The notes beneath the pieces are model-generated. The model saw nothing but the letters and a program-made list of their open reading frames with translations. It was not told the DNA's origin and ran no database searches. From an uncultured Alphaproteobacteria bacterium (lineage in GTDB: Bacteria > Pseudomonadota > Alphaproteobacteria > RF32 > CAG-239), in assembly GCA_949493535.1 (NCBI GenBank), contig CASZWJ010000001.1, positions 266,850 to 330,849 on the forward strand: a DNA stretch of 64,000 nucleotides, written 5' to 3'. The translations under genes were made by a program, and so were the position numbers. Shown in pieces: positions 1 through 64,000 of the stretch; within the stretch, counting starts at the first letter, position 1, and each line of letters starts with the position of its first letter.

Positions 1-272
1 AAGTTTTCATCGTCAATGTTGGCAAAAGACAAAACGTTTGTCGGCTTGTCCATGTTTCGAAATTCATTGTTGAGTTCATGAACATGTTTATCATTGCTTA
101 AAGCCAGATTAACGCTTAATGGCTTGTTCAGATTAAGAAAATCTATTTCTTCGTGTTCTTTAACATAGCCGATAACGTTGCCGAAAACTTCCTGCGAAAT
201 TTTTTCAACTTCCGGCAGGGCGTTAATCCAGCCTTGTTCCTCTATGCCGGCATTAAGTTCAAGATTATTCAT
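1..272 (-). CDS. ybeY: Endoribonuclease YbeY, N-terminal part (cut by window edge)
   Basis: The minus-strand frame starting ATG at 272 reads MNNLELNAGIEEQG and continues off the window. It contains the family segment ELNNEFRNMDKPTNVLSFA, matching the conserved N-R-x-K-P-T-x-V-L-S-F region of YbeY, a zinc-dependent RNase used in 16S rRNA 3'-end maturation and ribosome quality control. The zinc-binding HGxLHLxGYDH motif would lie beyond the window. The start overlaps the end of phoH by 8 nt, so the two are translationally coupled; phoH-ybeY is a classic pair and here follows miaB. Confidence 0.9.
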   Translation of the reverse strand, partial: MNNLELNAGIEEQGWINALPEVEKISQEVFGNVIGYVKEHEEIDFLNLNKPLSVNLALSNDKHVHELNNEFRNMDKPTNVLSFANIDDEN

Positions 273-1236
273 CGCCGTACTGCTTTTGGCTTTTTTCTTC
301 ATATGCTTTAACGATTTTAGCAACGAGGCCGTGACGGACGACGTCTGTCGAGTTGAAGCGGACCGAACTGATGCCTTGTGTATCTTTTAAGGTTTCCAGA
401 GCATCGCGCAAACCCGAGATGACCCCGCGCGGCAAGTCAACCTGGCTTAAGTCGCCGTTAACCACCATGCGGGAATTTTCACCCAGACGGGTCAGAAACA
501 TTTTCATCTGCATCGGAGTTGTATTCTGCGCTTCATCCAAAATGACAAAAGCATTGGTCAAAGTGCGACCGCGCATGAATGCCAGAGGGGCGATTTCGAT
601 CTCGCCGATAGCAATTTTTTTGTCAACCTGTTCGGCTGGCAGCATTTCATAAAGGGCATCGTACAGCGGGCGTAAATACGGATCTACTTTTTCTTTCAAA
701 TCGCCGGGCAGAAAGCCGAGGTTTTCACCGGCTTCCACGGCCGGACGCGACAAAATTATTTTATCGATTTTGCCTTCAAGCATCATAGAGACGGCCAGAG
801 CGACGGCAAGATAGGTTTTACCGGTACCGGCAGGGCCTAAGCCAAACACAAGCTCGTTTTTCATCATTTCCTGAATGTATTGGGCTTGGGTTGCCGAACG
901 TGGATAAATATGGCGTTTTTTCGTTTTTAAAACGATGTCATTTAAGTTTTGTTCGTCTGAGCTATCAGAGGCCGTGCCGGCGTTATTCATGCGGAGAGCC
1001 GCTTTAACTTCTTCTTCGCCGATTTCAATGCCGCGGCTGACCTTATTGTATAATGCGTCTATGGTGTTTTTGGCCTGGTCTACGGCTTCTTGGCTGCCTT
1101 TGATATTTATTTGGTTGCCGAAAGAGGAAATCTCAACGCCGAGGATTTTTTCTATCAGGCGCAGATTGTTGTCCTGAGGCCCCACCAACTGTTGGATTAA
1201 AAGGTTATTATAGAGTTCAAAACTAATATCAGCCAT
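265..1236 (-). CDS. phoH: PhoH-family ATPase (YbeZ)
   Basis: 323-aa PhoH-like P-loop ATPase. Visible motifs are Walker A GPAGTGKTYLA and Walker B VILDEAQNTT, in the usual PhoH core, after an N-terminal KH-like region. I chose the ATG at 1236 (MADISFEL) because AAGGATAAG lies just upstream; a longer reading from a GTG at 1260 would overlap miaB. The start is 4 nt after the miaB stop, and the stop overlaps ybeY, so miaB-phoH-ybeY is one minus-strand operon. The family is linked to RNA metabolism alongside YbeY; the exact biochemical role is not settled. Confidence 0.95.
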   Translation of the reverse strand: MADISFELYNNLLIQQLVGPQDNNLRLIEKILGVEISSFGNQINIKGSQEAVDQAKNTIDALYNKVSRGIEIGEEEVKAALRMNNAGTASDSSDEQNLNDIVLKTKKRHIYPRSATQAQYIQEMMKNELVFGLGPAGTGKTYLAVALAVSMMLEGKIDKIILSRPAVEAGENLGFLPGDLKEKVDPYLRPLYDALYEMLPAEQVDKKIAIGEIEIAPLAFMRGRTLTNAFVILDEAQNTTPMQMKMFLTRLGENSRMVVNGDLSQVDLPRGVISGLRDALETLKDTQGISSVRFNSTDVVRHGLVAKIVKAYEEKSQKQYGDE

Positions 1237-1240
1237 AATC

Positions 1241-2578
1241 TTATCCTTCCATAACGCCACTCAGCGAGTTGGTAGTGGCTTCAGTTACTTTTATGTTTAC
1301 AATTTTGTTCATATATTCTTTGCCAAGTTCGGCATGAAGGTTCTGCATGTACGGAGTGCGGCCGATAAGCTGGCCGGCATGGCGCCCTTTCATGTCAAAA
1401 AGAACCGGCATTATTTTACCTACAGATTCTTTATTAAACTTTAACTGATAGGAAAATAATAAATCCTGTAAAATATCCAAGCGCTCTTTTTTTATTTTTT
1501 CTTCAACCTGATTTTTCATCAAGGCAGCCGGTGTTCCCGCGCGGCGGCTGTATTTGAAAGAAAAAGCCTGAATGAATTTGACATGGTTGACAATATCCAG
1601 AGTGGCCTGAAAATCGGAATCTTCTTCTCCGGGAAAACCGACGATGAAATCCGAGGACATCCGCAGTTCCGGATTTGCCGTTTGCAGTTTTTCTACAACA
1701 CGCAGATAATCGGCGGAATTGTGCCGGCGGTTCATGGCTTTTAATATTTTATCAGACCCTGATTGAACCGGAAGATGCAGGTAAGGCATAATTTGTTTCA
1801 AATCCCGGTGGCAGGCGATTAATTCGTCATCAACGTCGGCAGGGTATGAGGTTGTATAACGAATCCTTTTCAAGCCGTCAATTTTCGCTAATTCTCTCAG
1901 CAGATAAGCTAAATTTTGCTCTTTTCCCGATGCGTCTTCTCCATGGTAGGAATTGACATTTTGTCCGAGAAGGTTGATTTCAAGCGTACCGCCGTCTATC
2001 AGCCGTTTGGCTTCATTGATAACGTCTTTTACCGGACGGGAATATTCAACACCTCTGGTATAGGGAACAACGCAATAAGTGCAGAAGTTGTTGCAGCCTT
2101 CCTGAATGGCCAGATAGGAACAGCCGCCGGAAGAATGGTTTTCAGGCAGAAAATCAAATTTTGATTCGGCCGGAAATTCAGTGTCAATAATGGTTTTTCC
2201 TTTTTTACGCCCGATTTTGGCGAGAATTTCCGGAAGACGATGATAGGTGAGGGGGCCGGTTGCGAAATCAACAAACGGAGCACGGACGGAAATCTGTTCA
2301 TCTTCAGCCTGAACAACGCACCCCATAACGCCGATTATCGTATCCAGACCTTCTTCCGCGCGTTCCTGTTTGACGGCATAGGCGCGACCGAGATCCGAGA
2401 AAACTTTTTCCGCAGCTTTTTCTCTGATATGGCAGGTATTGAAAATTATCAAGTCTGCGGCTTTGGGGGTCGAAGCCGGCGAATAGCCGAGAGTTTGCAG
2501 TATATTGGCGATGCGTTCAGAGTCATAGACATTCATCTGGCAGCCAAAAGTTTTAATATAGTAATGTTTTTTGTTCAC
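1241..2578 (-). CDS. miaB: tRNA-2-methylthio-N6-dimethylallyladenosine synthase MiaB
   Basis: 445-aa radical-SAM methylthiotransferase that converts i6A37 to ms2i6A37 in tRNAs reading UNN codons. The N-terminal UPF0004 domain carries the three cluster-binding cysteines (C13 in FGCQMN, C49 in NTCHIR, C86 in GCVVQ). The radical-SAM motif CNNFCTYC supplies C162/C166/C169. A TRAM-like RNA-binding segment closes the protein. The start is GTG. The substrate-making partner miaA is also in this window, near 61.5 kb, but not linked. First gene of the miaB-phoH-ybeY operon. Confidence 0.97.
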   Translation of the reverse strand: MNKKHYYIKTFGCQMNVYDSERIANILQTLGYSPASTPKAADLIIFNTCHIREKAAEKVFSDLGRAYAVKQERAEEGLDTIIGVMGCVVQAEDEQISVRAPFVDFATGPLTYHRLPEILAKIGRKKGKTIIDTEFPAESKFDFLPENHSSGGCSYLAIQEGCNNFCTYCVVPYTRGVEYSRPVKDVINEAKRLIDGGTLEINLLGQNVNSYHGEDASGKEQNLAYLLRELAKIDGLKRIRYTTSYPADVDDELIACHRDLKQIMPYLHLPVQSGSDKILKAMNRRHNSADYLRVVEKLQTANPELRMSSDFIVGFPGEEDSDFQATLDIVNHVKFIQAFSFKYSRRAGTPAALMKNQVEEKIKKERLDILQDLLFSYQLKFNKESVGKIMPVLFDMKGRHAGQLIGRTPYMQNLHAELGKEYMNKIVNIKVTEATTNSLSGVMEG

Positions 2579-2706
2579 TCTTCTATCCTAATAATCGTCT
2601 GTTTTCTTAATCTATAAGTTTAGGCTATAAACGGATTAATTTCAAATGTTATTTGGGGGCGGAAGATGTTTTTTGCCAAAGGTTGCTTTGCCGAACTGTT
2701 TTTTTG

Positions 2707-2736
2707 TTGAAATAATATGGTTTTTCAGGTTATCAT
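2707..2736 (+). promoter_or_regulatory. Putative sigma-70 type promoter for the TerB-like operon
   Basis: TTGAAA at 2707-2712 and TATCAT at 2731-2736 with an 18-bp spacer, about 35 bp upstream of the first plus-strand gene in the divergent gap with miaB. Matched by eye to the consensus only. Confidence 0.5.
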
Positions 2737-2771
2737 TTGTATAGAAAAGAAATTTTTACGGAGTTCATTTG

Positions 2772-3218
2772 ATGACAAACTTGGGAATGGAGATGAATAT
2801 GGCATATTTGTCCAAACTTAATGAAGATCAGCGTATTGCTTTTATGAAAGCTCTGGCAAGCCTGGCAAATGCCGACGGCAAGCTGGATCAGGAAGAGGTT
2901 GATTTTATTAAGCAAGTCGCCGTTATTTACGGTGTGCCGGAAGAGAGAGTGCAGGAAATTCTGCAAATTCAAAACGAAGATGAAGTTGTCGAGGCCGTCA
3001 AACTTATTGACAACCGCCGCGCGGCTTTGGAACTGATTAAAGAAATGTGCATACTGGCTCATGCCGATAATGAACTTTCCGACAGTGAAGTTATGCTTAT
3101 CGGACGGGTCGGGCAGTCAATGGGCGTTGAACTGGAAAAAATAGAACAGATCAGCCAATGGGTTATAGACCGCGTTATCTGGCTGGAAGAAGCCCGCCTT
3201 ATTTTTGAGGAAGTTTAA
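2772..3218 (+). CDS. TerB-like (tellurite-resistance-fold) protein
   Basis: 148-aa acidic, all-helical soluble protein. The segment LASLANADGKLDQEEVDFIKQ followed by ILAHADNELSDSEVMLIGRV is the duplicated helix pattern of TerB/DjlA-N-type domains, with Asp/Glu-rich loops that could bind metal. ACGGAG lies 8 nt upstream of the ATG at 2772; an internal ATG (MAYLSKL) is a possible alternative. It is followed 20 nt later by the coiled-coil gene, probably in the same operon. The TerB domain is visible; involvement in tellurite or stress response is only inferred from the family. Confidence 0.75.
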   Translation: MTNLGMEMNMAYLSKLNEDQRIAFMKALASLANADGKLDQEEVDFIKQVAVIYGVPEERVQEILQIQNEDEVVEAVKLIDNRRAALELIKEMCILAHADNELSDSEVMLIGRVGQSMGVELEKIEQISQWVIDRVIWLEEARLIFEEV

Positions 3219-3238
3219 ACGGGAACGGAGCGTTTGCA

Positions 3239-4498
3239 ATGGTTGATATAAATAAACTGAGGGGAATTTCATCTCCGCCGACCTTAACTCCTTCTCAGGA
3301 AGAAGAAAAAAAGGCAAAGATTATCGAAAGAGGGCTGGAGCGCGCCAGACCTAATCTGGCTGACCGAGAAAAAGAAGTTGCCAAAAAGCAGCTGATGGAA
3401 AAAATCGGCAGCAAAATCAGCAATGACAAGGAGCTTACGGCTTCTGACCTTGAAATAGACACGCTGGCGTTTGCGGTTGCCGAATCTTTACAGACAATGG
3501 AATCGGAAACTTGTCCCGTTAACGAATATTTTGAGTGGATTGATGAGGCTCAAGACGTTATCAGAAATATGACCGATGGCAATATTACCGATGACGATAT
3601 TGACAAGCGCGAAGATTTTCTGTCTGATTTGGATCAGAGAGAAACCGAGATGCGCGTTTATATGGCTTTGTATGCCCGCTGCAGTTCGCCGGCGGCTAAA
3701 GAGCGTTTGGCCTTTTTGCAAACAAAGCTGGCAAAACTTATGGAATTGCGCAGCGCGGTTAAAGCTGCAACAAAAAGCAGGGAAGAAGCTGAGAAGTTTC
3801 AAGAGGTTAAAGAAGAAGAGAAAAAACGCGCAGAGCAATATGCTGCCGAATTGGAATATCGCAAACGGAATCCTGAAGATAATTCTTTGTTTACGGATGC
3901 CGAATACAAAGCGGCTTTGGCAATGTCTCAGAGCCTGATTGCTTTGGCGGCGGCTCAACAGTTGAGCGAAGAGGAAAAACTTCGCAAGCAGCGTTATGAG
4001 GAATATTTGGCCCAGCGGATGCGCGACTTGCAGCTTCAGCGGGATTTGGCTCTCAAAGCTCATACAACCACCCTCAATTCAATGCATAATTTGCGAAATA
4101 TTCAAATGAGCATGGCTCGTTACCAAGAGATGATGAATTTGGTGAAGGTTGCCAATACGACGGCACGACACGGTTATGAAAGTGATGAAGAGCGTATGCG
4201 CCGCGAAATTTGCGGAGCCGTTCTTGAATATCGTATTCGCGGCAAAGAAGTTCCTGACCGGATTTTGTATAAGCTCGGCGTAAAATCTTTTGTGCCTGAT
4301 TACAGTATGAGCGAAGAAATCCTTAATCAGGGAATAAAATCGCAATCAAAAGCTGACGTTATTAAGAGGATAAATGAACTTACGGGTAGACAATCTTCTT
4401 CAAATAGGCCACAATTGCAACAAAATATGCAGCGTTTTGACTCTCAGCGTTTTATTATGCTGAAAAAATTGCGTGAGCAGAATGCTTTAACTCAGTAA
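3239..4498 (+). CDS. Charged coiled-coil protein of unknown function
   Basis: 419-aa soluble protein with no signal peptide or membrane segment. Residues about 130-290 are rich in Glu, Lys, Arg and Ala with heptad character, including long basic/acidic runs, which suggests an extended coiled coil. The C-terminal about 120 residues look globular, followed by a Gln/Ser/Asn-rich tail. GGAG lies upstream of the ATG. It sits 20 nt behind the TerB-like gene and 18 nt ahead of yggT. I do not recognise the family; an assembly or scaffolding role is only a guess from the coiled coil. Confidence 0.8.
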   Translation: MVDINKLRGISSPPTLTPSQEEEKKAKIIERGLERARPNLADREKEVAKKQLMEKIGSKISNDKELTASDLEIDTLAFAVAESLQTMESETCPVNEYFEWIDEAQDVIRNMTDGNITDDDIDKREDFLSDLDQRETEMRVYMALYARCSSPAAKERLAFLQTKLAKLMELRSAVKAATKSREEAEKFQEVKEEEKKRAEQYAAELEYRKRNPEDNSLFTDAEYKAALAMSQSLIALAAAQQLSEEEKLRKQRYEEYLAQRMRDLQLQRDLALKAHTTTLNSMHNLRNIQMSMARYQEMMNLVKVANTTARHGYESDEERMRREICGAVLEYRIRGKEVPDRILYKLGVKSFVPDYSMSEEILNQGIKSQSKADVIKRINELTGRQSSSNRPQLQQNMQRFDSQRFIMLKKLREQNALTQ

Positions 4499-4516
4499 TT
4501 AAGGAGAAAATAAGTT

Positions 4517-4825
4517 ATGGGTGCTTTATTTGAGCCGTTTTTGTATATTATTGGTTTGATTGTCAGCCTTTATTTTAAAGTGGTTGTTGTTGAAATCGTC
4601 CTGCATTGGCTGATTCATTTCAAAGTTTTGGAACCGACAAACAAATATGCCGCAAAAACCATGGAATTGTTAGAAAAAGCCACACATCCGGTTTATGATA
4701 AAATTAAAGAAAAAATTCCGGCTGTCGTTGTCAGCGGTTTTGATTTTGCGCCGTTTGTACTGCTTTTGATTCTGCTGTTTATTAACCGTTTGATTTTTGT
4801 TTTGTCGCAGTTCTTGCTTTCTTAG
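4517..4825 (+). CDS. YggT family membrane protein
   Basis: 102-aa integral membrane protein with two hydrophobic stretches (about residues 8-35 and 74-100) around a central segment containing THPVYDKIKEKIP, the usual two-helix YGGT domain layout. AAGGAG precedes the ATG. It directly precedes a DUF167 (YggU) gene, and this yggT-yggU pairing is widespread. Family members have been linked to osmotic tolerance or division-site organisation in some bacteria; the role here is not known. Confidence 0.85.
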   Translation: MGALFEPFLYIIGLIVSLYFKVVVVEIVLHWLIHFKVLEPTNKYAAKTMELLEKATHPVYDKIKEKIPAVVVSGFDFAPFVLLLILLFINRLIFVLSQFLLS

Positions 4826-4845
4826 TTGAGGGAGGCGGTTTACGC

Positions 4846-5163
4846 TTGGTATATGAACTGGGCAAACAGGGAGTTTTGTTAAGAGTTAGGCTGACGCCTA
4901 ACTCTTCTTCTTGTTTTATAAAGGGTGTTTTTAAAAATGCAGACGGAATTTGTTTTTTGAAAGCCGGCGTTGTCAGCGTTCCTGAAAAAGGTAAGGCAAA
5001 TAAAGAATTGTTAGGGTTTTTGGCGAAAAAACTGGGAATAGCCAAAAGCAGTTTACAGATAGTCGCCGGCGAGACAGACCGTTATAAAAAAATTCTTATT
5101 ACGGCAGAGGCTACTGCCGTTTTGCCGATATTAGAGCAGTTGATTGGGAGAGAAGATGAGTGA
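4846..5163 (+). CDS. DUF167 (YggU) family protein
   Basis: 105-aa small soluble protein. The pattern LRVRLTPNSSS, then VVSVPEKGKANKELLGFLAKKLGI, then IVAGETDRYKKILI is characteristic of DUF167. The start is TTG at 4846 with GGAGG ten bases upstream; no in-frame ATG precedes the conserved region. The 3' end overlaps the start of folD by 8 nt. Molecular function is unknown for the family. Confidence 0.88.
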   Translation: MVYELGKQGVLLRVRLTPNSSSCFIKGVFKNADGICFLKAGVVSVPEKGKANKELLGFLAKKLGIAKSSLQIVAGETDRYKKILITAEATAVLPILEQLIGREDE

Positions 5164-6010
5164 GGCAAAGATAATTGACGGTAAAAAAGCGGCTTTGGCG
5201 TTGAGGGAAAAATTGGCGCAACATATTGCCCGATATGATAAAAAGCCGGAATTGGCAGTGATTTTGGCCGGCAATGACGAAGCCAGCCTGATTTATGACC
5301 GCAATAAGCAAAAGGCGGCGCAAGAGGCCGGAATGAAATGTGAGATTTTTCATTTGCCGGAGACAGTGTCCCAAGAAGAGCTTTTGTCTTTAATTGAGCG
5401 GCTGAATGCCGATGATAATGTTAACGGCATGATTGTTCAGCTTCCTTTGCCCGAGCATATCAGCCAGGCAGAGGTTCTCAAGCACATCAAGCCGGAAAAA
5501 GACGTTGACGGTTTTTGTCCCGTTAATGCCGGTTTACTGCTGGCTAATTCTTCCGAGGCGATTGCGGCGGCAACTCCCAAAGGCATTATGCATTTGTTGA
5601 AAAGCGTTTTTCCAGACTTGTCCGGAAAAACGGCTGTTGTAATCGGGCGCTCGAATATTGTCGGCAAACCCTTGGCTTCTTTGCTGTTAAACAGCAACTG
5701 TACGGTTACGGTCGTTCATTCCAAAACACGGGATATTGAAGCAGAAACGCGCCGTGCCGATATTGTAATTGCCGCCTGCGGTTGCCCGAAGATGGTTAAA
5801 GCTTCATGGATAAAAGAAGGTGCCGTTTTGATTGATGTCGGGATTAACCGGATAGACGGCAAACTCTGCGGCGATATTGATTTTGACGATGTTAAACATA
5901 AGGCGTCTTATGTTACGCCTGTTCCGGGCGGGGTTGGCCCCATGACTGTCGCTATGCTTTTAGAAAATACATTTGAAGCTTTTTTGAAGCAGAATAACCT
6001 TAAAAAATAA
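5156..6010 (+). CDS. folD: Bifunctional methylene-THF dehydrogenase/cyclohydrolase FolD
   Basis: 284-aa cytosolic enzyme that interconverts 5,10-methylene-THF and 10-formyl-THF with NADP+, feeding purine and formyl-Met-tRNA synthesis. Motifs are GMIVQLPLP, KDVDGFCPVNAG, the nucleotide-binding VVIGRSNIVGKPLA and TPVPGGVGPMTVAML. The catalytic lysine is expected in the YDRNKQKAAQ segment. ATG at 5156 was chosen over an upstream TTG because GGGAGAG directly precedes it. Confidence 0.97.
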   Translation: MSEAKIIDGKKAALALREKLAQHIARYDKKPELAVILAGNDEASLIYDRNKQKAAQEAGMKCEIFHLPETVSQEELLSLIERLNADDNVNGMIVQLPLPEHISQAEVLKHIKPEKDVDGFCPVNAGLLLANSSEAIAAATPKGIMHLLKSVFPDLSGKTAVVIGRSNIVGKPLASLLLNSNCTVTVVHSKTRDIEAETRRADIVIAACGCPKMVKASWIKEGAVLIDVGINRIDGKLCGDIDFDDVKHKASYVTPVPGGVGPMTVAMLLENTFEAFLKQNNLKK

Positions 6011-6064
6011 GTTTGGCTGACTATATTTATTTCATTGTTACGGACTTGAGGAAAAGGGCAGGCA

Positions 6065-6694
6065 ATGAGTAGTTCAGGCAGAATTTTTATGCTCGATGAC
6101 GACGGCATTATTTTGGATTTGTATAAAGAATTATTTGAAGCAAAGGGGTATGAATTTTTTGCAACGACCAATGCTTACAAACTACTGCTTTATGCAAAAG
6201 AGGTGAAGCCTGATATTTTTATTTTAGATGTTAATATGCCGGGGATGAGCGGTTGGGAAGTTTTGCAAAAGCTACGCAGTGACGAAGATTTGAAAAAAAT
6301 TCCCGTGTTGATGCTCAGCGTTTCTCGGGATATCGATTTGGCGGTTGCCAAAGGGGCTGCTCATTTTCTTAATAAGCCGTTAGATATGGATAAACTGTCC
6401 GATATTGTCGAGGCTTATTGTGTGGGCGGCAAGCAGCATGATATTCTGTTATTGGAAGATTTTGACGCTGTCGGTTCTTTGTTTGAAAAATCAATCTATA
6501 CGCATCATTTGCAAAGTTTTAATGTTCATGGCCTTTGGGCGGCAAAACGCTATTTGGAAAAAAATATGCCTAAAATGGTTTTTGTCTGTTATCCTGAGCT
6601 GGACTTTAACGAGGTTCGGCGCGAGTTGGCGCATAACAGAATTTATAAGGTTGATTCCAGACAAGATATTGAAGAATTTTTGTTGCCCGCTTAG
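6065..6694 (+). CDS. Response regulator with receiver plus degenerate second receiver
   Basis: 209-aa protein with no DNA-binding output. The N-terminal CheY-like receiver keeps the acidic cluster D11-D13, the phospho-acceptor D55 (ILDVNMPG), a hydroxyl residue near S85 (LMLSVS) and K104 (NKP). Residues about 125-209 start with the strand pattern ILLLEDFD of another receiver but have no aspartate at the acceptor position (MVFVCYPE), so it looks like a pseudo-receiver. No kinase is adjacent; a membrane histidine kinase lies about 1 kb downstream on the other strand. A protein-protein signalling role is inferred. Confidence 0.88.
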   Translation: MSSSGRIFMLDDDGIILDLYKELFEAKGYEFFATTNAYKLLLYAKEVKPDIFILDVNMPGMSGWEVLQKLRSDEDLKKIPVLMLSVSRDIDLAVAKGAAHFLNKPLDMDKLSDIVEAYCVGGKQHDILLLEDFDAVGSLFEKSIYTHHLQSFNVHGLWAAKRYLEKNMPKMVFVCYPELDFNEVRRELAHNRIYKVDSRQDIEEFLLPA

Positions 6695-6782
6695 AAAGAT
6701 TGTTAGTTAATAAAAAATTTGGTGTAATTTTGTAAAGAATGCAATATGCTCTTTTTGTTCATTGTCGGCAAAAGGAGGCATA

Positions 6783-7400
6783 ATGCTGTTAATCAATAAA
6801 ATGGTGGGTTTTACCCGAGGCTGCGTTCACGGCTGTTATAATTATATGATTGAGCTGGCTTCGAGAAAAACAGCTTTGTATTTTCTGTTTGCCGTGTCGT
6901 TTATTGAGAGTTCCTTTTTTCCTATCCCTCCTGATATTATGCTGATTCCCATGGTCTTGGCAACGCCGAAAAAAGCTTGGAAAATTGCAGGGGTAGCAAC
7001 AGCTGCCAGTGTGTTGGGCGGTTATTTCGGTTATGCTATCGGCGTTTTCTTTTTTGATAAGCTGGCCAGACCATTATTGGAATTTTACGGATATATGCAA
7101 CAGTTTGACTCATTTAAGGAATATTATCATGAGTGGGGTGCATGGATTGTTTTTGGTGCCGGCATAACGCCTTTCCCATATAAAGTCATTACAATTGCGA
7201 GCGGTGTCGTCGATTTGAATTTGTGGGTTTTCAGCATCGCATCGCTGTTAGCCCGCGGCGGGCGTTTTTTCCTCGTGGCATGGCTGTTGAAAAAGTATGG
7301 CGAGCCGATGAAAGGTTTTATTGAAAAAAACCTCGGTATGCTGGCGGTTCTGTTTTTTGTTTTGTTGATCGGTAGTTTTATGTTGATAAAATACATATAA
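6783..7400 (+). CDS. YqaA/DedA (SNARE-associated) family membrane protein
   Basis: 205-aa polytopic inner-membrane protein. Family signatures are FIESSFFPIPPDIMLIPM in the first re-entrant region, GGYFGYAIG, and the proline-containing FGAGITPFPYKVITIASG segment, followed by two further membrane helices. Family members act in membrane lipid (undecaprenyl-phosphate or phospholipid) translocation or homeostasis; the substrate here is not known. The ATG at 6783 follows AGGAGG by 4 nt. A strong hairpin terminator lies right after the stop. Confidence 0.88.
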   Translation: MLLINKMVGFTRGCVHGCYNYMIELASRKTALYFLFAVSFIESSFFPIPPDIMLIPMVLATPKKAWKIAGVATAASVLGGYFGYAIGVFFFDKLARPLLEFYGYMQQFDSFKEYYHEWGAWIVFGAGITPFPYKVITIASGVVDLNLWVFSIASLLARGGRFFLVAWLLKKYGEPMKGFIEKNLGMLAVLFFVLLIGSFMLIKYI

Positions 7401-7401
7401 G

Positions 7402-7427
7402 AAAAGGCGCCGGAAAGCGCCTTTTTT
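7402..7427. terminator. Shared bidirectional intrinsic terminator
   Basis: Stem AAGGCGC/GCGCCTT around a short CGGAA loop, flanked by A-rich and T-rich tracts. It terminates the YqaA-like gene (plus) and infA (minus), whose stop codon lies in the T-tract. Confidence 0.9.
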
Positions 7428-7650
7428 ATTGGTCTTTGTGACGGAATGTAATCCGGCCTTTGGTCAAATCATAAGGTGTCATTTCAATATCTACCTTATC
7501 TCCGACCATGACGCGAATACGAAATTTGCGCATTTTACCGGCTGTGTGAGCCAGAATTTCAACGCCGTTTTCTAATTTGACACGAAACATGGCGTTCGGC
7601 AGTTTTTCTATAACTTCGCCGGTTAACTCCAAGAGTTCTTCTTTACTCAT
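7426..7650 (-). CDS. infA: Translation initiation factor IF-1
   Basis: 74-aa S1/OB-fold protein that binds the 30S A site during initiation. The sequence follows the family throughout: [19 protein letters not shown], the [10 protein letters not shown] segment and a C-terminal [16 protein letters not shown] lies 8 nt upstream of the ATG. It stands alone on the minus strand between two terminators and the histidine kinase gene, away from the spc operon. Confidence 0.97.
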
Positions 7651-7714
7651 AAAATAATCCTCTGTTTTTTTATTATTGTTTCCTATATAACGCTATAATT
7701 TTATTTTTGCAATG

Positions 7715-9385
7715 TTATTTTTTATCAATGCGGGGAAACTTGAGCGTAAAACAAGTGCCGATGCCTATTTCGCTGTTTACGCTTATGTGGCCTTTGAATT
7801 TTTCTACAATTGATTTGACTATTGATAATCCTAATCCTGTTCCGCCCAGCCGGTTGTCTTTGCCGTCAGAATAAAAGGGTTCGAAAATGCGGGGAAGTTT
7901 GTCTTTGCTGATTCCCTGGCCGTTATCTGATATTTTTATGATAATATTTTTAGCTTCCGCAGAAAGGCCTATTTTTATTTGTCCGTCAGATTTTATTGCT
8001 TTAATGGCATTTAGTAACAGGTTGATAATCATCATTTTGAAGTCGGCTTCGCTGCCTTTTATATATGTGTCTTTTTCTTCTTCCGAAATATCAATGGTTA
8101 TGCCGTTGTGTTTTGCTTCATAGTCGAGAAGCGCCGTCACGTCTTTTATGTTGTCCAGACAATTGATGTCTTGAAGCTCGTTTTCTGAAAAGCGGGAAAG
8201 TTTGAGCAGGCGTTCAGGAACATTAATGCATTCGACGATTTGATTATAGATAAGCTGCAATAGTTTTTTTTCTTCATTTTCAGGAGCTTTGTCAGGATAA
8301 TGTTTTTCCAGCACCCGCTCTGCAATCATGCGGATTGATCCGAGATGGTTTTTCATTTCATGAGCAACAGAGGTCGCCATGAAACCCAGAGAAGAAAGCT
8401 TTTGCTGGTGCGAGAATTTAATATCATCGCTCAGGTCTCGTATAACTTCGACAACAAAGCGTTTGTTATTAATATTTAACGGCGCCGCATTAATTGACAA
8501 ATGCCTGTTGGGATGATTGGCAAATTGTTGGACAACACGGATATTCTTTTTCTTATTTATGCAGATTTCCTGCATCGGGCAGCTGAACAATGCGTTGGAA
8601 CAGGGTTTGTCCAGATTTTGAGAAGCCTCGTAGCATTTGGTGCAACTTTTGTTTCTGCCGATTTGCTGATAATATTTTTTATTGGCAATAACTATGTTAT
8701 ATTCATCGTCGATAACGCGTATGCCGTCGGGGATGCCGTCAATTAACGACTGTAAAAAATTTTCTTTTTCTTTGATTTCTTGGATGTTATTTTCCAGATT
8801 GTCCAACATGTTGTTGAATGTTTCCGTCAAATAATCGATTTCATCGGGAAAATAATGCTGTTTATTGTGGGTTATGCGGTTGGAAAGGTTGCCGAAGGCA
8901 ACTTCATTACTGGCGGCAGACAATTTATTTAACGGAGACAGAATCCAGCGGCGCATTAAAAACCACAGGAGAGCAATTGCCAGAATAATCAGGATTGAGC
9001 TGGCGCTGACGATGCGGATTCCTTCTTTAATTGTCAAATAGCGGTCATTATAACCCTGACTCATTTCTTCAATGTGTTTCTTTTCTTTTGAAATACGGTT
9101 TTGCAGGGCGCTTTCTTCATTTTTTTGCGAAAGGATTCTGTTTTTTATTTCATCGCTGGTTTTGATGTTCGGATTGTCTTCGATAATTTTAAATATTTCT
9201 CGGCGCAATGTGTTGTTTTCGTTCAGCATTTCCATGTAATGCTTGTTCCGGTTAATATTTGATTTTAATTCCTCTTGAAAACGGATGCCGTAGATTATGT
9301 AAAAAGTGTATATGAATAAAATAGCCGTAAAGAGGAAAAAAGCGGCAATTGTGTAGATAAATTTTTTATTTAGGCTGATAAACAT
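7715..9385 (-). CDS. Membrane sensor histidine kinase (HAMP-PAS-HisKA-HATPase) with PAS cysteine cluster
   Basis: 556-aa kinase. TM1 is about residues 10-33, then a helical periplasmic region, TM2 about 127-146, HAMP about 147-200, and PAS about 205-320. HisKA has H342 in VAHEMKNHLGS. The HATPase domain has an N-box (LLLNAIKAI), DNGQGIS and GGTGLGLSI. The PAS holds five cysteines at 248, 251, 262, 269 and 275 (CTKC, KPC, FSC, EIC), a spacing that could bind metal or sense redox state; this is inferred. The HisKA-HATPase arrangement resembles NtrB/AtoS-type kinases that often work with sigma-54 regulators, and rpoN is nearby, but no cognate regulator is adjacent. Confidence 0.9.
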   Translation of the reverse strand: MFISLNKKFIYTIAAFFLFTAILFIYTFYIIYGIRFQEELKSNINRNKHYMEMLNENNTLRREIFKIIEDNPNIKTSDEIKNRILSQKNEESALQNRISKEKKHIEEMSQGYNDRYLTIKEGIRIVSASSILIILAIALLWFLMRRWILSPLNKLSAASNEVAFGNLSNRITHNKQHYFPDEIDYLTETFNNMLDNLENNIQEIKEKENFLQSLIDGIPDGIRVIDDEYNIVIANKKYYQQIGRNKSCTKCYEASQNLDKPCSNALFSCPMQEICINKKKNIRVVQQFANHPNRHLSINAAPLNINNKRFVVEVIRDLSDDIKFSHQQKLSSLGFMATSVAHEMKNHLGSIRMIAERVLEKHYPDKAPENEEKKLLQLIYNQIVECINVPERLLKLSRFSENELQDINCLDNIKDVTALLDYEAKHNGITIDISEEEKDTYIKGSEADFKMMIINLLLNAIKAIKSDGQIKIGLSAEAKNIIIKISDNGQGISKDKLPRIFEPFYSDGKDNRLGGTGLGLSIVKSIVEKFKGHISVNSEIGIGTCFTLKFPRIDKK

Positions 9386-9495
9386 GGGGCCGATCCTAGA
9401 AAAAAAGATTCCAGTTACTATATTAAGACTATCTTAGTTAAAATTTAATAAAATATGGCTAAGTATTGAGAGTTTGAAATTGTTTGAGAGAAGAA

Positions 9496-9714
9496 ATGAA
9501 GAAAAATATGGAAGAAATCGATTCTGAAGCGCTTTCTGAGCTCAGCTTTTGGAATGATGAGAATGTTGCGTTTATAAAATCAGGCATTGAGAACGGTAAA
9601 TGTATGTGGTCTATTTATGCCGCAGACGGCGAACGTATAGCTATGACGGATGACAGGGATTTTGCATTTGTTATGGCTAAGCAAAATGATTTTAATCCGC
9701 AGTCTGTTCATTAA
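9496..9714 (+). CDS. DUF1150 family small protein
   Basis: 72-aa acidic protein. The pattern ALSELSFWNDENVAFI, then WSIYAADGERIAMTDDRDFAF, ending QNDFNPQSVH, matches the alphaproteobacterial DUF1150 family. ATG at 9496 follows a purine-rich GAGAGAAG; a TTG at 9484 is an in-frame alternative. Function unknown. It is divergent from the histidine kinase and ends at a symmetrical terminator shared with ptsN. Confidence 0.85.
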   Translation: MKKNMEEIDSEALSELSFWNDENVAFIKSGIENGKCMWSIYAADGERIAMTDDRDFAFVMAKQNDFNPQSVH

Positions 9715-9753
9715 GATATAAAAAAAAGCGCTTTAAAGCGCTTTTTTTTATAT
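9715..9753. terminator. Bidirectional intrinsic terminator between DUF1150 gene and ptsN
   Basis: Near-perfect palindrome: GATATA, an A-tract, the core AGCGCTTTAAAGCGCT, a T-tract and TATATC. It serves both converging genes. Confidence 0.93.
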
Positions 9754-9766
9754 CTAATCTTTATGC

Positions 9767-10216
9767 CTATTCGTGGTTATTCAAAATAGCATAAATTTCC
9801 TGAGAAGAGGAAATCTGACGAACTTTAGTCCGAGTAGATTCATCTTTCAAAATTCTTGAAGCCTGAGCCAGAGCTGTCAGGTGGTCAGCTCCGTTGTCTT
9901 CCGGAGAAAGCAGCATGAAAACCAAATCAACGGGTTTGCCGTCAATTGCTTCAAAGTCGACAGGCGAATTTAATTTTGCAAAAAAGCCATAGACTTTATT
10001 CAGTTCCGCAAAACGCCCGTGCGGCAAGGCCGTTCCTTCGCCAAAACCGGTCGAGCCCAGATTTTCGCGTTCTAAAACAGTATCAAAAATCGTACGTTCA
10101 TTAATGCCGGTAATTTCAGCAGCCTTATTAGCCAAATCTTGCAACAATTGTCTTTTGCTGTTGGATTTCAGCCCCATAAAAATACTGTTTCCAGACATTA
10201 TTTCGGAAAGTTTCAT
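9767..10216 (-). CDS. ptsN: PTS IIA-like nitrogen regulatory protein (EIIA-Ntr)
   Basis: 149-aa cytosolic phosphocarrier of the nitrogen PTS, modified by PtsP/PtsO on H66 in the motif GEGTALPHGRF. LGSTGFGEG, PVDLVFMLLSPED and the C-terminal helix follow the family. Last gene of kdsD-lptC-lptA-lptB-rpoN-hpf-ptsN. In other bacteria it couples nitrogen/carbon status to potassium transport and sigma-54 related control. Confidence 0.95.
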   Translation of the reverse strand: MKLSEIMSGNSIFMGLKSNSKRQLLQDLANKAAEITGINERTIFDTVLERENLGSTGFGEGTALPHGRFAELNKVYGFFAKLNSPVDFEAIDGKPVDLVFMLLSPEDNGADHLTALAQASRILKDESTRTKVRQISSSQEIYAILNNHE

Positions 10217-10246
10217 AAGTTTTATGCCTTTTCTTGTTAATGGGAA

Positions 10247-10816
10247 TTATGCTTTAGGCTCAACCCAGCCGATGTTGCCGTCTTTGCGGCGGTATACCAT
10301 GCTGATGTGGTTGTTGGCACTGTTTCTGAACATAATGGCGCATTCGTCAGCCAAGTCCATATGCATAACAGCTTCGCTAACGGTGCAAACCGGAATATTA
10401 GCTTCTGTTTCGGCAATTGTCAGCGGAGCGTTTTCGTTGATATCCAATTCTTCTTCGTTTTCAATCAGCGGGAAAACAGCCTGATGAGCGATTTCTGCTT
10501 CGTCTAAACCGCTTTTGCCTTTGTGGTCGTTTAATTTGTTTTTGTGACGGCGCAAACGCGTAGCGATGTGCTGGTTGGCGGAGTCAAATGCGGAGTAAGG
10601 ATCGGCGCAGCTTTCGCTGGTGCCTTTTAATACGATATTTTTAGCAGGATGAACAGTTACTTCGGCCTTAAATTCTTCGCCTTCTTTGGAAAAGGCTACG
10701 GTTGCGCTGATCGGGGCATTGAAGTATTTGTTTACGGAGTTCATAACGCCGTCTTCAACATGTTTGCGCAGTTTGTCGCCAATATCGACTTGTTTTCCTG
10801 TCAGTTCAATTTTCAT
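10247..10816 (-). CDS. hpf: Ribosome hibernation promoting factor, long form
   Basis: 189-aa long HPF. The N-terminal about 110 residues form the ribosome-binding HPF/RaiA domain (MKIELTGKQVDIGDKLRKHV, then PYSAFDSANQHIATRLRRHK). The C-terminal about 60 residues (MHMDLADECAIMFRNS, then SMVYRRKDGNIGWVEP) form the dimerisation domain that makes 100S ribosomes without RMF. It sits between rpoN and ptsN as in many proteobacteria; elsewhere these are co-expressed as growth slows. Confidence 0.96.
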   Translation of the reverse strand: MKIELTGKQVDIGDKLRKHVEDGVMNSVNKYFNAPISATVAFSKEGEEFKAEVTVHPAKNIVLKGTSESCADPYSAFDSANQHIATRLRRHKNKLNDHKGKSGLDEAEIAHQAVFPLIENEEELDINENAPLTIAETEANIPVCTVSEAVMHMDLADECAIMFRNSANNHISMVYRRKDGNIGWVEPKA

Positions 10817-10954
10817 AATTCATTCCTTACAAATATATTAAAAAAATCAATTCTACCGTCTTAATATACCCTAAAACGGCAAGAATATCAAACGTAAGAT
10901 TGTACTTAACCCCAATATAAATAAAAGTCAATAAAAACTTCTGCCGCGGGCGGT

Positions 10955-12439
10955 CTAGAGCAGGCTGCGTTTTTCCCGCTTTCTTTGCCCCGAAGTGGCG
11001 ATGTCCATTGCTTCCCGATATTTTGTGACGGTTCTGCGGGCAATTTTTATGCCTTGCTGCGCCAGAAGTTCAACCAGCTTGTCATCAGAAAGGATATTAT
11101 CTGCTTTTTCTTCATCAATCATATTTTTTATTTTGTGTTTTATGCTGAGGGTAGAGGTCTGGTCATCGCCGCTGAACGTGGCGGCGGCTTGTGAAAAAAA
11201 GTATTTTAGTTCAAAAATGCCGCGCGGCGTGTGCATATATTTATTTGCCGTTACGCGGCTGACGGTACTTTCGTGCATTTCTATTTTTTCGGCAACGTCT
11301 TTTAGTGCCATGGGCTTTATATGTTCAATGCCCTTTTCAAAAAAATCCCGTTGCGCGGCAACAATGTTTTCACTGACTTTAAGGATGGTTACGGCGCGTT
11401 GGTGCATAGCTTTTATTAAGAAATTGGCGCTGCTGATTTTTTCTTTTAAGAAGCGTTTGGTTTCTTTGCCTTTATCGGCATTTTGTATTTCGCTGCAGTA
11501 ACGTCTGTTTATCAGAAGTTTCGGCAGAGACATTGAATTGAGTTCGACATGATAAGCGCCTGATTTGTTTCGGCGGACAAAAACGTCGGGGATCACATAA
11601 GACGTTAAATCATGCGTATAATCCGCCGCAGGTTTGGGGTTTAGGCTTTTGATGTCTGCTATCATCGAAAGCAGGTCTTCGTCTTCCGCCCGGCAGATTT
11701 TTTTTAGTTCTTTGAATTTCTTTTCTGCCAGCAGCGGAAGATTTTGCAGCAGAACCTCAATTTGCGGGTCATAGCGGTTTAGGTCTTTCAGCTGTATTGT
11801 TAAGCATTCGGTTAAATTTTCCGCAAAAATTCCCGAGGGTTCAAAAGTTTTCATTATGTTTAGAACATTTGTGATTTTTTCTTCGCTGGTATTCAGACGT
11901 GTTGCCAGTTCGGAGATGTCTCCCCTGAAATAGCCCGTGGCATCAAGTTGTTCCGCCAGCCGAAACGCAACGGCCTGATCTGTTTTCTTTGGCAGATTTA
12001 AGCTTATTTGTTCGCTAATCAGCCGATAGAGAGATTTTTCGTCTGCCAGTTTTTTTTCGAAATAATCAAAGTCTTCGCTATCGCTTTTACTCTTATTTTC
12101 GTTATAGTCTGACCACGAATAGTCGTTATCGGCAACGTCATAGCCTTCGCGGTCTGAACCGGCGTCATCAAATTGGCTGTCATAGTCTATATCCGGCGCG
12201 TATTCTTCATTTTCCGGCGCGGAAGAGGGGGCGTAGTCGTCTATCGTTTGCGGGAGCGGCGTTTCGTCATATGCCGCATCATTTTCTTTTTCCAATAACG
12301 GATTGGCCGAAAGTTCGCTTTCTATCAGTTCTCCCAATTCCAGATTAGACATCTGCAAAAGATTTATGGCCTGACGCAGCTGCGGGGTCATCAATAATGA
12401 CTGAGACTGACGTATTTCCAGTTTGGGCGTAACGGCCAT
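10955..12439 (-). CDS. rpoN: RNA polymerase sigma-54 factor
   Basis: 494 aa. Region I is glutamine-rich (LEIRQSQSLLMTPQLRQAI) for activator contact, followed by an acidic region II, a core-binding domain and the DNA-binding C-terminus with the RpoN box ARRTVTKYREAM. ATG at 12439 (MAVTPKL) is preferred because GGAG lies about 9 nt upstream; a TTG two codons earlier is less well placed. Transcribed behind lptB with a short gap. Enhancer-binding activators are not in this window. Confidence 0.97.
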   Translation of the reverse strand: MAVTPKLEIRQSQSLLMTPQLRQAINLLQMSNLELGELIESELSANPLLEKENDAAYDETPLPQTIDDYAPSSAPENEEYAPDIDYDSQFDDAGSDREGYDVADNDYSWSDYNENKSKSDSEDFDYFEKKLADEKSLYRLISEQISLNLPKKTDQAVAFRLAEQLDATGYFRGDISELATRLNTSEEKITNVLNIMKTFEPSGIFAENLTECLTIQLKDLNRYDPQIEVLLQNLPLLAEKKFKELKKICRAEDEDLLSMIADIKSLNPKPAADYTHDLTSYVIPDVFVRRNKSGAYHVELNSMSLPKLLINRRYCSEIQNADKGKETKRFLKEKISSANFLIKAMHQRAVTILKVSENIVAAQRDFFEKGIEHIKPMALKDVAEKIEMHESTVSRVTANKYMHTPRGIFELKYFFSQAAATFSGDDQTSTLSIKHKIKNMIDEEKADNILSDDKLVELLAQQGIKIARRTVTKYREAMDIATSGQRKREKRSLL

Positions 12440-12462
12440 TGGCAAAGGCTCCGGTTCAAAAA

Positions 12463-13209
12463 TTACATGGAGAAATTATCGCCGAGATAGACCTTTCGTA
12501 CTTCTTTGCTGGCAACGATTTCTTCCGGCGTGCCTTCCATCAGAACCGTTCCGCCGTGCAGAATGTAAGCTCTGTCGGTAATATCCAAAGTTTCACGGAC
12601 ATTATGATCCGTAATTAAAACGCCGAGGCCGCGGTGTTTGAGCTGCGAGACCAGATTGCGGATTTCTCCGACAGCAATCGGATCAATACCGGCCAGCGGT
12701 TCGTCGAGCAAGATAAAATGCGGCTGGCTTGCCAAAGCGCGGGCAATTTCCAAACGGCGCCGTTCTCCGCCGGAAAGGGCTATTGCCGGCGAATTTCGCA
12801 AGTGTGCGATTGAAAATTCGGAAAGCAATTCTTCCAGCATGTTCTCGCGTTTGCTCTCGTCTTCAATAACAATTTCCAGAATGGCTTTGATGTTGTCTTC
12901 AACGGTTAATGACCGGAAAATCGAGGCTTCCTGAGGCAGGTAGCCGATCCCCATGCGGGCGCGGCGATACATCGGCAGGTTGGTAATATCCTGCCCGTCA
13001 ATATGAACGTCGCCGTAATCCGGCGTAATCAAACCGGTAACGCAATAAAAACATGTTGTTTTGCCGGCGCCGTTGGGACCGAGAAGGCCGACGGCTTCGC
13101 CTCTTTTAACGTTTAACGAGACGTTTCTCAGTACCGGCCGGTTTTTGTATTTTTTGCCGATGTTGAAAACTTCTAATTTTGAAACGAGCGGGGTTGCCAT
13201 ACTATTCAT
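12463..13209 (-). CDS. lptB: LPS export ABC transporter ATPase LptB
   Basis: 248-aa ATPase that powers LptFG extraction of LPS from the inner membrane. Motifs are Walker A GPNGAGKTTCF, Q-loop LPQEASIFR, signature LSGGERRRLEIARALA, Walker B ILLDEPLAGIDP and switch His in ITDHNVRE. The start at 13209 (MNSMATPL) is followed by an ATG three codons later, and either could be used. LptC and LptA are directly upstream in the operon; LptF/G are not in the window. Confidence 0.97.
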   Translation of the reverse strand: MNSMATPLVSKLEVFNIGKKYKNRPVLRNVSLNVKRGEAVGLLGPNGAGKTTCFYCVTGLITPDYGDVHIDGQDITNLPMYRRARMGIGYLPQEASIFRSLTVEDNIKAILEIVIEDESKRENMLEELLSEFSIAHLRNSPAIALSGGERRRLEIARALASQPHFILLDEPLAGIDPIAVGEIRNLVSQLKHRGLGVLITDHNVRETLDITDRAYILHGGTVLMEGTPEEIVASKEVRKVYLGDNFSM

Positions 13210-13233
13210 TTTTTTTACTTTTCTTAAGTTTGT

Positions 13234-14016
13234 TTATTTTTCGGATTTTTGTTTCTGTTTGAAAACGCCGGAAACACGCCCTTGGGAAGTTTTTCCCGCA
13301 ATGATGCGGCTTTTGCCTGTATTCAGATTGGTTTCGGCAAAATCGCCGCGCAGTTTGTTCCCTTGTTGGTCGATCAAAACATGGTCATAAAGCTTTATAA
13401 CGCCTGTCTGCGGCAGGTACATTCCTTTGTCTGCCGTTACGGTCGCATTGTCTGTAACAATTTTTATGTTGTCGTAAATTTCTATTTTATTCATTTCCAT
13501 ATTGCCGGTTTGAGAATTTTTTTCAAAAAACGCAACCATTTTATCTGAATAAATTTTGTTGTTTTGTTTATCTGTTGCAATAACGTTTCCCAAGGCAACG
13601 GCTTTTTCCTGCGCGGGATAGTAGGTGATGTTGTCTTTGGCCGTTATCGTTTCTTTTTCTGTTTGAATTTTTGCCGGCGCGCCTTTTAAAACAACGCTGT
13701 CTTTTGTCAGGTCATAGTCCATAGTCTGCCCGTAAGCTTTTGCTTTAGGGGTCGTGACAATAACGTTGCCTGCCGCATGCACTTCCGTTATGCTGCTTTT
13801 TTTTGCCGCAGAAGAGTTTTTGGCGTAATAAGCCGTCATTTTGTCTGCGCGTATCTGCAAGTCTTTTTTTGATGCAATTGCATTTCCGACCGCAGTCATT
13901 TTCTGAGCCAGAGAATCCCATTCGACTTCTTTGTCGGCAGTTAAATTCATGTATTGGGCCTGCGCTGCGGGCGACAATATCAGAAGAGCGGCAAGAACAT
14001 AAGCGGGTTTGAACAT
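13234..14016 (-). CDS. lptA: LptA/OstA-family periplasmic LPS-bridge protein
   Basis: 260-aa protein with a signal peptide (hydrophobic VLAALLILSPAAQA, cleavage near AQA-Q). The mature part is built of repeating OstA beta strands (SKKDLQIRADKMTAYY, AAGNVIVTTPKAKAYG, YSDKMVAFF). It would form the periplasmic beta-jellyroll bridge between LptC and LptD. It is longer than E. coli LptA (185 aa), as is common in alphaproteobacteria. Its ATG overlaps the lptC stop (TAATG). Confidence 0.92.
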   Translation of the reverse strand: MFKPAYVLAALLILSPAAQAQYMNLTADKEVEWDSLAQKMTAVGNAIASKKDLQIRADKMTAYYAKNSSAAKKSSITEVHAAGNVIVTTPKAKAYGQTMDYDLTKDSVVLKGAPAKIQTEKETITAKDNITYYPAQEKAVALGNVIATDKQNNKIYSDKMVAFFEKNSQTGNMEMNKIEIYDNIKIVTDNATVTADKGMYLPQTGVIKLYDHVLIDQQGNKLRGDFAETNLNTGKSRIIAGKTSQGRVSGVFKQKQKSEK

Positions 14017-14690
14017 TAATCGGTTCCTTTTAAATCGTTTTCTTTTATTTTTATAAAGGTTTTGCCCCTAAAAGTCATAATACCGGTTTTTGTGTTATAT
14101 TCGAAACCTTCGGAGGTTAAATCTCCCATATCTCCTTGGGCTTGGACAGGCTTATCGCTTTGGGCGACAGAGGTGTTAAAGTCAAACATAATATCGGGCA
14201 CGCTGATATTCATGCCTTGTGAATAAAATATTTCAACATTGTCCAATAATCGGAGCGTGTTTTTATTTTGGTCATAATAACCGGTCGGCGATTTGATGTT
14301 TGCCCAATCGCTCAATGATGTCGGCATGACGCCATCGGGTTTTGTCAGTTTTATCAATTTTGAACCGGGGCTGGTTTCATCAATATTTTCAGCCGTAAAA
14401 TTATGAACTTTGTTTTCTTTGTCGGTAATATTTAAAATTGTTTTTTCTACATGGAGCTTTTCCAGTTCGCCTTTTTTAGGGCGGGTGATATCAAGAAAGA
14501 TATCTTTTTCGTTTTGTTGCAAAGCCGGAAAAAGAATCAGCATGCCGACCAGAACAGCGGCAAAACTCGGCAAAACCAATTTTGCGCGCCGTACCCATTT
14601 GGTATGTTTTTGCACGGCGCTCTTTTTTATGCGCTGATTTTTTTGCGAATCTTCGTTAAACAGCGAATCTATCTGGTCGACGTTTATCAA
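14016..14690 (-). CDS. lptC: LptC-family LPS export protein
   Basis: 224-aa single-pass inner-membrane protein: basic N-terminal cytoplasmic segment, one TM helix about residues 37-58 (VLPSFAAVLVGMLILFPAL), then a periplasmic LptC fold (NFTAENIDETSPGSKLIKLTKP, LDNVEIFYSQGMNISVPDI). It starts at a TTG with GGAG about 10 nt upstream; no suitable ATG exists before the TM helix. It overlaps lptA and lies 2 nt after kdsD. Confidence 0.87.
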   Translation of the reverse strand: MINVDQIDSLFNEDSQKNQRIKKSAVQKHTKWVRRAKLVLPSFAAVLVGMLILFPALQQNEKDIFLDITRPKKGELEKLHVEKTILNITDKENKVHNFTAENIDETSPGSKLIKLTKPDGVMPTSLSDWANIKSPTGYYDQNKNTLRLLDNVEIFYSQGMNISVPDIMFDFNTSVAQSDKPVQAQGDMGDLTSEGFEYNTKTGIMTFRGKTFIKIKENDLKGTD

Positions 14691-14692
14691 GT

Positions 14693-15661
14693 TTAAGCAA
14701 CTCCGGCGCGCAGGCAGTCATGCATATGGATAATGCCGACAGGTTTGCCTTCTTGGATAACGAAAAGCTGAGTAATGCCTTTTCCCGTTGTGTTCATCAT
14801 ATTGATGGCTTCTGCCGCCAAAACTTCGGGAGCAATTGTTTTGGGGTTTCGAGTCATGACGTCAGATACTTTTTTGTTTAAGACGTCTGAACTCAGGCAA
14901 CGGCGCAAATCTCCGTCGGTAATAATGCCTTTCAGCATTCCGTCTGCTGAAATTATGCCGACACAGCCCAGCATTTTAGATGTCATTTCCAGCATGGCGT
15001 CCTGCATAACCGTATCTTCGCCGACCAAGGGCATTTCCTGCCCTTTGTGCATTAAGTCCGAAACTTTTTTCAAGAAAGAACCGAGCTTGCCGCCGGGGTG
15101 GCGTTGTTTGAAATCCGTTTTTGTAAAGCCTTTGCGTTCTAACAGGCAAATGGCCAAGATGTCGCCAAGCACCATTGTTGCCGTAGTTGATGATGTTGGG
15201 GCCAGTCCCAGAGGGCAGGCTTCTCCGTCATCGGGAAGCTTCAAAAGCACATCGCCGGCTCGCCCTAAAGCGCTTTCAGGGTTTTTCGTCATGGAAATAA
15301 GCGGAATGCCGTATCTTTTGCAATAAATAATAATGTCGGAGAGTTCTTTGGTTTCGCCGCTGTTTGAGATGGCGATAACGCAATCCTCTTTAGTCAGCAT
15401 GCCCAAATCGCCGTGACTGGCTTCGCTCGGGTGGACAAAGAAAGAGGGGGTTCCGGTTGAAGCCATTGTCGCTGCAATTTTGGAGCCGACGTGTCCGGAT
15501 TTGCCCATGCCGGTAACAATTACGCGCCCTTTGGTGTTCTGCATGATGTCAAGCGCTTGCGTCAGATTGCTGTTTAATTCGTTTTCCATTATCTGCAAAG
15601 CTTCGATTTCTTTGTCAATTGTCCGTTTTGCCGATGCAATATCCGGGTTGTTAACAGTCAT
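14693..15661 (-). CDS. kdsD: D-arabinose 5-phosphate isomerase (KdsD/KpsF)
   Basis: 322 aa. N-terminal SIS domain (VTGMGKSGHVGSKIAATMAS, AISNSGETKELSD, SMTKNPESALGR) and two C-terminal CBS domains (from about residue 205; GIITDGDLRR, TRNPKTIAPEVLAAEA). It converts ribulose 5-phosphate to arabinose 5-phosphate, the first step to Kdo, which fits the lptC-lptA-lptB genes downstream. First gene of the minus-strand operon and divergent from the str operon. Confidence 0.95.
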   Translation of the reverse strand: MTVNNPDIASAKRTIDKEIEALQIMENELNSNLTQALDIMQNTKGRVIVTGMGKSGHVGSKIAATMASTGTPSFFVHPSEASHGDLGMLTKEDCVIAISNSGETKELSDIIIYCKRYGIPLISMTKNPESALGRAGDVLLKLPDDGEACPLGLAPTSSTTATMVLGDILAICLLERKGFTKTDFKQRHPGGKLGSFLKKVSDLMHKGQEMPLVGEDTVMQDAMLEMTSKMLGCVGIISADGMLKGIITDGDLRRCLSSDVLNKKVSDVMTRNPKTIAPEVLAAEAINMMNTTGKGITQLFVIQEGKPVGIIHMHDCLRAGVA

Positions 15662-16090
15662 TATTGCAATTCCTTTGTTATTAACACATTAGCCTGAGGG
15701 TATTATTTTATTTGCCGAAAGGCAAGGTTTTTTTTATATCTTATACCAAAAACGGCATGATTTTTGCCACATGGCGGAATCAGGCCCTGTTTATATTTGT
15801 GGACTCAAAATAGACTCAAAATTGCGGGGCGAGAATGCGGAGCGCGGAATCTGCTTTGTCGCGGAATGTGAGTCGCAGTGCCGTTCGGGCGCTTCTGTTT
15901 TGCCCGACGGATAAGGCGTCGGATGTGAAAATTTAGACTCAAAATGAGAAAAATGTATTTTTGGGGGTTGACTATTCGGGAAGCTGAGTCTAGTATGCCG
16001 AGACTCAATTCTGGGAGAGGGTATAAGTGTACCCTTTTGTCCGTATGGAATTTGAGTATTTGTTTAATTTAATACTTAAGGAAATTAGTG
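15662..16090. promoter_or_regulatory. Intergenic region with eight GANTC sites between kdsD and rpsL
   Basis: 429 bp without a convincing gene. GANTC sites (CcrM methylation target in alphaproteobacteria) start at 15777, 15802, 15813, 15847, 15870, 15936, 15986 and 16002: eight in 230 bp, where random sequence of this composition would give about one. Several share the longer string GACTCAAAA. A small hairpin TTGCC-GAAA-GGCAA with a T-tract is at about 15711-15733. Methylation-dependent control is inferred. Confidence 0.75.
15968..15996 (+). promoter_or_regulatory. Putative promoter of the str operon
   Basis: TTGACT at 15968-15973, 17-bp spacer, TAGTAT at 15991-15996, placing transcription start near 16003. 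A GAGTC (15986-15990) abuts the -10 box, and a GACTC (16002-16006) covers the likely start site. Confidence 0.65.
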
Positions 16091-16462
16091 ATGCCTACAA
16101 TTAATCAGTTAATTCGTAAATCACGAACACCAAAAGTCAAGAGAAACAAAGTTCCGGCTTTGAAAGCTTGCCCACAAAAACGCGGTGTTTGTACAAGGGT
16201 TTATACAACAACCCCTAAAAAGCCTAACTCGGCTTTGCGTAAAGTGGCTCGCGTACGCTTAACAAACGGCTTTGAAGTAATCAGCTACATCCCTGGTGAA
16301 GGTCATAACTTGCAAGAACACTCAGTGGTGCTGATTAAAGGCGGACGCGTAAAAGACTTGCCTGGTGTTCGTTATCATATCATCCGCGGTACCTTGGATA
16401 CTCAGGGTATTGCCAAACGTCGCCAACGTCGTTCTCTGTACGGCGCAAAGAGACCTAAATAG
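16091..16462 (+). CDS. rpsL: 30S ribosomal protein S12
   Basis: 123-aa decoding-centre protein. [12 protein letters not shown] (K43/K44) and [13 protein letters not shown] (K88, D89) are intact; these are the positions where streptomycin resistance changes arise in other species, and the sequence is wild type there. The Asp is the usual RimO methylthiolation target. ATG at 16091 (MPTINQL) was chosen over the GTG directly before it. First gene of rpsL-rpsG-fusA. Confidence 0.98.
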
Positions 16463-16471
16463 GAGAAATAG

Positions 16472-16945
<474 letters not shown>

Positions 16946-16966
16946 CTTTAATATAGGAAATCGAAC

Positions 16967-19042
16967 ATGGCTCGTACACATAAACTCGAAATGTACAGAA
17001 ACATCGGTATCATGGCTCACATTGATGCCGGCAAGACAACGACTACCGAGCGTATCCTATATTATACCGGTGTTAACCACAAAATCGGCGAAACTCACGA
17101 AGGTGCCGCTACCATGGACTGGATGGAGCAGGAACAGGAGCGTGGTATTACCATTACTTCTGCTGCGACAACCTGTTTTTGGAAAGACCACAGAATTAAC
17201 ATCATCGATACTCCGGGACACGTTGACTTCACCGTTGAAGTTGAGCGTTCTCTCCGCGTATTGGACGGTGCCATTACCGTTTTTGATTCTGTTGCCGGCG
17301 TTGAGCCGCAGTCTGAGACTGTTTGGCGCCAAGCTGACAAATACGGTGTTCCGCGTATTTGCTTCTGCAACAAAATGGACCGTATCGGCGCAAACTTCTA
17401 TCGCTGCCTGGATATGATTGTTGACCGTTTGGGCGCAAGACCTTTGGCTTTGCAACTGCCGATCGGCGCAGAAGCCGAGTTCCGCGGCGTTATCGATTTG
17501 CTGCGTATGAAAGCAATCGTTTATACCGGTGATACGGCTGATTCTCCGATTGAAGAAAAAGATATTCCGGCAGACTTGAAAGACAAAGCCGAAGAATATC
17601 ATCACGCTTTGATCGAGACTGCCGTTGAACAAGACGAGCAGGCAATGGAAGATTATCTGGAAGGCAAAGAGATTTCTTTGGAAACATTGAAAAAATGCAT
17701 CCGCAAAGGTACTCTTGCCCAAGATTTTGTTCCTGTTCTGTGCGGTACGGCTTTCAAAAACAAAGGTGTTCAACCTTTGCTTGATGCCGTTATCGATTAT
17801 TTGCCTTCTCCGTTGGATATTCCTTCAATTGAAGGTGTTAAACCCGGTACGGATATCGTTGAAGTCAGACATCCCGACGATGATCAGCCTTTGGCTGCTT
17901 TGGCGTTCAAAATCATGAACGACCCGTTTGTCGGATCTTTGACCTTTACCCGTATTTATTCAGGTACAATGACAGCCGGTTCTTATATCTATAACTCCGT
18001 TAAAGATAAAAAAGAACGCGTCGGCCGTATGTTGTTGATGCATGCCAACAAACGTGAAGATTTGAAGGAAGCCCGTGCAGGCGATATTATTGCTTTGGCC
18101 GGTTTGAAAGATACCACCACCGGTGATACTCTTTGCGAACAGTCTAAAGCTATCGTCCTTGAAAACATGGAATTCCCTGATCCGGTTATTGAATTGGCTG
18201 TTGAACCGAAAACCAAAGCCGATGTTGAAAAAATGGGCTTGGCTTTGTCTCGTCTGGCTATGGAAGATCCTTCGTTCAAAGTTTCTTCCGATCCGGATTC
18301 CGGCCAAACAATCATCAAAGGTATGGGCGAATTGCACTTGGATATTATCGTTGACCGTTTGAAACGCGAATTCAAGGTTGAATGCAACGTCGGCGAGCCG
18401 CAAGTCGCTTATCGCGAAACATTTACCAAACCTTGCGATATCGAATACACCCACAAGAAACAATCCGGTGGTGCCGGTCAGTTTGCTAAAGTCAAAATCA
18501 AGTTTGAACCGATTGAAGGTTACAACGGTTTTGAATTTGCAAATACGGTTGTCGGAGGTAACGTTCCGAAGGAATATGTTCCGGGTGTTGAAAAAGGTCT
18601 GCGTACTGCTATGGATGCCGGTGTTATTGCCGGTTACCCGGTCAGCGGTGTTAAATGTACCTTGTACGATGGTGCTTACCACGAAGTCGACTCTAACGTT
18701 ATGTGCTTTGAAATCGCTGCCCGCGCTGCTTTCCGTGAAGGTATGCGTCAGGCTAATCCGAAGCTGTTGGAGCCGGTTATGAAAGTCGAAGTTGTTACTC
18801 CTGAAGAGTACATGGGCGATATCATCGGCGATTTGAACTCTCGCCGTGGTATGGTTAACGGCATGGATCAGCGTGCAAATGCCCGCGTGGTTGATGCTCA
18901 GGTACCTTTGGCTAACATGTTCGGTTATGTTAATACCCTGCGTTCTTTATCTCAAGGTCGCGCTCAGTTTACAATGGTCTTTGACCACTATGCTGAGGTT
19001 CCGAAGGATATTGCTGATAAAGTTAAGGCTAAGAACGCATAA
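16967..19042 (+). CDS. fusA: Elongation factor G
   Basis: 691-aa translocase GTPase. G1 is [20 protein letters not shown]3 [13 protein letters not shown]4 [10 protein letters not shown]. The domain IV loop and C-terminal domain V ([17 protein letters not shown]) are complete. Third gene of the str operon. Its stop codon is followed within 7 nt by a long imperfect palindrome that separates it from tuf. Confidence 0.98.
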
Positions 19043-19048
19043 ATTTCC

Positions 19049-19161
19049 GTTTTAAGGGAAAACTAAAGCGGTTTTACGGGGCAGCTGAAAATTCATGTAC
19101 TTTTGTGTACACTAAAATTTTCAGCTCCCCTGAAAACCACTCCATTTTTCTCCTTAAAAAC
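19049..19161. repeat. Long imperfect palindrome between fusA and tuf
   Basis: Left arm 19049-19100 and right arm 19106-19161 around a TTTTG loop. From outside in, the pairing blocks are GTTTTAAGG/CCTTAAAAAC, GGTTTT/AAAACC, GGGG/CCCC and AGCTGAAAATT/AATTTTCAGCT, ending in ATGTAC...GTAC. It starts 7 nt after the fusA stop. There is no T-tract directly after the inner stem, so it may be a processing or stability structure rather than a simple terminator. The core is nearly identical to that of the element after tuf. Confidence 0.85.
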
Positions 19162-19213
19162 AAAAATTGTTTTAATTTTTAAATATTTAATTTTTTATTT
19201 GGAGTAAATCTAA

Positions 19214-20404
19214 ATGGCAAAAGAGAAATTTGAGCGGAGCAAGCCGCACTGCAACATTGGCACGATTGGTCACGTAGACCATGGTAAGACGACCTTGACG
19301 GCAGCAATCACAAAAGTATTGGCAGAAGAAGGCGGCGCAAGCTTCACAGCTTATGATCAGATTGATAAAGCGCCTGAAGAAAAAGCACGCGGTATCACCA
19401 TTTCTACCTCACACGTAGAATATGAAACCCCGAATCGTCACTATGCACACGTAGACTGCCCGGGCCACGCCGACTATGTTAAAAACATGATTACCGGTGC
19501 CGCTCAGATGGACGGCGGTATCTTGGTTGTATCTTCAGCCGACGGTCCGATGCCGCAAACTCGTGAACATATCTTGTTGGCTCGCCAAGTAGGCGTTCCT
19601 GCATTGGTTGTTTACATGAACAAAGTAGACCAGGTAGACGATCCTGAATTGTTGGACTTGGTAGAAATGGAAATCCGCGACCTGTTGAGCTCTTATGACT
19701 TCCCGGGCGATGAAATTCCGATTATCAAAGGTTCAGCTTTGGCAGTATTGGAAAACGGCGACAAAACGATCGGCCATGATTCCATTATTGAATTGATGAA
19801 AGCAGTAGACAGCTACATTCCGCAGCCGGAACGTCCGAAAGATCAGCCGTTCTTGATGCCGATTGAAGACGTATTCTCCATTTCCGGCCGTGGTACGGTA
19901 GTTACCGGCCGTGTCGAACGCGGTGTCTTGCATGTAGGTGATGATATTGAAATCGTAGGTATCAGACCGACCCAGAAAACGACCTGTACCGGTATCGAAA
20001 TGTTCCGCAAATTGTTGGACGAAGGCGAAGCCGGCGACAACATCGGTGTACTTTTGCGCGGTACGAAGAGAGAAGAAGTTGAACGCGGCCAGGTTTTGGC
20101 AGCACCGGGAACAATTACCCCGCATACAGACTTCACTTGCGAATGCTATATTCTGACGAAAGAAGAAGGCGGCCGTCATACACCGTTCTTCAGCAACTAT
20201 CGTCCTCAGTTCTATTTCCGTACGACAGACGTCACCGGTTCAATTGAACTTCCTGCCGGAACAGAAATGGTAATGCCTGGCGATAACATCACCATGACAG
20301 CAAAATTGATTCACCCGATTGCTATGAACGAAGGTCTTCGTTTCGCAATCCGTGAAGGTGGTCGTACTGTCGGTGCCGGCGTTGTTTCTAAAATCTTGAA
20401 ATAA
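19214..20404 (+). CDS. tuf: Elongation factor Tu
   Basis: 396-aa GTPase that delivers aminoacyl-tRNA. G1 is [16 protein letters not shown]3 [13 protein letters not shown]4 [10 protein letters not shown]; the effector-region RGITI threonine is present, and domains 2 and 3 are complete. TTTGGAG precedes the ATG. It is separated from fusA by 171 nt and from the following gene by over 500 nt, and is bracketed by two related palindromes, so its mRNA may be a separate unit. Confidence 0.98.
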
Positions 20405-20408
20405 TCCG

Positions 20409-20535
20409 AGAAGCTCGCAATAACGGCGACTAATCGTAAAAAATAGAAAAAGCTGAAAATTCATGTACGCTTATGTACACTAGGATTTTCAGCTTTTTCA
20501 TTTTTACTTCTATTCGCTCGTTCTATCGAGCTTCT
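20409..20535. repeat. Long imperfect palindrome after tuf
   Basis: Left arm 20409-20468, loop near 20469-20474, right arm to 20535, starting 4 nt after the tuf stop. Outer blocks are AGAAGCTCG/CGAGCTTCT, GCGA/TCGC and GTAAAAA/TTTTTAC. The inner block is GAAAAAGCTGAAAAT/ATTTTCAGCTTTTTC with GTAC on both sides of the loop. The inner part is followed by TTTTT and would work as an intrinsic terminator. The core AGCTGAAAATTCATGTAC is shared base for base with the fusA-tuf element; the outer arms differ. Confidence 0.87.
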
Positions 20536-20635
20536 ATGAGATTGCGTGAGGGGGAAAATTCACACACCAGAATTTCGGCCGCTTTGTTTTTCACTCTATA
20601 AGTCTCAAATCTTAAACTTTTAGAAAGAGAGTAGA

Positions 20636-20725
20636 ATGCGTATCGTTGCTCATTTAGAGCAAAAAAATGCAAAAGAGGCTTTTGCAGATAAGAACCTCTT
20701 TTTGTTATGGGATTTTATTGTCTGA
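20636..20725 (+). CDS. Possible 29-codon small ORF overlapping a hairpin
   Basis: ATG at 20636 after a purine-rich GAAAGAGAG, reading MRIVAHLEQKNAKEAF and on to TGA at 20723. Part of it lies inside a hairpin (AAAGAGG 20672-20678 pairing with CCTCTTT 20695-20701, followed by TTG). It could be a leader peptide, or chance. There is no family match and coding evidence is weak. Confidence 0.3.
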   Translation: MRIVAHLEQKNAKEAFADKNLFLLWDFIV

Positions 20726-20801
20726 ATTGGCTTGATTTATTTATAACAGTCGTTGATAACAAAAAAGATCTTCGGTCTGATGGCGAGGATAATAAAGGTT
20801 C

Positions 20802-20829
20802 TTGACTCTTGTTAATATTCTGTTAGCAT
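20802..20829 (+). promoter_or_regulatory. Putative promoter of the Cys-rich leader transcript
   Basis: TTGACT at 20802-20807, 16-bp spacer, TAGCAT at 20824-20829. A GACTC GANTC site (20804-20808) overlaps the -35 box. Start predicted near 20836, about 27 nt before the leader ATG. Confidence 0.55.
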
Positions 20830-20862
20830 TTACCCAGTTGTTTAATTGAGGGATAAGATTCC

Positions 20863-20937
20863 ATGTTTAACTGCTTTTTTAAGATATATGACTGTGATAC
20901 TTGTTCTTTATGCTGCAACTTAAAACGGCTCCATTAA
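20863..20937 (+). CDS. Candidate cysteine-rich leader peptide (24 aa)
   Basis: ATG at 20863 preceded by GAGGGA at a 9-nt spacing. The product is MFNCFFKIYDCDTCSLCC followed by NLKRLH: 24 residues with five cysteines at 4, 11, 14, 17 and 18 (a CxxCxxCC block). Its TAA stop lies in the loop of a strong intrinsic terminator. A promoter is predicted just upstream and an orphan gene begins 51 nt downstream. This is the usual architecture of a translated attenuator; cysteine starvation or metal/redox sensing are possible triggers, inferred only from composition. Confidence 0.5.
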   Translation: MFNCFFKIYDCDTCSLCCNLKRLH

Positions 20938-20954
20938 TTATGGAGCCTTTTTTT
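20927..20954 (+). terminator. Intrinsic terminator/attenuator overlapping the leader ORF stop
   Basis: Stem GGCTCCAT (20927-20934) with ATGGAGCC (20940-20947), 5-nt loop TAATT, then seven T. The leader TAA is at 20935-20937, so a ribosome reaching the stop would cover the left stem. Confidence 0.9.
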
Positions 20955-20987
20955 ATACCTTGGATAATAAAAACAACAGGAGAAGGT

Positions 20988-21305
20988 ATGGAAAATAATA
21001 AGAAACATATCGCGGCAATTTTTGAAGAACAAAAGGTTTTTGTAACCTTTAGCGGTGATTGCTATCGTTATGATAAACAGCAGGATGGTTTTCGCTGTTT
21101 TAAGATGAATAAGCTTTCTCAAAGAGATTTTTGGGAGAATTATCGTCAAACTCAGGTCGGGCAATCGAAAGAGATGATGATTTGGCGGCCTGTTGCGTAT
21201 GCGGAAGATGATGAGCCTCATGACTTGCAAAATCGTTCTGAAGGGGCTTCTTTCCAGAAGACCATTCTGAGGAAATTGCGGTCAAGAAATTTTGCTGAAA
21301 TTTAA
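20988..21305 (+). CDS. Orphan hypothetical protein between tuf and rpsJ
   Basis: 105-aa soluble protein starting MENNKKHIAAIFEEQKVF with an excellent AGGAGAAGG just upstream of the ATG; an upstream in-frame TTG would read through the attenuator and is unlikely. Features are the segment FSGDCYRYDKQQDGFRCF with two cysteines, an aromatic middle (FWENYRQ, MMIWRPVAY) and a basic tail (KTILRKLRSRNF). I do not recognise a family. It interrupts the usual tuf-rpsJ adjacency and lies directly behind the candidate attenuator, so expression may be conditional. Confidence 0.72.
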   Translation: MENNKKHIAAIFEEQKVFVTFSGDCYRYDKQQDGFRCFKMNKLSQRDFWENYRQTQVGQSKEMMIWRPVAYAEDDEPHDLQNRSEGASFQKTILRKLRSRNFAEI

Positions 21306-21642
21306 ATATATTTTTGTGGCTTTATGTAAAAAAATATAGTTTTTTGTGGAAAAATAGACTTGGATGTGAAAATTTTGTCAACCAGACTCAAACAGAGTCT
21401 GTGCAAGGCTTGCAGTGTTCAAAAAAGTTCAAAAATATGCATTTTTTTGCTTGCAAGTTAGACTCAATTATGTTACAAGAAGCCTGCGTTGATGAACGGA
21501 GAGGATGAATCTATCCTGAAATCACGATATAAAACATAAAGCAAACTGTTGCATATCAAGGGTTTGCAAAGTTTAACTTTTTAGATGGCAGGATTTGCCT
21601 AATCTAAAATTTTGCTGTCTAGTTATAGGAAAAAAATTAAAA
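21306..21642. promoter_or_regulatory. Leader region of the S10 operon with GANTC cluster
   Basis: 337 bp without a gene. GANTC sites start at 21385, 21395, 21461 and 21507. The first two form a perfect hairpin AGACTC-AAACA-GAGTCT (21384-21400). A direct repeat of GTTCAAAAA is at about 21418-21436. Just before rpsJ, TAGATGGCAGG can pair with either CCTAATCTA or CTGTCTA, giving mutually exclusive hairpins (about 21582-21625). This could be an autoregulatory leader like the L4-controlled S10 leader of E. coli, but no homology is claimed. Confidence 0.6.
21447..21474 (+). promoter_or_regulatory. Weak putative promoter of the S10 operon
   Basis: TTGCTT (21447-21452), 16-bp spacer and TATGTT (21469-21474); the spacer contains a GACTC GANTC site (21461-21465). 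Match is moderate only. Confidence 0.35.
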
Positions 21643-21954
21643 ATGATGGAAACACAAAATATCAGAATTCGCCTCAAGGCTTTTGACCATCGTTTGCTCG
21701 ACCTTTCAACAAAAGAAATCGTGCATACAGCCAAAAGAACCGGGGCTAATGTCAGAGGTCCGATTCCTCTGCCGACGCAAATCGAGAAGTTTACGGTGAA
21801 TCGTTCTCCGCACGTTGATAAAAAATCTCGTGAACAGTTCGAAATCCGTACTCACAAAAGACTGCTCGATATCGTAGATCCCACACCGCAAACCGTTGAC
21901 GCTTTGATGAAGCTGGATTTGGCTGCCGGTGTAAATGTAGAAATCAAGTTATAA
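21643..21954 (+). CDS. rpsJ: 30S ribosomal protein S10
   Basis: 103-aa protein of the 30S head, also the NusE partner of NusB in antitermination. [28 protein letters not shown] and the [23 protein letters not shown] end are canonical. Two tandem ATGs (21643, 21646) are both possible; the preceding AGGA is somewhat distant. First gene of the S10-spc run. Confidence 0.97.
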
Positions 21955-22016
21955 TAAGTTAATGTTGGCTTTTGGCTGGTTCAAGGGTCAACCAATTAGA
22001 AAAGGAAAAAATAATA

Positions 22017-22742
22017 ATGCGTACGGGTCTAATTGCAAAAAAACTCGGAATGTCCCGCATTTTCGGTGCCGACGGTTCCCATACCCCGGTTACTGTTTTG
22101 AGTGTTGACAATCTTCAGGTCGTTGATGTTAAAACTCAAGAGAAAGATGGATATACCGCCGTTCAGCTCGGTACCGGTGCTGTTAAGGCTAAAAATGTAT
22201 CCAAACCTCTCAAAGGGCATTTTGCAAAAGCAAAAGTTGAACCGAAGAAAAAATTGGCTGAGTTCAGAGTTTCTGAAGACTGCCTGCTTTCTGTCGGCAA
22301 CGAGTTATCTGTAGAACATTTTGTCGTTGGTCAATATGTTGACGTTTGTGCTACTTCAAAAGGTAAAGGTTTTGCTGGTGTTATGAAGCGCCACAACTTT
22401 GCTGGTTTGGAAGCTTCTCACGGTGTGTCTATTTCTCACCGTTCTCACGGTTCTACAGGACAAAGACAAGATCCCGGTAAAGTATTCAAGGGCAAGAAAA
22501 TGGCCGGTCATATGGGTGATGAGCGCGTTACCGTTCAGAATCTGAAAATTGCCGCTATTGATGCTGATAAAGGTTTGATTATGGTTAAAGGTGCCGTCCC
22601 CGGTGGTGAAAACGCTTGGGTTTATGTGACCGATGCCGTTAAGAAAGCCGCAGCTTCCAATTTGCCGATGCCTGCCGGTTTGAAAAAAGTTGATGAACCT
22701 GTTGCAGCTAAAGCTGAAGAAACTTCAGCTGAGAATGCATAA
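22017..22742 (+). CDS. rplC: 50S ribosomal protein L3
   Basis: 241 aa. It begins [23 protein letters not shown] at 22017 follows AAAGGA, whereas an earlier in-frame start lacks conservation. The central [27 protein letters not shown] is the peptidyl-transferase-centre loop with the Gln that PrmB methylates in other bacteria. The C-terminal about 30 residues are an Ala/Glu/Lys-rich tail, typical of alphaproteobacterial L3. Confidence 0.97.
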
Positions 22743-22762
22743 TGGATAAAGGAAAGTAAATT

Positions 22763-23383
22763 ATGAAACAGGACATCTTAAATTTAGATAACAAAAATGT
22801 CGGTTCCATCGAACTTGACGAGTCTATTTTCGGCTTGGAAGTCCGTGCTGACATTTTGCACCGCGTTGTTAATTGGCAGTTGGCCAGACTGCAGTCTGGT
22901 AACCACAAAACCAAAGGCCGTTCCGAGGTTGCTTTGACACCTGCAAAGCCGTTCAAACAAAAAGGTTCAGGCAATGCTCGTCAGGGTTCTCGCAAGGGTA
23001 CTCAGTTTAGAAAAGGTGGTATTGTTTTTGGTCCCGTCGTTCGCGACCATTCTCATGAGCTGACCAAGAAATTCAGAAAACTCGGTCTGAAAACAGCTCT
23101 CTCTGCTAAGGCAAAAGAGGGTAATCTCGTTATCATCGACGAAGCTAAATTGTCTGCTCCGAAGACTAAAGATTTGCAAAACAAATTGGCAGCCTGCGGT
23201 TTGAACAACAGCTTGTTTATTGATGGTAAGGAAGTTGATGAAAACTTTGCACTGGCTTCCCGCAATATTATCGGCGTTGATGTTTTGCCGACAATGGGTG
23301 CCAATGTATATGACATCTTGAGAAAAGACAAACTGGTATTGACTAAAGATGCGGTTGTTTGCTTGGGAGAAAGATTGAAATGA
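22763..23383 (+). CDS. rplD: 50S ribosomal protein L4
   Basis: 206 aa. The extended tunnel loop [31 protein letters not shown] is present, although the segment near the end ([14 protein letters not shown]) has the alpha-type form. The C-terminal globular part has [21 protein letters not shown]. In E. coli L4 represses its own S10 operon; a structured leader precedes rpsJ here. The TGA stop overlaps the rplW ATG. Confidence 0.97.
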
Positions 23384-23697
23384 GTAACTCTAAAAAATCA
23401 AACAATGTAACCGCTAAGATGTATGACACGCTCGTACGTCCGGTTATTACTGAAAAATCCATGATTTCTTCAGAAGCCGGCAAAGTAACTTTCTTGGTTC
23501 CTTTGTCTGCAACCAAAGATGATGTTAAAGCTGCGGTTGAAAACATCTTTAACGTTACAGTCAACAAAGTTAATACAATTCGTCAATTCGGCAAAGAAAA
23601 ACGCTTCAGAGGTTTTGTCGGTCAGCGTTCTGACTACAAAAAGGCTGTTGTTACTCTGGCCGAAGGTCAAAATATTGATGTTACTACAGGAATATAA
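23380..23697 (+). CDS. rplW: 50S ribosomal protein L23
   Basis: 105-aa protein at the tunnel exit, docking site for trigger factor and [17 protein letters not shown] and [29 protein letters not shown] match the family. ATG at 23380 overlaps the rplD stop (ATGA), with GGGAGA upstream. It carries an N-terminal extension of about 15 residues before the conserved start. Confidence 0.97.
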
Positions 23698-23700
23698 GAC

Positions 23701-24537
23701 ATGGCATTAAAAAATTATAAGCCCACTTCTCCTGGACTTCGTCAGCTTGTAATCGTTGATAGATCCGAGCTTTATAAGGGAGCCCCCGAGAAATCTCTGA
23801 CAATCGGTTTGACAAAAACTGGCGGACGTGATAATTTCGGTCACGTTACAAGTCGCAGAATTGGTGGCGGTCATAAACGCAAACTGCGTATTATTGACTT
23901 TAAACGTAACAAAAAAGATATCGAGGCTACTGTTGAGAGAATCGAATATGATCCTAACCGTTCGGCATTTATTGCTCTCGTCAGCTATAATGACGGCGAA
24001 AAGGCTTATATTCTGGCTCCGCAGAGACTGAAATCCGGTGACAAAGTTATTTCTGCCGATAAAGCAGATATTAAACCGGGTAATGCAATGCCTTTGAAGA
24101 ATATGCCGGTTGGTACTATTATCCATAACGTTGAGCTTAAAGCAGGCAAAGGCGGCCAGTTGGTCCGTTCTGCCGGTTGTTATGCTCAGCTGGTCGGTAA
24201 AGATGCCGGTTATGCTCAATTGAAACTGAGCTCTGGTGAACTCCGCGTTGTTCGTGAAGAGTGTCTGGCTACTGTCGGCGCTGTTTCTAATCCGGATAAT
24301 CAGAATAAATCCTTGGGTAAAGCCGGTCGTGCCCGTTGGTTGGGTATGAGACCTGTTTCCCGCGGTGTTGCTATGAACCCTGTTGATCACCCGATGGGTG
24401 GTGGTGAAGGTCGCACATCAGGCGGTCGTCATCCGACTACGCCTTGGGGCAAACCGACTAAGGGTTATAAGACTCGTACTAACAAAAAGACGGATAAGTT
24501 CATTATGAGAAGCCGTCATGAAAACAAAAAGAAATAG
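23701..24537 (+). CDS. rplB: 50S ribosomal protein L2
   Basis: 278-aa 23S rRNA binder at the peptidyl-transferase centre and subunit bridge. It keeps [48 protein letters not shown] (including the functionally important His) and a basic tail. It starts 4 nt after rplW. Confidence 0.98.
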
Positions 24538-24549
24538 GGAGAAAAGCTA

Positions 24550-24828
24550 ATGACACGTTCCGTATGGAAAGGCCCTTTCATTGATGGCTATCTTCTGAAA
24601 AAAGCTGCAAAAGCTAGAACTTCCGGTAAAAACGAAGTAATCAAAATCTGGTCTCGCCGTTCTACCATGTTGCCCCAATTCGTTGGTTTGACATTCGGTG
24701 TTCACAACGGTCACAAATTTATTCCGGTTTTGGTTACCGAAGATATGGTCGGCCACAAATTCGGCGAATTTGCTCCGACACGTACCTTCTACGGTCACGC
24801 CGCAGATAAAAAAGCTAAGAGAGGTTAA
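24550..24828 (+). CDS. rpsS: 30S ribosomal protein S19
   Basis: 92-aa head protein that contacts S13 and the A-site t[22 protein letters not shown] and [23 protein letters not shown] are family signatures. GGGAGAAAA precedes the ATG. Confidence 0.98.
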
Positions 24829-24830
24829 TT

Positions 24831-25205
24831 ATGGCACAGACTAATAATGCAAGAAGAGTAGATGCAAAATCAGCTTTGGCTATTTGTAATGCTATTCGCA
24901 CAAGTCCCCGTAAACTGAACTTAGTTGCTCAGACCATTCGTGGTATGAATGCTGAAAAAGCAGTTGCAGAATTAACTTTTTCAAAGAAGAGAATTGCAAA
25001 GGCTGCTTTGGGTGTTTTGCAGTCAGCTATCGCTAATGCTGAAAACAACCATCAGTTAAACATCGACAAGCTGTATGTTAAAGAAGCTTATGTCGGTAAA
25101 GGTTTAGTTATGAAACGTATGCACGCTAGAGGTCGCGGCAGAGGAGCAAGAGTTCTGAAACCTTTCTCTAATCTGACCATCGTTGTTTCTGAGCGTGGGG
25201 AGTAA
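24831..25205 (+). CDS. rplV: 50S ribosomal protein L22
   Basis: 124 aa. Globular part has [17 protein letters not shown]. The tunnel beta-hairpin [27 protein letters not shown] is intact, which is where macrolide-resistance changes occur in other species. It starts 2 nt after rpsS. Confidence 0.97.
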
Positions 25206-25209
25206 GTTA

Positions 25210-25878
25210 ATGGGACAGAAAGTAAATCCTACAGGTCTTCGTCTTGGCGTTAACCGCACTTGGGATTCTCGCTGGTATGCAGATGAAAAATATTCTGATT
25301 ATCTGCACGAAGATTTGAAAATTAAAGACTTCTTGAAAGAGAAATTGGCTCAGGCCGGTGTTAGCAAAATCGTTATTGAACGTCCTGCTAAAAAAGCCAG
25401 AGTTACCATTCACTCTGCAAGACCGGGTGTTGTCATCGGTAAAAAAGGTCAGGATATCGAAATTTTGAGAAGCCAGATCCAGAAGATGACAGATTCTGAA
25501 GTTCAGTTGAATATTCTGGAAGTCAGAAAACCTGAGTTAGACGCTCAACTGGTTGCCGACTCCGTTGCTCAGCAGTTGGAACGCCGCGTGGCTTTCCGCC
25601 GTGCAATGAAGAGAGTTATGCAATCTGCTCTCCGTTTGGGTGCTGAAGGTATTAAAGTTAGCTGCTCAGGCCGTCTCGGCGGTGCTGAAATCGCAAGAAC
25701 AGAATACTACCGCGAAGGTCGTGTTCCTTTGCACACCTTGCGTGCTGACATTGATTATGCAACCTCTACGGCTCACACAACTTATGGCGCTTGCGGCGTA
25801 AAAGTCTGGATCTATAAGGGCGAAATCATGGCTCATGATCCGATGGCGCAAGACAAAAAGTTGGCTGAACAGAAATAA
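25210..25878 (+). CDS. rpsC: 30S ribosomal protein S3
   Basis: 222 aa. N-terminal [23 protein letters not shown], a KH domain with [17 protein letters not shown] (GxxG loop), and the C-terminal domain [33 protein letters not shown]. It forms part of the mRNA entry helicase. ATG at 25210 starts with the universal MGQK. Confidence 0.98.
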
Positions 25879-25897
25879 TTTTTGAGGTTAAAATAAA

Positions 25898-26335
25898 ATG
25901 TTAAGTCCTAAAAGATTAAAGTTCCGCAAGCAGCACAAAGGCCGTATTCACGGTAATGCTAAAGGCGGTACAGAATTAAGTTTTGGTACATATGGATTGA
26001 AAGCTCTTACTCCTGACCGTATTACCGCGCGTCAGATTGAAGCTGCCCGTCGTGCAATCACGCGTCAGATGAAAAGAGCCGGAAGAGTATGGATCAGAAT
26101 TTTCCCTGATGTTCCAGTTTCGGATAAACCGGCTGAAGTTCGTATGGGTAAAGGTAAAGGTTCAGTCGAATACTGGTGCGCACGCGTTAAACCGGGCCGC
26201 ATTATGTTCGAGATTGACGGTGTTGATGAAGAGTTGGCTCGTACAGCTTTTGCTTTGGGCGCAGCTAAACTCCCGATCAAAACCAAATTCGTTAAAAAAT
26301 TGAATTCAGAGCAAGGAGTACAAGCTAATGCTTAA
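25898..26335 (+). CDS. rplP: 50S ribosomal protein L16
   Basis: 145 aa. [16 protein letters not shown] and the conserved [34 protein letters not shown] near the A-site tRNA elbow. The C-terminal extension ([13 protein letters not shown]) slightly exceeds E. coli length. The 3' end overlaps rpmC by 8 nt. Confidence 0.98.
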
Positions 26336-26525
26336 GATTAAAGATCTTCGTGCTATGACAATTGATGAACTTGCCGGTAAATTGCTCGAATTGAAAAAAG
26401 AACAATTTAACTTAAGAGTACAACAATCTACTGGACAATTGCAGAATACTGCTGTAATAAGAAATGTCCGTAGAGATATAGCAAAAATCAACACGCTCAT
26501 CGCTGAGCGCAAGAAGAATAGTTAG
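26328..26525 (+). CDS. rpmC: 50S ribosomal protein L29
   Basis: 65-aa two-helix protein at the tunnel exit. [27 protein letters not shown] and [17 protein letters not shown] are typical. Overlaps the rplP 3' end, so it is translationally coupled; AAGGAG lies upstream. Confidence 0.96.
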
Positions 26526-26536
26526 GAGAAAAAGAT

Positions 26537-26773
26537 ATGCCTAAAAGAATTCTTCAAGGTGTTGTTGTCAGTGATAAGCAGGATAAGACTGTTGTCGTCA
26601 GTGTAGAACGTCAGGTTATGCATCCTGTTTATAAGAAATTCATTCGTAAAAGCAAAAAATATGCTGCTCACGATGAAAACAACCAGTTCAAAGTCGGCGA
26701 TATTGTCTCGATTGAAGAATCAAGACCTTATTCCAAGACAAAAACTTGGACTGTAATCGTTGATAACGCCTAG
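26537..26773 (+). CDS. rpsQ: 30S ribosomal protein S17
   Basis: 78-aa OB-fold primary 16S binder. [40 protein letters not shown] and [19 protein letters not shown] match the family. GGAG precedes the ATG. Confidence 0.97.
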
Positions 26774-26791
26774 AAAAGAAGGAATTAAAAA

Positions 26792-27160
26792 ATGATACAG
26801 ATGCAAACCAACCTTGATGTTGCCGATAACTCAGGCGCTCGTCAGGTGCAGTGCATTAAAGTTCTTGGCGGGTCCAAGAGAATGCATGCTTCGGTCGGCG
26901 ATGTGATAGTCGTTTCTGTTAAAGACGCTATCCCTAAGGGTCGTGTAAAAAAAGGTGATGTTCAAAAAGCCGTTATCGTAAGAACAGCTTCCGACATCAG
27001 ACGCAAAGACGGTAGTGTTATCCGTTTTGACAAAAACGCTGCAGTTCTGATTAACAAAGACGGCGAGCCTATCGGTACTCGTATCTTCGGCCCCGTTACC
27101 AGAGAATTGCGTGCAAAGAAATTTATGAAAATAATTTCGTTAGCACCGGAGGTTTTATAA
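26792..27160 (+). CDS. rplN: 50S ribosomal protein L14
   Basis: 122 aa. [27 protein letters not shown] start, [29 protein letters not shown], and [10 protein letters not shown] end are canonical. It contacts L19 and the silencing factor RsfS in other bacteria. Confidence 0.98.
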
Positions 27161-27161
27161 T

Positions 27162-27479
27162 ATGCCTAAATTAAAAATTAAAAAGGGTGACCAAGTTATT
27201 GTTTTGTCCGGTGAGGACAAAGGGAAAACTGGTGAAGTAGTAAAATCTATGCCTAAAGAAAGTAAAGTGGTTGTACAAGGTATTAACTTGGTTAAAAGAC
27301 ATACCAAACCCAGCCAAACTACTCCTGGCGGCATTGTTACTAAAGAAGCGCCTATCGATGTCTCTAACGTAGCCATTGTTGACCCGAAAACGGGCAAGGC
27401 AAGCAAAATCGGCTACAAAGAAGTTGATGGCAAGAAAGTGCGCGTTGCTCGTAAATCCGGTGAAGTAATCGATAAATAG
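27162..27479 (+). CDS. rplX: 50S ribosomal protein L24
   Basis: 105-aa KOW-domain assembly initiator protein. [22 protein letters not shown] is the KOW motif, followed by [22 protein letters not shown]. It starts 1 nt after the rplN stop. Confidence 0.97.
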
Positions 27480-27490
27480 GGGAAAATCTT

Positions 27491-28030
27491 ATGACCAATT
27501 TTGAAAAATTATACAACGAAGTCATAAAGAAATCTCTTGTGGAAAAATTCGGTTACAAAAACCCACATGAGATTCCGAAGTTGACTAAAATTGTTTTGAA
27601 TATCGGTGTCGGCGATGCTGTTACCGATAAGAAAAAGCTCAACACGGCAGCAGATGAGTTGGCTCTCATCGCCGGTCAGAAACCGGTTTTGACACATGCC
27701 CGCAAATCTATTGCTACTTTCAAGTTGAGAGAAGGCATGCCTATCGGCTGCAAAGTAACGCTGCGTTCAGACAGAATGTATGAGTTTTTGGAAAGACTCA
27801 TCAATATGGCTCTGCCTCGCGTAAGAGACTTCCACGGTATTACCGGCAAGAATTTTGACGGTCGCGGAAACTTTGCGTTCGGTGTTAAAGAACAGATTAT
27901 CTTCCCGGAAATCAACTATGATAAAGTTGAAAACATCCGCGGTCTTGATATTTGCATTTGCACCAGCGCCAAGACTGATGAAGAAGCTAAAGCTCTTCTG
28001 ACCTCATTCAACCTGCCTTGCAAGAAATAG
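27491..28030 (+). CDS. rplE: 50S ribosomal protein L5
   Basis: 179-aa 5S rRNA binder. [48 protein letters not shown] and the [26 protein letters not shown] end follow the family. Confidence 0.98.
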
Positions 28031-28044
28031 TGGAGATTTGAACG

Positions 28045-28350
28045 ATGGCAAAAACAAGTGCAGTTTACAGAAACTTGAAAAGAGCTAAAATGGCTAAGAA
28101 GTTCGCTTCCCGCCGCAATAAGCTCAAAGAGATCGTTATGGATAAAACAGTTTCTCCCGAAGAGAGATTCCAAGCGACTTTAAAATTGGCAGAATTACCG
28201 CGTAACTCTGCAGCGAACCGTTACAGAAACCGCTGCAAGCTGACCGGTCGTTCTCGTGGATATTACCGTAAGTTCGGTGTTGCCCGTATTGAATTGCGTG
28301 ACAAAGCCGGCATGGGTGAAATTCCAGGTTTAGTAAAATCAAGCTGGTAG
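28045..28350 (+). CDS. rpsN: 30S ribosomal protein S14 (zinc-free long form)
   Basis: 101 aa. This is the long C-minus paralogue: it lacks the two CxxC pairs of zinc-type S14 and has only a single Cys in [21 protein letters not shown]. The end is [11 protein letters not shown]. Only one S14 gene is seen in the window. Confidence 0.97.
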
Positions 28351-28362
28351 GAGAATCGAGAG

Positions 28363-28761
28363 ATGTCTATGTCTGATCCTTTGGGCGATATGCTCACACG
28401 CATTAGAAACGCGCAAAGAGCGAAGAAAAGTGAAGTCGTTTCACCCGCTTCTCGCTTGCGTGAAAATGTGTTAGAAGTTTTGAAAAAAGAAGGCTACATT
28501 GCTGGTTATGAAAAAGTTAATGTAAGAGCCGGTATTGATGAACTTCATATCAAATTAAAGTACCATGAAGGTACTTCCGTTATTACTGAAATTTACCGCG
28601 TTTCAACTCCGGGTCGCCGCGTTTATTCAAGCGTTAAAGATTTGCCGAGAGTTTACAACGGTTTGGGTATTTCCATCATTTCTACGCCTTCCGGTGTTAT
28701 GAGTGACCATGAAGCCCGCAAAGCCAATGTCGGCGGTGAAGTTCTTTGTCAGGTATTTTAG
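28363..28761 (+). CDS. rpsH: 30S ribosomal protein S8
   Basis: 132-aa protein, regulator of the spc operon in E. coli. [30 protein letters not shown] and [28 protein letters not shown] are conserved. A second ATG two codons in is an alternative start. Confidence 0.98.
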
Positions 28762-28773
28762 GGGGAAACTGAT

Positions 28774-29313
28774 ATGTCTAGAGTTGGAAAATATCCTGTT
28801 ATCGTCCCTGAAGGCGTTAATGTTGCTATCAACGGCAACGTTGTTAAAGCTAATGGCAAATTGGGCGAATTAAGCTATGCTTATGACGACAGCCATGTAG
28901 TCGCTAAACTTGAAAACAATACGGTTGTTGTAACTCCGCTGTCTTCTACTAAAGAAGCCAGAGCTTTGTGGGGCACGACCCGTGCCCGCATCAACACCTT
29001 GGTTAAAGGTGTCAGCGAAGGTTTCACCAAAGATATGGAATTAATCGGCGTTGGTTACAAAGCTCGTGTTGAAGGCACTAAAAAATTGGTTTTGTCTCTC
29101 GGTTTTTCTCACGATATTGATTTTGAGATTCCTGAAGGCATTAAAATTACTTGTGCTTCTCCGACCCAAATCAGCGTATTTGGCGCCGACAAACAATTAG
29201 TTGGCCAAGTTGCTTCGGAAATCCGCGATTACAGATCTCCGGAACCTTACAAAGGTAAAGGTATCCGTTATGTTGGCGAATATGTCCGTCGTAAAGAAGG
29301 CAAGAAGAAATAA
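28774..29313 (+). CDS. rplF: 50S ribosomal protein L6
   Basis: 179 aa made of two duplicated domains. [38 protein letters not shown] and the C-terminal [26 protein letters not shown] are typical. Located near the factor-binding stalk base. Confidence 0.98.
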
Positions 29314-29324
29314 GGATTAATCGA

Positions 29325-29696
29325 ATGAGTACGCCAAGTAAATTGTTTGAAAAAAACGAAAAAAGAAAAAACCGCGTTCGTGTTGCTTTGAAAAGAGTTG
29401 CGAATGGAAGGATGAGATTATCTGTATTTCGCAGCGGTAAGCACATCTACGCACAAATCATTGACGATGCTAAAGGCATGACTGTCGTTTCAGCTTCTAC
29501 ATTGGATAAAGAAGTTCGCGACAACATCAAAAAGGCATCTACTGTTGAGGCCGCTAGCTTCATTGGTAAAGTTGTTGCAGAAAGAGCCGTTAAGAACGGT
29601 GTAATTGAAGTTGTCTTCGACAGAGGCGGCTACATTTACCACGGTCGTGTTAAAGCTTTAGCTGATGCAGCTCGTGAAGCTGGTCTGAAATTTTAG
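29325..29696 (+). CDS. rplR: 50S ribosomal protein L18
   Basis: 123-aa 5S rRNA binder with a basic N-terminus ([15 protein letters not shown]) and [28 protein letters not shown], ending [26 protein letters not shown]. Confidence 0.98.
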
Positions 29697-29706
29697 GAGA
29701 GATTAA

Positions 29707-30267
29707 ATGGCACAAGCTGTAGATCGTCGTAAGGCTGAGAAAAAAGATGAATTGGTTGAGAAACTGGTTCACATTAACCGCGTAGCTAAAACTGTTAAAG
29801 GCGGCCGTAACATGTCTTTTGCCGCTGTTGTCGTTGTCGGTGACCAAAAAGGTCGCGTCGGATACGGCACCGGCAAAGCAACCGAAGTTCCGGATGCTAT
29901 CACAAAAGCTACCAACGAAGCTAAGAAGAATATGGTTCGCATTCCTCTGCGCGAGGGCAGAACTCTCCACCATGATATTGCCGGACGCTTTGGCGCAGGT
30001 AAAGTTTATTTGAGAACTGCTCCTGCCGGTACCGGTGTTATTGCCGGTGGTCCGTTGCGTGCTATCTTTGAAGTTTTGGGCGTTCAGGACGTTGTTGCAA
30101 AATCATTGGGTTCAAATAACCCCTACAATATGATTAAAGCAACTTTCAATGCTCTGGAAGCTATCAATTCTCCGAGAATGGTTGCTGCAAAACGTGGCAA
30201 AAAAGTTGGTGATATTGTTAGCCGCCGTGAAAATTCTTCTAATGCAAAAATGGTTGAGGAGGCTTAA
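29707..30267 (+). CDS. rpsE: 30S ribosomal protein S5
   Basis: 186 aa. dsRBD-like N-terminal half [38 protein letters not shown], then [28 protein letters not shown]. The spectinomycin-region loop (KTVKGG) is unaltered. Ends with a short Asn/Ser/Glu tail. Confidence 0.98.
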
Positions 30268-30269
30268 TA

Positions 30270-30455
30270 ATGGCTAATAAAAAGACTATTAAAGTTACTC
30301 AGATTGCCAGCCCTATCGGTCGTCCCGAAGTTCAAAGAAAAACCTTAATCGGTTTGGGTTTGAACAAAATGAACAAGGTTTCTGAGTTAGAAGATACTCC
30401 GTCCGTTCGTGGTATGATTAAGAAGGTGGCCCACCTCGTAAAAGTCGAAGAGTAG
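30270..30455 (+). CDS. rpmD: 50S ribosomal protein L30
   Basis: 61 aa; [44 protein letters not shown] is diagnostic. It starts 2 nt after rpsE. Its TAG stop is followed at once by a long imperfect palindrome that separates it from rplO. Confidence 0.97.
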
Positions 30456-30558
30456 GGATTTGCAAAAGAGCTGTCATGCTTGGGAATTTTCTCCTGATGT
30501 ACCTAGTTTGTATACGGCGTCGAAAATTCCCGGCGCAGCACAGAGCTTTATCAAATCC
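30456..30558. repeat. Long imperfect palindrome between rpmD and rplO
   Basis: Begins the base after the rpmD stop. Pairing blocks from outside in are GGATTTG/CAAATCC, AAAG/CTTT, CTGT/ACAG-like, TGC/GCA and GGGAATTTTC/GAAAATTCCC, with GATGTAC...GTATAC at the loop (about 30499-30513). It lacks a T-tract, so read-through into rplO is likely; an RNA-processing role is inferred. Confidence 0.8.
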
Positions 30559-30585
30559 ATTGCTAAATATTTAAGGTGAATGAAA

Positions 30586-31041
30586 ATGAAATTAAATGAA
30601 ATTAAAGACAACGAAGGCGCTAGAAAGTCACGCAAACGCGTAGCCCGCGGTATCGGCAGCGGTTCAGGCAAAACAGCCGGTCGCGGTCAGAAAGGTCAGA
30701 AATCTCGTTCCGGTGTTGCAGTCAACGGTTTTGAAGGCGGTCAAATGCCTATTTACCGCAGACTTCCGAAACGCGGTTTCAAAAATCCGTTTGCTAAAGA
30801 ATATGCCGTTGTTAATTTGGACACAATCCAAAAAGCAGTTGATGCCGGCAAGCTGAATGCTAATTCCATTGATGTTAAATCTTTAATGGAATCCGGTATC
30901 ATTTCTAAGCAATTGGACGGTATTCGCCTGTTGGCTCGCGGTGCTATCACAACCAGCGTTACCATCAGCGTCAATTCTGCATCAAAAGCTGCTGTTGCAG
31001 CTGTTGAAAAAGCCGGCGGCAAAGTTACCGTTGTTGCTTAA
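30586..31041 (+). CDS. rplO: 50S ribosomal protein L15
   Basis: 151 aa. [41 protein letters not shown]-type N-terminus, and [25 protein letters not shown] at 30586 sits 7 nt after AAGGTG; the ATG at 30580 is too close to that site. Followed by a strong terminator rather than directly by secY. Confidence 0.97.
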
Positions 31042-31060
31042 TTGCGGATTAGAAAATGTT

Positions 31061-31091
31061 AAAAAGGCGGGATAATTATTCCGCCTTTTTT
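31061..31091 (+). terminator. Intrinsic terminator after rplO
   Basis: AAAAAGGCGG-GATAATTATT-CCGCCTTTTTT: 7-bp GC-containing stem extended by A/T pairs, ending in a T-tract. It separates the ribosomal genes from secY. Confidence 0.92.
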
Positions 31092-31162
31092 CATTTTAAA
31101 ATAATATTGTCTGACTGTTTTAATCTTGTTTGTGGGATTTATTTTATAAGTGGATAATTTAG

Positions 31163-31190
31163 TTGAATTAAAAAAAAATTAGTGTATTAA
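31163..31190 (+). promoter_or_regulatory. Putative secY-adk promoter and leader hairpin
   Basis: TTGAAT (31163-31168), 16-bp spacer, TATTAA (31185-31190). The leader then holds a GGGGC-TTTTCT-GCCCC hairpin at about 31205-31220, before the secY ATG at 31257. Confidence 0.5.
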
Positions 31191-31256
31191 TATCTGTAGC
31201 TAAAAGGGGCTTTTCTGCCCCGTATTGATGTTTTAAAATATTAAGGATAGTTAAAA

Positions 31257-32609
31257 ATGGTATCATTAGCAGAAAAAATGGCAAGCAATTTGGATATGTC
31301 TGCCTTTAGCAAAGCTGACGAACTCAAAAAAAGATTGTGGTTCACCGTCTTGGCTTTGATTGTTTTCCGTCTCGGAACTTTTATTCCTTTGCCGGGAATT
31401 GACCCGCATGTTTTGTCAGAGATTTTTGAAAAGAACTCCGGCGGTATTCTTGGCATGTTTAATATGTTTGCCGGTGGCGCTTTAGAGCGTATGACCATTT
31501 TTGCATTGAATATTATGCCTTATATTTCGGCCTCCATTATCATCCAGTTGGGGCAAACGATTGTGCCGTCACTGGCTTCTTTGAAAAAAGAAGGCGCAGC
31601 CGGGCATCGCAAAATGACACAGTATACTCGTATCCTGACGGTTTTGATTACCATTATTCAGGGCTACGGTATTGCTATCGGTTTGGAAGGTATGCATGGT
31701 TCTGCCGGCGTTTCTGCCGTTATTAATCCCGGATTTGTTTTCCGTTTCACCACAATCGTTTCTTTGGTCGGCGGTACGATGTTTATCGTTTGGCTGGGCG
31801 AGCAGATTACAGCCCGTGGTGTCGGCAACGGTTCTTCTTTGATTATTACCGTCGGTATTATTGCCAATATTCCGACTGCTTTGGCCCATACTTTTGAGTT
31901 GGGGCGTGTCGGTTCAATGTCTTTGCCTGTTATTCTTATGCTTATGGTCATGGTATTGGCTTTGATTTATGTTATTGTCTTGGTTGAAAGAGCTCAGCGC
32001 AAAATTATCATTCAATATCCGAAGCGTGCCGTTATGGGACGTATGGGCGCAGCCGAGAGTTCTCATTTGCCGTTAAAAATTAACCCGACCGGCGTTATTC
32101 CGCCGATTTTTGCCAGCTCCCTTTTGTTGCTGCCTATTACGGTTGCTAACTTAAGTGCTGAAAACGGTCCGGCGTGGGTTCAGGAATTGAGCCAGTTGCT
32201 CGGTCACGGCCAGCCGTTATATTTGTCTTTGTATGCCGGCTTGATTTTGTTCTTTGCTTTCTTCTATACCGCGGTTGTTTTCAATCCGGAAGATACGGCT
32301 GATAATTTGAAAAAACACGGTGGCTTTATTGCCGGTATCCGTCCGGGCAAAAACACGGCTGAATATTTAGATTATGTCGTCACCCGTTTGACGGTTCTCG
32401 GCGCTGTTTATTTGGTGGCTTTGTGTATCCTGCCTGAGATTTTGATTTCTAAATTGTCTGTTCCGTTTGTTTTGGGCGGCACGACTTTGCTCATCGTTGT
32501 TCAGGTTACAATGGATTTTGTCGGTCAGCTTCAATCCCATTTAATCGCTTATCAATATGAGTCTCTGATTCGTAAAGCTTCTTTGGCCGGCAAAGGAAAA
32601 AGAAGATAA
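31257..32609 (+). CDS. secY: Protein translocase subunit SecY
   Basis: 450-aa channel protein with ten expected TM helices. Recognisable segments are LWFTVLALIVFRLGTFIPLPGID (TM1), FALNIMPYISASIIIQLG, the cytosolic loop VERAQRKIIIQYPKR and the last helices with LIVVQVTMDFVGQLQSHLIAYQYESL. It partners SecE/SecG (not here). The TAA overlaps the adk ATG by one base. Confidence 0.98.
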   Translation: MVSLAEKMASNLDMSAFSKADELKKRLWFTVLALIVFRLGTFIPLPGIDPHVLSEIFEKNSGGILGMFNMFAGGALERMTIFALNIMPYISASIIIQLGQTIVPSLASLKKEGAAGHRKMTQYTRILTVLITIIQGYGIAIGLEGMHGSAGVSAVINPGFVFRFTTIVSLVGGTMFIVWLGEQITARGVGNGSSLIITVGIIANIPTALAHTFELGRVGSMSLPVILMLMVMVLALIYVIVLVERAQRKIIIQYPKRAVMGRMGAAESSHLPLKINPTGVIPPIFASSLLLLPITVANLSAENGPAWVQELSQLLGHGQPLYLSLYAGLILFFAFFYTAVVFNPEDTADNLKKHGGFIAGIRPGKNTAEYLDYVVTRLTVLGAVYLVALCILPEILISKLSVPFVLGGTTLLIVVQVTMDFVGQLQSHLIAYQYESLIRKASLAGKGKRR

Positions 32610-33286
32610 TGAATAAAGACGGATTAGGTTTGCATTTGGTCTTTACCGGAGCCCCCGGCTGCGGTAAAGGCACACAAGCCAGATTGTTAAAAGAACGCGT
32701 TGCCATTCCCCATTTGTCAACCGGCGAGATGTTGCGTGCCGAAGCAGCCAAAGGAACGCCTCTCGGCTTGGAAATCAAAGCGTTAATTGACGGCGGCAAT
32801 TTGGTTCCCGATGAGCTGATTATAAAAATGTTGTCAGCGCGAATCGATGAGGATGATTGCAAAAGAGGTTTTATTCTTGACGGTTTCCCCAGAACGCTTC
32901 CTCAAGCGGAAGTTCTGGAAGATATGCTTAAAAAGAAGGGTATTGCGCTAGATGCTGTTATTGAAATTCAGGTGCCTGATGAAATTATCATGGAGCGTAT
33001 TTTAGGACGTTATGCCTGCATGAAATGCGGACAAGGTTACCATGATAAGTTCCAAAAACCGAAAGTTTACGGCGTTTGCGACAAATGCAGCGGAACAGAT
33101 TTTTACCGCCGGATTGATGACAACCGCGAGACTGTTCAAAACCGGTTGGTAAATTATCGTGCTCTGACTTATCCGACAATTCCTTATTTTGAGAAAAAAG
33201 GTCTGCTCAGAACGGTTGACGGAACAGGAACTATTGAGGCTGTTGCCAACAAAATTGATTCTTTGTTGGCAGTGGCGGGCGAATAA
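32609..33286 (+). CDS. adk: Adenylate kinase with Cys4 LID domain
   Basis: 225-aa enzyme (2 ADP to ATP + AMP). P-loop GAPGCGKGTQA, AMP-binding LSTGEMLRAEAA and LDGFPRTLPQAE. The long LID carries C137, C140, C157 and C160 (CMKCGQG, CDKCSGT), a zinc-binding set more common in Gram-positives but known in some proteobacteria. Coupled to secY by a TAATG overlap. Confidence 0.97.
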   Translation: MNKDGLGLHLVFTGAPGCGKGTQARLLKERVAIPHLSTGEMLRAEAAKGTPLGLEIKALIDGGNLVPDELIIKMLSARIDEDDCKRGFILDGFPRTLPQAEVLEDMLKKKGIALDAVIEIQVPDEIIMERILGRYACMKCGQGYHDKFQKPKVYGVCDKCSGTDFYRRIDDNRETVQNRLVNYRALTYPTIPYFEKKGLLRTVDGTGTIEAVANKIDSLLAVAGE

Positions 33287-33533
33287 GCTGCGAATCTGGA
33301 GTCGCTTGTTGTAATTTATCATTATATATCAGATTTTAAGCCATTGAAGCAAAAGGCTTGGTTAAGAATCTGTTAAAGTTGAGAATTTTTTTTGAAAAAA
33401 ATGCGTTTTTTTTCAGAATTTTTAGTAAAGGGTGGTTGACACTAACAAATAATAGCCTATAATCCGGCTTAATTTTGGAAAGTGGTGATCAACTTTTTAA
33501 ATTTGTTAATAATATAGAAAATGGAGAGTTAAT
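33287..33533. promoter_or_regulatory. Intergenic region with promoter before rpsM
   Basis: No gene. GANTC sites start at 33292, 33299 and 33366. A promoter matching consensus well follows: TTGACA (33436-33441), 16-bp spacer, TATAAT (33458-33463), with start near 33470. A GGAGAG ribosome site precedes the TTG start of rpsM. Confidence 0.8.
33436..33463 (+). promoter_or_regulatory. Consensus promoter of rpsM-rpsK-rpoA
   Basis: TTGACA-N16-TATAAT, exact for both hexamers: the strongest promoter in the window. It lets the alpha operon be transcribed independently of secY-adk. Confidence 0.85.
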
Positions 33534-33902
33534 TTGGCTCGTATAGCTGGTGTAAATATCCCAACTGCCAAAAGGGTAGAAGTTGCTTTGACTTATATCT
33601 ATGGCATTGGTCGCAAAACTGCCCAAGACATTTGTGCAAAAACTGGAATTCCCTCAGAACGTCGCGTTCACCAATTGAGCGAAGACGAAGTAGCTAAAAT
33701 CCGCGAAGTTATCGACAATGATCTCGTTGTTGAAGGCGAATTGCGCCGCGAGGTTGGCGTTAACATCAAGAGATTGATGGATTTGGGCTGCTACAGAGGT
33801 TTGAGACATCGTAAAGGCCTGCCGGTTCGCGGTCAGAGCACAAAACAAAATGCTCGTACCCGTAAAGGCAAACGCAAAACCGTTGCGAATAAAAAGAAAT
33901 AG
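33534..33902 (+). CDS. rpsM: 30S ribosomal protein S13
   Basis: 122-aa head protein. [25 protein letters not shown] and [23 protein letters not shown] are diagnostic. Start is TTG with ATGGAGAG upstream; the alignment with the universal MARIAGV leaves no ATG alternative. An inefficient start codon may tune its translation. Confidence 0.97.
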
Positions 33903-33922
33903 TTTGAAAAGGTAATTGTTAA

Positions 33923-34315
33923 ATGGCAAAAGCAGTAACACAACGTGTGAAAAGAAAAGAAAAGAAGAATATTACAGCGGGCGTTGCTCACGTAAATTCT
34001 ACTTTCAATAATACAAGAATAACAATAACCGACGCTCAGGGTAATACTGTTTCTTGGTCAACTTCCGGCGCTCAGGGTTTTAAAGGTTCTAGAAAATCTA
34101 CCCCTTATGCTGCTCAAGTTGCCGCAGAAGATGCTGGTAAAAAAGCACAAGAACATGGTATGAAAACCTTGGAAGTCGAAGTTAAAGGTCCTGGTTCAGG
34201 CAGAGAATCTGCGATTAGAGCATTGCAGGTAATCGGTTTTACAATCACTTCTATCCGTGATGTAACTCCAATTCCTCACAATGGCTGCCGCATGAGAAAA
34301 CGCCGCCGCGTCTAA
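33923..34315 (+). CDS. rpsK: 30S ribosomal protein S11
   Basis: 130 aa. [26 protein letters not shown], then [30 protein letters not shown] and the C-terminal [13 protein letters not shown] are canonical. Confidence 0.98.
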
Positions 34316-34334
34316 TATCATGAAGATATGGAAA

Positions 34335-34362
34335 GTGAGACTTTTCAGGTCTCACCTTCTTT
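34335..34362 (+). terminator. Possible attenuator between rpsK and rpoA
   Basis: Hairpin GTGAGAC (34335-34341) with GTCTCAC (34349-34355) and a T-rich tail CTTCTTTTA. Probably partial, given that rpoA must be expressed. Confidence 0.55.
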
Positions 34363-34407
34363 TAGTTTATAAATTTTGCATATGCAGTAATTAAAGAGGA
34401 CATACCA

Positions 34408-35418
34408 GTGATTCAAAAGAATTGGCAAGAACTTATTAAACCGACTAATTTGGAAGTTACCCCGTTTGATGGCGGCAATAAAGCCAAAATAGTGGTTGAA
34501 CCCTTAGAACGTGGCTTTGGTCTGACTTTGGGTAACGCAATCAGAAGAGTTTTACTTTCTTCTTTGCAGGGCGGTGCTGTTACCGCTATTAAAATCAACG
34601 GAGTCCTTCATGAATTTTCGGTCGTGCCGGGTGTCAGAGAAGATGTTACCGACATCGTTTTGAACATTAAAGGCTTGGCTGTGGCTGTTCACGGCGAAGG
34701 TCCGAAAGTTATGACTTTGAAAGCAGAAGGTCCTTGCGAAGTTACCGCTGCGATGATTGAAACGGGACATGATGTTGAGATTAAGAATCCTGATCATGTT
34801 ATCTGCAATTTGGACGCTGGTGCAAAAATTGCCATGGAGTTGACTGTCAACACCGGTAAAGGCTATGTTCCCGCATTCCAGAACAAAGCTGCTGATGCGC
34901 CGATTGGTTTGATTCCGGTCGATGCTATCTATTCTCCGGTTAAAAAAGTTTCTTACAAAGTTGAGAATACCCGCGTTGGTCAAGTTACCGACTATGATAA
35001 ATTGACTTTGGTTGTTGAAACGAATGGCGTTGTTACTCCGGAAGATGCTGTTGCATTTGCTGCCCGCATTTTGCAAGACCAGTTGAAACCGTTTATTAAT
35101 TTTGATGAGCCTGAAGCTGAAGTTGAAGCTGAGAAAGAGGAATTGCCGTTCAACCGCAATTTGTTGAAGAAGGTTGAAGAACTTGAACTTTCTGTTCGTT
35201 CTGCAAACTGCTTGAAAAACGACAATATCGTTTATATCGGCGATTTGGTTCAGAAGACTGAGGCTGAAATGCTGAGAACACCGAACTTCGGCCGCAAGTC
35301 TTTGAACGAAATTAAAGAAGTTCTGGCTAAAATGGGTATCCACCTCGGTATGGATACGCCGGGTTGGCCACCTGAGAATATTGAAGATCTTATCAAAAGA
35401 GTTGATGAGCACTTCTAA
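34408..35418 (+). CDS. rpoA: RNA polymerase subunit alpha
   Basis: 336 aa. N-terminal dimerisation domain with [25 protein letters not shown]; flexible acidic linker near residues 235-250 ([12 protein letters not shown]); C-terminal domain with [45 protein letters not shown] for UP-element and activator contact. Start GTG with AGAGGA upstream. A strong terminator follows, so rplQ is uncoupled from it here. Confidence 0.98.
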
Positions 35419-35427
35419 GAAAAAATT

Positions 35428-35457
35428 AAAACCTCCGATAAGAATCGGAGGTTTTTT
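35428..35457 (+). terminator. Intrinsic terminator after rpoA
   Basis: AAAACCTCCGAT-AAGA-ATCGGAGGTTTTTT, long GC-rich stem plus T-tract. Confidence 0.94.
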
Positions 35458-35511
35458 CTTTTATATGTTCTATAAACCCGTTAGCGGATATAAAGAAGGG
35501 AGATTAGAAGG

Positions 35512-35940
35512 ATGTATTTTCTAACTCCTGAGATTTTTGCTCAGGCAACAGGAGAAGAAACAGCTCATGCCTGTATTTTTGAAGATGTCATGATAATGCT
35601 TTCTTCACAAAAAATGAATGCCGATTATCTTTGGGAAGGAACTATTGTATCGACTAATGTGAAGCAGATAATAACGTTTTATGGTTTATCTATGCCGAGT
35701 GGTTGATTATGGCTTTTTGGGGTATCTCAAAGCAAAGCATATAATGATTTGACCATGCAATATCGGGTGTTGGATAAGAAGTATGATGCTATTTTTGATA
35801 AAATTTATTTTAAAGAAAAAGATTAGATGTTGTCATATTATAGTAAGAAAGGCCTGAATTATTGCGAGGAATTTTATAAAGATATAAATATGCAATTACT
35901 TGACGACTTAAAAGAAGTTATGAAAAGCAAAAATAGGTAA
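35512..35940 (+). pseudogene. Single reading frame interrupted by in-frame TGA and TAG
   Basis: One unshifted frame runs from the ATG at 35512 (AAGGGAG upstream) to a TAA at 35938-35940, broken only by TGA at 35704-35706 and TAG at 35824-35826. Pieces are 64 codons (MYFLTPEIFAQATGEE, ending SMPSG), 39 codons (LWLFGVSQSKAYND, ending YFKEKD) and 37 codons (MLSYYSKKGLNYCEEF, ending KSKNR). The same frame stays protein-like across both stops, which points to a recently inactivated gene or, less likely, stop-codon readthrough. No family recognised. It separates rpoA from rplQ. Confidence 0.6.
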
Positions 35941-36116
35941 TCAAAAGCAAAGATATTTTTTTGATTCTTTTGCTTGCAATTCAAATCATTGTATGATAGA
36001 AACGCAAACGATTAGTGAATCTTCGTGCATGAGTGCAATTTGCGATTCCGTGGCGAAGGTTTTGTATTTATCCGCTTTGCCCGGCAAAGCACAGAGAAAA
36101 TGAAAGGAAATATGTC

Positions 36117-36566
36117 ATGAGACATGGAATGAGACACAGAAAACTGAATATGGATACCAATGCTCGTAAGGCTTTGTTCTCTAACTTGACCAACGCTTTG
36201 TTGACCCATGAACAGATTAAAGTTACTGTAACCCGTGCGAAAGAACTGAGAACTTTTGCCGATAACATGATTACATTGGGCAAAAAAGGCCAGTTGAGCA
36301 ACCGCAGACAGGCTTTGTCTTTCCTGCGCAATAATGAAACCGTTTCCAAGCTTTTCTCTACTTTGGCTGAACGCTATAAAGACCGCAACGGCGGTTATAC
36401 TCGCGTTTTGAAGGCCGGTTTCCGTTATGGTGACTGTGCTCCGATGGCGATCATCGAATTGGTTGACCGCGATGTTAACGCTAAAGGTGCTAAAGATTTG
36501 GCTCGCGTAGCTGCTGAAAAAGCTGCTATTGCCGAAGCTGAGAAAGCTGCAAACGAAGCAAAATAA
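36117..36566 (+). CDS. rplQ: 50S ribosomal protein L17
   Basis: 149 aa. [24 protein letters not shown] start, [25 protein letters not shown], and an alpha-type Ala/Glu/Lys-rich C-terminal tail. ATG at 36117 is preceded by AAAGGA. It is split from rpoA by a terminator and a broken gene; GANTC sites GAATC (near 36017) and GATTC (near 36043) lie in the upstream region. Confidence 0.97.
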
Positions 36567-36590
36567 GTTTTTGTTTTGTTGAAAAATTAA

Positions 36591-36617
36591 GGGCTGCCTT
36601 TGGGCAGCCCTTTGTTG
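36591..36617 (+). terminator. Intrinsic terminator after rplQ
   Basis: GGGCTGCC-TTTG-GGCAGCCC followed by TTTGTTG. Confidence 0.88.
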
Positions 36618-36703
36618 TTACAGAAATATCGGCATAAGAAGCTTGATTGTTAACAGCAATTGGTGTATTCTGTAAAGGAATTACTAAATTTATTAAATTA
36701 TTT

Positions 36704-37195
36704 ATGACAAAAGCAGAGATTGTTGCACGACTCGGCAAAAAAGCCCGTGTGGTTAATGTTCCCGAAAATCAGTTCGGAATCGTCAAGGTATTGTTTTACA
36801 CGCTATTAGGCGAAAACGGCGGCTTTAATTATCTGTGGTCTACTATAGCTGTAGATTTCTTTAACGCTGCAGGTGATAAAGTCGGAAACGCCCTGTTGAA
36901 CATTCATCTATTTCAGCGCAATTATATCCGGATTTCAAAAATCCAGATAATGGAGCGGAAATTTGATGTAACAGAAGACTTGTCGTGTCGTAAAAACAAT
37001 GTGACGCCGAACTATGAGATGAAAAATGAAGCCGGCTTTGAAGAAGAGACTGATTTCTCCAAAGAGGTATATGCATTTTTGGCTGAATGCTACCGCCTTT
37101 TTGTTCAGCTGGTTCAAGAGGCTATTGCCTACGAGCCGGAAGTCAATCCGGCAGCTTATGCCTGGATTGTTTCCAGAGGGCATCTTACGGAATGA
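36704..37195 (+). CDS. Hypothetical protein
   Basis: 163-aa soluble acidic protein. ATG at 36704 (MTKAEIVARLGKKARV); an upstream TTG at 36647 would add 19 hydrophobic residues. No ribosome site is obvious at 36704. It shows a mixed alpha/beta N-terminal half (VLFYTLLGENGGFNYLWSTIAVDFF) and an acidic helical end (FLAECYRLFVQLVQEAIAYEPEV). No family recognised. A hairpin terminator follows, so it is probably monocistronic. Confidence 0.65.
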   Translation: MTKAEIVARLGKKARVVNVPENQFGIVKVLFYTLLGENGGFNYLWSTIAVDFFNAAGDKVGNALLNIHLFQRNYIRISKIQIMERKFDVTEDLSCRKNNVTPNYEMKNEAGFEEETDFSKEVYAFLAECYRLFVQLVQEAIAYEPEVNPAAYAWIVSRGHLTE

Positions 37196-37208
37196 ATCTG
37201 AATTTACT

Positions 37209-37251
37209 ATACATCCCTTGTCTTATTTGAAGGCAGGGGATGTATTTTTTT
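37209..37251 (+). terminator. Intrinsic terminator after the 163-aa gene
   Basis: ATACATCCC at about 37209 pairs with GGGATGTAT near 37236-37245, with an inner TGTCTT/AAGGCA stem and a long T-tract. Confidence 0.8.
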
Positions 37252-37358
37252 ATGCTTACTTGATTGACTTTGAAAATAATATGGAATAATGGTTAAAGAG
37301 ATTTTTTATTGATTATGGTGAATTTTTTTATTTATTATAATAATTTAACAGTAATTTT

Positions 37359-38066
37359 ATGGAAAGAAAGAATCCTGTTATCGGGGTTATCGGCGGTATG
37401 TCGACAGCTTCCAGCGATTACAGCAAAAAACTTATTTATGATTTGTATCGCAAAGAAACCAAAGGAGCGCATTGTCTGTGTATTTTGTCTGTCGATTTAG
37501 ACATGTGCGAAATTGAAAAGTTGCAAAAAGCCGGAGATAAGGAAGCATTGCGCGAGGAGCTGCGTTTCGCGGCGGAGTGTGTGAAGAATGCAGATTTTGC
37601 TATTTTGTGTACGAATACCATGCATGAATTCAGCTCGACCGTGTCGGATGTTCTGCCTTTTTGGGATATTCGCAAGATTACGGCAGATGCCGTTCGGGCA
37701 GAGGGGATAGAGTGTGTTGCCCTGTTTGGGACGGCATATACAATGGAAAGTGATTTCTATAAATCAGTGCTTGAAAAATACGGCTTAAAAGTCGTTGTGC
37801 CCGATGAAGAAAGCCGAAAGGCCGTGCATCAGATTATTTATAAGGAGCTGATTAACGGCATTATCAAGATAGAATCAAAGTGCACTTTGATTAATATTAT
37901 TGCAGAAATGCAGGAAAAAGGCGCTGCCGGCATTATTTTGGGATGTACGGAGTTGCCTTTGTTGCTTGATTGCCCGTGTATTTTTACGAGAGCCGGAAAT
38001 GCGAGAGTGTTCAATACGACCCGGTTGCAGGCCGAAGCCGCCGTGCGTTATGCATTGCAAGGCTGA
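37359..38066 (+). CDS. Aspartate/glutamate racemase family protein
   Basis: 235-aa PLP-independent racemase-family enzyme. GVIGGMSTASSDYSKKL at the N-terminus, catalytic-type C84 in ILCTNTMH and C196 in ILGCTELPLLL, so both cysteines are intact. This fits the Asp/hydantoin racemase superfamily (YgeA-like) rather than MurI. The N-terminal GGMS followed by Tyr is like aspartate racemases; actual substrate not determined. Flanked by a good terminator and probably monocistronic. Confidence 0.85.
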   Translation: MERKNPVIGVIGGMSTASSDYSKKLIYDLYRKETKGAHCLCILSVDLDMCEIEKLQKAGDKEALREELRFAAECVKNADFAILCTNTMHEFSSTVSDVLPFWDIRKITADAVRAEGIECVALFGTAYTMESDFYKSVLEKYGLKVVVPDEESRKAVHQIIYKELINGIIKIESKCTLINIIAEMQEKGAAGIILGCTELPLLLDCPCIFTRAGNARVFNTTRLQAEAAVRYALQG

Positions 38067-38082
38067 AAACATTTTGTGATTA

Positions 38083-38115
38083 AAAAAACGTTCTTTTTAT
38101 AAGAACGTTTTTTTT
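38083..38115 (+). terminator. Intrinsic terminator after the racemase gene
   Basis: AAAAAAACGTTCTT-TTTAT-AAGAACGTTTTTTTT. Confidence 0.9.
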
Positions 38116-38214
38116 GTTTTGACAAAAATATTTTTTTGCGCTATTTTGGTGAAATCTTAAGTACAATTATGGAAATTACTCACTTATATATAATTTTTAT
38201 TAAAAAAAACAGTT

Positions 38215-38757
38215 ATGGAAAAAAAGAACATTCAGGGCCGGGTTTTATACAAATTCCTCCGCCCCACTTCTTTGGAAGTCAATCTCTCTTGCGGCAAAGG
38301 TTTCAAGCTGACAGCAGCTACGCCGGAGAAGTTTCATGTCATTACCCGTTTGAGCAAGTTGCTCCGGAAAAACTCTCAGGTTTCTCTTGAGCTTGATGAC
38401 GGTCAGATTGTTGCAATTGCAAATCGCGGCCGTAGCGTCAATTTGCGGGAAGATTTTCCTGAAGTCGGTGCGGCTGTTCTGGAAACGACGTATAAAAAAG
38501 TTAAAGGCATCTTCAAGAAGAAAGAACTGATTATCACTCCTTGCGGATCTGCACTGATGTTGACCGTTTCCGGTGCTGAAAAAGATGTTTACAGCATTAC
38601 AGCCGGCGTTGAGCAGAATGATCACCTGTCCGTATTTATGGACGAGTTTTCTCCCGGCGACAGCCTTTCCATGCAGCAGGCTCCTGACGGACAGCTCATC
38701 GGTATTGTGAACCATACCCGAGTTTGTGAATGTGTCTGGAGCAATCAGACTCTTTAA
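38215..38757 (+). CDS. Hypothetical protein
   Basis: 180-aa soluble, basic, beta-rich protein starting MEKKNIQGRVLYKFLRPTSL. It appears to hold two or three repeated beta units (VSLELDDGQIVAIANRGRSV; ITPCGSALMLTVSGAEKDVYSI; SMQQAPDGQLIGIVNHTRV). No signal peptide or membrane segment. No family recognised. It stands alone with its own terminator. Confidence 0.7.
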   Translation: MEKKNIQGRVLYKFLRPTSLEVNLSCGKGFKLTAATPEKFHVITRLSKLLRKNSQVSLELDDGQIVAIANRGRSVNLREDFPEVGAAVLETTYKKVKGIFKKKELIITPCGSALMLTVSGAEKDVYSITAGVEQNDHLSVFMDEFSPGDSLSMQQAPDGQLIGIVNHTRVCECVWSNQTL

Positions 38758-38774
38758 GGTTTGAGTTTATTTTT

Positions 38775-38819
38775 GAAAAGCAGGATTGCAATTTTGCAAT
38801 CCTGCTTTTCTTTTTTTTC
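38775..38819 (+). terminator. Intrinsic terminator
   Basis: GAAAAGCAGGATTGCA-ATTT-TGCAATCCTGCTTTTC followed by eight T. Confidence 0.95.
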
Positions 38820-38856
38820 TGTGTGAATTATCGAATTTAATAAAAATATATCTTTT

Positions 38857-38886
38857 TTGACAAAATATGCTTTTTTTGACTAGATT
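38857..38886 (+). promoter_or_regulatory. Putative carD promoter
   Basis: TTGACA (38857-38862), 18-bp spacer, TAGATT (38881-38886). GANTC sites at 38888-38892 and 38940-38944 lie at the predicted start and in the leader. Confidence 0.45.
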
Positions 38887-38981
38887 TGACTCTAATTTTG
38901 TGGTATGGTACTCGTGTTTTTCAAAAAACAACTTGTATAGAATCAATTGAACCGGTCGGTTCAAAATAACAGGACAAGCAA

Positions 38982-39494
38982 ATGAATAAAAAAACACCAT
39001 ATAAATTAGCGTTCTCTTCCGGCGACTATGTCGTTTATCCGGCTCATGGCGTTGGCAAAGTATCTGACATTACCAAACAAAAGGTGGCCGGCACCGAATT
39101 AGAACTCATTGTTGTTAATTTTGACAAAGATAAAATGACTCTGCGTATTCCTATGGCTAAAGCAGAGACAACCGGTTTGCGCCAGATTTCCGATGCGAAT
39201 GTTATGGAAGACGCTATCAGCACGTTGAAGGGCAAAGCTAAAGTTAAAAAGATTATGTGGTCCCGCCGTGCGCAGGAATATGAAAATAAAATCAATTCTG
39301 GTTCTCCGGTGGCAATTGCCGAAGTTATCCGCGATTTGCATCGAAACGAGAATCTGGCAGAACAATCTTACAGCGAACGCCAGATTTATGAGCAGGCTCT
39401 TGACCGTTTGGCCAATGAATATGCCGTATTCCAGAATATGCCCGTTGCAGAGGCGCAGAAGGCTTTGGTGGATATATTGTCCAAAGTTTCTTAA
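38982..39494 (+). CDS. carD: CarD-family transcriptional regulator
   Basis: 170-aa protein. The N-terminal Tudor-like RNAP-interaction domain has FSSGDYVVYPAHGVGKVSDI and LIVVNFDKDKMTLRIPMAKAETTGLR. The C-terminal helical domain (KKIMWSRRAQEYENKINSG; AEVIRDLHRNE; YEQALDRLANEYA) binds upstream-fork DNA. In alphaproteobacteria and mycobacteria CarD stabilises open complexes, particularly at rRNA and translation promoters that lack T at -7. A long palindrome starts at its stop codon. Confidence 0.96.
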   Translation: MNKKTPYKLAFSSGDYVVYPAHGVGKVSDITKQKVAGTELELIVVNFDKDKMTLRIPMAKAETTGLRQISDANVMEDAISTLKGKAKVKKIMWSRRAQEYENKINSGSPVAIAEVIRDLHRNENLAEQSYSERQIYEQALDRLANEYAVFQNMPVAEAQKALVDILSKVS

Positions 39495-39606
39495 AATCCA
39501 TTCTATGGATTGCTGATACAGAAATTACAAAAGACGGAAAATTTATGTAGGTCTATCGACTCTGAAATTTTCCGTCTTTTATTATCAATCTCGAATAATA
39601 GATTTT
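39493..39606. repeat. Long imperfect palindrome after carD
   Basis: Starts inside the carD TAA. Outer block AAAATCCATT/AATAGATTTT-like, then GATTG/CAATC, then AAAAGACGGAAAATTT/AAATTTTCCGTCTTTT, with a loop around 39546-39562 that holds a GACTC GANTC site (39558-39562). One arm carries an about 9-nt insertion. The inner stem plus TTTTATT tail would terminate transcription. Confidence 0.82.
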
Positions 39607-39815
39607 ATAGTTTTTCTCTTTGAGTACCTGATTTTCGTCAGGTGCTTTTTTTATGCCGACTCCGAAATCCGGTACAGTACGAGTCAAATTTAAAATAAAA
39701 ATAAAAAAATTCTGAGGACAAGTTTGGGGATAAAGCAGACTCAATTTGCGAATCATCAAAAGTTAAGGAATCATTAATCAAAAATTATCGCGTAGATTTA
39801 AAAAGGCAGTGGTTA
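39607..39815. promoter_or_regulatory. GANTC-rich region upstream of apaG
   Basis: Apart from the terminator, no gene. GANTC sites start at 39658, 39681, 39738, 39750 and 39768 (a sixth, 39558, is in the adjacent palindrome). Confidence 0.6.
39624..39652 (+). terminator. Second intrinsic terminator downstream of carD
   Basis: GTACCTGA-TTTTCG-TCAGGTGC then seven T. It lies 18 nt past the palindrome, so the short stretch between could be a separate small transcript. Confidence 0.82.
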
Positions 39816-40232
39816 ATGTTTGATGTTGATGCGGAAATGCAAACCCGAATTACCGATGATATTGCTATTACGGCTTGTCCGGTTTTGGTTGACGAAGAAA
39901 GCCGGGAAGATGATACTCTCTGGGGGTATTATCTGTGTATTGAAAATAATTCTGCCCATAAAATCCATGTGGTTGGCAAGAATTGGAATATCAGTGACGA
40001 TAAAGGGAATCTGTATTGCGATAATTCAATGGGGTTCAAAGGGGAGATTCCCGAGCTTGAACCCGGTGAATGTTTTGAATTTACCAGCACGGCACCTATA
40101 AAGTCTTCCAATGCGGTTTTTTACGGAAGTTGCAGAATTATGGATGAAGCCGGCACTGTTACCAAAGATATTCGTATTCCGACTTTTTCATTATCATCTG
40201 CCAAGGAAAGCTATTCCGTTACAATTAATTAG
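39816..40232 (+). CDS. apaG: ApaG-domain protein
   Basis: 138-aa protein with the ApaG (immunoglobulin-like beta) domain: LWGYYLCIENNSAHKIHVVGKNWNISDDKGN, then GFKGEIPELEPGECFEFTSTAPI and a final IPTFSLSS. The family is tied to Co2+/Mg2+ handling and binds nucleotides or polyphosphates in some members; the gene is isolated from apaH/ksgA here. AAAGG lies upstream. Confidence 0.9.
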   Translation: MFDVDAEMQTRITDDIAITACPVLVDEESREDDTLWGYYLCIENNSAHKIHVVGKNWNISDDKGNLYCDNSMGFKGEIPELEPGECFEFTSTAPIKSSNAVFYGSCRIMDEAGTVTKDIRIPTFSLSSAKESYSVTIN

Positions 40233-40236
40233 CGAT

Positions 40237-40268
40237 AAAAAAAAGGCCTCTTAATGAGGCCTTTTTTA
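40237..40268. terminator. Bidirectional intrinsic terminator between apaG and lipoprotein gene
   Basis: AAAAAAAAGGCCTC-TTAA-TGAGGCCTTTTTTAT; serves both converging genes. Confidence 0.93.
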
Positions 40269-40280
40269 TAAGATTCAGAA

Positions 40281-40898
40281 TTAATCGAAACTCTCAACCT
40301 GAGTGTTGTTTTCAATATACATGTTGAGATAACGGTGGATGTTTTGATCCATTTTGGCATTAAACTCGTCAAAGAGTTTGGTTACCATGCTGTTCCAATA
40401 TTTTTCTTTTTCCGCAATGTCCGTATCGGCAGGGATAATCAATTCGCGCCAAGCAACGACTTCTGTTTCTGCTTTGGCTAAGCTGTTGGTATCGCTGATG
40501 CGGACGACAACATCGAGATTAGCACGATATTTGATGCGGTCTTTGGTGAAGACTTCCTGCGCTTTTTCTATTTCTTCGGTAACGCTGGCATCTTTAATAA
40601 TGACAGATGCGATACGGTCACTGCTGAAATCAACGGCCTTCAAACGATCCTTAGCCCAAACTTTTGCGGTTTTTTCGATTGAAATCGGAAAAAGATGTTC
40701 AACGTTCGGACGAGTAAAGGAAGGCGTGAAGTCGGAAATGACGTCAATTTGTTTAACTTTCAACTCAATAGGAGCAGAACTTGAGAAACGCGGTTCGCGA
40801 TAAGTTTCAACTTCTTCGTCAATGGGTTTGAAAGCAGAGCATGAGGCCAGGAGCGAGATAACTGCCATGACCGGAAAAATTCTTTTTAACATATTCAT
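40281..40898 (-). CDS. Putative lipoprotein of unknown function
   Basis: 205 aa. Signal peptide with lipobox LLASC, so lipidated Cys at residue 20. The mature protein contains APIELKVKQIDVISDFTPSF and NVEHLFPISIEKTAKVWAKDRL, followed by a soluble alpha/beta region ending in an amphipathic helix. This pattern resembles conserved alphaproteobacterial lipoproteins without assigned function. Asp is absent at +2 (Ser instead), which favours outer-membrane sorting by the Lol rule. Monocistronic, with hslO upstream on the same strand. Confidence 0.82.
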   Translation of the reverse strand: MNMLKRIFPVMAVISLLASCSAFKPIDEEVETYREPRFSSSAPIELKVKQIDVISDFTPSFTRPNVEHLFPISIEKTAKVWAKDRLKAVDFSSDRIASVIIKDASVTEEIEKAQEVFTKDRIKYRANLDVVVRISDTNSLAKAETEVVAWRELIIPADTDIAEKEKYWNSMVTKLFDEFNAKMDQNIHRYLNMYIENNTQVESFD

Positions 40899-40973
40899 CT
40901 TTTTAATCCATAAAGTTTATGATTGTCTCTTAATATAAAATCCATAGATTAAAATGTCGTTAATGTGAAATTT

Positions 40974-41888
40974 TTACTGTTCTATGATTTCGCCTTTGTC
41001 AAAGATATATTTTTCCGAGCAAAAACGGCAATCGGCAGTGATTTTGTTGTTCTCTGCCAGATTTTCGATTTCTTTTTTATCAAAAGAGCGCAGCGTTTTT
41101 AATAATTTTTCACGACTGCAGCGGCAACCGAATTTGTACTCTGCCGATTTGGTAATAACCAGATTATTCGAATGGTATAAACGGGTTAATAAATCTTCAG
41201 CGCTCAATTCGGCGTTGAAAATTTCATCAGCCGTCAAAGAATGCATGAAAACTTGCGCCTGATTCCATGCTTCATCTAATTCGGCGGCATCCTGCGGGCT
41301 TTTTCCTCCTTCGTCAGGCATTTTCTGGATCATAATTCCGGCGGCACTCCAGCTTTGCGAATCGCCTTGAGGCGGCAACAAAAAGAGTTGCAATGCCGTT
41401 TCGATTTGTTCTGATTGTTTGAAATAACGCAAAGCACATTCGGTCAGGTCTTTGCCGCGCAGTTCGACAATTCCCTGATACAGCTGCGTATCAGCCCCTT
41501 GGTCAACGGTAAAAGCCAGGCGTCCTTCGCCCATCAGATGCGGCGCTGCTTCGATCTCACCGCTGGTTTTTCGCAGAGCCTGAGAATGTTCTAAACGTTT
41601 TTCATCGAATCCGGCGCAAGCGCGCATTGTTCCGTCCGAGCAAATATCAACGACAACCATAGTGACCGGCCCGCTGCTTTCTGTTTGCAAAGTGAACAGT
41701 CCGTTATATTTGATTGAGCTTGCCAAAATTGCGGCCAAAGCAGAGCTTTCGGCAATGACGGCGGAGACGGGTTTCGGATAACCGTGTTTATGCAGGATTG
41801 TGTCCAGCACATTGTGCAGACGAACCAAGCGTCCGCGGAAAGCGCCGTTATCAATGTGAAAGCTGGTGCATACGTCAAAATTATCCAA
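40974..41888 (-). CDS. hslO: Redox-regulated chaperone Hsp33
   Basis: 304-aa cytosolic holdase activated by oxidation. FHIDNGAFRGRLVRLHNVLDTIL opens the substrate domain, SGPVTMVVVDICSDGTMRACAGF follows. The C-terminal zinc switch has CRC (FGCRCSREKLL) and CRFC, the standard CxC...CxxC set. The following lipoprotein gene is on the same strand 75 nt downstream. Confidence 0.95.
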   Translation of the reverse strand: MDNFDVCTSFHIDNGAFRGRLVRLHNVLDTILHKHGYPKPVSAVIAESSALAAILASSIKYNGLFTLQTESSGPVTMVVVDICSDGTMRACAGFDEKRLEHSQALRKTSGEIEAAPHLMGEGRLAFTVDQGADTQLYQGIVELRGKDLTECALRYFKQSEQIETALQLFLLPPQGDSQSWSAAGIMIQKMPDEGGKSPQDAAELDEAWNQAQVFMHSLTADEIFNAELSAEDLLTRLYHSNNLVITKSAEYKFGCRCSREKLLKTLRSFDKKEIENLAENNKITADCRFCSEKYIFDKGEIIEQ

Positions 41889-41970
41889 TTTTTTTCCCCT
41901 TAAATGATTAGCTGGTGATTTTTATTTTAATCTTTGTTATATATTTAATTAAATTTTAAGGAGTTTGCAA

Positions 41971-42525
41971 GTGTTTGACGAGAGTGAAAAGCCGAAAAAA
42001 ACAAGGATTTTGAAAAAAATTACCAAACAGCGGCTGAAAAATATTGCGTTATATTACCTGAAACGTTACGAAACCTCGGTAGACAATCTGCGGCAGGTAT
42101 TGAGAAAGCGTATTAATGACTATGCATATCAAAATAAAGAATTTGACAAATATGAGGCTTATGGCTGGGCGGAAGAAATTCTTTCCGATTTTCAGCGTTA
42201 CGGTTATGTCAATGACGAGCGTTTTGCCGAAATCAGAATCCGCGATTATATCAATGCCGGAAAGTCCGTGCGCTATATTCAAGGCAAGCTGCGTGAGAAA
42301 GGGGTTGATTCCGAACTGGTCAATGCGGTTTTGGAGAATCAGGAATATGATGAATTTGAAACAGCTCTTAAGCTTGCCCGCAAAAAGCATATCGGACCGT
42401 TTCGCACTGATGAAGAAGCCCGTTATGAGTATCGCCAAAAAGATATGGGGACCTTGGTCCGTGCCGGTTTTTCTTATGATGTTGTCACAAAGGTTCTTGA
42501 AACCCAGCTTGACGATGAAACTTAG
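41971..42525 (+). CDS. recX: Regulatory protein RecX
   Basis: 184-aa modulator of RecA filaments, made of helical repeats: ALYYLKRYETSVDNLRQVLRKRI, YGYVNDERFAEIRIRDYINAGKSVRYIQGKLREKGV and a third unit with MGTLVRAGFSYDVVTKVL. GTG at 41971 lies 7 nt after AAGGAG; a TTG at 41965 is too close to that site. recA is not in the window. It converges on truA with a 4-nt overlap. Confidence 0.9.
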   Translation: MFDESEKPKKTRILKKITKQRLKNIALYYLKRYETSVDNLRQVLRKRINDYAYQNKEFDKYEAYGWAEEILSDFQRYGYVNDERFAEIRIRDYINAGKSVRYIQGKLREKGVDSELVNAVLENQEYDEFETALKLARKKHIGPFRTDEEARYEYRQKDMGTLVRAGFSYDVVTKVLETQLDDET

Positions 42526-43325
42526 TAAACGACTTTGTTAAGATACAGTCCGCATGACGGGGCATTCGGGCCGGAGCAGCGCCGGTCTTTGGCTTCGAGA
42601 ATTTTTACCATATCGTGCGGCGGGATTTGTCCGCAACCGACCATTTTCAGCGTTCCGACCATGTTTCTGACCTGATGGTGCAAAAATGAACGGGCTTCGA
42701 CAATGAAATCAATTTCTTCTCCGGTTTGGACAATATCCAGCCTGTCCAAAGTCCGAACGGGCGATTTGGCCTGACAAGCGGCAGCCCGAAACGAGGTGAA
42801 ATCATGATTGCCCAGCAGGTATGACGCGGCTTCGCGCATTTTCTCAACATCTAACGGGCAGGGAACCCACCAGACACGATTTTTGAGCAAAGCAGGAAAG
42901 GCTCGCCGGTTGAGTATTTTATAAACATAGCCTCGTCCGACGGCGGAAAAACGGGCATGAAAATCATTTGAAACTTTTTCGGCTTTGAGGACGCTCATGG
43001 CAATGTCATTGCTGCGCAGATGGTGGTTTAAACCTTGCAGGAGGCGAAAAGGGTCAATCTCCGCATCCAAATCAAAATGTGCGACTTGTGCTAAAGCATG
43101 AACTCCGGCATCGGTTCTTCCGGCAACGAAGGTATCTGTATGGCGAGAAGAATCGTTTTCTTTACTTTCTTTATAAGCGGCATATTCTTCACGATTGAGC
43201 GGTGTCCGTCCTAAAAAACGGGCAATTGCCGTTTCCAGATTTTCCTGAGCGCTGGGGCCGTCGAGCTGTCTTTGCCAGCCTAAAATGCCGGTGCCGTCAT
43301 ATTCCAGAGTCAATTTGTATCGCAT
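42522..43325 (-). CDS. truA: tRNA pseudouridine(38-40) synthase TruA
   Basis: 267 aa. YKLTLEYDGTGILGWQRQ, catalytic Asp in VAGRTDAGVHALAQVAHFD, FTSFRAAACQAKSPVRTLDRL and the C-terminal HHQVRNMVGTLKMVGCG. ATG at 43325 (MRYKLTL) is chosen because the upstream 23 residues of a longer frame are not conserved and cover a terminator. Confidence 0.96.
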   Translation of the reverse strand: MRYKLTLEYDGTGILGWQRQLDGPSAQENLETAIARFLGRTPLNREEYAAYKESKENDSSRHTDTFVAGRTDAGVHALAQVAHFDLDAEIDPFRLLQGLNHHLRSNDIAMSVLKAEKVSNDFHARFSAVGRGYVYKILNRRAFPALLKNRVWWVPCPLDVEKMREAASYLLGNHDFTSFRAAACQAKSPVRTLDRLDIVQTGEEIDFIVEARSFLHHQVRNMVGTLKMVGCGQIPPHDMVKILEAKDRRCSGPNAPSCGLYLNKVVY

Positions 43326-43340
43326 GTTTGTTCTCAAAAT

Positions 43341-43370
43341 AAAAAGGGGATATTTTTTTATCCCCTTTTT
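43341..43370 (-). terminator. Intrinsic terminator after the Gfo/Idh gene
   Basis: AAAAAGGGGATA and TATCCCCTTTTT flanking a T-rich loop. It lies between the oxidoreductase stop (43398) and the truA start (43325) on the minus strand. Confidence 0.82.
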
Positions 43371-43397
43371 ATAATAAAATGTGCTGTTTGGCAAATG

Positions 43398-44423
43398 TTA
43401 TTCTGCAGCGACAGTCAGCGCGCCGTCGATGTCTTCAGATTTGAACAGTCCGAGTTTTTTCTGAACAGTCCAGATAACGCGCAGAGCCTCCAGAGCATTT
43501 TCGCCGGTAATACGCGGCGTTTCTTTGCCGTTAATGCAGTTGACAAAGTGGTTCAGCTCGGCAGTCAACGGCTGGTTGGTCGGAATAAACAATTGTTCGA
43601 CGCTGCCTTTTAAGCCATAGTTCATCCAATCAGGGATGCTGTCTTGGTTGACATAAGGCATGCGGCCTTGAGAATGAACGTTGATGCTTTGGCCGATGAA
43701 ATCCATATCAATATAGTTGGTATCGGTTGAGACGGTCAGGGTGCGAACGCGGGCTTGGGTAATACGGCTGGCGGTCATGCTGGCCGTTACGCCGTTTTCA
43801 AATTCCAACAGAGCCGTGATATAGTCTTTGCCTTCTGCGTGATCCGGCGTTTTTACCGAAGAAGCCAGAATGTTTTTAACCGGAGATTTAACCAGAGACA
43901 AAACGATTTCGGCATCGTGAATCATCAAATCCATAGAGACGTCAACATCGGTGATACGGCCGCTGGCAGCTGACATGCGCTGGGCGGTTAACGAACGGAT
44001 TTTGCTGGTGTCAGACAAAATCTTGTGCATTTGTTCTACGGCCGGGTTAAACTGTTCAATGTGGCCGACAAGCAGCGTTACATTATTTTTTGCGGCGGCG
44101 TTGATTAATCTGTTGCAGCCTTCTTCTGTGGTTGCCAAAGGTTTTTCCATTAAGCAGTGAATGCCTTTGTTTAAGAAAAATTCACCGACATCCGCATGGG
44201 TAACCGAGGTTGTAACGACGCTGACAGCGTCAACGGATGCGGCAACCTCTTCCAAAGATGAAAAAGCTTTAATGCCGAACATTTCCGCTGCTTTTTGTGC
44301 TGCATCGGAGAAAATGTCATAAACGCCGACCAGTTCGACACCCGGCAGAGCTTTATAAGTTTTCAAATGGTTTCTGCCCATCATTCCGGCGCCGATGACG
44401 GCAACTTTAATCGTGTTTGTCAT
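43398..44423 (-). CDS. Gfo/Idh/MocA-family NAD(P)-dependent dehydrogenase
   Basis: 341 aa. N-terminal Rossmann fold with VAVIGAGMMGRNHLKTY, then MEKPLATTEEGCNRLI (the EKP motif) and VGHIEQFNPAV; the C-terminal domain has DLMIHDAEIVLSLVKSP, a conserved H-D pair. Members oxidise sugars, often nucleotide sugars. The HIEQFNPAV/MIHD combination recalls UDP-N-acetylglucosamine 3-dehydrogenases (GnnA/WbpB-like), but no partner transaminase is adjacent, so the substrate is left open. Confidence 0.88.
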   Translation of the reverse strand: MTNTIKVAVIGAGMMGRNHLKTYKALPGVELVGVYDIFSDAAQKAAEMFGIKAFSSLEEVAASVDAVSVVTTSVTHADVGEFFLNKGIHCLMEKPLATTEEGCNRLINAAAKNNVTLLVGHIEQFNPAVEQMHKILSDTSKIRSLTAQRMSAASGRITDVDVSMDLMIHDAEIVLSLVKSPVKNILASSVKTPDHAEGKDYITALLEFENGVTASMTASRITQARVRTLTVSTDTNYIDMDFIGQSINVHSQGRMPYVNQDSIPDWMNYGLKGSVEQLFIPTNQPLTAELNHFVNCINGKETPRITGENALEALRVIWTVQKKLGLFKSEDIDGALTVAAE

Positions 44424-44541
44424 ATTCGTTTAATCCCTAAAATTTTAGTTTGCTGAATTTATTTAGTTTACTATTAGCAAAATTCTTGGTAAAAAGCTTT
44501 TAAATTCTTGTTACATATTGTTACATTGAAAGCTGTAAAAT

Positions 44542-46329
44542 ATGAGGAAATATTTATTTTCATCGGCATGCTGCCTGTCTGTTATTTTGTTGCTGAATGC
44601 CTGCACATCAGAAAAGAAAACGCTGAAACCCATAGTCACAGCCGAAGACACGATTTCTTTCACCAGTGTCGAACCGGCAAAAGGGCGGCTTAACGTTTAT
44701 ACCTCAATGGCTCGCGGCGTGAAGTATAATGTTGATATTGCCTCTAAAAATATTCACAAAAAAGTTTTTGCAGATACCGAAGGCAAAACGCCGGCGGAAA
44801 TTATTAAAGCGGCTGAAAATGTGTCGGCCGGAGCTGAGAATCCGTTATATGATGCTGCTCGCCGGTTAGATTTTGCCATCATATATGCCGTATCCCATTT
44901 GACCGGCAATACAAAGTATCTTAATGGCAATATTTATGCCAAAACAGCTCAAAATCTGGCCCTTGCCGCAATCAAAACGCACAAGGACGCTTTGTTTGCC
45001 GGACGGAAAATCCGTGAGTTGGACAGGCAAATTGCCACATTGCAAAAACAGGTTAAAAGTTTGAATGCCAAATTGTCGCGCAACGGCGTTTTGAGCGAGG
45101 ATGATTTGACCTATAAAAAAGGTCTGGAAGTTGCCGTTTTGAAGCTTCAACAGCTGCGCGGTTATTTGCAGGCATGTATTGAAGAATATGCTGCTTTGGT
45201 TAAAGCAGATGCCAAAAAAGTGCAGGTTGAGGGACGTCATTTTTACGAACTGGAAGATTTTGACAAGAAGAATCAGCTTGAGACATTCCAAAATGCCGCT
45301 TTAGATAACAGAAGCGAATTTAATATTGCGCGCCGAGAAGTTTATAATTTTAAAACTCAGGATGTTAAGCAGGATGCCGTGCGGCTGTATCCGATAACGG
45401 CGGCATTGAACCTTAACGGATATGATATCAAAGATCCGTTGTATGTTGACAATTTGCAAGAGCGTGCCGAAACAATAGCGGATAATTTGGTGAGCGCCGT
45501 TACGGCTTATTTAAAAGCTGAAAAGCCCGAACAGAAACAGCCGTTAAAAGCGAAGGCCTTCAATGAGCTGGGAATCGCCGTTTTGGTTCAGGTTGAACTT
45601 GATTATGATATGGTTCTGATGGCCGATGACGATTACAACGGCGCGGCAGCCAAAGTTCGGGAACTCAGGAAAGAAATTCGCGATGCCGAGCGCAGCCGCC
45701 GGATGAAAACGGAAGACAAAATCAATCTTTTGAATAAGAAACAGGCGTTTTATGAACAAGAACTGCTGGAGAGCCAAGTCGCAGCCGAGCGCGCTTTGGC
45801 GTTGCGCGCGTTATATTTCCATGCCGGTTTATCGCCGTTTAAGTATAAGCTCATTCAAAGCAATATTCCGGGAATTGAAGAAAGCCTGAAAATCTCTTTC
45901 AATAAGGATATGGTTGAAATGCTGGCGCGGGCGGAAGTCAAGCAAAAAGAGCAAAAACAGCAGGGGAATGTCTGGGCGAAAGAGAATAACTGGCTGGAAG
46001 TTTTGATTGATGAGGGCGGCTCTAAAGAAGATGAACCGGTGAATGTGCCGATTAAGCCGCGCGGCGATTTTGACCCTTATGTCGGCGAGCAATATAATAA
46101 ATTGAAAATTATGCAGCTTGGTTCTTATCGCCAACGCCAGAATGCAGATATCGAATGGCAGATGTTGCAGCAATTGTACCCTGACTTCATCAATATGAAG
46201 CCGGAAATTGAAAATTCAGTATCGGGCGGAAAAAATTTATACCGTTTGATTTTGAAATCGGAAAACGGCGGTTTTCTGGAAATTTGCAACAAACTGCGCG
46301 TCGATAAAATCGAATGTATTTTGCGTTGA
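44542..46329 (+). CDS. Lipoprotein with helical coiled-coil body and C-terminal SPOR domain
   Basis: 595 aa. Signal peptide and lipobox LLNAC (lipidated C21). Long helical regions at about residues 150-230 and 370-440 resemble the alpha-hairpins of TolC-like outer-membrane efflux proteins (RALALRALYFHAGLSPFKY), but no clear beta-barrel segments are evident. The last about 75 residues, beginning IMQLGSYRQRQNADIEWQML and ending with the strand pair YRLILKSE/IECILR, form a SPOR-type peptidoglycan-binding domain. First of three genes with a pentapeptide-repeat protein and a VirD4-like ATPase. An envelope-spanning role is inferred. Confidence 0.75.
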   Translation: MRKYLFSSACCLSVILLLNACTSEKKTLKPIVTAEDTISFTSVEPAKGRLNVYTSMARGVKYNVDIASKNIHKKVFADTEGKTPAEIIKAAENVSAGAENPLYDAARRLDFAIIYAVSHLTGNTKYLNGNIYAKTAQNLALAAIKTHKDALFAGRKIRELDRQIATLQKQVKSLNAKLSRNGVLSEDDLTYKKGLEVAVLKLQQLRGYLQACIEEYAALVKADAKKVQVEGRHFYELEDFDKKNQLETFQNAALDNRSEFNIARREVYNFKTQDVKQDAVRLYPITAALNLNGYDIKDPLYVDNLQERAETIADNLVSAVTAYLKAEKPEQKQPLKAKAFNELGIAVLVQVELDYDMVLMADDDYNGAAAKVRELRKEIRDAERSRRMKTEDKINLLNKKQAFYEQELLESQVAAERALALRALYFHAGLSPFKYKLIQSNIPGIEESLKISFNKDMVEMLARAEVKQKEQKQQGNVWAKENNWLEVLIDEGGSKEDEPVNVPIKPRGDFDPYVGEQYNKLKIMQLGSYRQRQNADIEWQMLQQLYPDFINMKPEIENSVSGGKNLYRLILKSENGGFLEICNKLRVDKIECILR

Positions 46330-46350
46330 AATGCGAATCGGTAAAAATGT

Positions 46351-46379
46351 TTGTCAAAAATATTAAAATCGTTTATCAT
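46351..46379 (+). promoter_or_regulatory. Putative promoter of the pentapeptide-VirD4-like pair
   Basis: TTGTCA (46351-46356), 17-bp spacer, TATCAT (46374-46379), 34 bp before the ATG at 46413. Confidence 0.6.
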
Positions 46380-46412
46380 GATATGAGTTAATGTCCCAGA
46401 AAGAGATATTTT

Positions 46413-47714
46413 ATGTCTGATTTTAAAAAGGATTTCAATGCCGTTAATGATAAAGGCAAAATGAATAAAGCGCAGGGGAAAGAAAGCGGAGCCTTTGATT
46501 TTTCGGCTAATAAGCATGCCTATCCGCCCAAAAGGGCAGAAAGCGGCAATGCCGGTTATTCTTGGAGCGCCGTTTCAAAGCCGGAAACAAAAATTCCCGA
46601 AGCTAAAATACAAAAAAACGTTTCTGTCTCCTATCGCGATAAAGAAGCTATTGACCGAAAAATGTTTAAAATTCCGGATGCCCTGTCAAAGGACAACGGA
46701 TTGGAAATGTCGGGGCAGACGCTTATCGGCAATATTTTTGCCCAACAGGATTTAAGCAATGCCAATTTTTCGGCTGCAAATTTGACACAGGCAGATTTCA
46801 GCGGCGCCAAATTGGCAGGCGTTGATTTTTCCGGCGCAAACCTTACTGATGCCAATTTATCAGGCGCAGATTTGACCGGCGCCGTTTTATCCGGCGCGAA
46901 TCTGCTTCGGGCTAATTTTACAGGCGCCAAACTTAATCAGGTTGTTTTGACAGATGCCAATCTTGAAGAAGCTATTTTGCTCGGGATTGAGATTGACAGC
47001 CTTGGCATAGAAGAGCTTCAGGCTTTGGTCGAATATATGGCGGTTTATTATCCGCATAAATTAAATCTGACCAAATTAAATTTGACATTGCTGGATTTAT
47101 CAAAGATTGATTTGACAAAAGTCAGCTTGCGCGGCGTGGATTTTACCGGCTGTTCAATGAAAGGCGTCAAGATTTGGGAGTTGGACTTAAGCGAATGCAT
47201 TATCTCAGTTGCCCAAATTGCCGAAGCCCTCGGGCATATGCCGAACCAGCAGGAACTGGCGCGACTGTTAGCTCCCAAAACCCAAAAGAAAAAAGAAAAC
47301 AAAGGTATCGATATGACCGATTTGTTTTTTGACAACGGCAAAGAATTCGGGGTTTGGGATGTGACGCGTGAAAAAGGCCTTGATATCGGAAAGCTGGTCG
47401 AATCGGGAATGAAATTGTTTCGCAAATCTGCTTCCAAGCCGCAACCGCCGCTTGAGGGCGAAGAAATCGTGGCGCAAATAAAAGAAGAAAAATTGCGCAG
47501 CGATGACAACAAAGCGCGCAATGAAGAATTGAAAGAGCGCATTCTTCAGCGCAAAGAAGAAGAGAGGCAGAAGCTTGCGGCTATGAAAAATGAATTTAAA
47601 CAGGAAGTCAATCGTGACGGCGTTACGCGCGAAACGGCGGAAAGCGGGCATAAAAAAGTTAAAGAGCAGATAGCCGTTGAGCGTTTGGTCAGCCGAGACC
47701 GCGGTCGGGAATAG
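46413..47714 (+). CDS. Pentapeptide-repeat protein with C-terminal coiled coil
   Basis: 433-aa cytosolic protein. Residues 1-95 are polar and probably disordered. Residues about 100-188 contain about 17 consecutive A(D/N)LxG-type pentapeptides (ANFSAANLTQADFSGAKLAG), giving a quadrilateral beta-helix; a second short block at 218-262 uses KLNLTKLNL-type units. From about 345 the protein is a charged Lys/Glu/Arg coiled coil. AGAG lies upstream of the ATG. It lies 18 nt ahead of the VirD4-like gene and is likely co-transcribed. A scaffold or adaptor role is inferred. Confidence 0.82.
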   Translation: MSDFKKDFNAVNDKGKMNKAQGKESGAFDFSANKHAYPPKRAESGNAGYSWSAVSKPETKIPEAKIQKNVSVSYRDKEAIDRKMFKIPDALSKDNGLEMSGQTLIGNIFAQQDLSNANFSAANLTQADFSGAKLAGVDFSGANLTDANLSGADLTGAVLSGANLLRANFTGAKLNQVVLTDANLEEAILLGIEIDSLGIEELQALVEYMAVYYPHKLNLTKLNLTLLDLSKIDLTKVSLRGVDFTGCSMKGVKIWELDLSECIISVAQIAEALGHMPNQQELARLLAPKTQKKKENKGIDMTDLFFDNGKEFGVWDVTREKGLDIGKLVESGMKLFRKSASKPQPPLEGEEIVAQIKEEKLRSDDNKARNEELKERILQRKEEERQKLAAMKNEFKQEVNRDGVTRETAESGHKKVKEQIAVERLVSRDRGRE

Positions 47715-47732
47715 TCAGAAACGAAGATAATC

Positions 47733-50090
47733 ATGGTTTTCCGTTCCGATAAAAATACTGATGAAAAATCACCTAAAACAGCTTTGAAAATGTTTTGGGT
47801 GATCTTTTTTATTTTGGTTGCTTTTATCGTTTTTTCTGTTTTGTGTTTTTGTCTGGCTCAACTCATGCACAAGGGATTTAATGAGCGGGGGTTTGAGGCC
47901 GTGGCGCGTTTTTGGCGCAGATTTCAAGACCGGCCGTTTTATTTGGCAGAGGCATATACCAAATGGTGGCATTCTTTTGTTAAAGCGTGGCATCGCGACC
48001 GGTTGACTGCGGCCAGTTTTATTCCGATGCTGCCGGTATTGCTGTTTTTTATATCTGTTGTTTGGAATGTGATAAAAAGTCCGTTTTCTTTTCGTCTCTG
48101 GTATAAAATGAATAATCGTTTTGCCGAAATTGCCGATGTTAAGGAAATGGGGCTTTGGGACGGGCATTGGCTGGCTTTAGGAAAATTCGGGGGTAGAATT
48201 CTTAAGTTGAAATATTTTGCTTCCGTTCTTTGTTTTGGCGAAACCGGCTGCGGGAAGACGGCCGGAATTGCTGTTCCGTCAATTTTGGAATCGGATAAAG
48301 CATGCGTTATTGCCGCAGATACGCGGAATGAACTGGCAAAGTATACCAGCGGTTACCGTTCGACGCTTGGCAAAGTTTTTTATTATAATTGGAACTTGGC
48401 TGACGAGCCGCTTAAAAATGAGTATTATCCGCGCTGGAATGCACTCTCTGCCAAAGATATGCCGGCTAAAGGCAAAGGACGTGACGAATATGTGGCGGGA
48501 TTGGTGCGGTATTTTATTTCCAGCAATCGTTTTGACAGCAATGATGCAGACAATTATTGGGAAAAGCTGGCTATGGCTGCTTTAGACGGCATTTTAAATT
48601 TTTTCATTTCTAAATTGGAGCGGGCCGTTGCCAATGATTATTTTTTGAGCGAAATGCTGGACAAAGGGCGGTTAAGCAAAGAAGACAAAGATATGCTGCT
48701 GAGCTATTATGTTTTAATGGATAAGGAATATGCTGAGCCGGGAATTAAAAATATAGAAGATAACAAGCTTGATATGGACACTTATCTTCCTGTCGGCAGC
48801 TGGGAGGGTATTCCGAAAGCCTGGCAGGGAAAAGAAATTTGTTTTTCCATGTTTTCCGACTGGCTTCTGCAAGGTTATTTTGCGGTTAAATCCGCAGCGA
48901 AGAATCCGGAATCCGACGGTTGGAAAACCGTTATTGAGCGCTGGGTTGAAGAAGGAAAGTTTTTCGGTTATAATGAAAAATCTTTAGAAACGCTGCAACA
49001 ACTGTTCTATTTGTCACGGAAACAGCGCAGCATTATTTTTCCGATGATTATTAATCCGTTATCGGTTTTTCGAAATTCCAGCGTAAGAGAGCGTACATCC
49101 GCCAGCGATTTCCATTTGCATCAGGCCCGAGGAATAAAAAATGCCGAAAACGGAAATTGGGAAGTTGTGACGGTTTATTCCGTGACAGGCAACAAGACTG
49201 TGGACTTTATCGGCAAGCTATTTATTGATATGCTTATTGAGGCCAATATTTCCGCTCAGAAAAAGTCTGGCCCGTTTCCGCTTGTGTTTGTTATGGACGA
49301 TATAGAGCAGCAGCCCCGTTATGAGTCTTTGAGAGAGGGCGTGAAGCGCGGTGCCCGTTCTCGCATGTCATTTTTGCTGCTCAGCGATTATGTCAAAATG
49401 ATGGAAGAAAAATATACCAAAGAAGGCATGGAAGAGATTGTGGGCAATGCCGCTTATAAGCTGATGTTGGCCGACAGTTACAAAACTCTGGCCCGAAAGT
49501 TTGACAATTTGGCTCTTTTCGGTGCCAAATCCGTACAGGTTTCTGCTGCCGGTACCGGTGGTTTCCTTCAAAATAAGAGCGGTTTGACGGATGCCGGTTA
49601 TTATAAAATGATTGCCAAAAACCTTAATTCTATTCGTAAAAATGATCTGGAAATCGGCGATGAGTTTTTGGTTGCCGCCGGTTATTATCACCTGCCGGTG
49701 AAACTAAAGGGCATTTACTTTCTGAAAGATGAGGCGTTGAAAGAAAAAGCGGCTCTTGATGCCAGTTATTTCTTGGATGAAGAGCTGGAAAAAAAGCGAA
49801 ATGTTCAGGATATTGAAACGCCGTCATTGGTAGAAGTTTTGCGCGATGCCGGATTTGATATGCGAACCGAAGAGGATATCAACATCTATTTGGAAGATAA
49901 ATACGAAGAGGCAATTGAAACAAGGCAGGTCGTTGCCGACAAGCAAAGCGCTTTGGCCGATGATATTTCAAGCCGTTGGCAGAGCAATCCGCATACGCGG
50001 CACCAGACTTCCGATAAGGAATGGTGGATGGAAGAAGATGCTTTTAGTTTTAACGGCGAGAACAAGGATGATACTAATCCGTTTAAATAG
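47733..50090 (+). CDS. VirD4/TraG-like type IV coupling ATPase homologue
   Basis: 785 aa. Two N-terminal membrane segments (about residues 20-44 and 95-113). NTP-binding core with Walker A GETGCGKTAG (169-178), the VirD4-typical follow-up VIAADTRNELAKYTSGYRSTLGKVFYYNW, and Walker B LVFVMDDIEQQ (519-523). The C-terminal about 110 residues are acidic and low-complexity, as in coupling proteins that recruit substrates. The Walker B differs from the usual DEF. No other type IV secretion or relaxase genes are in the window. Its partners seem to be the two preceding genes. Confidence 0.85.
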   Translation: MVFRSDKNTDEKSPKTALKMFWVIFFILVAFIVFSVLCFCLAQLMHKGFNERGFEAVARFWRRFQDRPFYLAEAYTKWWHSFVKAWHRDRLTAASFIPMLPVLLFFISVVWNVIKSPFSFRLWYKMNNRFAEIADVKEMGLWDGHWLALGKFGGRILKLKYFASVLCFGETGCGKTAGIAVPSILESDKACVIAADTRNELAKYTSGYRSTLGKVFYYNWNLADEPLKNEYYPRWNALSAKDMPAKGKGRDEYVAGLVRYFISSNRFDSNDADNYWEKLAMAALDGILNFFISKLERAVANDYFLSEMLDKGRLSKEDKDMLLSYYVLMDKEYAEPGIKNIEDNKLDMDTYLPVGSWEGIPKAWQGKEICFSMFSDWLLQGYFAVKSAAKNPESDGWKTVIERWVEEGKFFGYNEKSLETLQQLFYLSRKQRSIIFPMIINPLSVFRNSSVRERTSASDFHLHQARGIKNAENGNWEVVTVYSVTGNKTVDFIGKLFIDMLIEANISAQKKSGPFPLVFVMDDIEQQPRYESLREGVKRGARSRMSFLLLSDYVKMMEEKYTKEGMEEIVGNAAYKLMLADSYKTLARKFDNLALFGAKSVQVSAAGTGGFLQNKSGLTDAGYYKMIAKNLNSIRKNDLEIGDEFLVAAGYYHLPVKLKGIYFLKDEALKEKAALDASYFLDEELEKKRNVQDIETPSLVEVLRDAGFDMRTEEDINIYLEDKYEEAIETRQVVADKQSALADDISSRWQSNPHTRHQTSDKEWWMEEDAFSFNGENKDDTNPFK

Positions 50091-50190
50091 TTTTAGTTCT
50101 AATTTTGTTCTTTTATTTTAAAAAGTTCTGTAACTTTTGTTTTGTTTCTGGTACATTATGCTTATCTTTAATACGAATCGATGAACAGAC

Positions 50191-51510
50191 ATGGAAGAAA
50201 CGTTATTTTCAGCAAATATTAAAAGGCCTTTGGCAGACAGGCTTCGCCCGCAGTCTTTAAGCGAAGTTGTCGGGCAGAACCATATTGTCGGCGACGACGC
50301 CCCTTTGGGGCGAATGATAAAATCCGGTAAAATAACGTCATTTATTTTATGGGGGCCGCCGGGGTGTGGAAAAACGACAATTGCCCGTCTGATTGCCGAA
50401 AATACAAATTTGTATTTTGAACAGATTTCGGCTGTTTTTTCCGGCGTGGCCGATTTGCGGCGCGTGTTCCAATATGCACAGGAGCGGCGGGCAAATCAAG
50501 GAAAAGGCACGTTGTTGTTTGTTGATGAAATTCACAGATTTAACAAATCGCAACAGGACGGTTTTTTGCCCTATGTCGAGGACGGAACGGTCATATTGGT
50601 CGGTGCGACGACGGAGAATCCTTCTTTTGAGCTGAATGCCGCTTTGCTGTCCAGATGCCAGGTTTTTGTTCTGAATCGCTTAACCTCCGATAATTTTGAG
50701 GAACTGTTGCTGCGTGCTGAAAAAGAAACCGGACGCAAGCTTCCGGTTGATGAAGAAGCGCGCCAGTTTATGAAAGATACGGCGGACGGTGACGGGCGTT
50801 ATATTCTGAATTTGGCGGAATCCGTGTGGTCTTATGCCCAAGAGGGCGAAGTTTTTGACAAGGAAACCATTGTCAAAATCATCCGTTCCAGAGCTCCGGT
50901 TTATGATAAGGGGCGCGACGGGCATTATAATCTGATTTCGGCAGTCCACAAATCTTTGCGCGGTTCAGATGTCGACGCGGCTTTATATTGGGTAGCGCGG
51001 ATGATTGAAGCCGGCGAAGATCCCAAATATTTGCTGCGGCGGTTGACTCGTTTTGCCGTGGAAGACGTGTCTTTGGCTGATCCGAATGCTGTGACGCAGG
51101 CTATTGCCTGCTGGGATACTTATGAGCGTTTGGGTTCGCCCGAGGGAGATTTGGCTTTGTATCAATTAACGGCTTATCTGGCGACGGCGCCGAAGTCTGC
51201 CGCGGTTTATAAATCGACTTATGCTGCGCGGGATTTAGCGCGAAAGACCGGCTCTTTAATGCCACCGAAAAATATTTTGAATGCGCCGACAAAATTAATG
51301 AAGCAGCTCGGTTATAATGAAGGTTATGAATATGATCCCGATTGTGAAGACGGATTTTCCGGCGCCAATTATTTTCCGGACGGAGTTAAACGGACGAAAC
51401 TTTATTTTCCGGTTGACCGCGGTTTTGAGCGGGAAGTTAAAAAGAGGGTGGAATATTTTGAACGGCTGCGTGCCGAACGCCAAAAGGCCCGCTCTACTGA
51501 TAAGCAATAA
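50191..51510 (+). CDS. rarA: Replication-associated recombination protein RarA (MgsA)
   Basis: 439-aa AAA+ ATPase acting at stalled forks. RPLADRLRPQSLSEVVGQNHIVG start, Walker A WGPPGCGKTTIARL, Walker B VDEIHRFNKSQQD, sensor GATTENPSFELNAALLSRCQVF, and the C-terminal tetramerisation domain (AIACWDTYERLGSPEGDLAL; PLDR replaced by YFPVDRGFE). crcB follows within 15 nt. Confidence 0.96.
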   Translation: MEETLFSANIKRPLADRLRPQSLSEVVGQNHIVGDDAPLGRMIKSGKITSFILWGPPGCGKTTIARLIAENTNLYFEQISAVFSGVADLRRVFQYAQERRANQGKGTLLFVDEIHRFNKSQQDGFLPYVEDGTVILVGATTENPSFELNAALLSRCQVFVLNRLTSDNFEELLLRAEKETGRKLPVDEEARQFMKDTADGDGRYILNLAESVWSYAQEGEVFDKETIVKIIRSRAPVYDKGRDGHYNLISAVHKSLRGSDVDAALYWVARMIEAGEDPKYLLRRLTRFAVEDVSLADPNAVTQAIACWDTYERLGSPEGDLALYQLTAYLATAPKSAAVYKSTYAARDLARKTGSLMPPKNILNAPTKLMKQLGYNEGYEYDPDCEDGFSGANYFPDGVKRTKLYFPVDRGFEREVKKRVEYFERLRAERQKARSTDKQ

Positions 51511-51525
51511 TTGAAGAATATTGTG

Positions 51526-51885
51526 ATGATTAACGTATTGAGCATTTTTTTAGGCGGCGGTATCGGAGCTGTTTTGCGACATTTGGTTTGCAGCAAGATC
51601 GGCAACCATTGGGCTGTTATGGCGGTTAATCTGCTCGGTGCTTTGCTTATAGGCATTGCTTTTCAGTTTTTTCTCAGCCGGACAGAGCTGCGGCCGGAAG
51701 TACGGGCTTTTATCATTACGGGTTTGCTCGGCGGTTTTACGACGTTTTCCAGCTATATGCTTGATTTTGGCGTTTTGGCAGGCAGCCAGCGTTGGGCCGA
51801 AGCTTCGTTTTATCTTCTGGGATCGCTGCTTTTAGGCGTTTTGTTTTTATTTTTGGGAATGAAAGCAGGCAGGATTTTGTGGTAA
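51526..51885 (+). CDS. crcB: Fluoride channel Fluc/CrcB
   Basis: 119-aa four-TM dual-topology channel exporting fluoride. GGGIGAVLRHLVC, NLLGALLIGIAFQF and ITGLLGGFTTFSSYMLDF (the conserved GGxTTFST-like Na+/F- site) are present. ATG at 51526 is used; a TTG at 51511 abuts rarA. No fluoride riboswitch precedes it because it follows rarA directly. Confidence 0.93.
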   Translation: MINVLSIFLGGGIGAVLRHLVCSKIGNHWAVMAVNLLGALLIGIAFQFFLSRTELRPEVRAFIITGLLGGFTTFSSYMLDFGVLAGSQRWAEASFYLLGSLLLGVLFLFLGMKAGRILW

Positions 51886-51892
51886 TGCCCGT

Positions 51893-51921
51893 TTGACAAT
51901 TCGGAGCGGAAATGCTAGCCT
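51893..51921 (+). promoter_or_regulatory. Putative promoter in the crcB-rluA gap
   Basis: TTGACA (51893-51898), 17-bp spacer, TAGCCT (51916-51921). It faces the degraded region at 51965-52408. Confidence 0.45.
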
Positions 51922-51964
51922 TTGTCTGAAAGAAAACAATTGTCAAATTAAATAACAAATTATC

Positions 51965-52240
51965 ATGAAAAGGAAACTACTTTTGGGTATCTTTTGCGGT
52001 CTTGTGGAACAAAATAAGCCGGATATCCCTGAACCAGAAGAACAAAAAGTTTTTGAAATCAGGATTTTAAAGGAAAATATTTTCGTTAATCCACCTGTTT
52101 GTGCGGTGTCTGATTTAAGTTTGCCCGGTCGCAAAAACAAAAAATATTTTGTTCCGAAGTCTCTCGGCAGGATAAATACAAAATCAAAAAAGAAATTGAA
52201 TTATCGCCGATTTTGCAAAATTTGCGGAGATGCCTGTTAA
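51965..52240 (+). CDS. Doubtful small ORF in a degraded region
   Basis: 91 codons starting MKRKLLLGIFCGLVEQ and ending RFCKICGDAC. No clear ribosome site. Its 3' end overlaps, in a different frame, the protein-like remnant at 52230-52408, so it may be the 5' piece of one frameshifted gene. No family recognised. Confidence 0.3.
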   Translation: MKRKLLLGIFCGLVEQNKPDIPEPEEQKVFEIRILKENIFVNPPVCAVSDLSLPGRKNKKYFVPKSLGRINTKSKKKLNYRRFCKICGDAC

Positions 52241-52408
52241 CCAAACGCAACAGGCAATTATCGATTTAGTGAGAGTCTTGAAGGAAGAATAGGGAATTGA
52301 GCCCGCAAAAGCCAATGCATTCCGCCTCAATCCGTTTTAAAACAAAGTTTAAAAGCCCGTCTTTCCGGCGTAAAACGTATTCGCCAACGGACGAAAAACT
52401 TAAAGTAA
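52230..52408 (+). pseudogene. Remnant of an inactivated gene
   Basis: From 52206 one frame reads ADFAKFAEMPVNQTQQAI through IDLVRVLKEE to a TAG (52290-52292), continues in the same frame GIEPAKANAFRLNPF to TAA (52338-52340), then a neighbouring frame carries QSLKARLSGVKRIRQRTKNLK to TAA at 52406-52408. Each piece has ordinary amino-acid composition, which fits one gene carrying a nonsense change and a frameshift. Original function unknown. Confidence 0.45.
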
Positions 52409-52418
52409 AAGATGAGTC

Positions 52419-52455
52419 AAAATGACCATGATGGCGTTGCCATTGTGGCCATTTT
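52419..52455. repeat. Imperfect inverted repeat upstream of the pseudouridine synthase gene
   Basis: AAAATGACCATGATGGC and GCCATTGTGGCCATTTT around GTT; 13 of 17 positions pair. The remaining stretch to 52521 shows no gene. Confidence 0.7.
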
Positions 52456-52536
52456 GTTTTTAAAGCCGTGTAAATATGCTTGTAAATCAGCAAAGCTTAA
52501 ATTAAAATCTCCCTCAGATTTATGAAAGGGAAAATG

Positions 52537-53469
52537 ATGTCCGGCGTAACGATTGTTAAGGTTAAAGAAATTGATGACGGTATGCGTCTTAACCGTTGGT
52601 TTTTAAAATATTATCCGGGTCTGGGAATCGGGCGTTTGCAAAAACTGCTTCGTACCAAACAAATTAAAGTTGACGGCAAAAGGGCTGAAACCGGTACCAG
52701 ACTGCAAACGGGACAAGAAGTGCGGGTGCCGCCGTTGGATAATGAAGCGGATGTTTCTGTTGAACACAGCGGCGTTTCGGCCAGAGATGCCGCATATATT
52801 CAATCTTTGGTTATTTATAAAGACGCGGATATTTTGGCTATTAACAAACCCTCGGGACTGGCCGTCCAAGGAGGTACCAACACCAGCCGCCATGTCGACG
52901 GCATGCTTGAAGCCTTGACATTTGAGGCGGAGGAGAAGCCTAAACTGGTTCACCGGATAGACAAAGATACCAGCGGGATTTTGGTTTTGGCCAGAAATCG
53001 CAAGTCTGCAGACAAATTGACCAAAGCCTTTCGCGAACATACTTTACAAAAGACTTATCTGGCTTTGAGTTCGGGCTGTCCGAAACAAATGCGCGGCGAG
53101 ATTAAAGCGCCGCTGGAAAAAGCCGGCGAAAAGTCAGTTGTCAGCAGTTCAGGCAAGCCGGCGGTTACGACTTATGACGTGTTGGATAATGTGGGAAACA
53201 AATTTGCCTTGATTGCCGCATCTCCTCTGACGGGGCGCACTCATCAAATCAGGGCGCACCTTGAATCTATCGGTTGTCCGATTATCGGCGATGACAAATA
53301 TTTTGGCGCAGAAAGAAAAAAATTCAGCAATATTACGGATAAATTGCACCTGCATGCATACAAAATCGATTTATCAGCAATATATAATAAAAAGGTACTT
53401 ATTCAGGCACCGTTGCCTGAATATTTTAAAAACAGCCTTATTAGCATAGGCATCAGTTTTAAGGAGTAG
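52537..53469 (+). CDS. RluA-family 23S rRNA pseudouridine synthase (RluC-like)
   Basis: 310 aa. N-terminal S4 RNA-binding domain (MRLNRWFLKYYPGLGIGRLQKLLRTKQIKVDGKR), then the RluA catalytic domain with D142 in LVHRIDKDTSGILVLARN, PLTGRTHQIRAHL and GDDKYFG. The combination suggests RluC or RluD type, with RluC more likely; the target position is not determined. ATG at 52537 follows AAAGGGA; an ATG at 52522 overlaps that site. The asmA-like gene follows 6 nt later. Confidence 0.92.
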   Translation: MSGVTIVKVKEIDDGMRLNRWFLKYYPGLGIGRLQKLLRTKQIKVDGKRAETGTRLQTGQEVRVPPLDNEADVSVEHSGVSARDAAYIQSLVIYKDADILAINKPSGLAVQGGTNTSRHVDGMLEALTFEAEEKPKLVHRIDKDTSGILVLARNRKSADKLTKAFREHTLQKTYLALSSGCPKQMRGEIKAPLEKAGEKSVVSSSGKPAVTTYDVLDNVGNKFALIAASPLTGRTHQIRAHLESIGCPIIGDDKYFGAERKKFSNITDKLHLHAYKIDLSAIYNKKVLIQAPLPEYFKNSLISIGISFKE

Positions 53470-53475
53470 CTTTCA

Positions 53476-55614
53476 ATGCGGAAGATTGGGAAAATTTTCG
53501 GAATAATCTTTCTTGGCCTGATTTTGCTGGTCGGTATTCCCGGATATTATTTTATTCGGAATTTTGACCTTAACAAATACAAGTCTTATGCCTCTGAAAT
53601 CGTTGAAGAACAATTAGGGCGGAAATTCAGTATTAACGGCGAGGCCAGCATTGGCATATCGCTGGTGCCGACGTTGATTTTGGAAGACGTCGAGTTGGCT
53701 AATCCTTCATGGGCTTCCCAGCCGCAAATGATTAAGGTTAAAAAGCTGGAGCTTAAGTTTGCTTTGCTGCCTTTGTTGAGGAAACAGGTTGTTATCGACA
53801 AGGCTGTCTTGATTAATCCGGAAATTTATCTTGAAGTGGCAAAAAACGGCGATGCCAGCTGGGATTTTCCGGCGTTGAAAAATATGAAAACGGCAGCTTA
53901 TTCCGACAACGGGTGGCTGATTAAGTCGGCTGTTGCCGCCGAAACGGAAGAATCTCTGAAAGAAAAGCTGAAAGCTTTTGCCGGTTATTCAGCCCAAAAT
54001 GTCGTGATTGAAAACGGTATTGTCAAATATACCAACAAGCAGGACGGCAGCAATATTAATTTGACAATTAATAATGTTGCGTTGTCAGTGCCGGGTGTGG
54101 ACGAGCAGATTACGCTTGATGCCGATGTCGTTTATAACGGGCAGGATATTAAAATTGAATCTGTCTTGGGTTCCATTGATAATTTATTGGAAGACAGCAA
54201 GCCTTATCCTGTTTTGGCTAAGGGAAATGCTTACGGCGTGGGTCTGGATTTGAATGGAAGTCTGGTTAATATTTTTAACAATCTGCATTATGCCTTGCAG
54301 GCGAATGTCTATAATCCGGCCGGAAATTTTAACGCGCCGGAAACAACCCTGAAAACCCGAATTGACGGCGACTTAAAAAATGTTACGGCGCAAATTCAGT
54401 CTTTGAATGTTGTTAATAATGTGATTACCGGAACTGTCAGTGCTGATATTTCCAAAAAAGTTCCTTTTGTAAAAGCAGATTTGAACAGCGCCAAGTTTGA
54501 TTTGACAACGCTTAACGCAGCTATGAGCCCGACGGCTTACAGTTTGTCATTAATCAAATCCGCTCATGCAGCAAATTCCGTTCCGAATACGCCAATTCCT
54601 TATAATGATTTGAAAAAGGTTAATGCCCGGGCGCAAATTAATATCGGGGAATTGGTTATAGATAAAGGCATGCAGGCTCATGACGTTTTAATCAAAGCCG
54701 ATTTGAATAACGGTATTTTGAATGTCAAGCCTTTGCAGTTTAAATTCGGCGGCGGTGAAATTGATGCTGCGGCGGCGGTTAATGCCAATACGCAAAGTGT
54801 CAATTTGATGATTTCGAGCAAAAATATGCTGTTGCAGAATCTGCATAAAGAATTTCTGGTAACCGGAAAGAATGATTTTGGCATCCTAAGCGGCGGCAAT
54901 GTTGATTTGACCGTTAATGTCTTAGGCAGCGGTTCAACTTATCGGCAGCTTGTTAACAATTTAAGAGGGCAGGCAGCCGCGGTTGTCAATAAGTCTGAAG
55001 TTCAGACAGGCGGCTTGAGTTTTCTGACCGGCAACTTTATTTCGGAAATTTTTAATGTGCTTAATCTGAACACAACGAAAATGACCAAACTTGATTTGAA
55101 CTGTGCCGTTGTCAGGGCTGATTTTGCTAACGGCAAAGCCGTTTTCCCGAAAGGTATTGTCGTTAGTTCCGAGCAATTAGGCATTGTCAGCGATGGTTCC
55201 GTAAACCTGGAAACCGAAAAGCTTGATTTTACCATTCGCCCCTTTGCCGGCAAATTGACGGATACAAACATTGCTCAGGCCTTAACTTCCTTTTTTAAGG
55301 TTGTCGGAACGGTGCAAAAACCTAAAATCGCGCTGGACAGCAAGGAAACATTAGGGGCGGTTATCGGTATTGCCGCAACCGGCGGAACGGCGTATCTCGG
55401 GTCTAAGATTGTTATGGATTCTGCTTCGAGCCCTTGTTATACGGCTTTAATCGGGACGCCTTATGCCAATATGTTTCCCAAACCTACAGGCGTGGTTCAA
55501 ACAGGCAAAGATGTTTATAAGGATACAGCCAAAGAACTTAAGAATGATTTGAATTCTCTGAAAAACAGTGCTAAAGATTTCTTAGGCGTTTTGACAGGCA
55601 AAGGAAATCAATAA
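53476..55614 (+). CDS. AsmA-family protein
   Basis: 712-aa protein anchored by one N-terminal TM helix (about residues 8-25), with a large periplasmic beta-rich region. GRKFSINGEASIGISLVPTLILEDVELANPSW and the following KLELKFALLPLLRKQVVIDKAVL are the AsmA N-terminal signature. The C-terminal AsmA_2-like region spans about 390-640 (VDLTVNVLGSGSTYRQLVNNLRGQAAAV). Family members are thought to move phospholipids to the outer membrane. It sits between the pseudouridine synthase and ATP12 genes in one run. Confidence 0.9.
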   Translation: MRKIGKIFGIIFLGLILLVGIPGYYFIRNFDLNKYKSYASEIVEEQLGRKFSINGEASIGISLVPTLILEDVELANPSWASQPQMIKVKKLELKFALLPLLRKQVVIDKAVLINPEIYLEVAKNGDASWDFPALKNMKTAAYSDNGWLIKSAVAAETEESLKEKLKAFAGYSAQNVVIENGIVKYTNKQDGSNINLTINNVALSVPGVDEQITLDADVVYNGQDIKIESVLGSIDNLLEDSKPYPVLAKGNAYGVGLDLNGSLVNIFNNLHYALQANVYNPAGNFNAPETTLKTRIDGDLKNVTAQIQSLNVVNNVITGTVSADISKKVPFVKADLNSAKFDLTTLNAAMSPTAYSLSLIKSAHAANSVPNTPIPYNDLKKVNARAQINIGELVIDKGMQAHDVLIKADLNNGILNVKPLQFKFGGGEIDAAAAVNANTQSVNLMISSKNMLLQNLHKEFLVTGKNDFGILSGGNVDLTVNVLGSGSTYRQLVNNLRGQAAAVVNKSEVQTGGLSFLTGNFISEIFNVLNLNTTKMTKLDLNCAVVRADFANGKAVFPKGIVVSSEQLGIVSDGSVNLETEKLDFTIRPFAGKLTDTNIAQALTSFFKVVGTVQKPKIALDSKETLGAVIGIAATGGTAYLGSKIVMDSASSPCYTALIGTPYANMFPKPTGVVQTGKDVYKDTAKELKNDLNSLKNSAKDFLGVLTGKGNQ

Positions 55615-56118
55615 ATGGAAAAAGATATTGCTGCTGCTTTGGCAGATGTTGCAAAAAACAGAACGGAAATAATTGAGCGGCTGATTGAATTTTCTGAAAC
55701 AGATATGCTGTTGTTTTGGGGAGAAAATAAAGATTTGGCAGAACGCCAGCAAAAATTATGGCAGCCGCTTTTGGATTGGGCACAGAGTGAGTTCGGCGTA
55801 CAACTCAAAACCACGCAAGGTATTGATGTGCCCAAACAAGATGAAAATACCGGAGAAAAAATCCGCGATTTTCTGAACAGTTTGAATGACGGGCAGCTGC
55901 TTGCTTTTTTTAAGGCCGCATTAAACATGCGCTCTGTTTTGCTGGCAGCGGCTTTAGTCAAAGGGCGGATTACTGCCGATCAGGCTTTCGAGGCTGCTTT
56001 TATTGAAGAATTGTGGCAATCGGAAAATTGGGGCGTCGTTGAAGAAGCGGAGCAGCGCCGTAATGAACTCAAAGGCGAACTGAAAGAGATTGAAGCTTTT
56101 TTGAAAAACGGCGACTAA
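55615..56118 (+). CDS. ATP12-family F1-ATPase assembly chaperone, N-terminally short
   Basis: 167 aa. FSETDMLLFWGENKDLAERQQKLWQPLLDWAQSEFGVQL, then a GI motif, and the C-terminal VLLAAALVKGRITADQAFEAAFIEELWQSENWG match the helical ATP12 domain that guards the F1 alpha subunit. Usual members are about 230-250 aa; the N-terminal beta domain seems missing. The ATG directly follows the asmA-like stop, and the upstream frame is occupied, so this is probably the real start. The acyP ATG overlaps its stop. Confidence 0.82.
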   Translation: MEKDIAAALADVAKNRTEIIERLIEFSETDMLLFWGENKDLAERQQKLWQPLLDWAQSEFGVQLKTTQGIDVPKQDENTGEKIRDFLNSLNDGQLLAFFKAALNMRSVLLAAALVKGRITADQAFEAAFIEELWQSENWGVVEEAEQRRNELKGELKEIEAFLKNGD

Positions 56119-56408
56119 TGAAAAAAGAAGTTTTCATCAAAATCAAAGGCCGTGTTCAGGGAATCGGTTTTCGGCGCTGGGCAGTAGAAAAAGCTAAAGA
56201 AATCGGCGGGATATCCGGCTGGGTTCATAATGAATCGGACGGAAGTGTAGAAATTCTGATGTCCGGTGAAGAAGAGTGTCTTGACCGGATGATTCTTGCC
56301 TGCCAAAAAGGTTCGATGTTTTCCCGAGTGGATAAAGTAGAATTTGTAGTCGGCCGGCGCAGCAGTTTTCTGCCGCCGATTGAAGCGGGTGTTTTTAAGC
56401 GCGTATAA
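56118..56408 (+). CDS. acyP: Acylphosphatase
   Basis: 96-aa enzyme that hydrolyses acyl phosphates. Signature IKGRVQGIGFRRWA (catalytic Arg) and the GWVHNESDGSVEI segment (catalytic Asn) are intact. Overlaps the ATP12 gene stop by one base, so probably coupled. Confidence 0.95.
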   Translation: MKKEVFIKIKGRVQGIGFRRWAVEKAKEIGGISGWVHNESDGSVEILMSGEEECLDRMILACQKGSMFSRVDKVEFVVGRRSSFLPPIEAGVFKRV

Positions 56409-56490
56409 CTAATTGCCGTTTTTTTTCCTCTTGTAATTTGAATACGAAGAATTACCTCAATAGTGTTCAATTTTTTACAGGAGATGACCG

Positions 56491-56766
56491 ATGCAAGTCG
56501 CAAGAACAAAAGAAAATCTAAAAGAGTGCCGGTGCATGCATTGCCCTTCATACACTACCGGCTGCAAGATAAAAAATATGCCTGAGAATATAGTGAATTT
56601 GATGGAAGGTTTGGAGGAAACAGACCATTTTGAAAGCATGTTCTGCGCTTTTGAACACAGCCATTGTATCCATGAAGACAAAGGCTGTCTCTGTTCTGAT
56701 TGTCCGATACATAAAAAATATGATTTAAAGAAGGAAGATTATTGCCTCAAAACCGGAGGCATGTAA
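56491..56766 (+). CDS. DUF2769-like cysteine-rich protein
   Basis: 91 aa with ten cysteines. The pattern ECRCMHCPSYTTGCK, then SMFCAFEHSHCIHEDKGCLCSDCPIHKKYDL and a closing YYC-like DYCLKTGG is that of DUF2769, a putative zinc or iron-sulfur binding domain that I associate more with archaea and anaerobic bacteria. A strong AGGAGATG precedes the ATG. Function unknown. Confidence 0.82.
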   Translation: MQVARTKENLKECRCMHCPSYTTGCKIKNMPENIVNLMEGLEETDHFESMFCAFEHSHCIHEDKGCLCSDCPIHKKYDLKKEDYCLKTGGM

Positions 56767-56830
56767 TTTTGACAGGCTTTTGTGCCGGGCAGTCCGATTT
56801 TCAGGAAATGTATTTTGAAAGGAGGAGCAT

Positions 56831-57520
56831 ATGGAATATTCCAGTCCGACAGATGTTTTGCAAGCTTATCGTCAGGCAACTGACGTTGCAAAACATTCTC
56901 AAAATCTTGATGATGAAATAAATGCTTATCGCCGGGTTATCGAACTCGGGCAAAACCATGATAATATAGCGCCGGATGATTTGCTCAAATATAATATGAT
57001 TATGTATTGGGCATATAATAATGTGGCAGATGCGTTGTTTACAAAAAGTTATAATAACGCATTAGACAGTTCCGACAGCAAAGATTTCAGCGAATCTTTG
57101 GAATATTATCAGCGCGGGTTGAAATTTGCCCGTGACAATTTGGAAAAAATTGCGGTTTTGAACCGTATGGCGGAGAGTTATCTGCATGCGGGCGATGAAA
57201 AAGGTTTGTGTGAAATTAAGCAAAAGATTTTTGCAAATCTGAATAAAGAAGACAAACGCCGCGCTTACAATGATTTGGCAGACCGGTTGAAAAACTCGTC
57301 TTTGGCCGCGGAAATGTATGAAGAGGCATTAAATTTTGTTAATGACGAAAAGGTGTCTTTGAATGAAAAATGCCGCCATACAATAAAAATCTGCGAGAGG
57401 CTTGAAGCGATATATCTGCAAAAAAATGACCATCAAAATTATTTGCGGATTTTGAAGCTGAAAGGCAATACGGAAAATGTTTTAAAAACATGCGTCAAAA
57501 AAGGAGGCTGCAAATTTTAA
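56831..57520 (+). CDS. TPR-like helical protein of unknown function
   Basis: 229-aa soluble protein predicted to be nearly all helical, with repeating AYRQATDVAKHSQNLDDEINAYRRVI, SLEYYQRGLKFARDNLEKIAVLNRMAESYLHAGD and AAEMYEEALNF units typical of tetratricopeptide repeats. GGAGGAG lies right upstream of the ATG. The C-terminal CVKKGGCKF is encoded inside the left arm of a terminator. The family is not identified. Confidence 0.82.
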   Translation: MEYSSPTDVLQAYRQATDVAKHSQNLDDEINAYRRVIELGQNHDNIAPDDLLKYNMIMYWAYNNVADALFTKSYNNALDSSDSKDFSESLEYYQRGLKFARDNLEKIAVLNRMAESYLHAGDEKGLCEIKQKIFANLNKEDKRRAYNDLADRLKNSSLAAEMYEEALNFVNDEKVSLNEKCRHTIKICERLEAIYLQKNDHQNYLRILKLKGNTENVLKTCVKKGGCKF

Positions 57521-57536
57521 TGCAGCCTCCTTTTTA
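57501..57536 (+). terminator. Intrinsic terminator overlapping the CDS 3' end
   Basis: AAGGAGGCTGCA-AATTTTAA-TGCAGCCTCCTT then TTT. The left arm encodes the last residues (KGGCKF) and the stop TAA is in the loop. Confidence 0.95.
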
Positions 57537-57556
57537 TATTCGGTTTCAGAGTGTTT

Positions 57557-58135
57557 CTAAAAATTTATATCAATATTTCGGGAACGAAGGCTGCCTCTTT
57601 CATTTTCATGAATTTTCTTCCAGCCATGAGAACTTTTTTTATAAATAATTAATTTGCTGCAACTTGGCTCTCCCGTTTGGATTTCCAGTAAAGTGCTAAA
57701 GGCTTCAAATTCGGTACAGGGACACATGTCTTGTAATTTCCCGTCAATTATTTGATAAGCAAATTTTCCGATTTTATAGACGTTTTCGGTTATTTGCTGC
57801 ATAGAACGTCCCAGCAAAGCAGGCTTTTTTGAGTTTTCTCTTCGGATGAAAACGTAAATGTCATTACCGTCTTCATCGCCGGTACCTTCGGTATAGAAAT
57901 ATTCAGCTTGTTTGTCCTGTATAAGCAGGTTGGTAAAAACCCTTTCTACTTTATCCGGATAGATAAAGAAAACATGATTTCCTATTGCCAGAATGTTATA
58001 CGGTTTTGTTCCGTAATTGTTTGCAAACAGATAATTCTGGTTGCTTACTTTGCGTTTGGTTGCGTCTTCATATAAATTGTTATTTTCGTAGAAGTAGTCG
58101 CAACCGTCATAAGTGATAAGTTTTTTTCTATCCAT
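57557..58135 (-). CDS. Hypothetical protein
   Basis: 192-aa soluble protein with many aromatic residues (YDGCDYFYENNNLYEDA, QAEYFYTEGTGDEDGNDIYVFI, KIGKFAYQIIDGKL), which suggests repeating beta strands like the DKNYY type. No signal peptide. No confident family. It converges on the TPR gene. Confidence 0.62.
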   Translation of the reverse strand: MDRKKLITYDGCDYFYENNNLYEDATKRKVSNQNYLFANNYGTKPYNILAIGNHVFFIYPDKVERVFTNLLIQDKQAEYFYTEGTGDEDGNDIYVFIRRENSKKPALLGRSMQQITENVYKIGKFAYQIIDGKLQDMCPCTEFEAFSTLLEIQTGEPSCSKLIIYKKSSHGWKKIHENERGSLRSRNIDINF

Positions 58136-58220
58136 AATTATATGTTTTAATTGTAGAATTCATAATCGAAATGTCGGTCTAAAATAGCATTTTCAGATAA
58201 TTTTGTCAACAGCTCTTCAG

Positions 58221-58257
58221 CAAGAAAAAGAAAAGCACCGTTTGGGACGGTGCTTTG
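58221..58257 (-). terminator. Intrinsic terminator after the U32 gene
   Basis: On the minus strand AAAGCACCGT-CCCAA-ACGGTGCTTT followed by TCTTTTTCTT. Confidence 0.88.
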
Positions 58258-58267
58258 AGGATTAGAA

Positions 58268-59671
58268 TTATTGCCCTTTGTTGCAAAGTTGGCAAAACTC
58301 ATCTTTTTTGCGATTAAGCATTTCTCCGTTTGTTCCTTGCAGCGGAGCCGGCTTGCGGGCAATTACATATTGCGGCAGGAGTTTTTTTATTTCATTTATC
58401 GGCTTATTCCAAGCTGTCGGGCGGATGCGGATTTTTTTGCCTTGTCCGGCAGAGACTTTGGATGTTGTTTCTCCGGTGACGGCGTCTTCAAATGTTTCAA
58501 GTGTCAGGCGGAGGTTTTCCAATGTTCCGGGGATGAGAAATTCGATAAATTCGCCGCTGTTAATAAAGTTTCTCACTTCAAAGACGGCGTCATCGCCTTG
58601 CCATTCGACAATGGAGCCGGCGAACAGCCAATCGCCCAAAGTGCGGGTATATTCATAATTTTGGCTGATATTGGTTAATTTTCCGTCGTGGAAGCCCAGA
58701 CAATATCCCCGGTTTTGCAGGGTGTACAGGTCATCCATATATTTGCGGTAATCCCAATTTTGCGGCGAAGCGTACCAATCGTCGATTGCCCGGCGATAGG
58801 TGCGGGCGACGATAGCGGCATAATATTCGGTTTTGTTTCGTCCTTCTACTTTCAAAGAATCCATGCCGATTTTGAGCAAATCATCCAAGCGCGGCATTAA
58901 ACACATATCTTTTGAGTTAAGCATATAGCCGCCGTGTTCGTCTTCAACGACCTCAAAATATTCTCCCGGGCGGAATTCTTCTTCCAGCAAAAACTCAAAA
59001 CTGTCTTTGTTGTTTTCATCAATGACGATTTCTTTGATTGTGCCGTCTTTCAAGCGGAGATGAAGCTTGTAGTGCCAGCGGCAGCAATGGGCACATTTGC
59101 CCTGATTGGCCGAACGGTCTGCCAGATAGTTGGAAATCAGGCAGCGTCCGGAATAAGACATGCACATTGCTCCGTGCATAAAGCATTCGAGCAAAATATC
59201 CGGACATTTTTCTCTGATTTCTTTCATTTCTTCATAAGTGACTTCTCTTCCCAAAACGCATAGTTTGGCTCCTTGGTTCTGCCAAAATTTTACCGCTTGC
59301 CAAGAGCAGATATTGGCTTGGGTCGATACAAACAGGTTTAATTCCGGAGCATTGTCTTTGACAAATTGGAAAACGCCCGGGTCGGCAATCAACACTCCGT
59401 CCGGTTTTAGCCGGCGCAGCGTTTCAACAAAGGTCGGCAGCTTTTCGACATCACGGTTATGCATGAAAAGGTTAAGTGTCAAATATATTTTTTTGCCATG
59501 CGCGTGGACGAATTCTATGCCTTCTTGCAGTTCTTCCAATGAGAACTTGGATTGGGCTCGTAAACACATGTCCGGCGTGCCGGCATAAACGGCATCGGCG
59601 CCGTACAAAATGGCGGTTTTAAGTTTGACCAGAGAACCGGCCGGAAGAAGAAGCTCTGCTTTGTTTAGCAT
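58268..59671 (-). CDS. U32-family tRNA hydroxylation protein (TrhP/YegQ-like)
   Basis: 467 aa. TIM-barrel N-terminal part ELLLPAGSLVKLKTAILYGADAVYAG, the U32 signature ECFMHGAMCMSYSGRCLISNYLADRSANQGKC with following HCCRW cysteines, and an extended C-terminal domain. This length and signature fit TrhP (prephenate-dependent ho5U34 formation in tRNA) rather than short U32 proteins. The cysteines probably bind an iron-sulfur cluster. It abuts the DUF3108 gene on the same strand. Confidence 0.88.
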   Translation of the reverse strand: MLNKAELLLPAGSLVKLKTAILYGADAVYAGTPDMCLRAQSKFSLEELQEGIEFVHAHGKKIYLTLNLFMHNRDVEKLPTFVETLRRLKPDGVLIADPGVFQFVKDNAPELNLFVSTQANICSWQAVKFWQNQGAKLCVLGREVTYEEMKEIREKCPDILLECFMHGAMCMSYSGRCLISNYLADRSANQGKCAHCCRWHYKLHLRLKDGTIKEIVIDENNKDSFEFLLEEEFRPGEYFEVVEDEHGGYMLNSKDMCLMPRLDDLLKIGMDSLKVEGRNKTEYYAAIVARTYRRAIDDWYASPQNWDYRKYMDDLYTLQNRGYCLGFHDGKLTNISQNYEYTRTLGDWLFAGSIVEWQGDDAVFEVRNFINSGEFIEFLIPGTLENLRLTLETFEDAVTGETTSKVSAGQGKKIRIRPTAWNKPINEIKKLLPQYVIARKPAPLQGTNGEMLNRKKDEFCQLCNKGQ

Positions 59672-59672
59672 T

Positions 59673-60455
59673 TCAGTTGTCCTTGATTGTTATTTTTTTT
59701 GCGTAGGCATCAAGTTTGCCTAACGGGGTTTCGTTAATAGAAATTCTGGCGATGAACGGCATTTTTTTATCTTTATCTTCCATCAGCCAAAAATAAATCG
59801 GGCGGTCGGAAGTCAGTTCCCAAAGCAGGTCATCTTCCTTAGAACCGAGTTTGTCAATATACATTGAACATTTCGCCGCTTTGCCGCTGATGTCAGAATA
59901 TTCGTTGGCCGGCAGCTCTTCAATGCCTTCATCTTTGAAGATAACGTCAAAACGGCGCTTGCCGTCAAAAACTTCCATGCGGGAATCGCAGAATCTGAGA
60001 TCGTTATATTGTTTGGCAAGTTTTGCCAGTACTGTTTGCAAGTCCGTTGTGTCGGCATTGTTGGGATTTTCTTCAATCTTTACTTTTTTGCTTTTGTCGT
60101 TTCTGCTGCTGATGCGGTAAAGCGGATTGCCGTTTTTGTCATAGACCAGTTCTTTTGACCTTTTGGAAAAGCGCGATTTTGACTGATATTTATAGCTGGC
60201 GGTTTCCATTTCGTTTTTTTTGATTTTTCCGGTGGTGGAATAAACGGCTTCAAACGGATACAGGGAGTCAAAAAATCCGGCGGTTTTGACGGTGGAATTG
60301 ACGGCATAGTCCTTAGGCGTAAGGGAATAAGAAAATTTTGTGTCGCTGGCATTAAAAACGCCTAAAATAACCGTGAAATCGTGATTTACGGTAAAGGCTT
60401 GCGCCGTTTGGCAAAAAAACAGCGAAAAGAGGGCAGATAAAATTATTTTTTTCAT
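59673..60455 (-). CDS. DUF3108 periplasmic protein
   Basis: 260 aa with a signal peptide (MKKIILSALFSLFFCQTAQA). The mature part is beta-rich (FTVILGVFNASDTKFSYSL; ASYKYQSKSRFSKRSKELVYD; DLQTVLAKLAKQYND), as in DUF3108. ATG at 60455 follows AAGGAT; a longer frame to 60509 has no support. Function unknown. Shares a tiny gap with the U32 gene. Confidence 0.82.
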   Translation of the reverse strand: MKKIILSALFSLFFCQTAQAFTVNHDFTVILGVFNASDTKFSYSLTPKDYAVNSTVKTAGFFDSLYPFEAVYSTTGKIKKNEMETASYKYQSKSRFSKRSKELVYDKNGNPLYRISSRNDKSKKVKIEENPNNADTTDLQTVLAKLAKQYNDLRFCDSRMEVFDGKRRFDVIFKDEGIEELPANEYSDISGKAAKCSMYIDKLGSKEDDLLWELTSDRPIYFWLMEDKDKKMPFIARISINETPLGKLDAYAKKITIKDN

Positions 60456-60541
60456 GATATCCTTAGTTTTTTTTAATAAATCATCAAAACTTTCGCCGTA
60501 TACTAGCATAAAAAATAATTCAATAAAGGAAAAATATAAAA

Positions 60542-61462
60542 ATGTCTAAAAAAGTTTTGGTGATGATGGGCGGTTTTTCTTCGGAACGCGAAGTCAGCCT
60601 GGTGAGCGGCAAGGGAATAGCGGAAGCATTAAAAGAAAAGGGATATGATGTTATTCCCCATGATTTAAAAGATGTATCAGAATTTATCAAAGTTTTGCAA
60701 AATGAAAAGCCGGATGTCGTTTTCAATGCATTGCACGGCAACTGGGGGGAAGACGGCGAAATTCAGGGCTTTTTGGATCTGCTGCAAATCCCGTATACGC
60801 ATTCGGGCTTAAGGCCTTTGGCTGTGAGCATGGATAAGTATTTAACAAAACTCTTAGCTAAATCAAACGGCATTAAGATTGCCGATGATGAAAAAATGAC
60901 ATATGCCGCTTTTAAAAAGAACGGAACATCGCTGAAAATGCCTTATGTGGTTAAACCCGTATCCGACGGTTCAAGTGTCGGCGTTTTTATTATTCAATCC
61001 GAAGAAGATTTGAAAAATGTGTCTTATGATGACGATAATGAAGAAATATTAATAGAAAAATTTATCAGCGGGCGGGAACTGACCTGTGCCGTTTTTGACG
61101 GGAAAGCGCTGGCTGTGACCGAGTTGCGTCCGAAAGCCGAGTTTTATGATTATAAGGCAAAATATACGAATGGTATGACCGAGCATGTTTTGCCGGCGGA
61201 ATTGCCAGAAGACGTGACGGCAACCTGCATGCGCTATGCTGAGCGTTTGCACAAAAAACTGGGATGCAGTATGGTTTCGCGCTGCGATTTTCGTTATAAT
61301 CCCGATGACGGCGTGGTCTTGCTTGAGATTAATACGGCACCGGGAATGACGCCTTTGTCTTTGGTTCCCGAGCAGGCAAAATACCGTGGTATTTCATATG
61401 CTGATTTGTGTAGCCGTCTGGTCGAGAATGCAACTTGTCGCCAATTGCCGAAAATTTCTTAA
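60542..61462 (+). CDS. ddl: D-alanine--D-alanine ligase
   Basis: 306-aa ATP-grasp enzyme joining two D-Ala for peptidoglycan. MGGFSSEREVSLVSG, ALHGNWGEDGEIQGFLDLLQIPYTHSG, VVKPVSDGSSVGVFII and LLEINTAPGMTPLSLVPEQ are present. The Tyr/Phe pocket position (near KYTNGMTEH) fits D-Ala rather than D-Lac type, though this is not certain. miaA follows 24 nt later and mreBC after it. Confidence 0.96.
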   Translation: MSKKVLVMMGGFSSEREVSLVSGKGIAEALKEKGYDVIPHDLKDVSEFIKVLQNEKPDVVFNALHGNWGEDGEIQGFLDLLQIPYTHSGLRPLAVSMDKYLTKLLAKSNGIKIADDEKMTYAAFKKNGTSLKMPYVVKPVSDGSSVGVFIIQSEEDLKNVSYDDDNEEILIEKFISGRELTCAVFDGKALAVTELRPKAEFYDYKAKYTNGMTEHVLPAELPEDVTATCMRYAERLHKKLGCSMVSRCDFRYNPDDGVVLLEINTAPGMTPLSLVPEQAKYRGISYADLCSRLVENATCRQLPKIS

Positions 61463-61486
61463 TTCGGGAGAGATAAAATTACCGAT

Positions 61487-62425
61487 GTGAGCAAAAATCC
61501 GGTCGTTATTGTTGCCGGCCCGACAGCTTCGGGAAAATCCTCTTTGGCTCTTGATGTGGCAGAGGCTTTGGGCGGCGTGGTGATTAATGCCGATTCAATG
61601 CAAGTCTATAAAAGCACGCCGATTATTGCAGCTTGTCCGACAGCGGCAGACAAAGAGCGCGTGCCCCACCGGCTTTATGAAATTTATGACGCGTCGGTTA
61701 ACGGAACTGTTGTTGACTGGCTGGAGCAGGCCGCGGCTGAGATCAGGCTGGCTTGGAAAGAGGGAAAGCTGCCGGTCGTGGTTGGCGGGACGGGGCTGTA
61801 TTTAGATAACCTGATAAACGGAACAACCCCGATACCAGAAGCAGATGCGTCCGTCAGAAAAAAGGTGAAGGCCCGGCTTGAAGAAACAGGCGTGCAGGCT
61901 TTGCATGCCGAATTGGCAAAAGTAGATCCGGCAAGCGCCGAACGCCTCAGCCCGAATGATACAACACGCGTTACACGGGCATATGAAGTGTTTTTGCAGA
62001 CCGGAATGCCTCTGTCCGAGTGGCATAAAAAGCCTTTAATCAAAAAATTGCCGGAGGCCTGTTTTATCGTGATTAAAATTTGTCCGGATGCGACTGAGCT
62101 GGATGAAAGGTGTTATCTGCGATTTGACAAGATGATGAGAGGCGGCGCGTTAGAAGAAATCAGGCATTTGGCCGCTCTCGGCCTGCCTCGGAATTTGCCG
62201 GCAATGAAAGCTCTCGGCGTGCCGGAACTCTTGGATTTTATTAACGGAAAGGTTTCTCTCGAGCAAGCCGTCGAACTGGGCAAACTGCATACGCGGCAAT
62301 ATGCCAAAAGGCAAAGAACATGGTTTAAGGGAAAACTTAAGGCAGATATTTGCCTTGATGCCTGTTACAACGGACAAAAAAATTTAATAAATGATGTTAA
62401 AAAAGCATTATTAGTGTTGCACTAA
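61487..62425 (+). CDS. miaA: tRNA dimethylallyltransferase MiaA
   Basis: 312 aa. P-loop VAGPTASGKSSLALDVAEALGG, INADSMQVYKSTPIIAACP, VVGGTGLYLDNLINGT, and MKALGVPELLDFINGK near the C-terminal RQYAKRQRTWFKGK. It prenylates A37, the substrate of MiaB (encoded at the other end of the window). Start GTG, with GGGAGAG 14 nt upstream. Confidence 0.96.
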   Translation: MSKNPVVIVAGPTASGKSSLALDVAEALGGVVINADSMQVYKSTPIIAACPTAADKERVPHRLYEIYDASVNGTVVDWLEQAAAEIRLAWKEGKLPVVVGGTGLYLDNLINGTTPIPEADASVRKKVKARLEETGVQALHAELAKVDPASAERLSPNDTTRVTRAYEVFLQTGMPLSEWHKKPLIKKLPEACFIVIKICPDATELDERCYLRFDKMMRGGALEEIRHLAALGLPRNLPAMKALGVPELLDFINGKVSLEQAVELGKLHTRQYAKRQRTWFKGKLKADICLDACYNGQKNLINDVKKALLVLH

Positions 62426-63529
<1,104 letters not shown>

Positions 63530-63531
63530 TT

Positions 63532-63632
63532 GAGAAACGCGCAAAAGGCTCATCGTACTTGTTAATTTTTATTCTTGTACATTTATGCAAGTTGGAAAAT
63601 TGATGACGTAGCATGAGCCTTTGTCGCGTTTC
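63532..63632. repeat. Long imperfect palindrome between mreB and mreC
   Basis: Left arm GAGAAACGCG-AAAAGGCTCAT-CGTAC (63532-63557), right arm GTAGCATGAGCCTTT-GTCGCGTTTCTT (63608-63632), with 22 of about 27 positions pairing. The inside also pairs partly: AATTTTTATTCTTGTA against GCAAGTTGGAAAATT. It starts 2 nt after the mreB stop. No immediate T-tract (TTCTGTTTTTG is nearby). Confidence 0.83.
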
Positions 63633-63665
63633 TTCTGTTTTTGTTTGAAATAAACAGAGGTTTGA

Positions 63666-64000: not shown

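Follow-up and report, generated by a model that had tools for sequence, protein, structure and literature searches.

The pyrBI attenuator of Escherichia coli reads UTP via the pausing of RNA polymerase and controls pyrimidine genes. Its leader open reading frame (ORF) extends to within or beyond an intrinsic terminator, whose hairpin cannot form when a ribosome follows the polymerase closely; an antiterminator is unnecessary (discussed in PMC4824070). The locus described here resembles pyrBI in both respects, the second being proposed from sequence alone, and differs from it in having a cysteine-rich leader and an orphan as its controlled gene. In the trp, his and ilv attenuators, as here, an intrinsic terminator and a gene are preceded by a short leader ORF in which one amino acid is enriched; in the present locus, however, no antiterminator was found, the stop codon lies inside or at the terminator and the gene downstream is an orphan.

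In Mycobacterium and other Actinobacteria, polycysteine upstream ORFs are proposed or shown to be cysteine-responsive (Canestrari 2020, cited in PMC13236596; PMC1262725), and they share with our locus a short ORF rich in cysteine codons that precedes a gene. They are leaderless, have runs of cysteine near the stop codon, precede genes of cysteine pathways and lack a conserved intrinsic terminator, while here the cysteines are spaced and mostly not consecutive, the ORF has a 5′ leader, a terminator overlaps the stop codon and the gene is an orphan. A cysteine-containing upstream ORF in Proteobacteria, CutF/CruR, controls the next gene through ribosome progress (PMC9973294), which is also what we propose here. 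CutF is an exported protein that carries a Sec signal as well as a proline-rich stall motif, and its effect is on translation initiation, via a stem-loop over the next ribosome site (PMC9973294). The leaders of the present locus differ in that, by eye, they have no Sec-type signal and no proline-rich C-terminal stall.

The window is a stretch of 64,000 nucleotides that forms part of a 1.72-Mb genome, labelled G000, of an uncultured alphaproteobacterium. Between tuf and rpsJ its + strand carries, in this order, a promoter-like site, a 24-codon ORF, a terminator and a 105-codon gene (Table 1). A sequence-only reading had taken these for a translation-controlled transcription attenuator, and its description of the parts was borne out. 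The TTGACT-N16-TAGCAT site and the leader ORF with five cysteines are present, and the TAA of the latter (20935–20937) falls, as claimed, within the loop TAATT (20935–20939) of an 8-bp stem (20927–20947) that is followed by U7. The strong ribosome site claimed for the gene at 20988 lies immediately 5′ of its ATG. A ribosome site for the leader is also present and is of moderate strength only; in G000, in distinction from most relatives, this site is predicted to pair with the 3′ part of the leader (probability 0.93).

Table 1. Features of the tuf–rpsJ interval in the window
Feature	Position	Strand	Basis and remarks
tuf	19214–20404		Upstream flank of the leader interval
Terminator hairpin of tuf itself	about 20448–20495		Sequence
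Promoter-like site: −35 TTGACT, 16 nt, −10 TAGCAT, extended TG	20802–20829	+	9 of 12 consensus positions
Leader ribosome site GAGGGA	20848–20853	+	Sequence; about 9–11 nt from ATG, moderate
Leader ORF, 24 codons, 5 Cys, MFNCFFKIYDCDTCSLCCNLKRLH	20863–20937	+	Sequence; Cys-containing short ORF in 12 further genomes
Intrinsic terminator, stem GGCTCCAT/ATGGAGCC, loop TAATT, U7	20927–20954	+	Predicted from sequence
Ribosome site of orphan gene, AGGAGAAGG	20978–20986	+	Sequence
Orphan gene, 105 aa	20988–21305	+	Homology; predicted fold of four strands and a helix, one invariant Cys
rpsJ	21643 onwards		Downstream flank of the leader interval

Homologues were searched for with the 105-aa protein as query and then with a profile of nine sequences. 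This gave 13 convincing gene copies including that of the window, one per genome and all within one gut Alphaproteobacteria family, of the “Azospirillum sp. CAG:239” kind, in which the record of that name has a homologue (L062). Across 385 genomes sampled from the entire class the profile found no further one, the gene is absent from the five other genomes of the same genus that were compared, and the phages, plasmids and viral contigs searched contained no relative of the protein. A scan of genome contigs with the single protein gave no match, while an alignment-based scan gave six near relatives of the genus g9 type. Marginal matches were rejected in G132, where the matched piece belongs to a longer protein that is unrelated, and in G139, G110 and G022, where there are stops within the matched frame.

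The order of TTGACTC promoter, short cysteine-containing ORF, intrinsic terminator and gene is shared by all 13 loci, which come from one family, mostly from metagenome assemblies, and are not independent, representing six or seven lineages at most. The association of the leader with the 105-aa gene proposed for the window is thus kept in the relatives as well. The loci lie in or near the tuf–rpsJ interval, with tuf upstream or rpsJ downstream where the contig extends; in G014 rpsJ is about 4 kb downstream, and the contigs of G159–G161 are too short for the flanks to be read.

Taken alone the match to the promoter consensus is not significant, as 4 promoter-like sites were found in 4 kb against 6.8 expected, and the argument is therefore built on comparison with relatives. 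TTGACTC stands at the matching place upstream in 13/13 homologous loci, with the leader ATG 57–70 nt past the start of the −35 box. Since TTGACTCTT is also found 5′ of other genes in the relatives, this promoter is general to the group rather than specific to the leader.

A promoter score within background and leader substitutions free of synonymous bias are what would be expected if the layout were fortuitous, that is, a random short ORF next to the terminator of an upstream transcript. The leader hairpin was ruled out as the tuf terminator because tuf carries a hairpin of its own. Repetition of the layout in all 13 loci, its conservation across several genera and the concentration of cysteine codons in one frame also argue against such an origin, which we find hardly credible; as judged from these sequences, the layout at 20802–21305 is not due to chance. 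When the 347-kb contig was scanned, 208 terminator-like hairpins yielded 25 candidate ORFs ending in or near one, among which the leader is the only ORF with five cysteines (the runner-up has three).

Cysteine codons number 5 in the ORF frame of the window's leader, and neither of the other two frames has any. When six representatives of separate lineages (G000, G014, G159, G160, G154 and G158) are pooled the figures are 21 against 0 and 1 (P about 1e-9 versus an even distribution over frames). Compared with dinucleotide shuffles, the open frame and the cysteine count together have a combined P of about 3e-5, with the window's copy excluded and the choice of start codon penalized fourfold. The long ORFs of the contig contain 1.1% cysteine. 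Four leaders (G013, G154, G157 and G159) have just two cysteines, and in G013 and G159 the enrichment alone is not significant. The share of UGU is 13/21 in the leaders versus 32% in long ORFs (P about 0.005), which is not used as evidence because the leaders are AT-rich.

Leader length is approximately 20–34 codons in 12 of the 13 loci, mostly giving 20–27 residues; examples are MFYHCSYFKNSKCFCKRCNS (G014), MFKIKQHFHCNVCNADFSRGFRDLKI (G159), MIRKTSFCSCSNCCENSFFLVDTERAS (G160), MFKQIRTTHSACNNECLLSIGSAASKE (G013) and MCKCRSSNTNCTEKCLKEALL (G158). In a DNA alignment built blind to the ORF the ATG falls in invariant columns; ribosome sites are weak in several relatives. Between close pairs the cysteine codons are mostly retained (4/5, 4/4, 2/2 and 2/3), while the non-cysteine codons change freely with no synonymous excess. 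This fits a leader that would need only its cysteine codons and an open frame, and the synonymous-excess test gives no demonstration of leader translation. A 2-nt indel between two g9 subgroups alters the C-terminal frame after the last cysteine, and the ORF still ends at the terminator.

With its promoter, short ORF and terminator the unit is complete, and might be a gene in its own right that encodes a small RNA of about 110–130 nt or a cysteine-rich micro-protein, whose cysteine content could mean metal binding, with the next gene expressed by leaky read-through. Such a product is difficult to reconcile with leader sequences that diverge freely between genera and leave non-cysteine residues unconserved, or with leader RNA whose folding, apart from the terminator, does not exceed chance in most lineages. 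G000 (z −2.7) and G162 (z −2.0) have the only leaders that fold better than shuffles, and we do not claim a structure common to the leaders. A hairpin AUGCUU/AAGCAU is common to genus g9 and its relative G085 only, and U-rich stretches occur in the leaders of G000 and G160 and are absent from that of G157. An Rfam search of the leaders gave nothing at gathering score, only sub-threshold matches including two to Phe_leader at E about 0.3. In addition, when the G156 leader was used as a nucleotide query, a search that distant copies could escape, no convincing leader turned up away from the orphan gene, and overall we consider an independent gene quite improbable. The idea of a mobile or multi-copy element was dropped on the same result.

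A terminator is predicted at the corresponding place in 13/13 loci. At least five unrelated stems occupy this one position (GGCTCCAT, AGCGGCCTCT, GACCTCTCT, AGAGACCTTAA and AAAGAGCCTCC), each followed by a T-rich tract, indicating that the function is conserved rather than the letters. The spacing from hairpin to gene start is 22–40 nt, too short for a promoter and a ribosome site, and so the orphan gene is, from its sequence context, most likely expressed by terminator read-through from the leader promoter. A separate promoter within 22 nt is possible only if it overlaps the GC-rich stem.

The position of the leader stop codon relative to this terminator varies. Measured from where the 5′ arm begins, its first base falls at −2 to +32 nt in 12 loci, so that stops are found just before the 5′ arm, in the loop, in the 3′ arm and past the U-tract. 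In the remaining arrangement, observed in G085 (L037), the leader stop TAG has become TGG and the frame stays open across the terminator as far as a TGA overlapping the gene's ATG (ATGA); this stop loss is a single base in a single assembly, and would make the variant a natural test case for occlusion. Given the stop positions in all loci, a ribosome that has reached its stop codon must already be over or beyond the hairpin.

Cysteine codons upstream of an intrinsic terminator, together with extra hairpins around these codons in some leaders, could also be read as a trp/his-type attenuator, in which stalling at the codons under scarce charged tRNA-Cys would form an antiterminator hairpin and turn the gene on. 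A classical antiterminator was rejected, as pairing of the 5′ arm with the upstream leader is not clearly above that of shuffles in any of 11 leaders. The stop is in or at the terminator rather than well upstream, and the downstream gene is not recognizable as biosynthetic. We regard this type as unlikely. In E. coli, termination fell from ~90% to <10% when the distance of a stop codon upstream of a terminator was shortened from 28 to 5 bp, an effect that was lost once translation was uncoupled (PMC4824070). Taken with the lack of 5′ arm pairing clearly above shuffles and the geometry of the stop codons, these data favor direct occlusion by a closely following ribosome.

We therefore think it probable, judging from the sequences compared, that the locus is a transcription attenuator in which the ribosome directly occludes the terminator, like pyrBI and not like trp. 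This upholds translation-controlled attenuation as first suggested, on comparative evidence, with leader, terminator and gene kept together in 13/13 homologous loci, cysteine codons concentrated in the ORF frame and no space for another promoter; it refines the suggestion in that the geometry points to occlusion of the terminator by the ribosome instead of alternating hairpins. We infer translation of the leader, termination at the hairpin and its relief by translation. RNA polymerase would start at the promoter-like site and a ribosome would load on the leader ORF. A ribosome close behind the polymerase would reach the end of the ORF and cover the 5′ arm, blocking the hairpin and allowing the orphan gene to be transcribed, while with no ribosome loaded, or with one delayed at the cysteine codons, the hairpin would fold and transcription would stop.

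In the occlusion scheme the cysteine codons would set the timing of the ribosome through charged tRNA-Cys. The last of them lie ~8–28 nt upstream of the hairpin and may be the point where ribosome progress depends on the signal, most simply charged tRNA-Cys. From the sequence pattern the cysteine codons are likely to be the sensor, and the identity of the signal (cysteine, metal or oxidant) is a guess. The least certain step is the polarity “more cysteine, more expression”. A ribosome held at the early cysteine codons would leave the hairpin free (off), and one held at the last cysteine codon could itself occlude it (on) in G000, where it would stand only ~11 nt from the hairpin, or in G014, where the distance is ~8 nt.

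The motifs CxxC, CxxxC and CxCxxCC found among the leaders, and the sensing of copper by CxxxC upstream ORFs elsewhere (CutF, PMC9973294), raise a different prospect, that the nascent peptide itself binds metal or reacts with oxidant and so alters ribosome progress and termination. The number of cysteines (2–5) and their spacing vary widely, to the extent that the two in G157 are 14 residues apart, the C-terminal sequence is unconserved and frameshifted between two subgroups, and a peptide of 20–27 residues would for the most part still lie within the ribosome tunnel. Read by eye, the leaders show no hydrophobic signal and no proline, and thus no signal sequence or proline-rich stall. We hold a peptide sensor to be very unlikely, and lean toward codon sensing, which is favored by the variable cysteine spacing and the free change of other residues.

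The gene at 20988 had been described as having no known family, and in agreement nothing above cut-off was found in Pfam or NCBIfam; PHROGs, PDB sequences and PDB folds likewise gave no relative of the 105-aa protein. Weak similarities to PipX-like folds (E about 0.8–0.9) were not accepted. A longer frame that starts with TTG at 20901 is not conserved. Invariant across the family are K, I, A, I, F, T, G and one Cys (C37 in G000). In the AlphaFold prediction residues 8–59 form a high-confidence core made up of four strands and one helix, with pLDDT about 93 across residues 11–50, and the tail is of low confidence, and a second member of the family is predicted to have the same order of structural elements. 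The orphan gene has no known link to cysteine, which counts against a cysteine-codon attenuator.

Several other features were observed in this region and in the relatives. The tuf–rpsJ interval varies among relatives (L005–L020, L034–L044), with different small genes in an otherwise conserved ribosomal region, including, besides several orphans, acyl-carrier-like and NAD synthase-like genes (the latter by eye). Between tuf and the leader the window has a second short ORF (MRIVAHLEQKNAKEAFADKNLFLLWDFIV, 20636–20725) with a purine-rich site 5′ of its ATG, and inside it a terminator-like hairpin AAAGAGG...CCTCTTT with a T-run (20671–20704). Upstream of the start of rpsJ, in the S10 operon, is an inverted repeat GACTC-AAACA-GAGTC (21385–21399) with a further GACTC at 21461–21465, and similar GACTC/GAGTC repeats lie 5′ of rpsJ in L012, L013, L015, L017, L019 and L020; a regulator site of the ribosomal-protein operon is possible. 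An intergenic stretch of ~150 nt in L003 (1470–1630), with inverted repeats and a terminator-like end and with no match in Rfam, directly precedes a nucleotidyltransferase-like gene (MSYKYKHGLTIMRAQPFHIGHKK..., by eye NMN adenylyltransferase-like) and is a possible regulatory leader.

To our knowledge the cysteine-responsive leaders described are those of Actinobacteria, without conserved intrinsic terminators, and we know of few occlusion-type attenuators. A conserved element that unites a cysteine leader with occlusion would supply test objects for the coupling of ribosome and polymerase, to which natural variants that shift the stop codon across the hairpin, or remove it, would add. That the locus is all of this at once, a cysteine-sensing occlusion attenuator without antiterminator that controls an undescribed small-protein family of one gut Alphaproteobacteria family, we put forward only tentatively and with more doubt than confidence. 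If true, the orphan gene would be on only when the cysteine supply lets the ribosome keep up with RNA polymerase, and this would offer an initial way of approaching an orphan protein that is conserved in uncultured gut bacteria.
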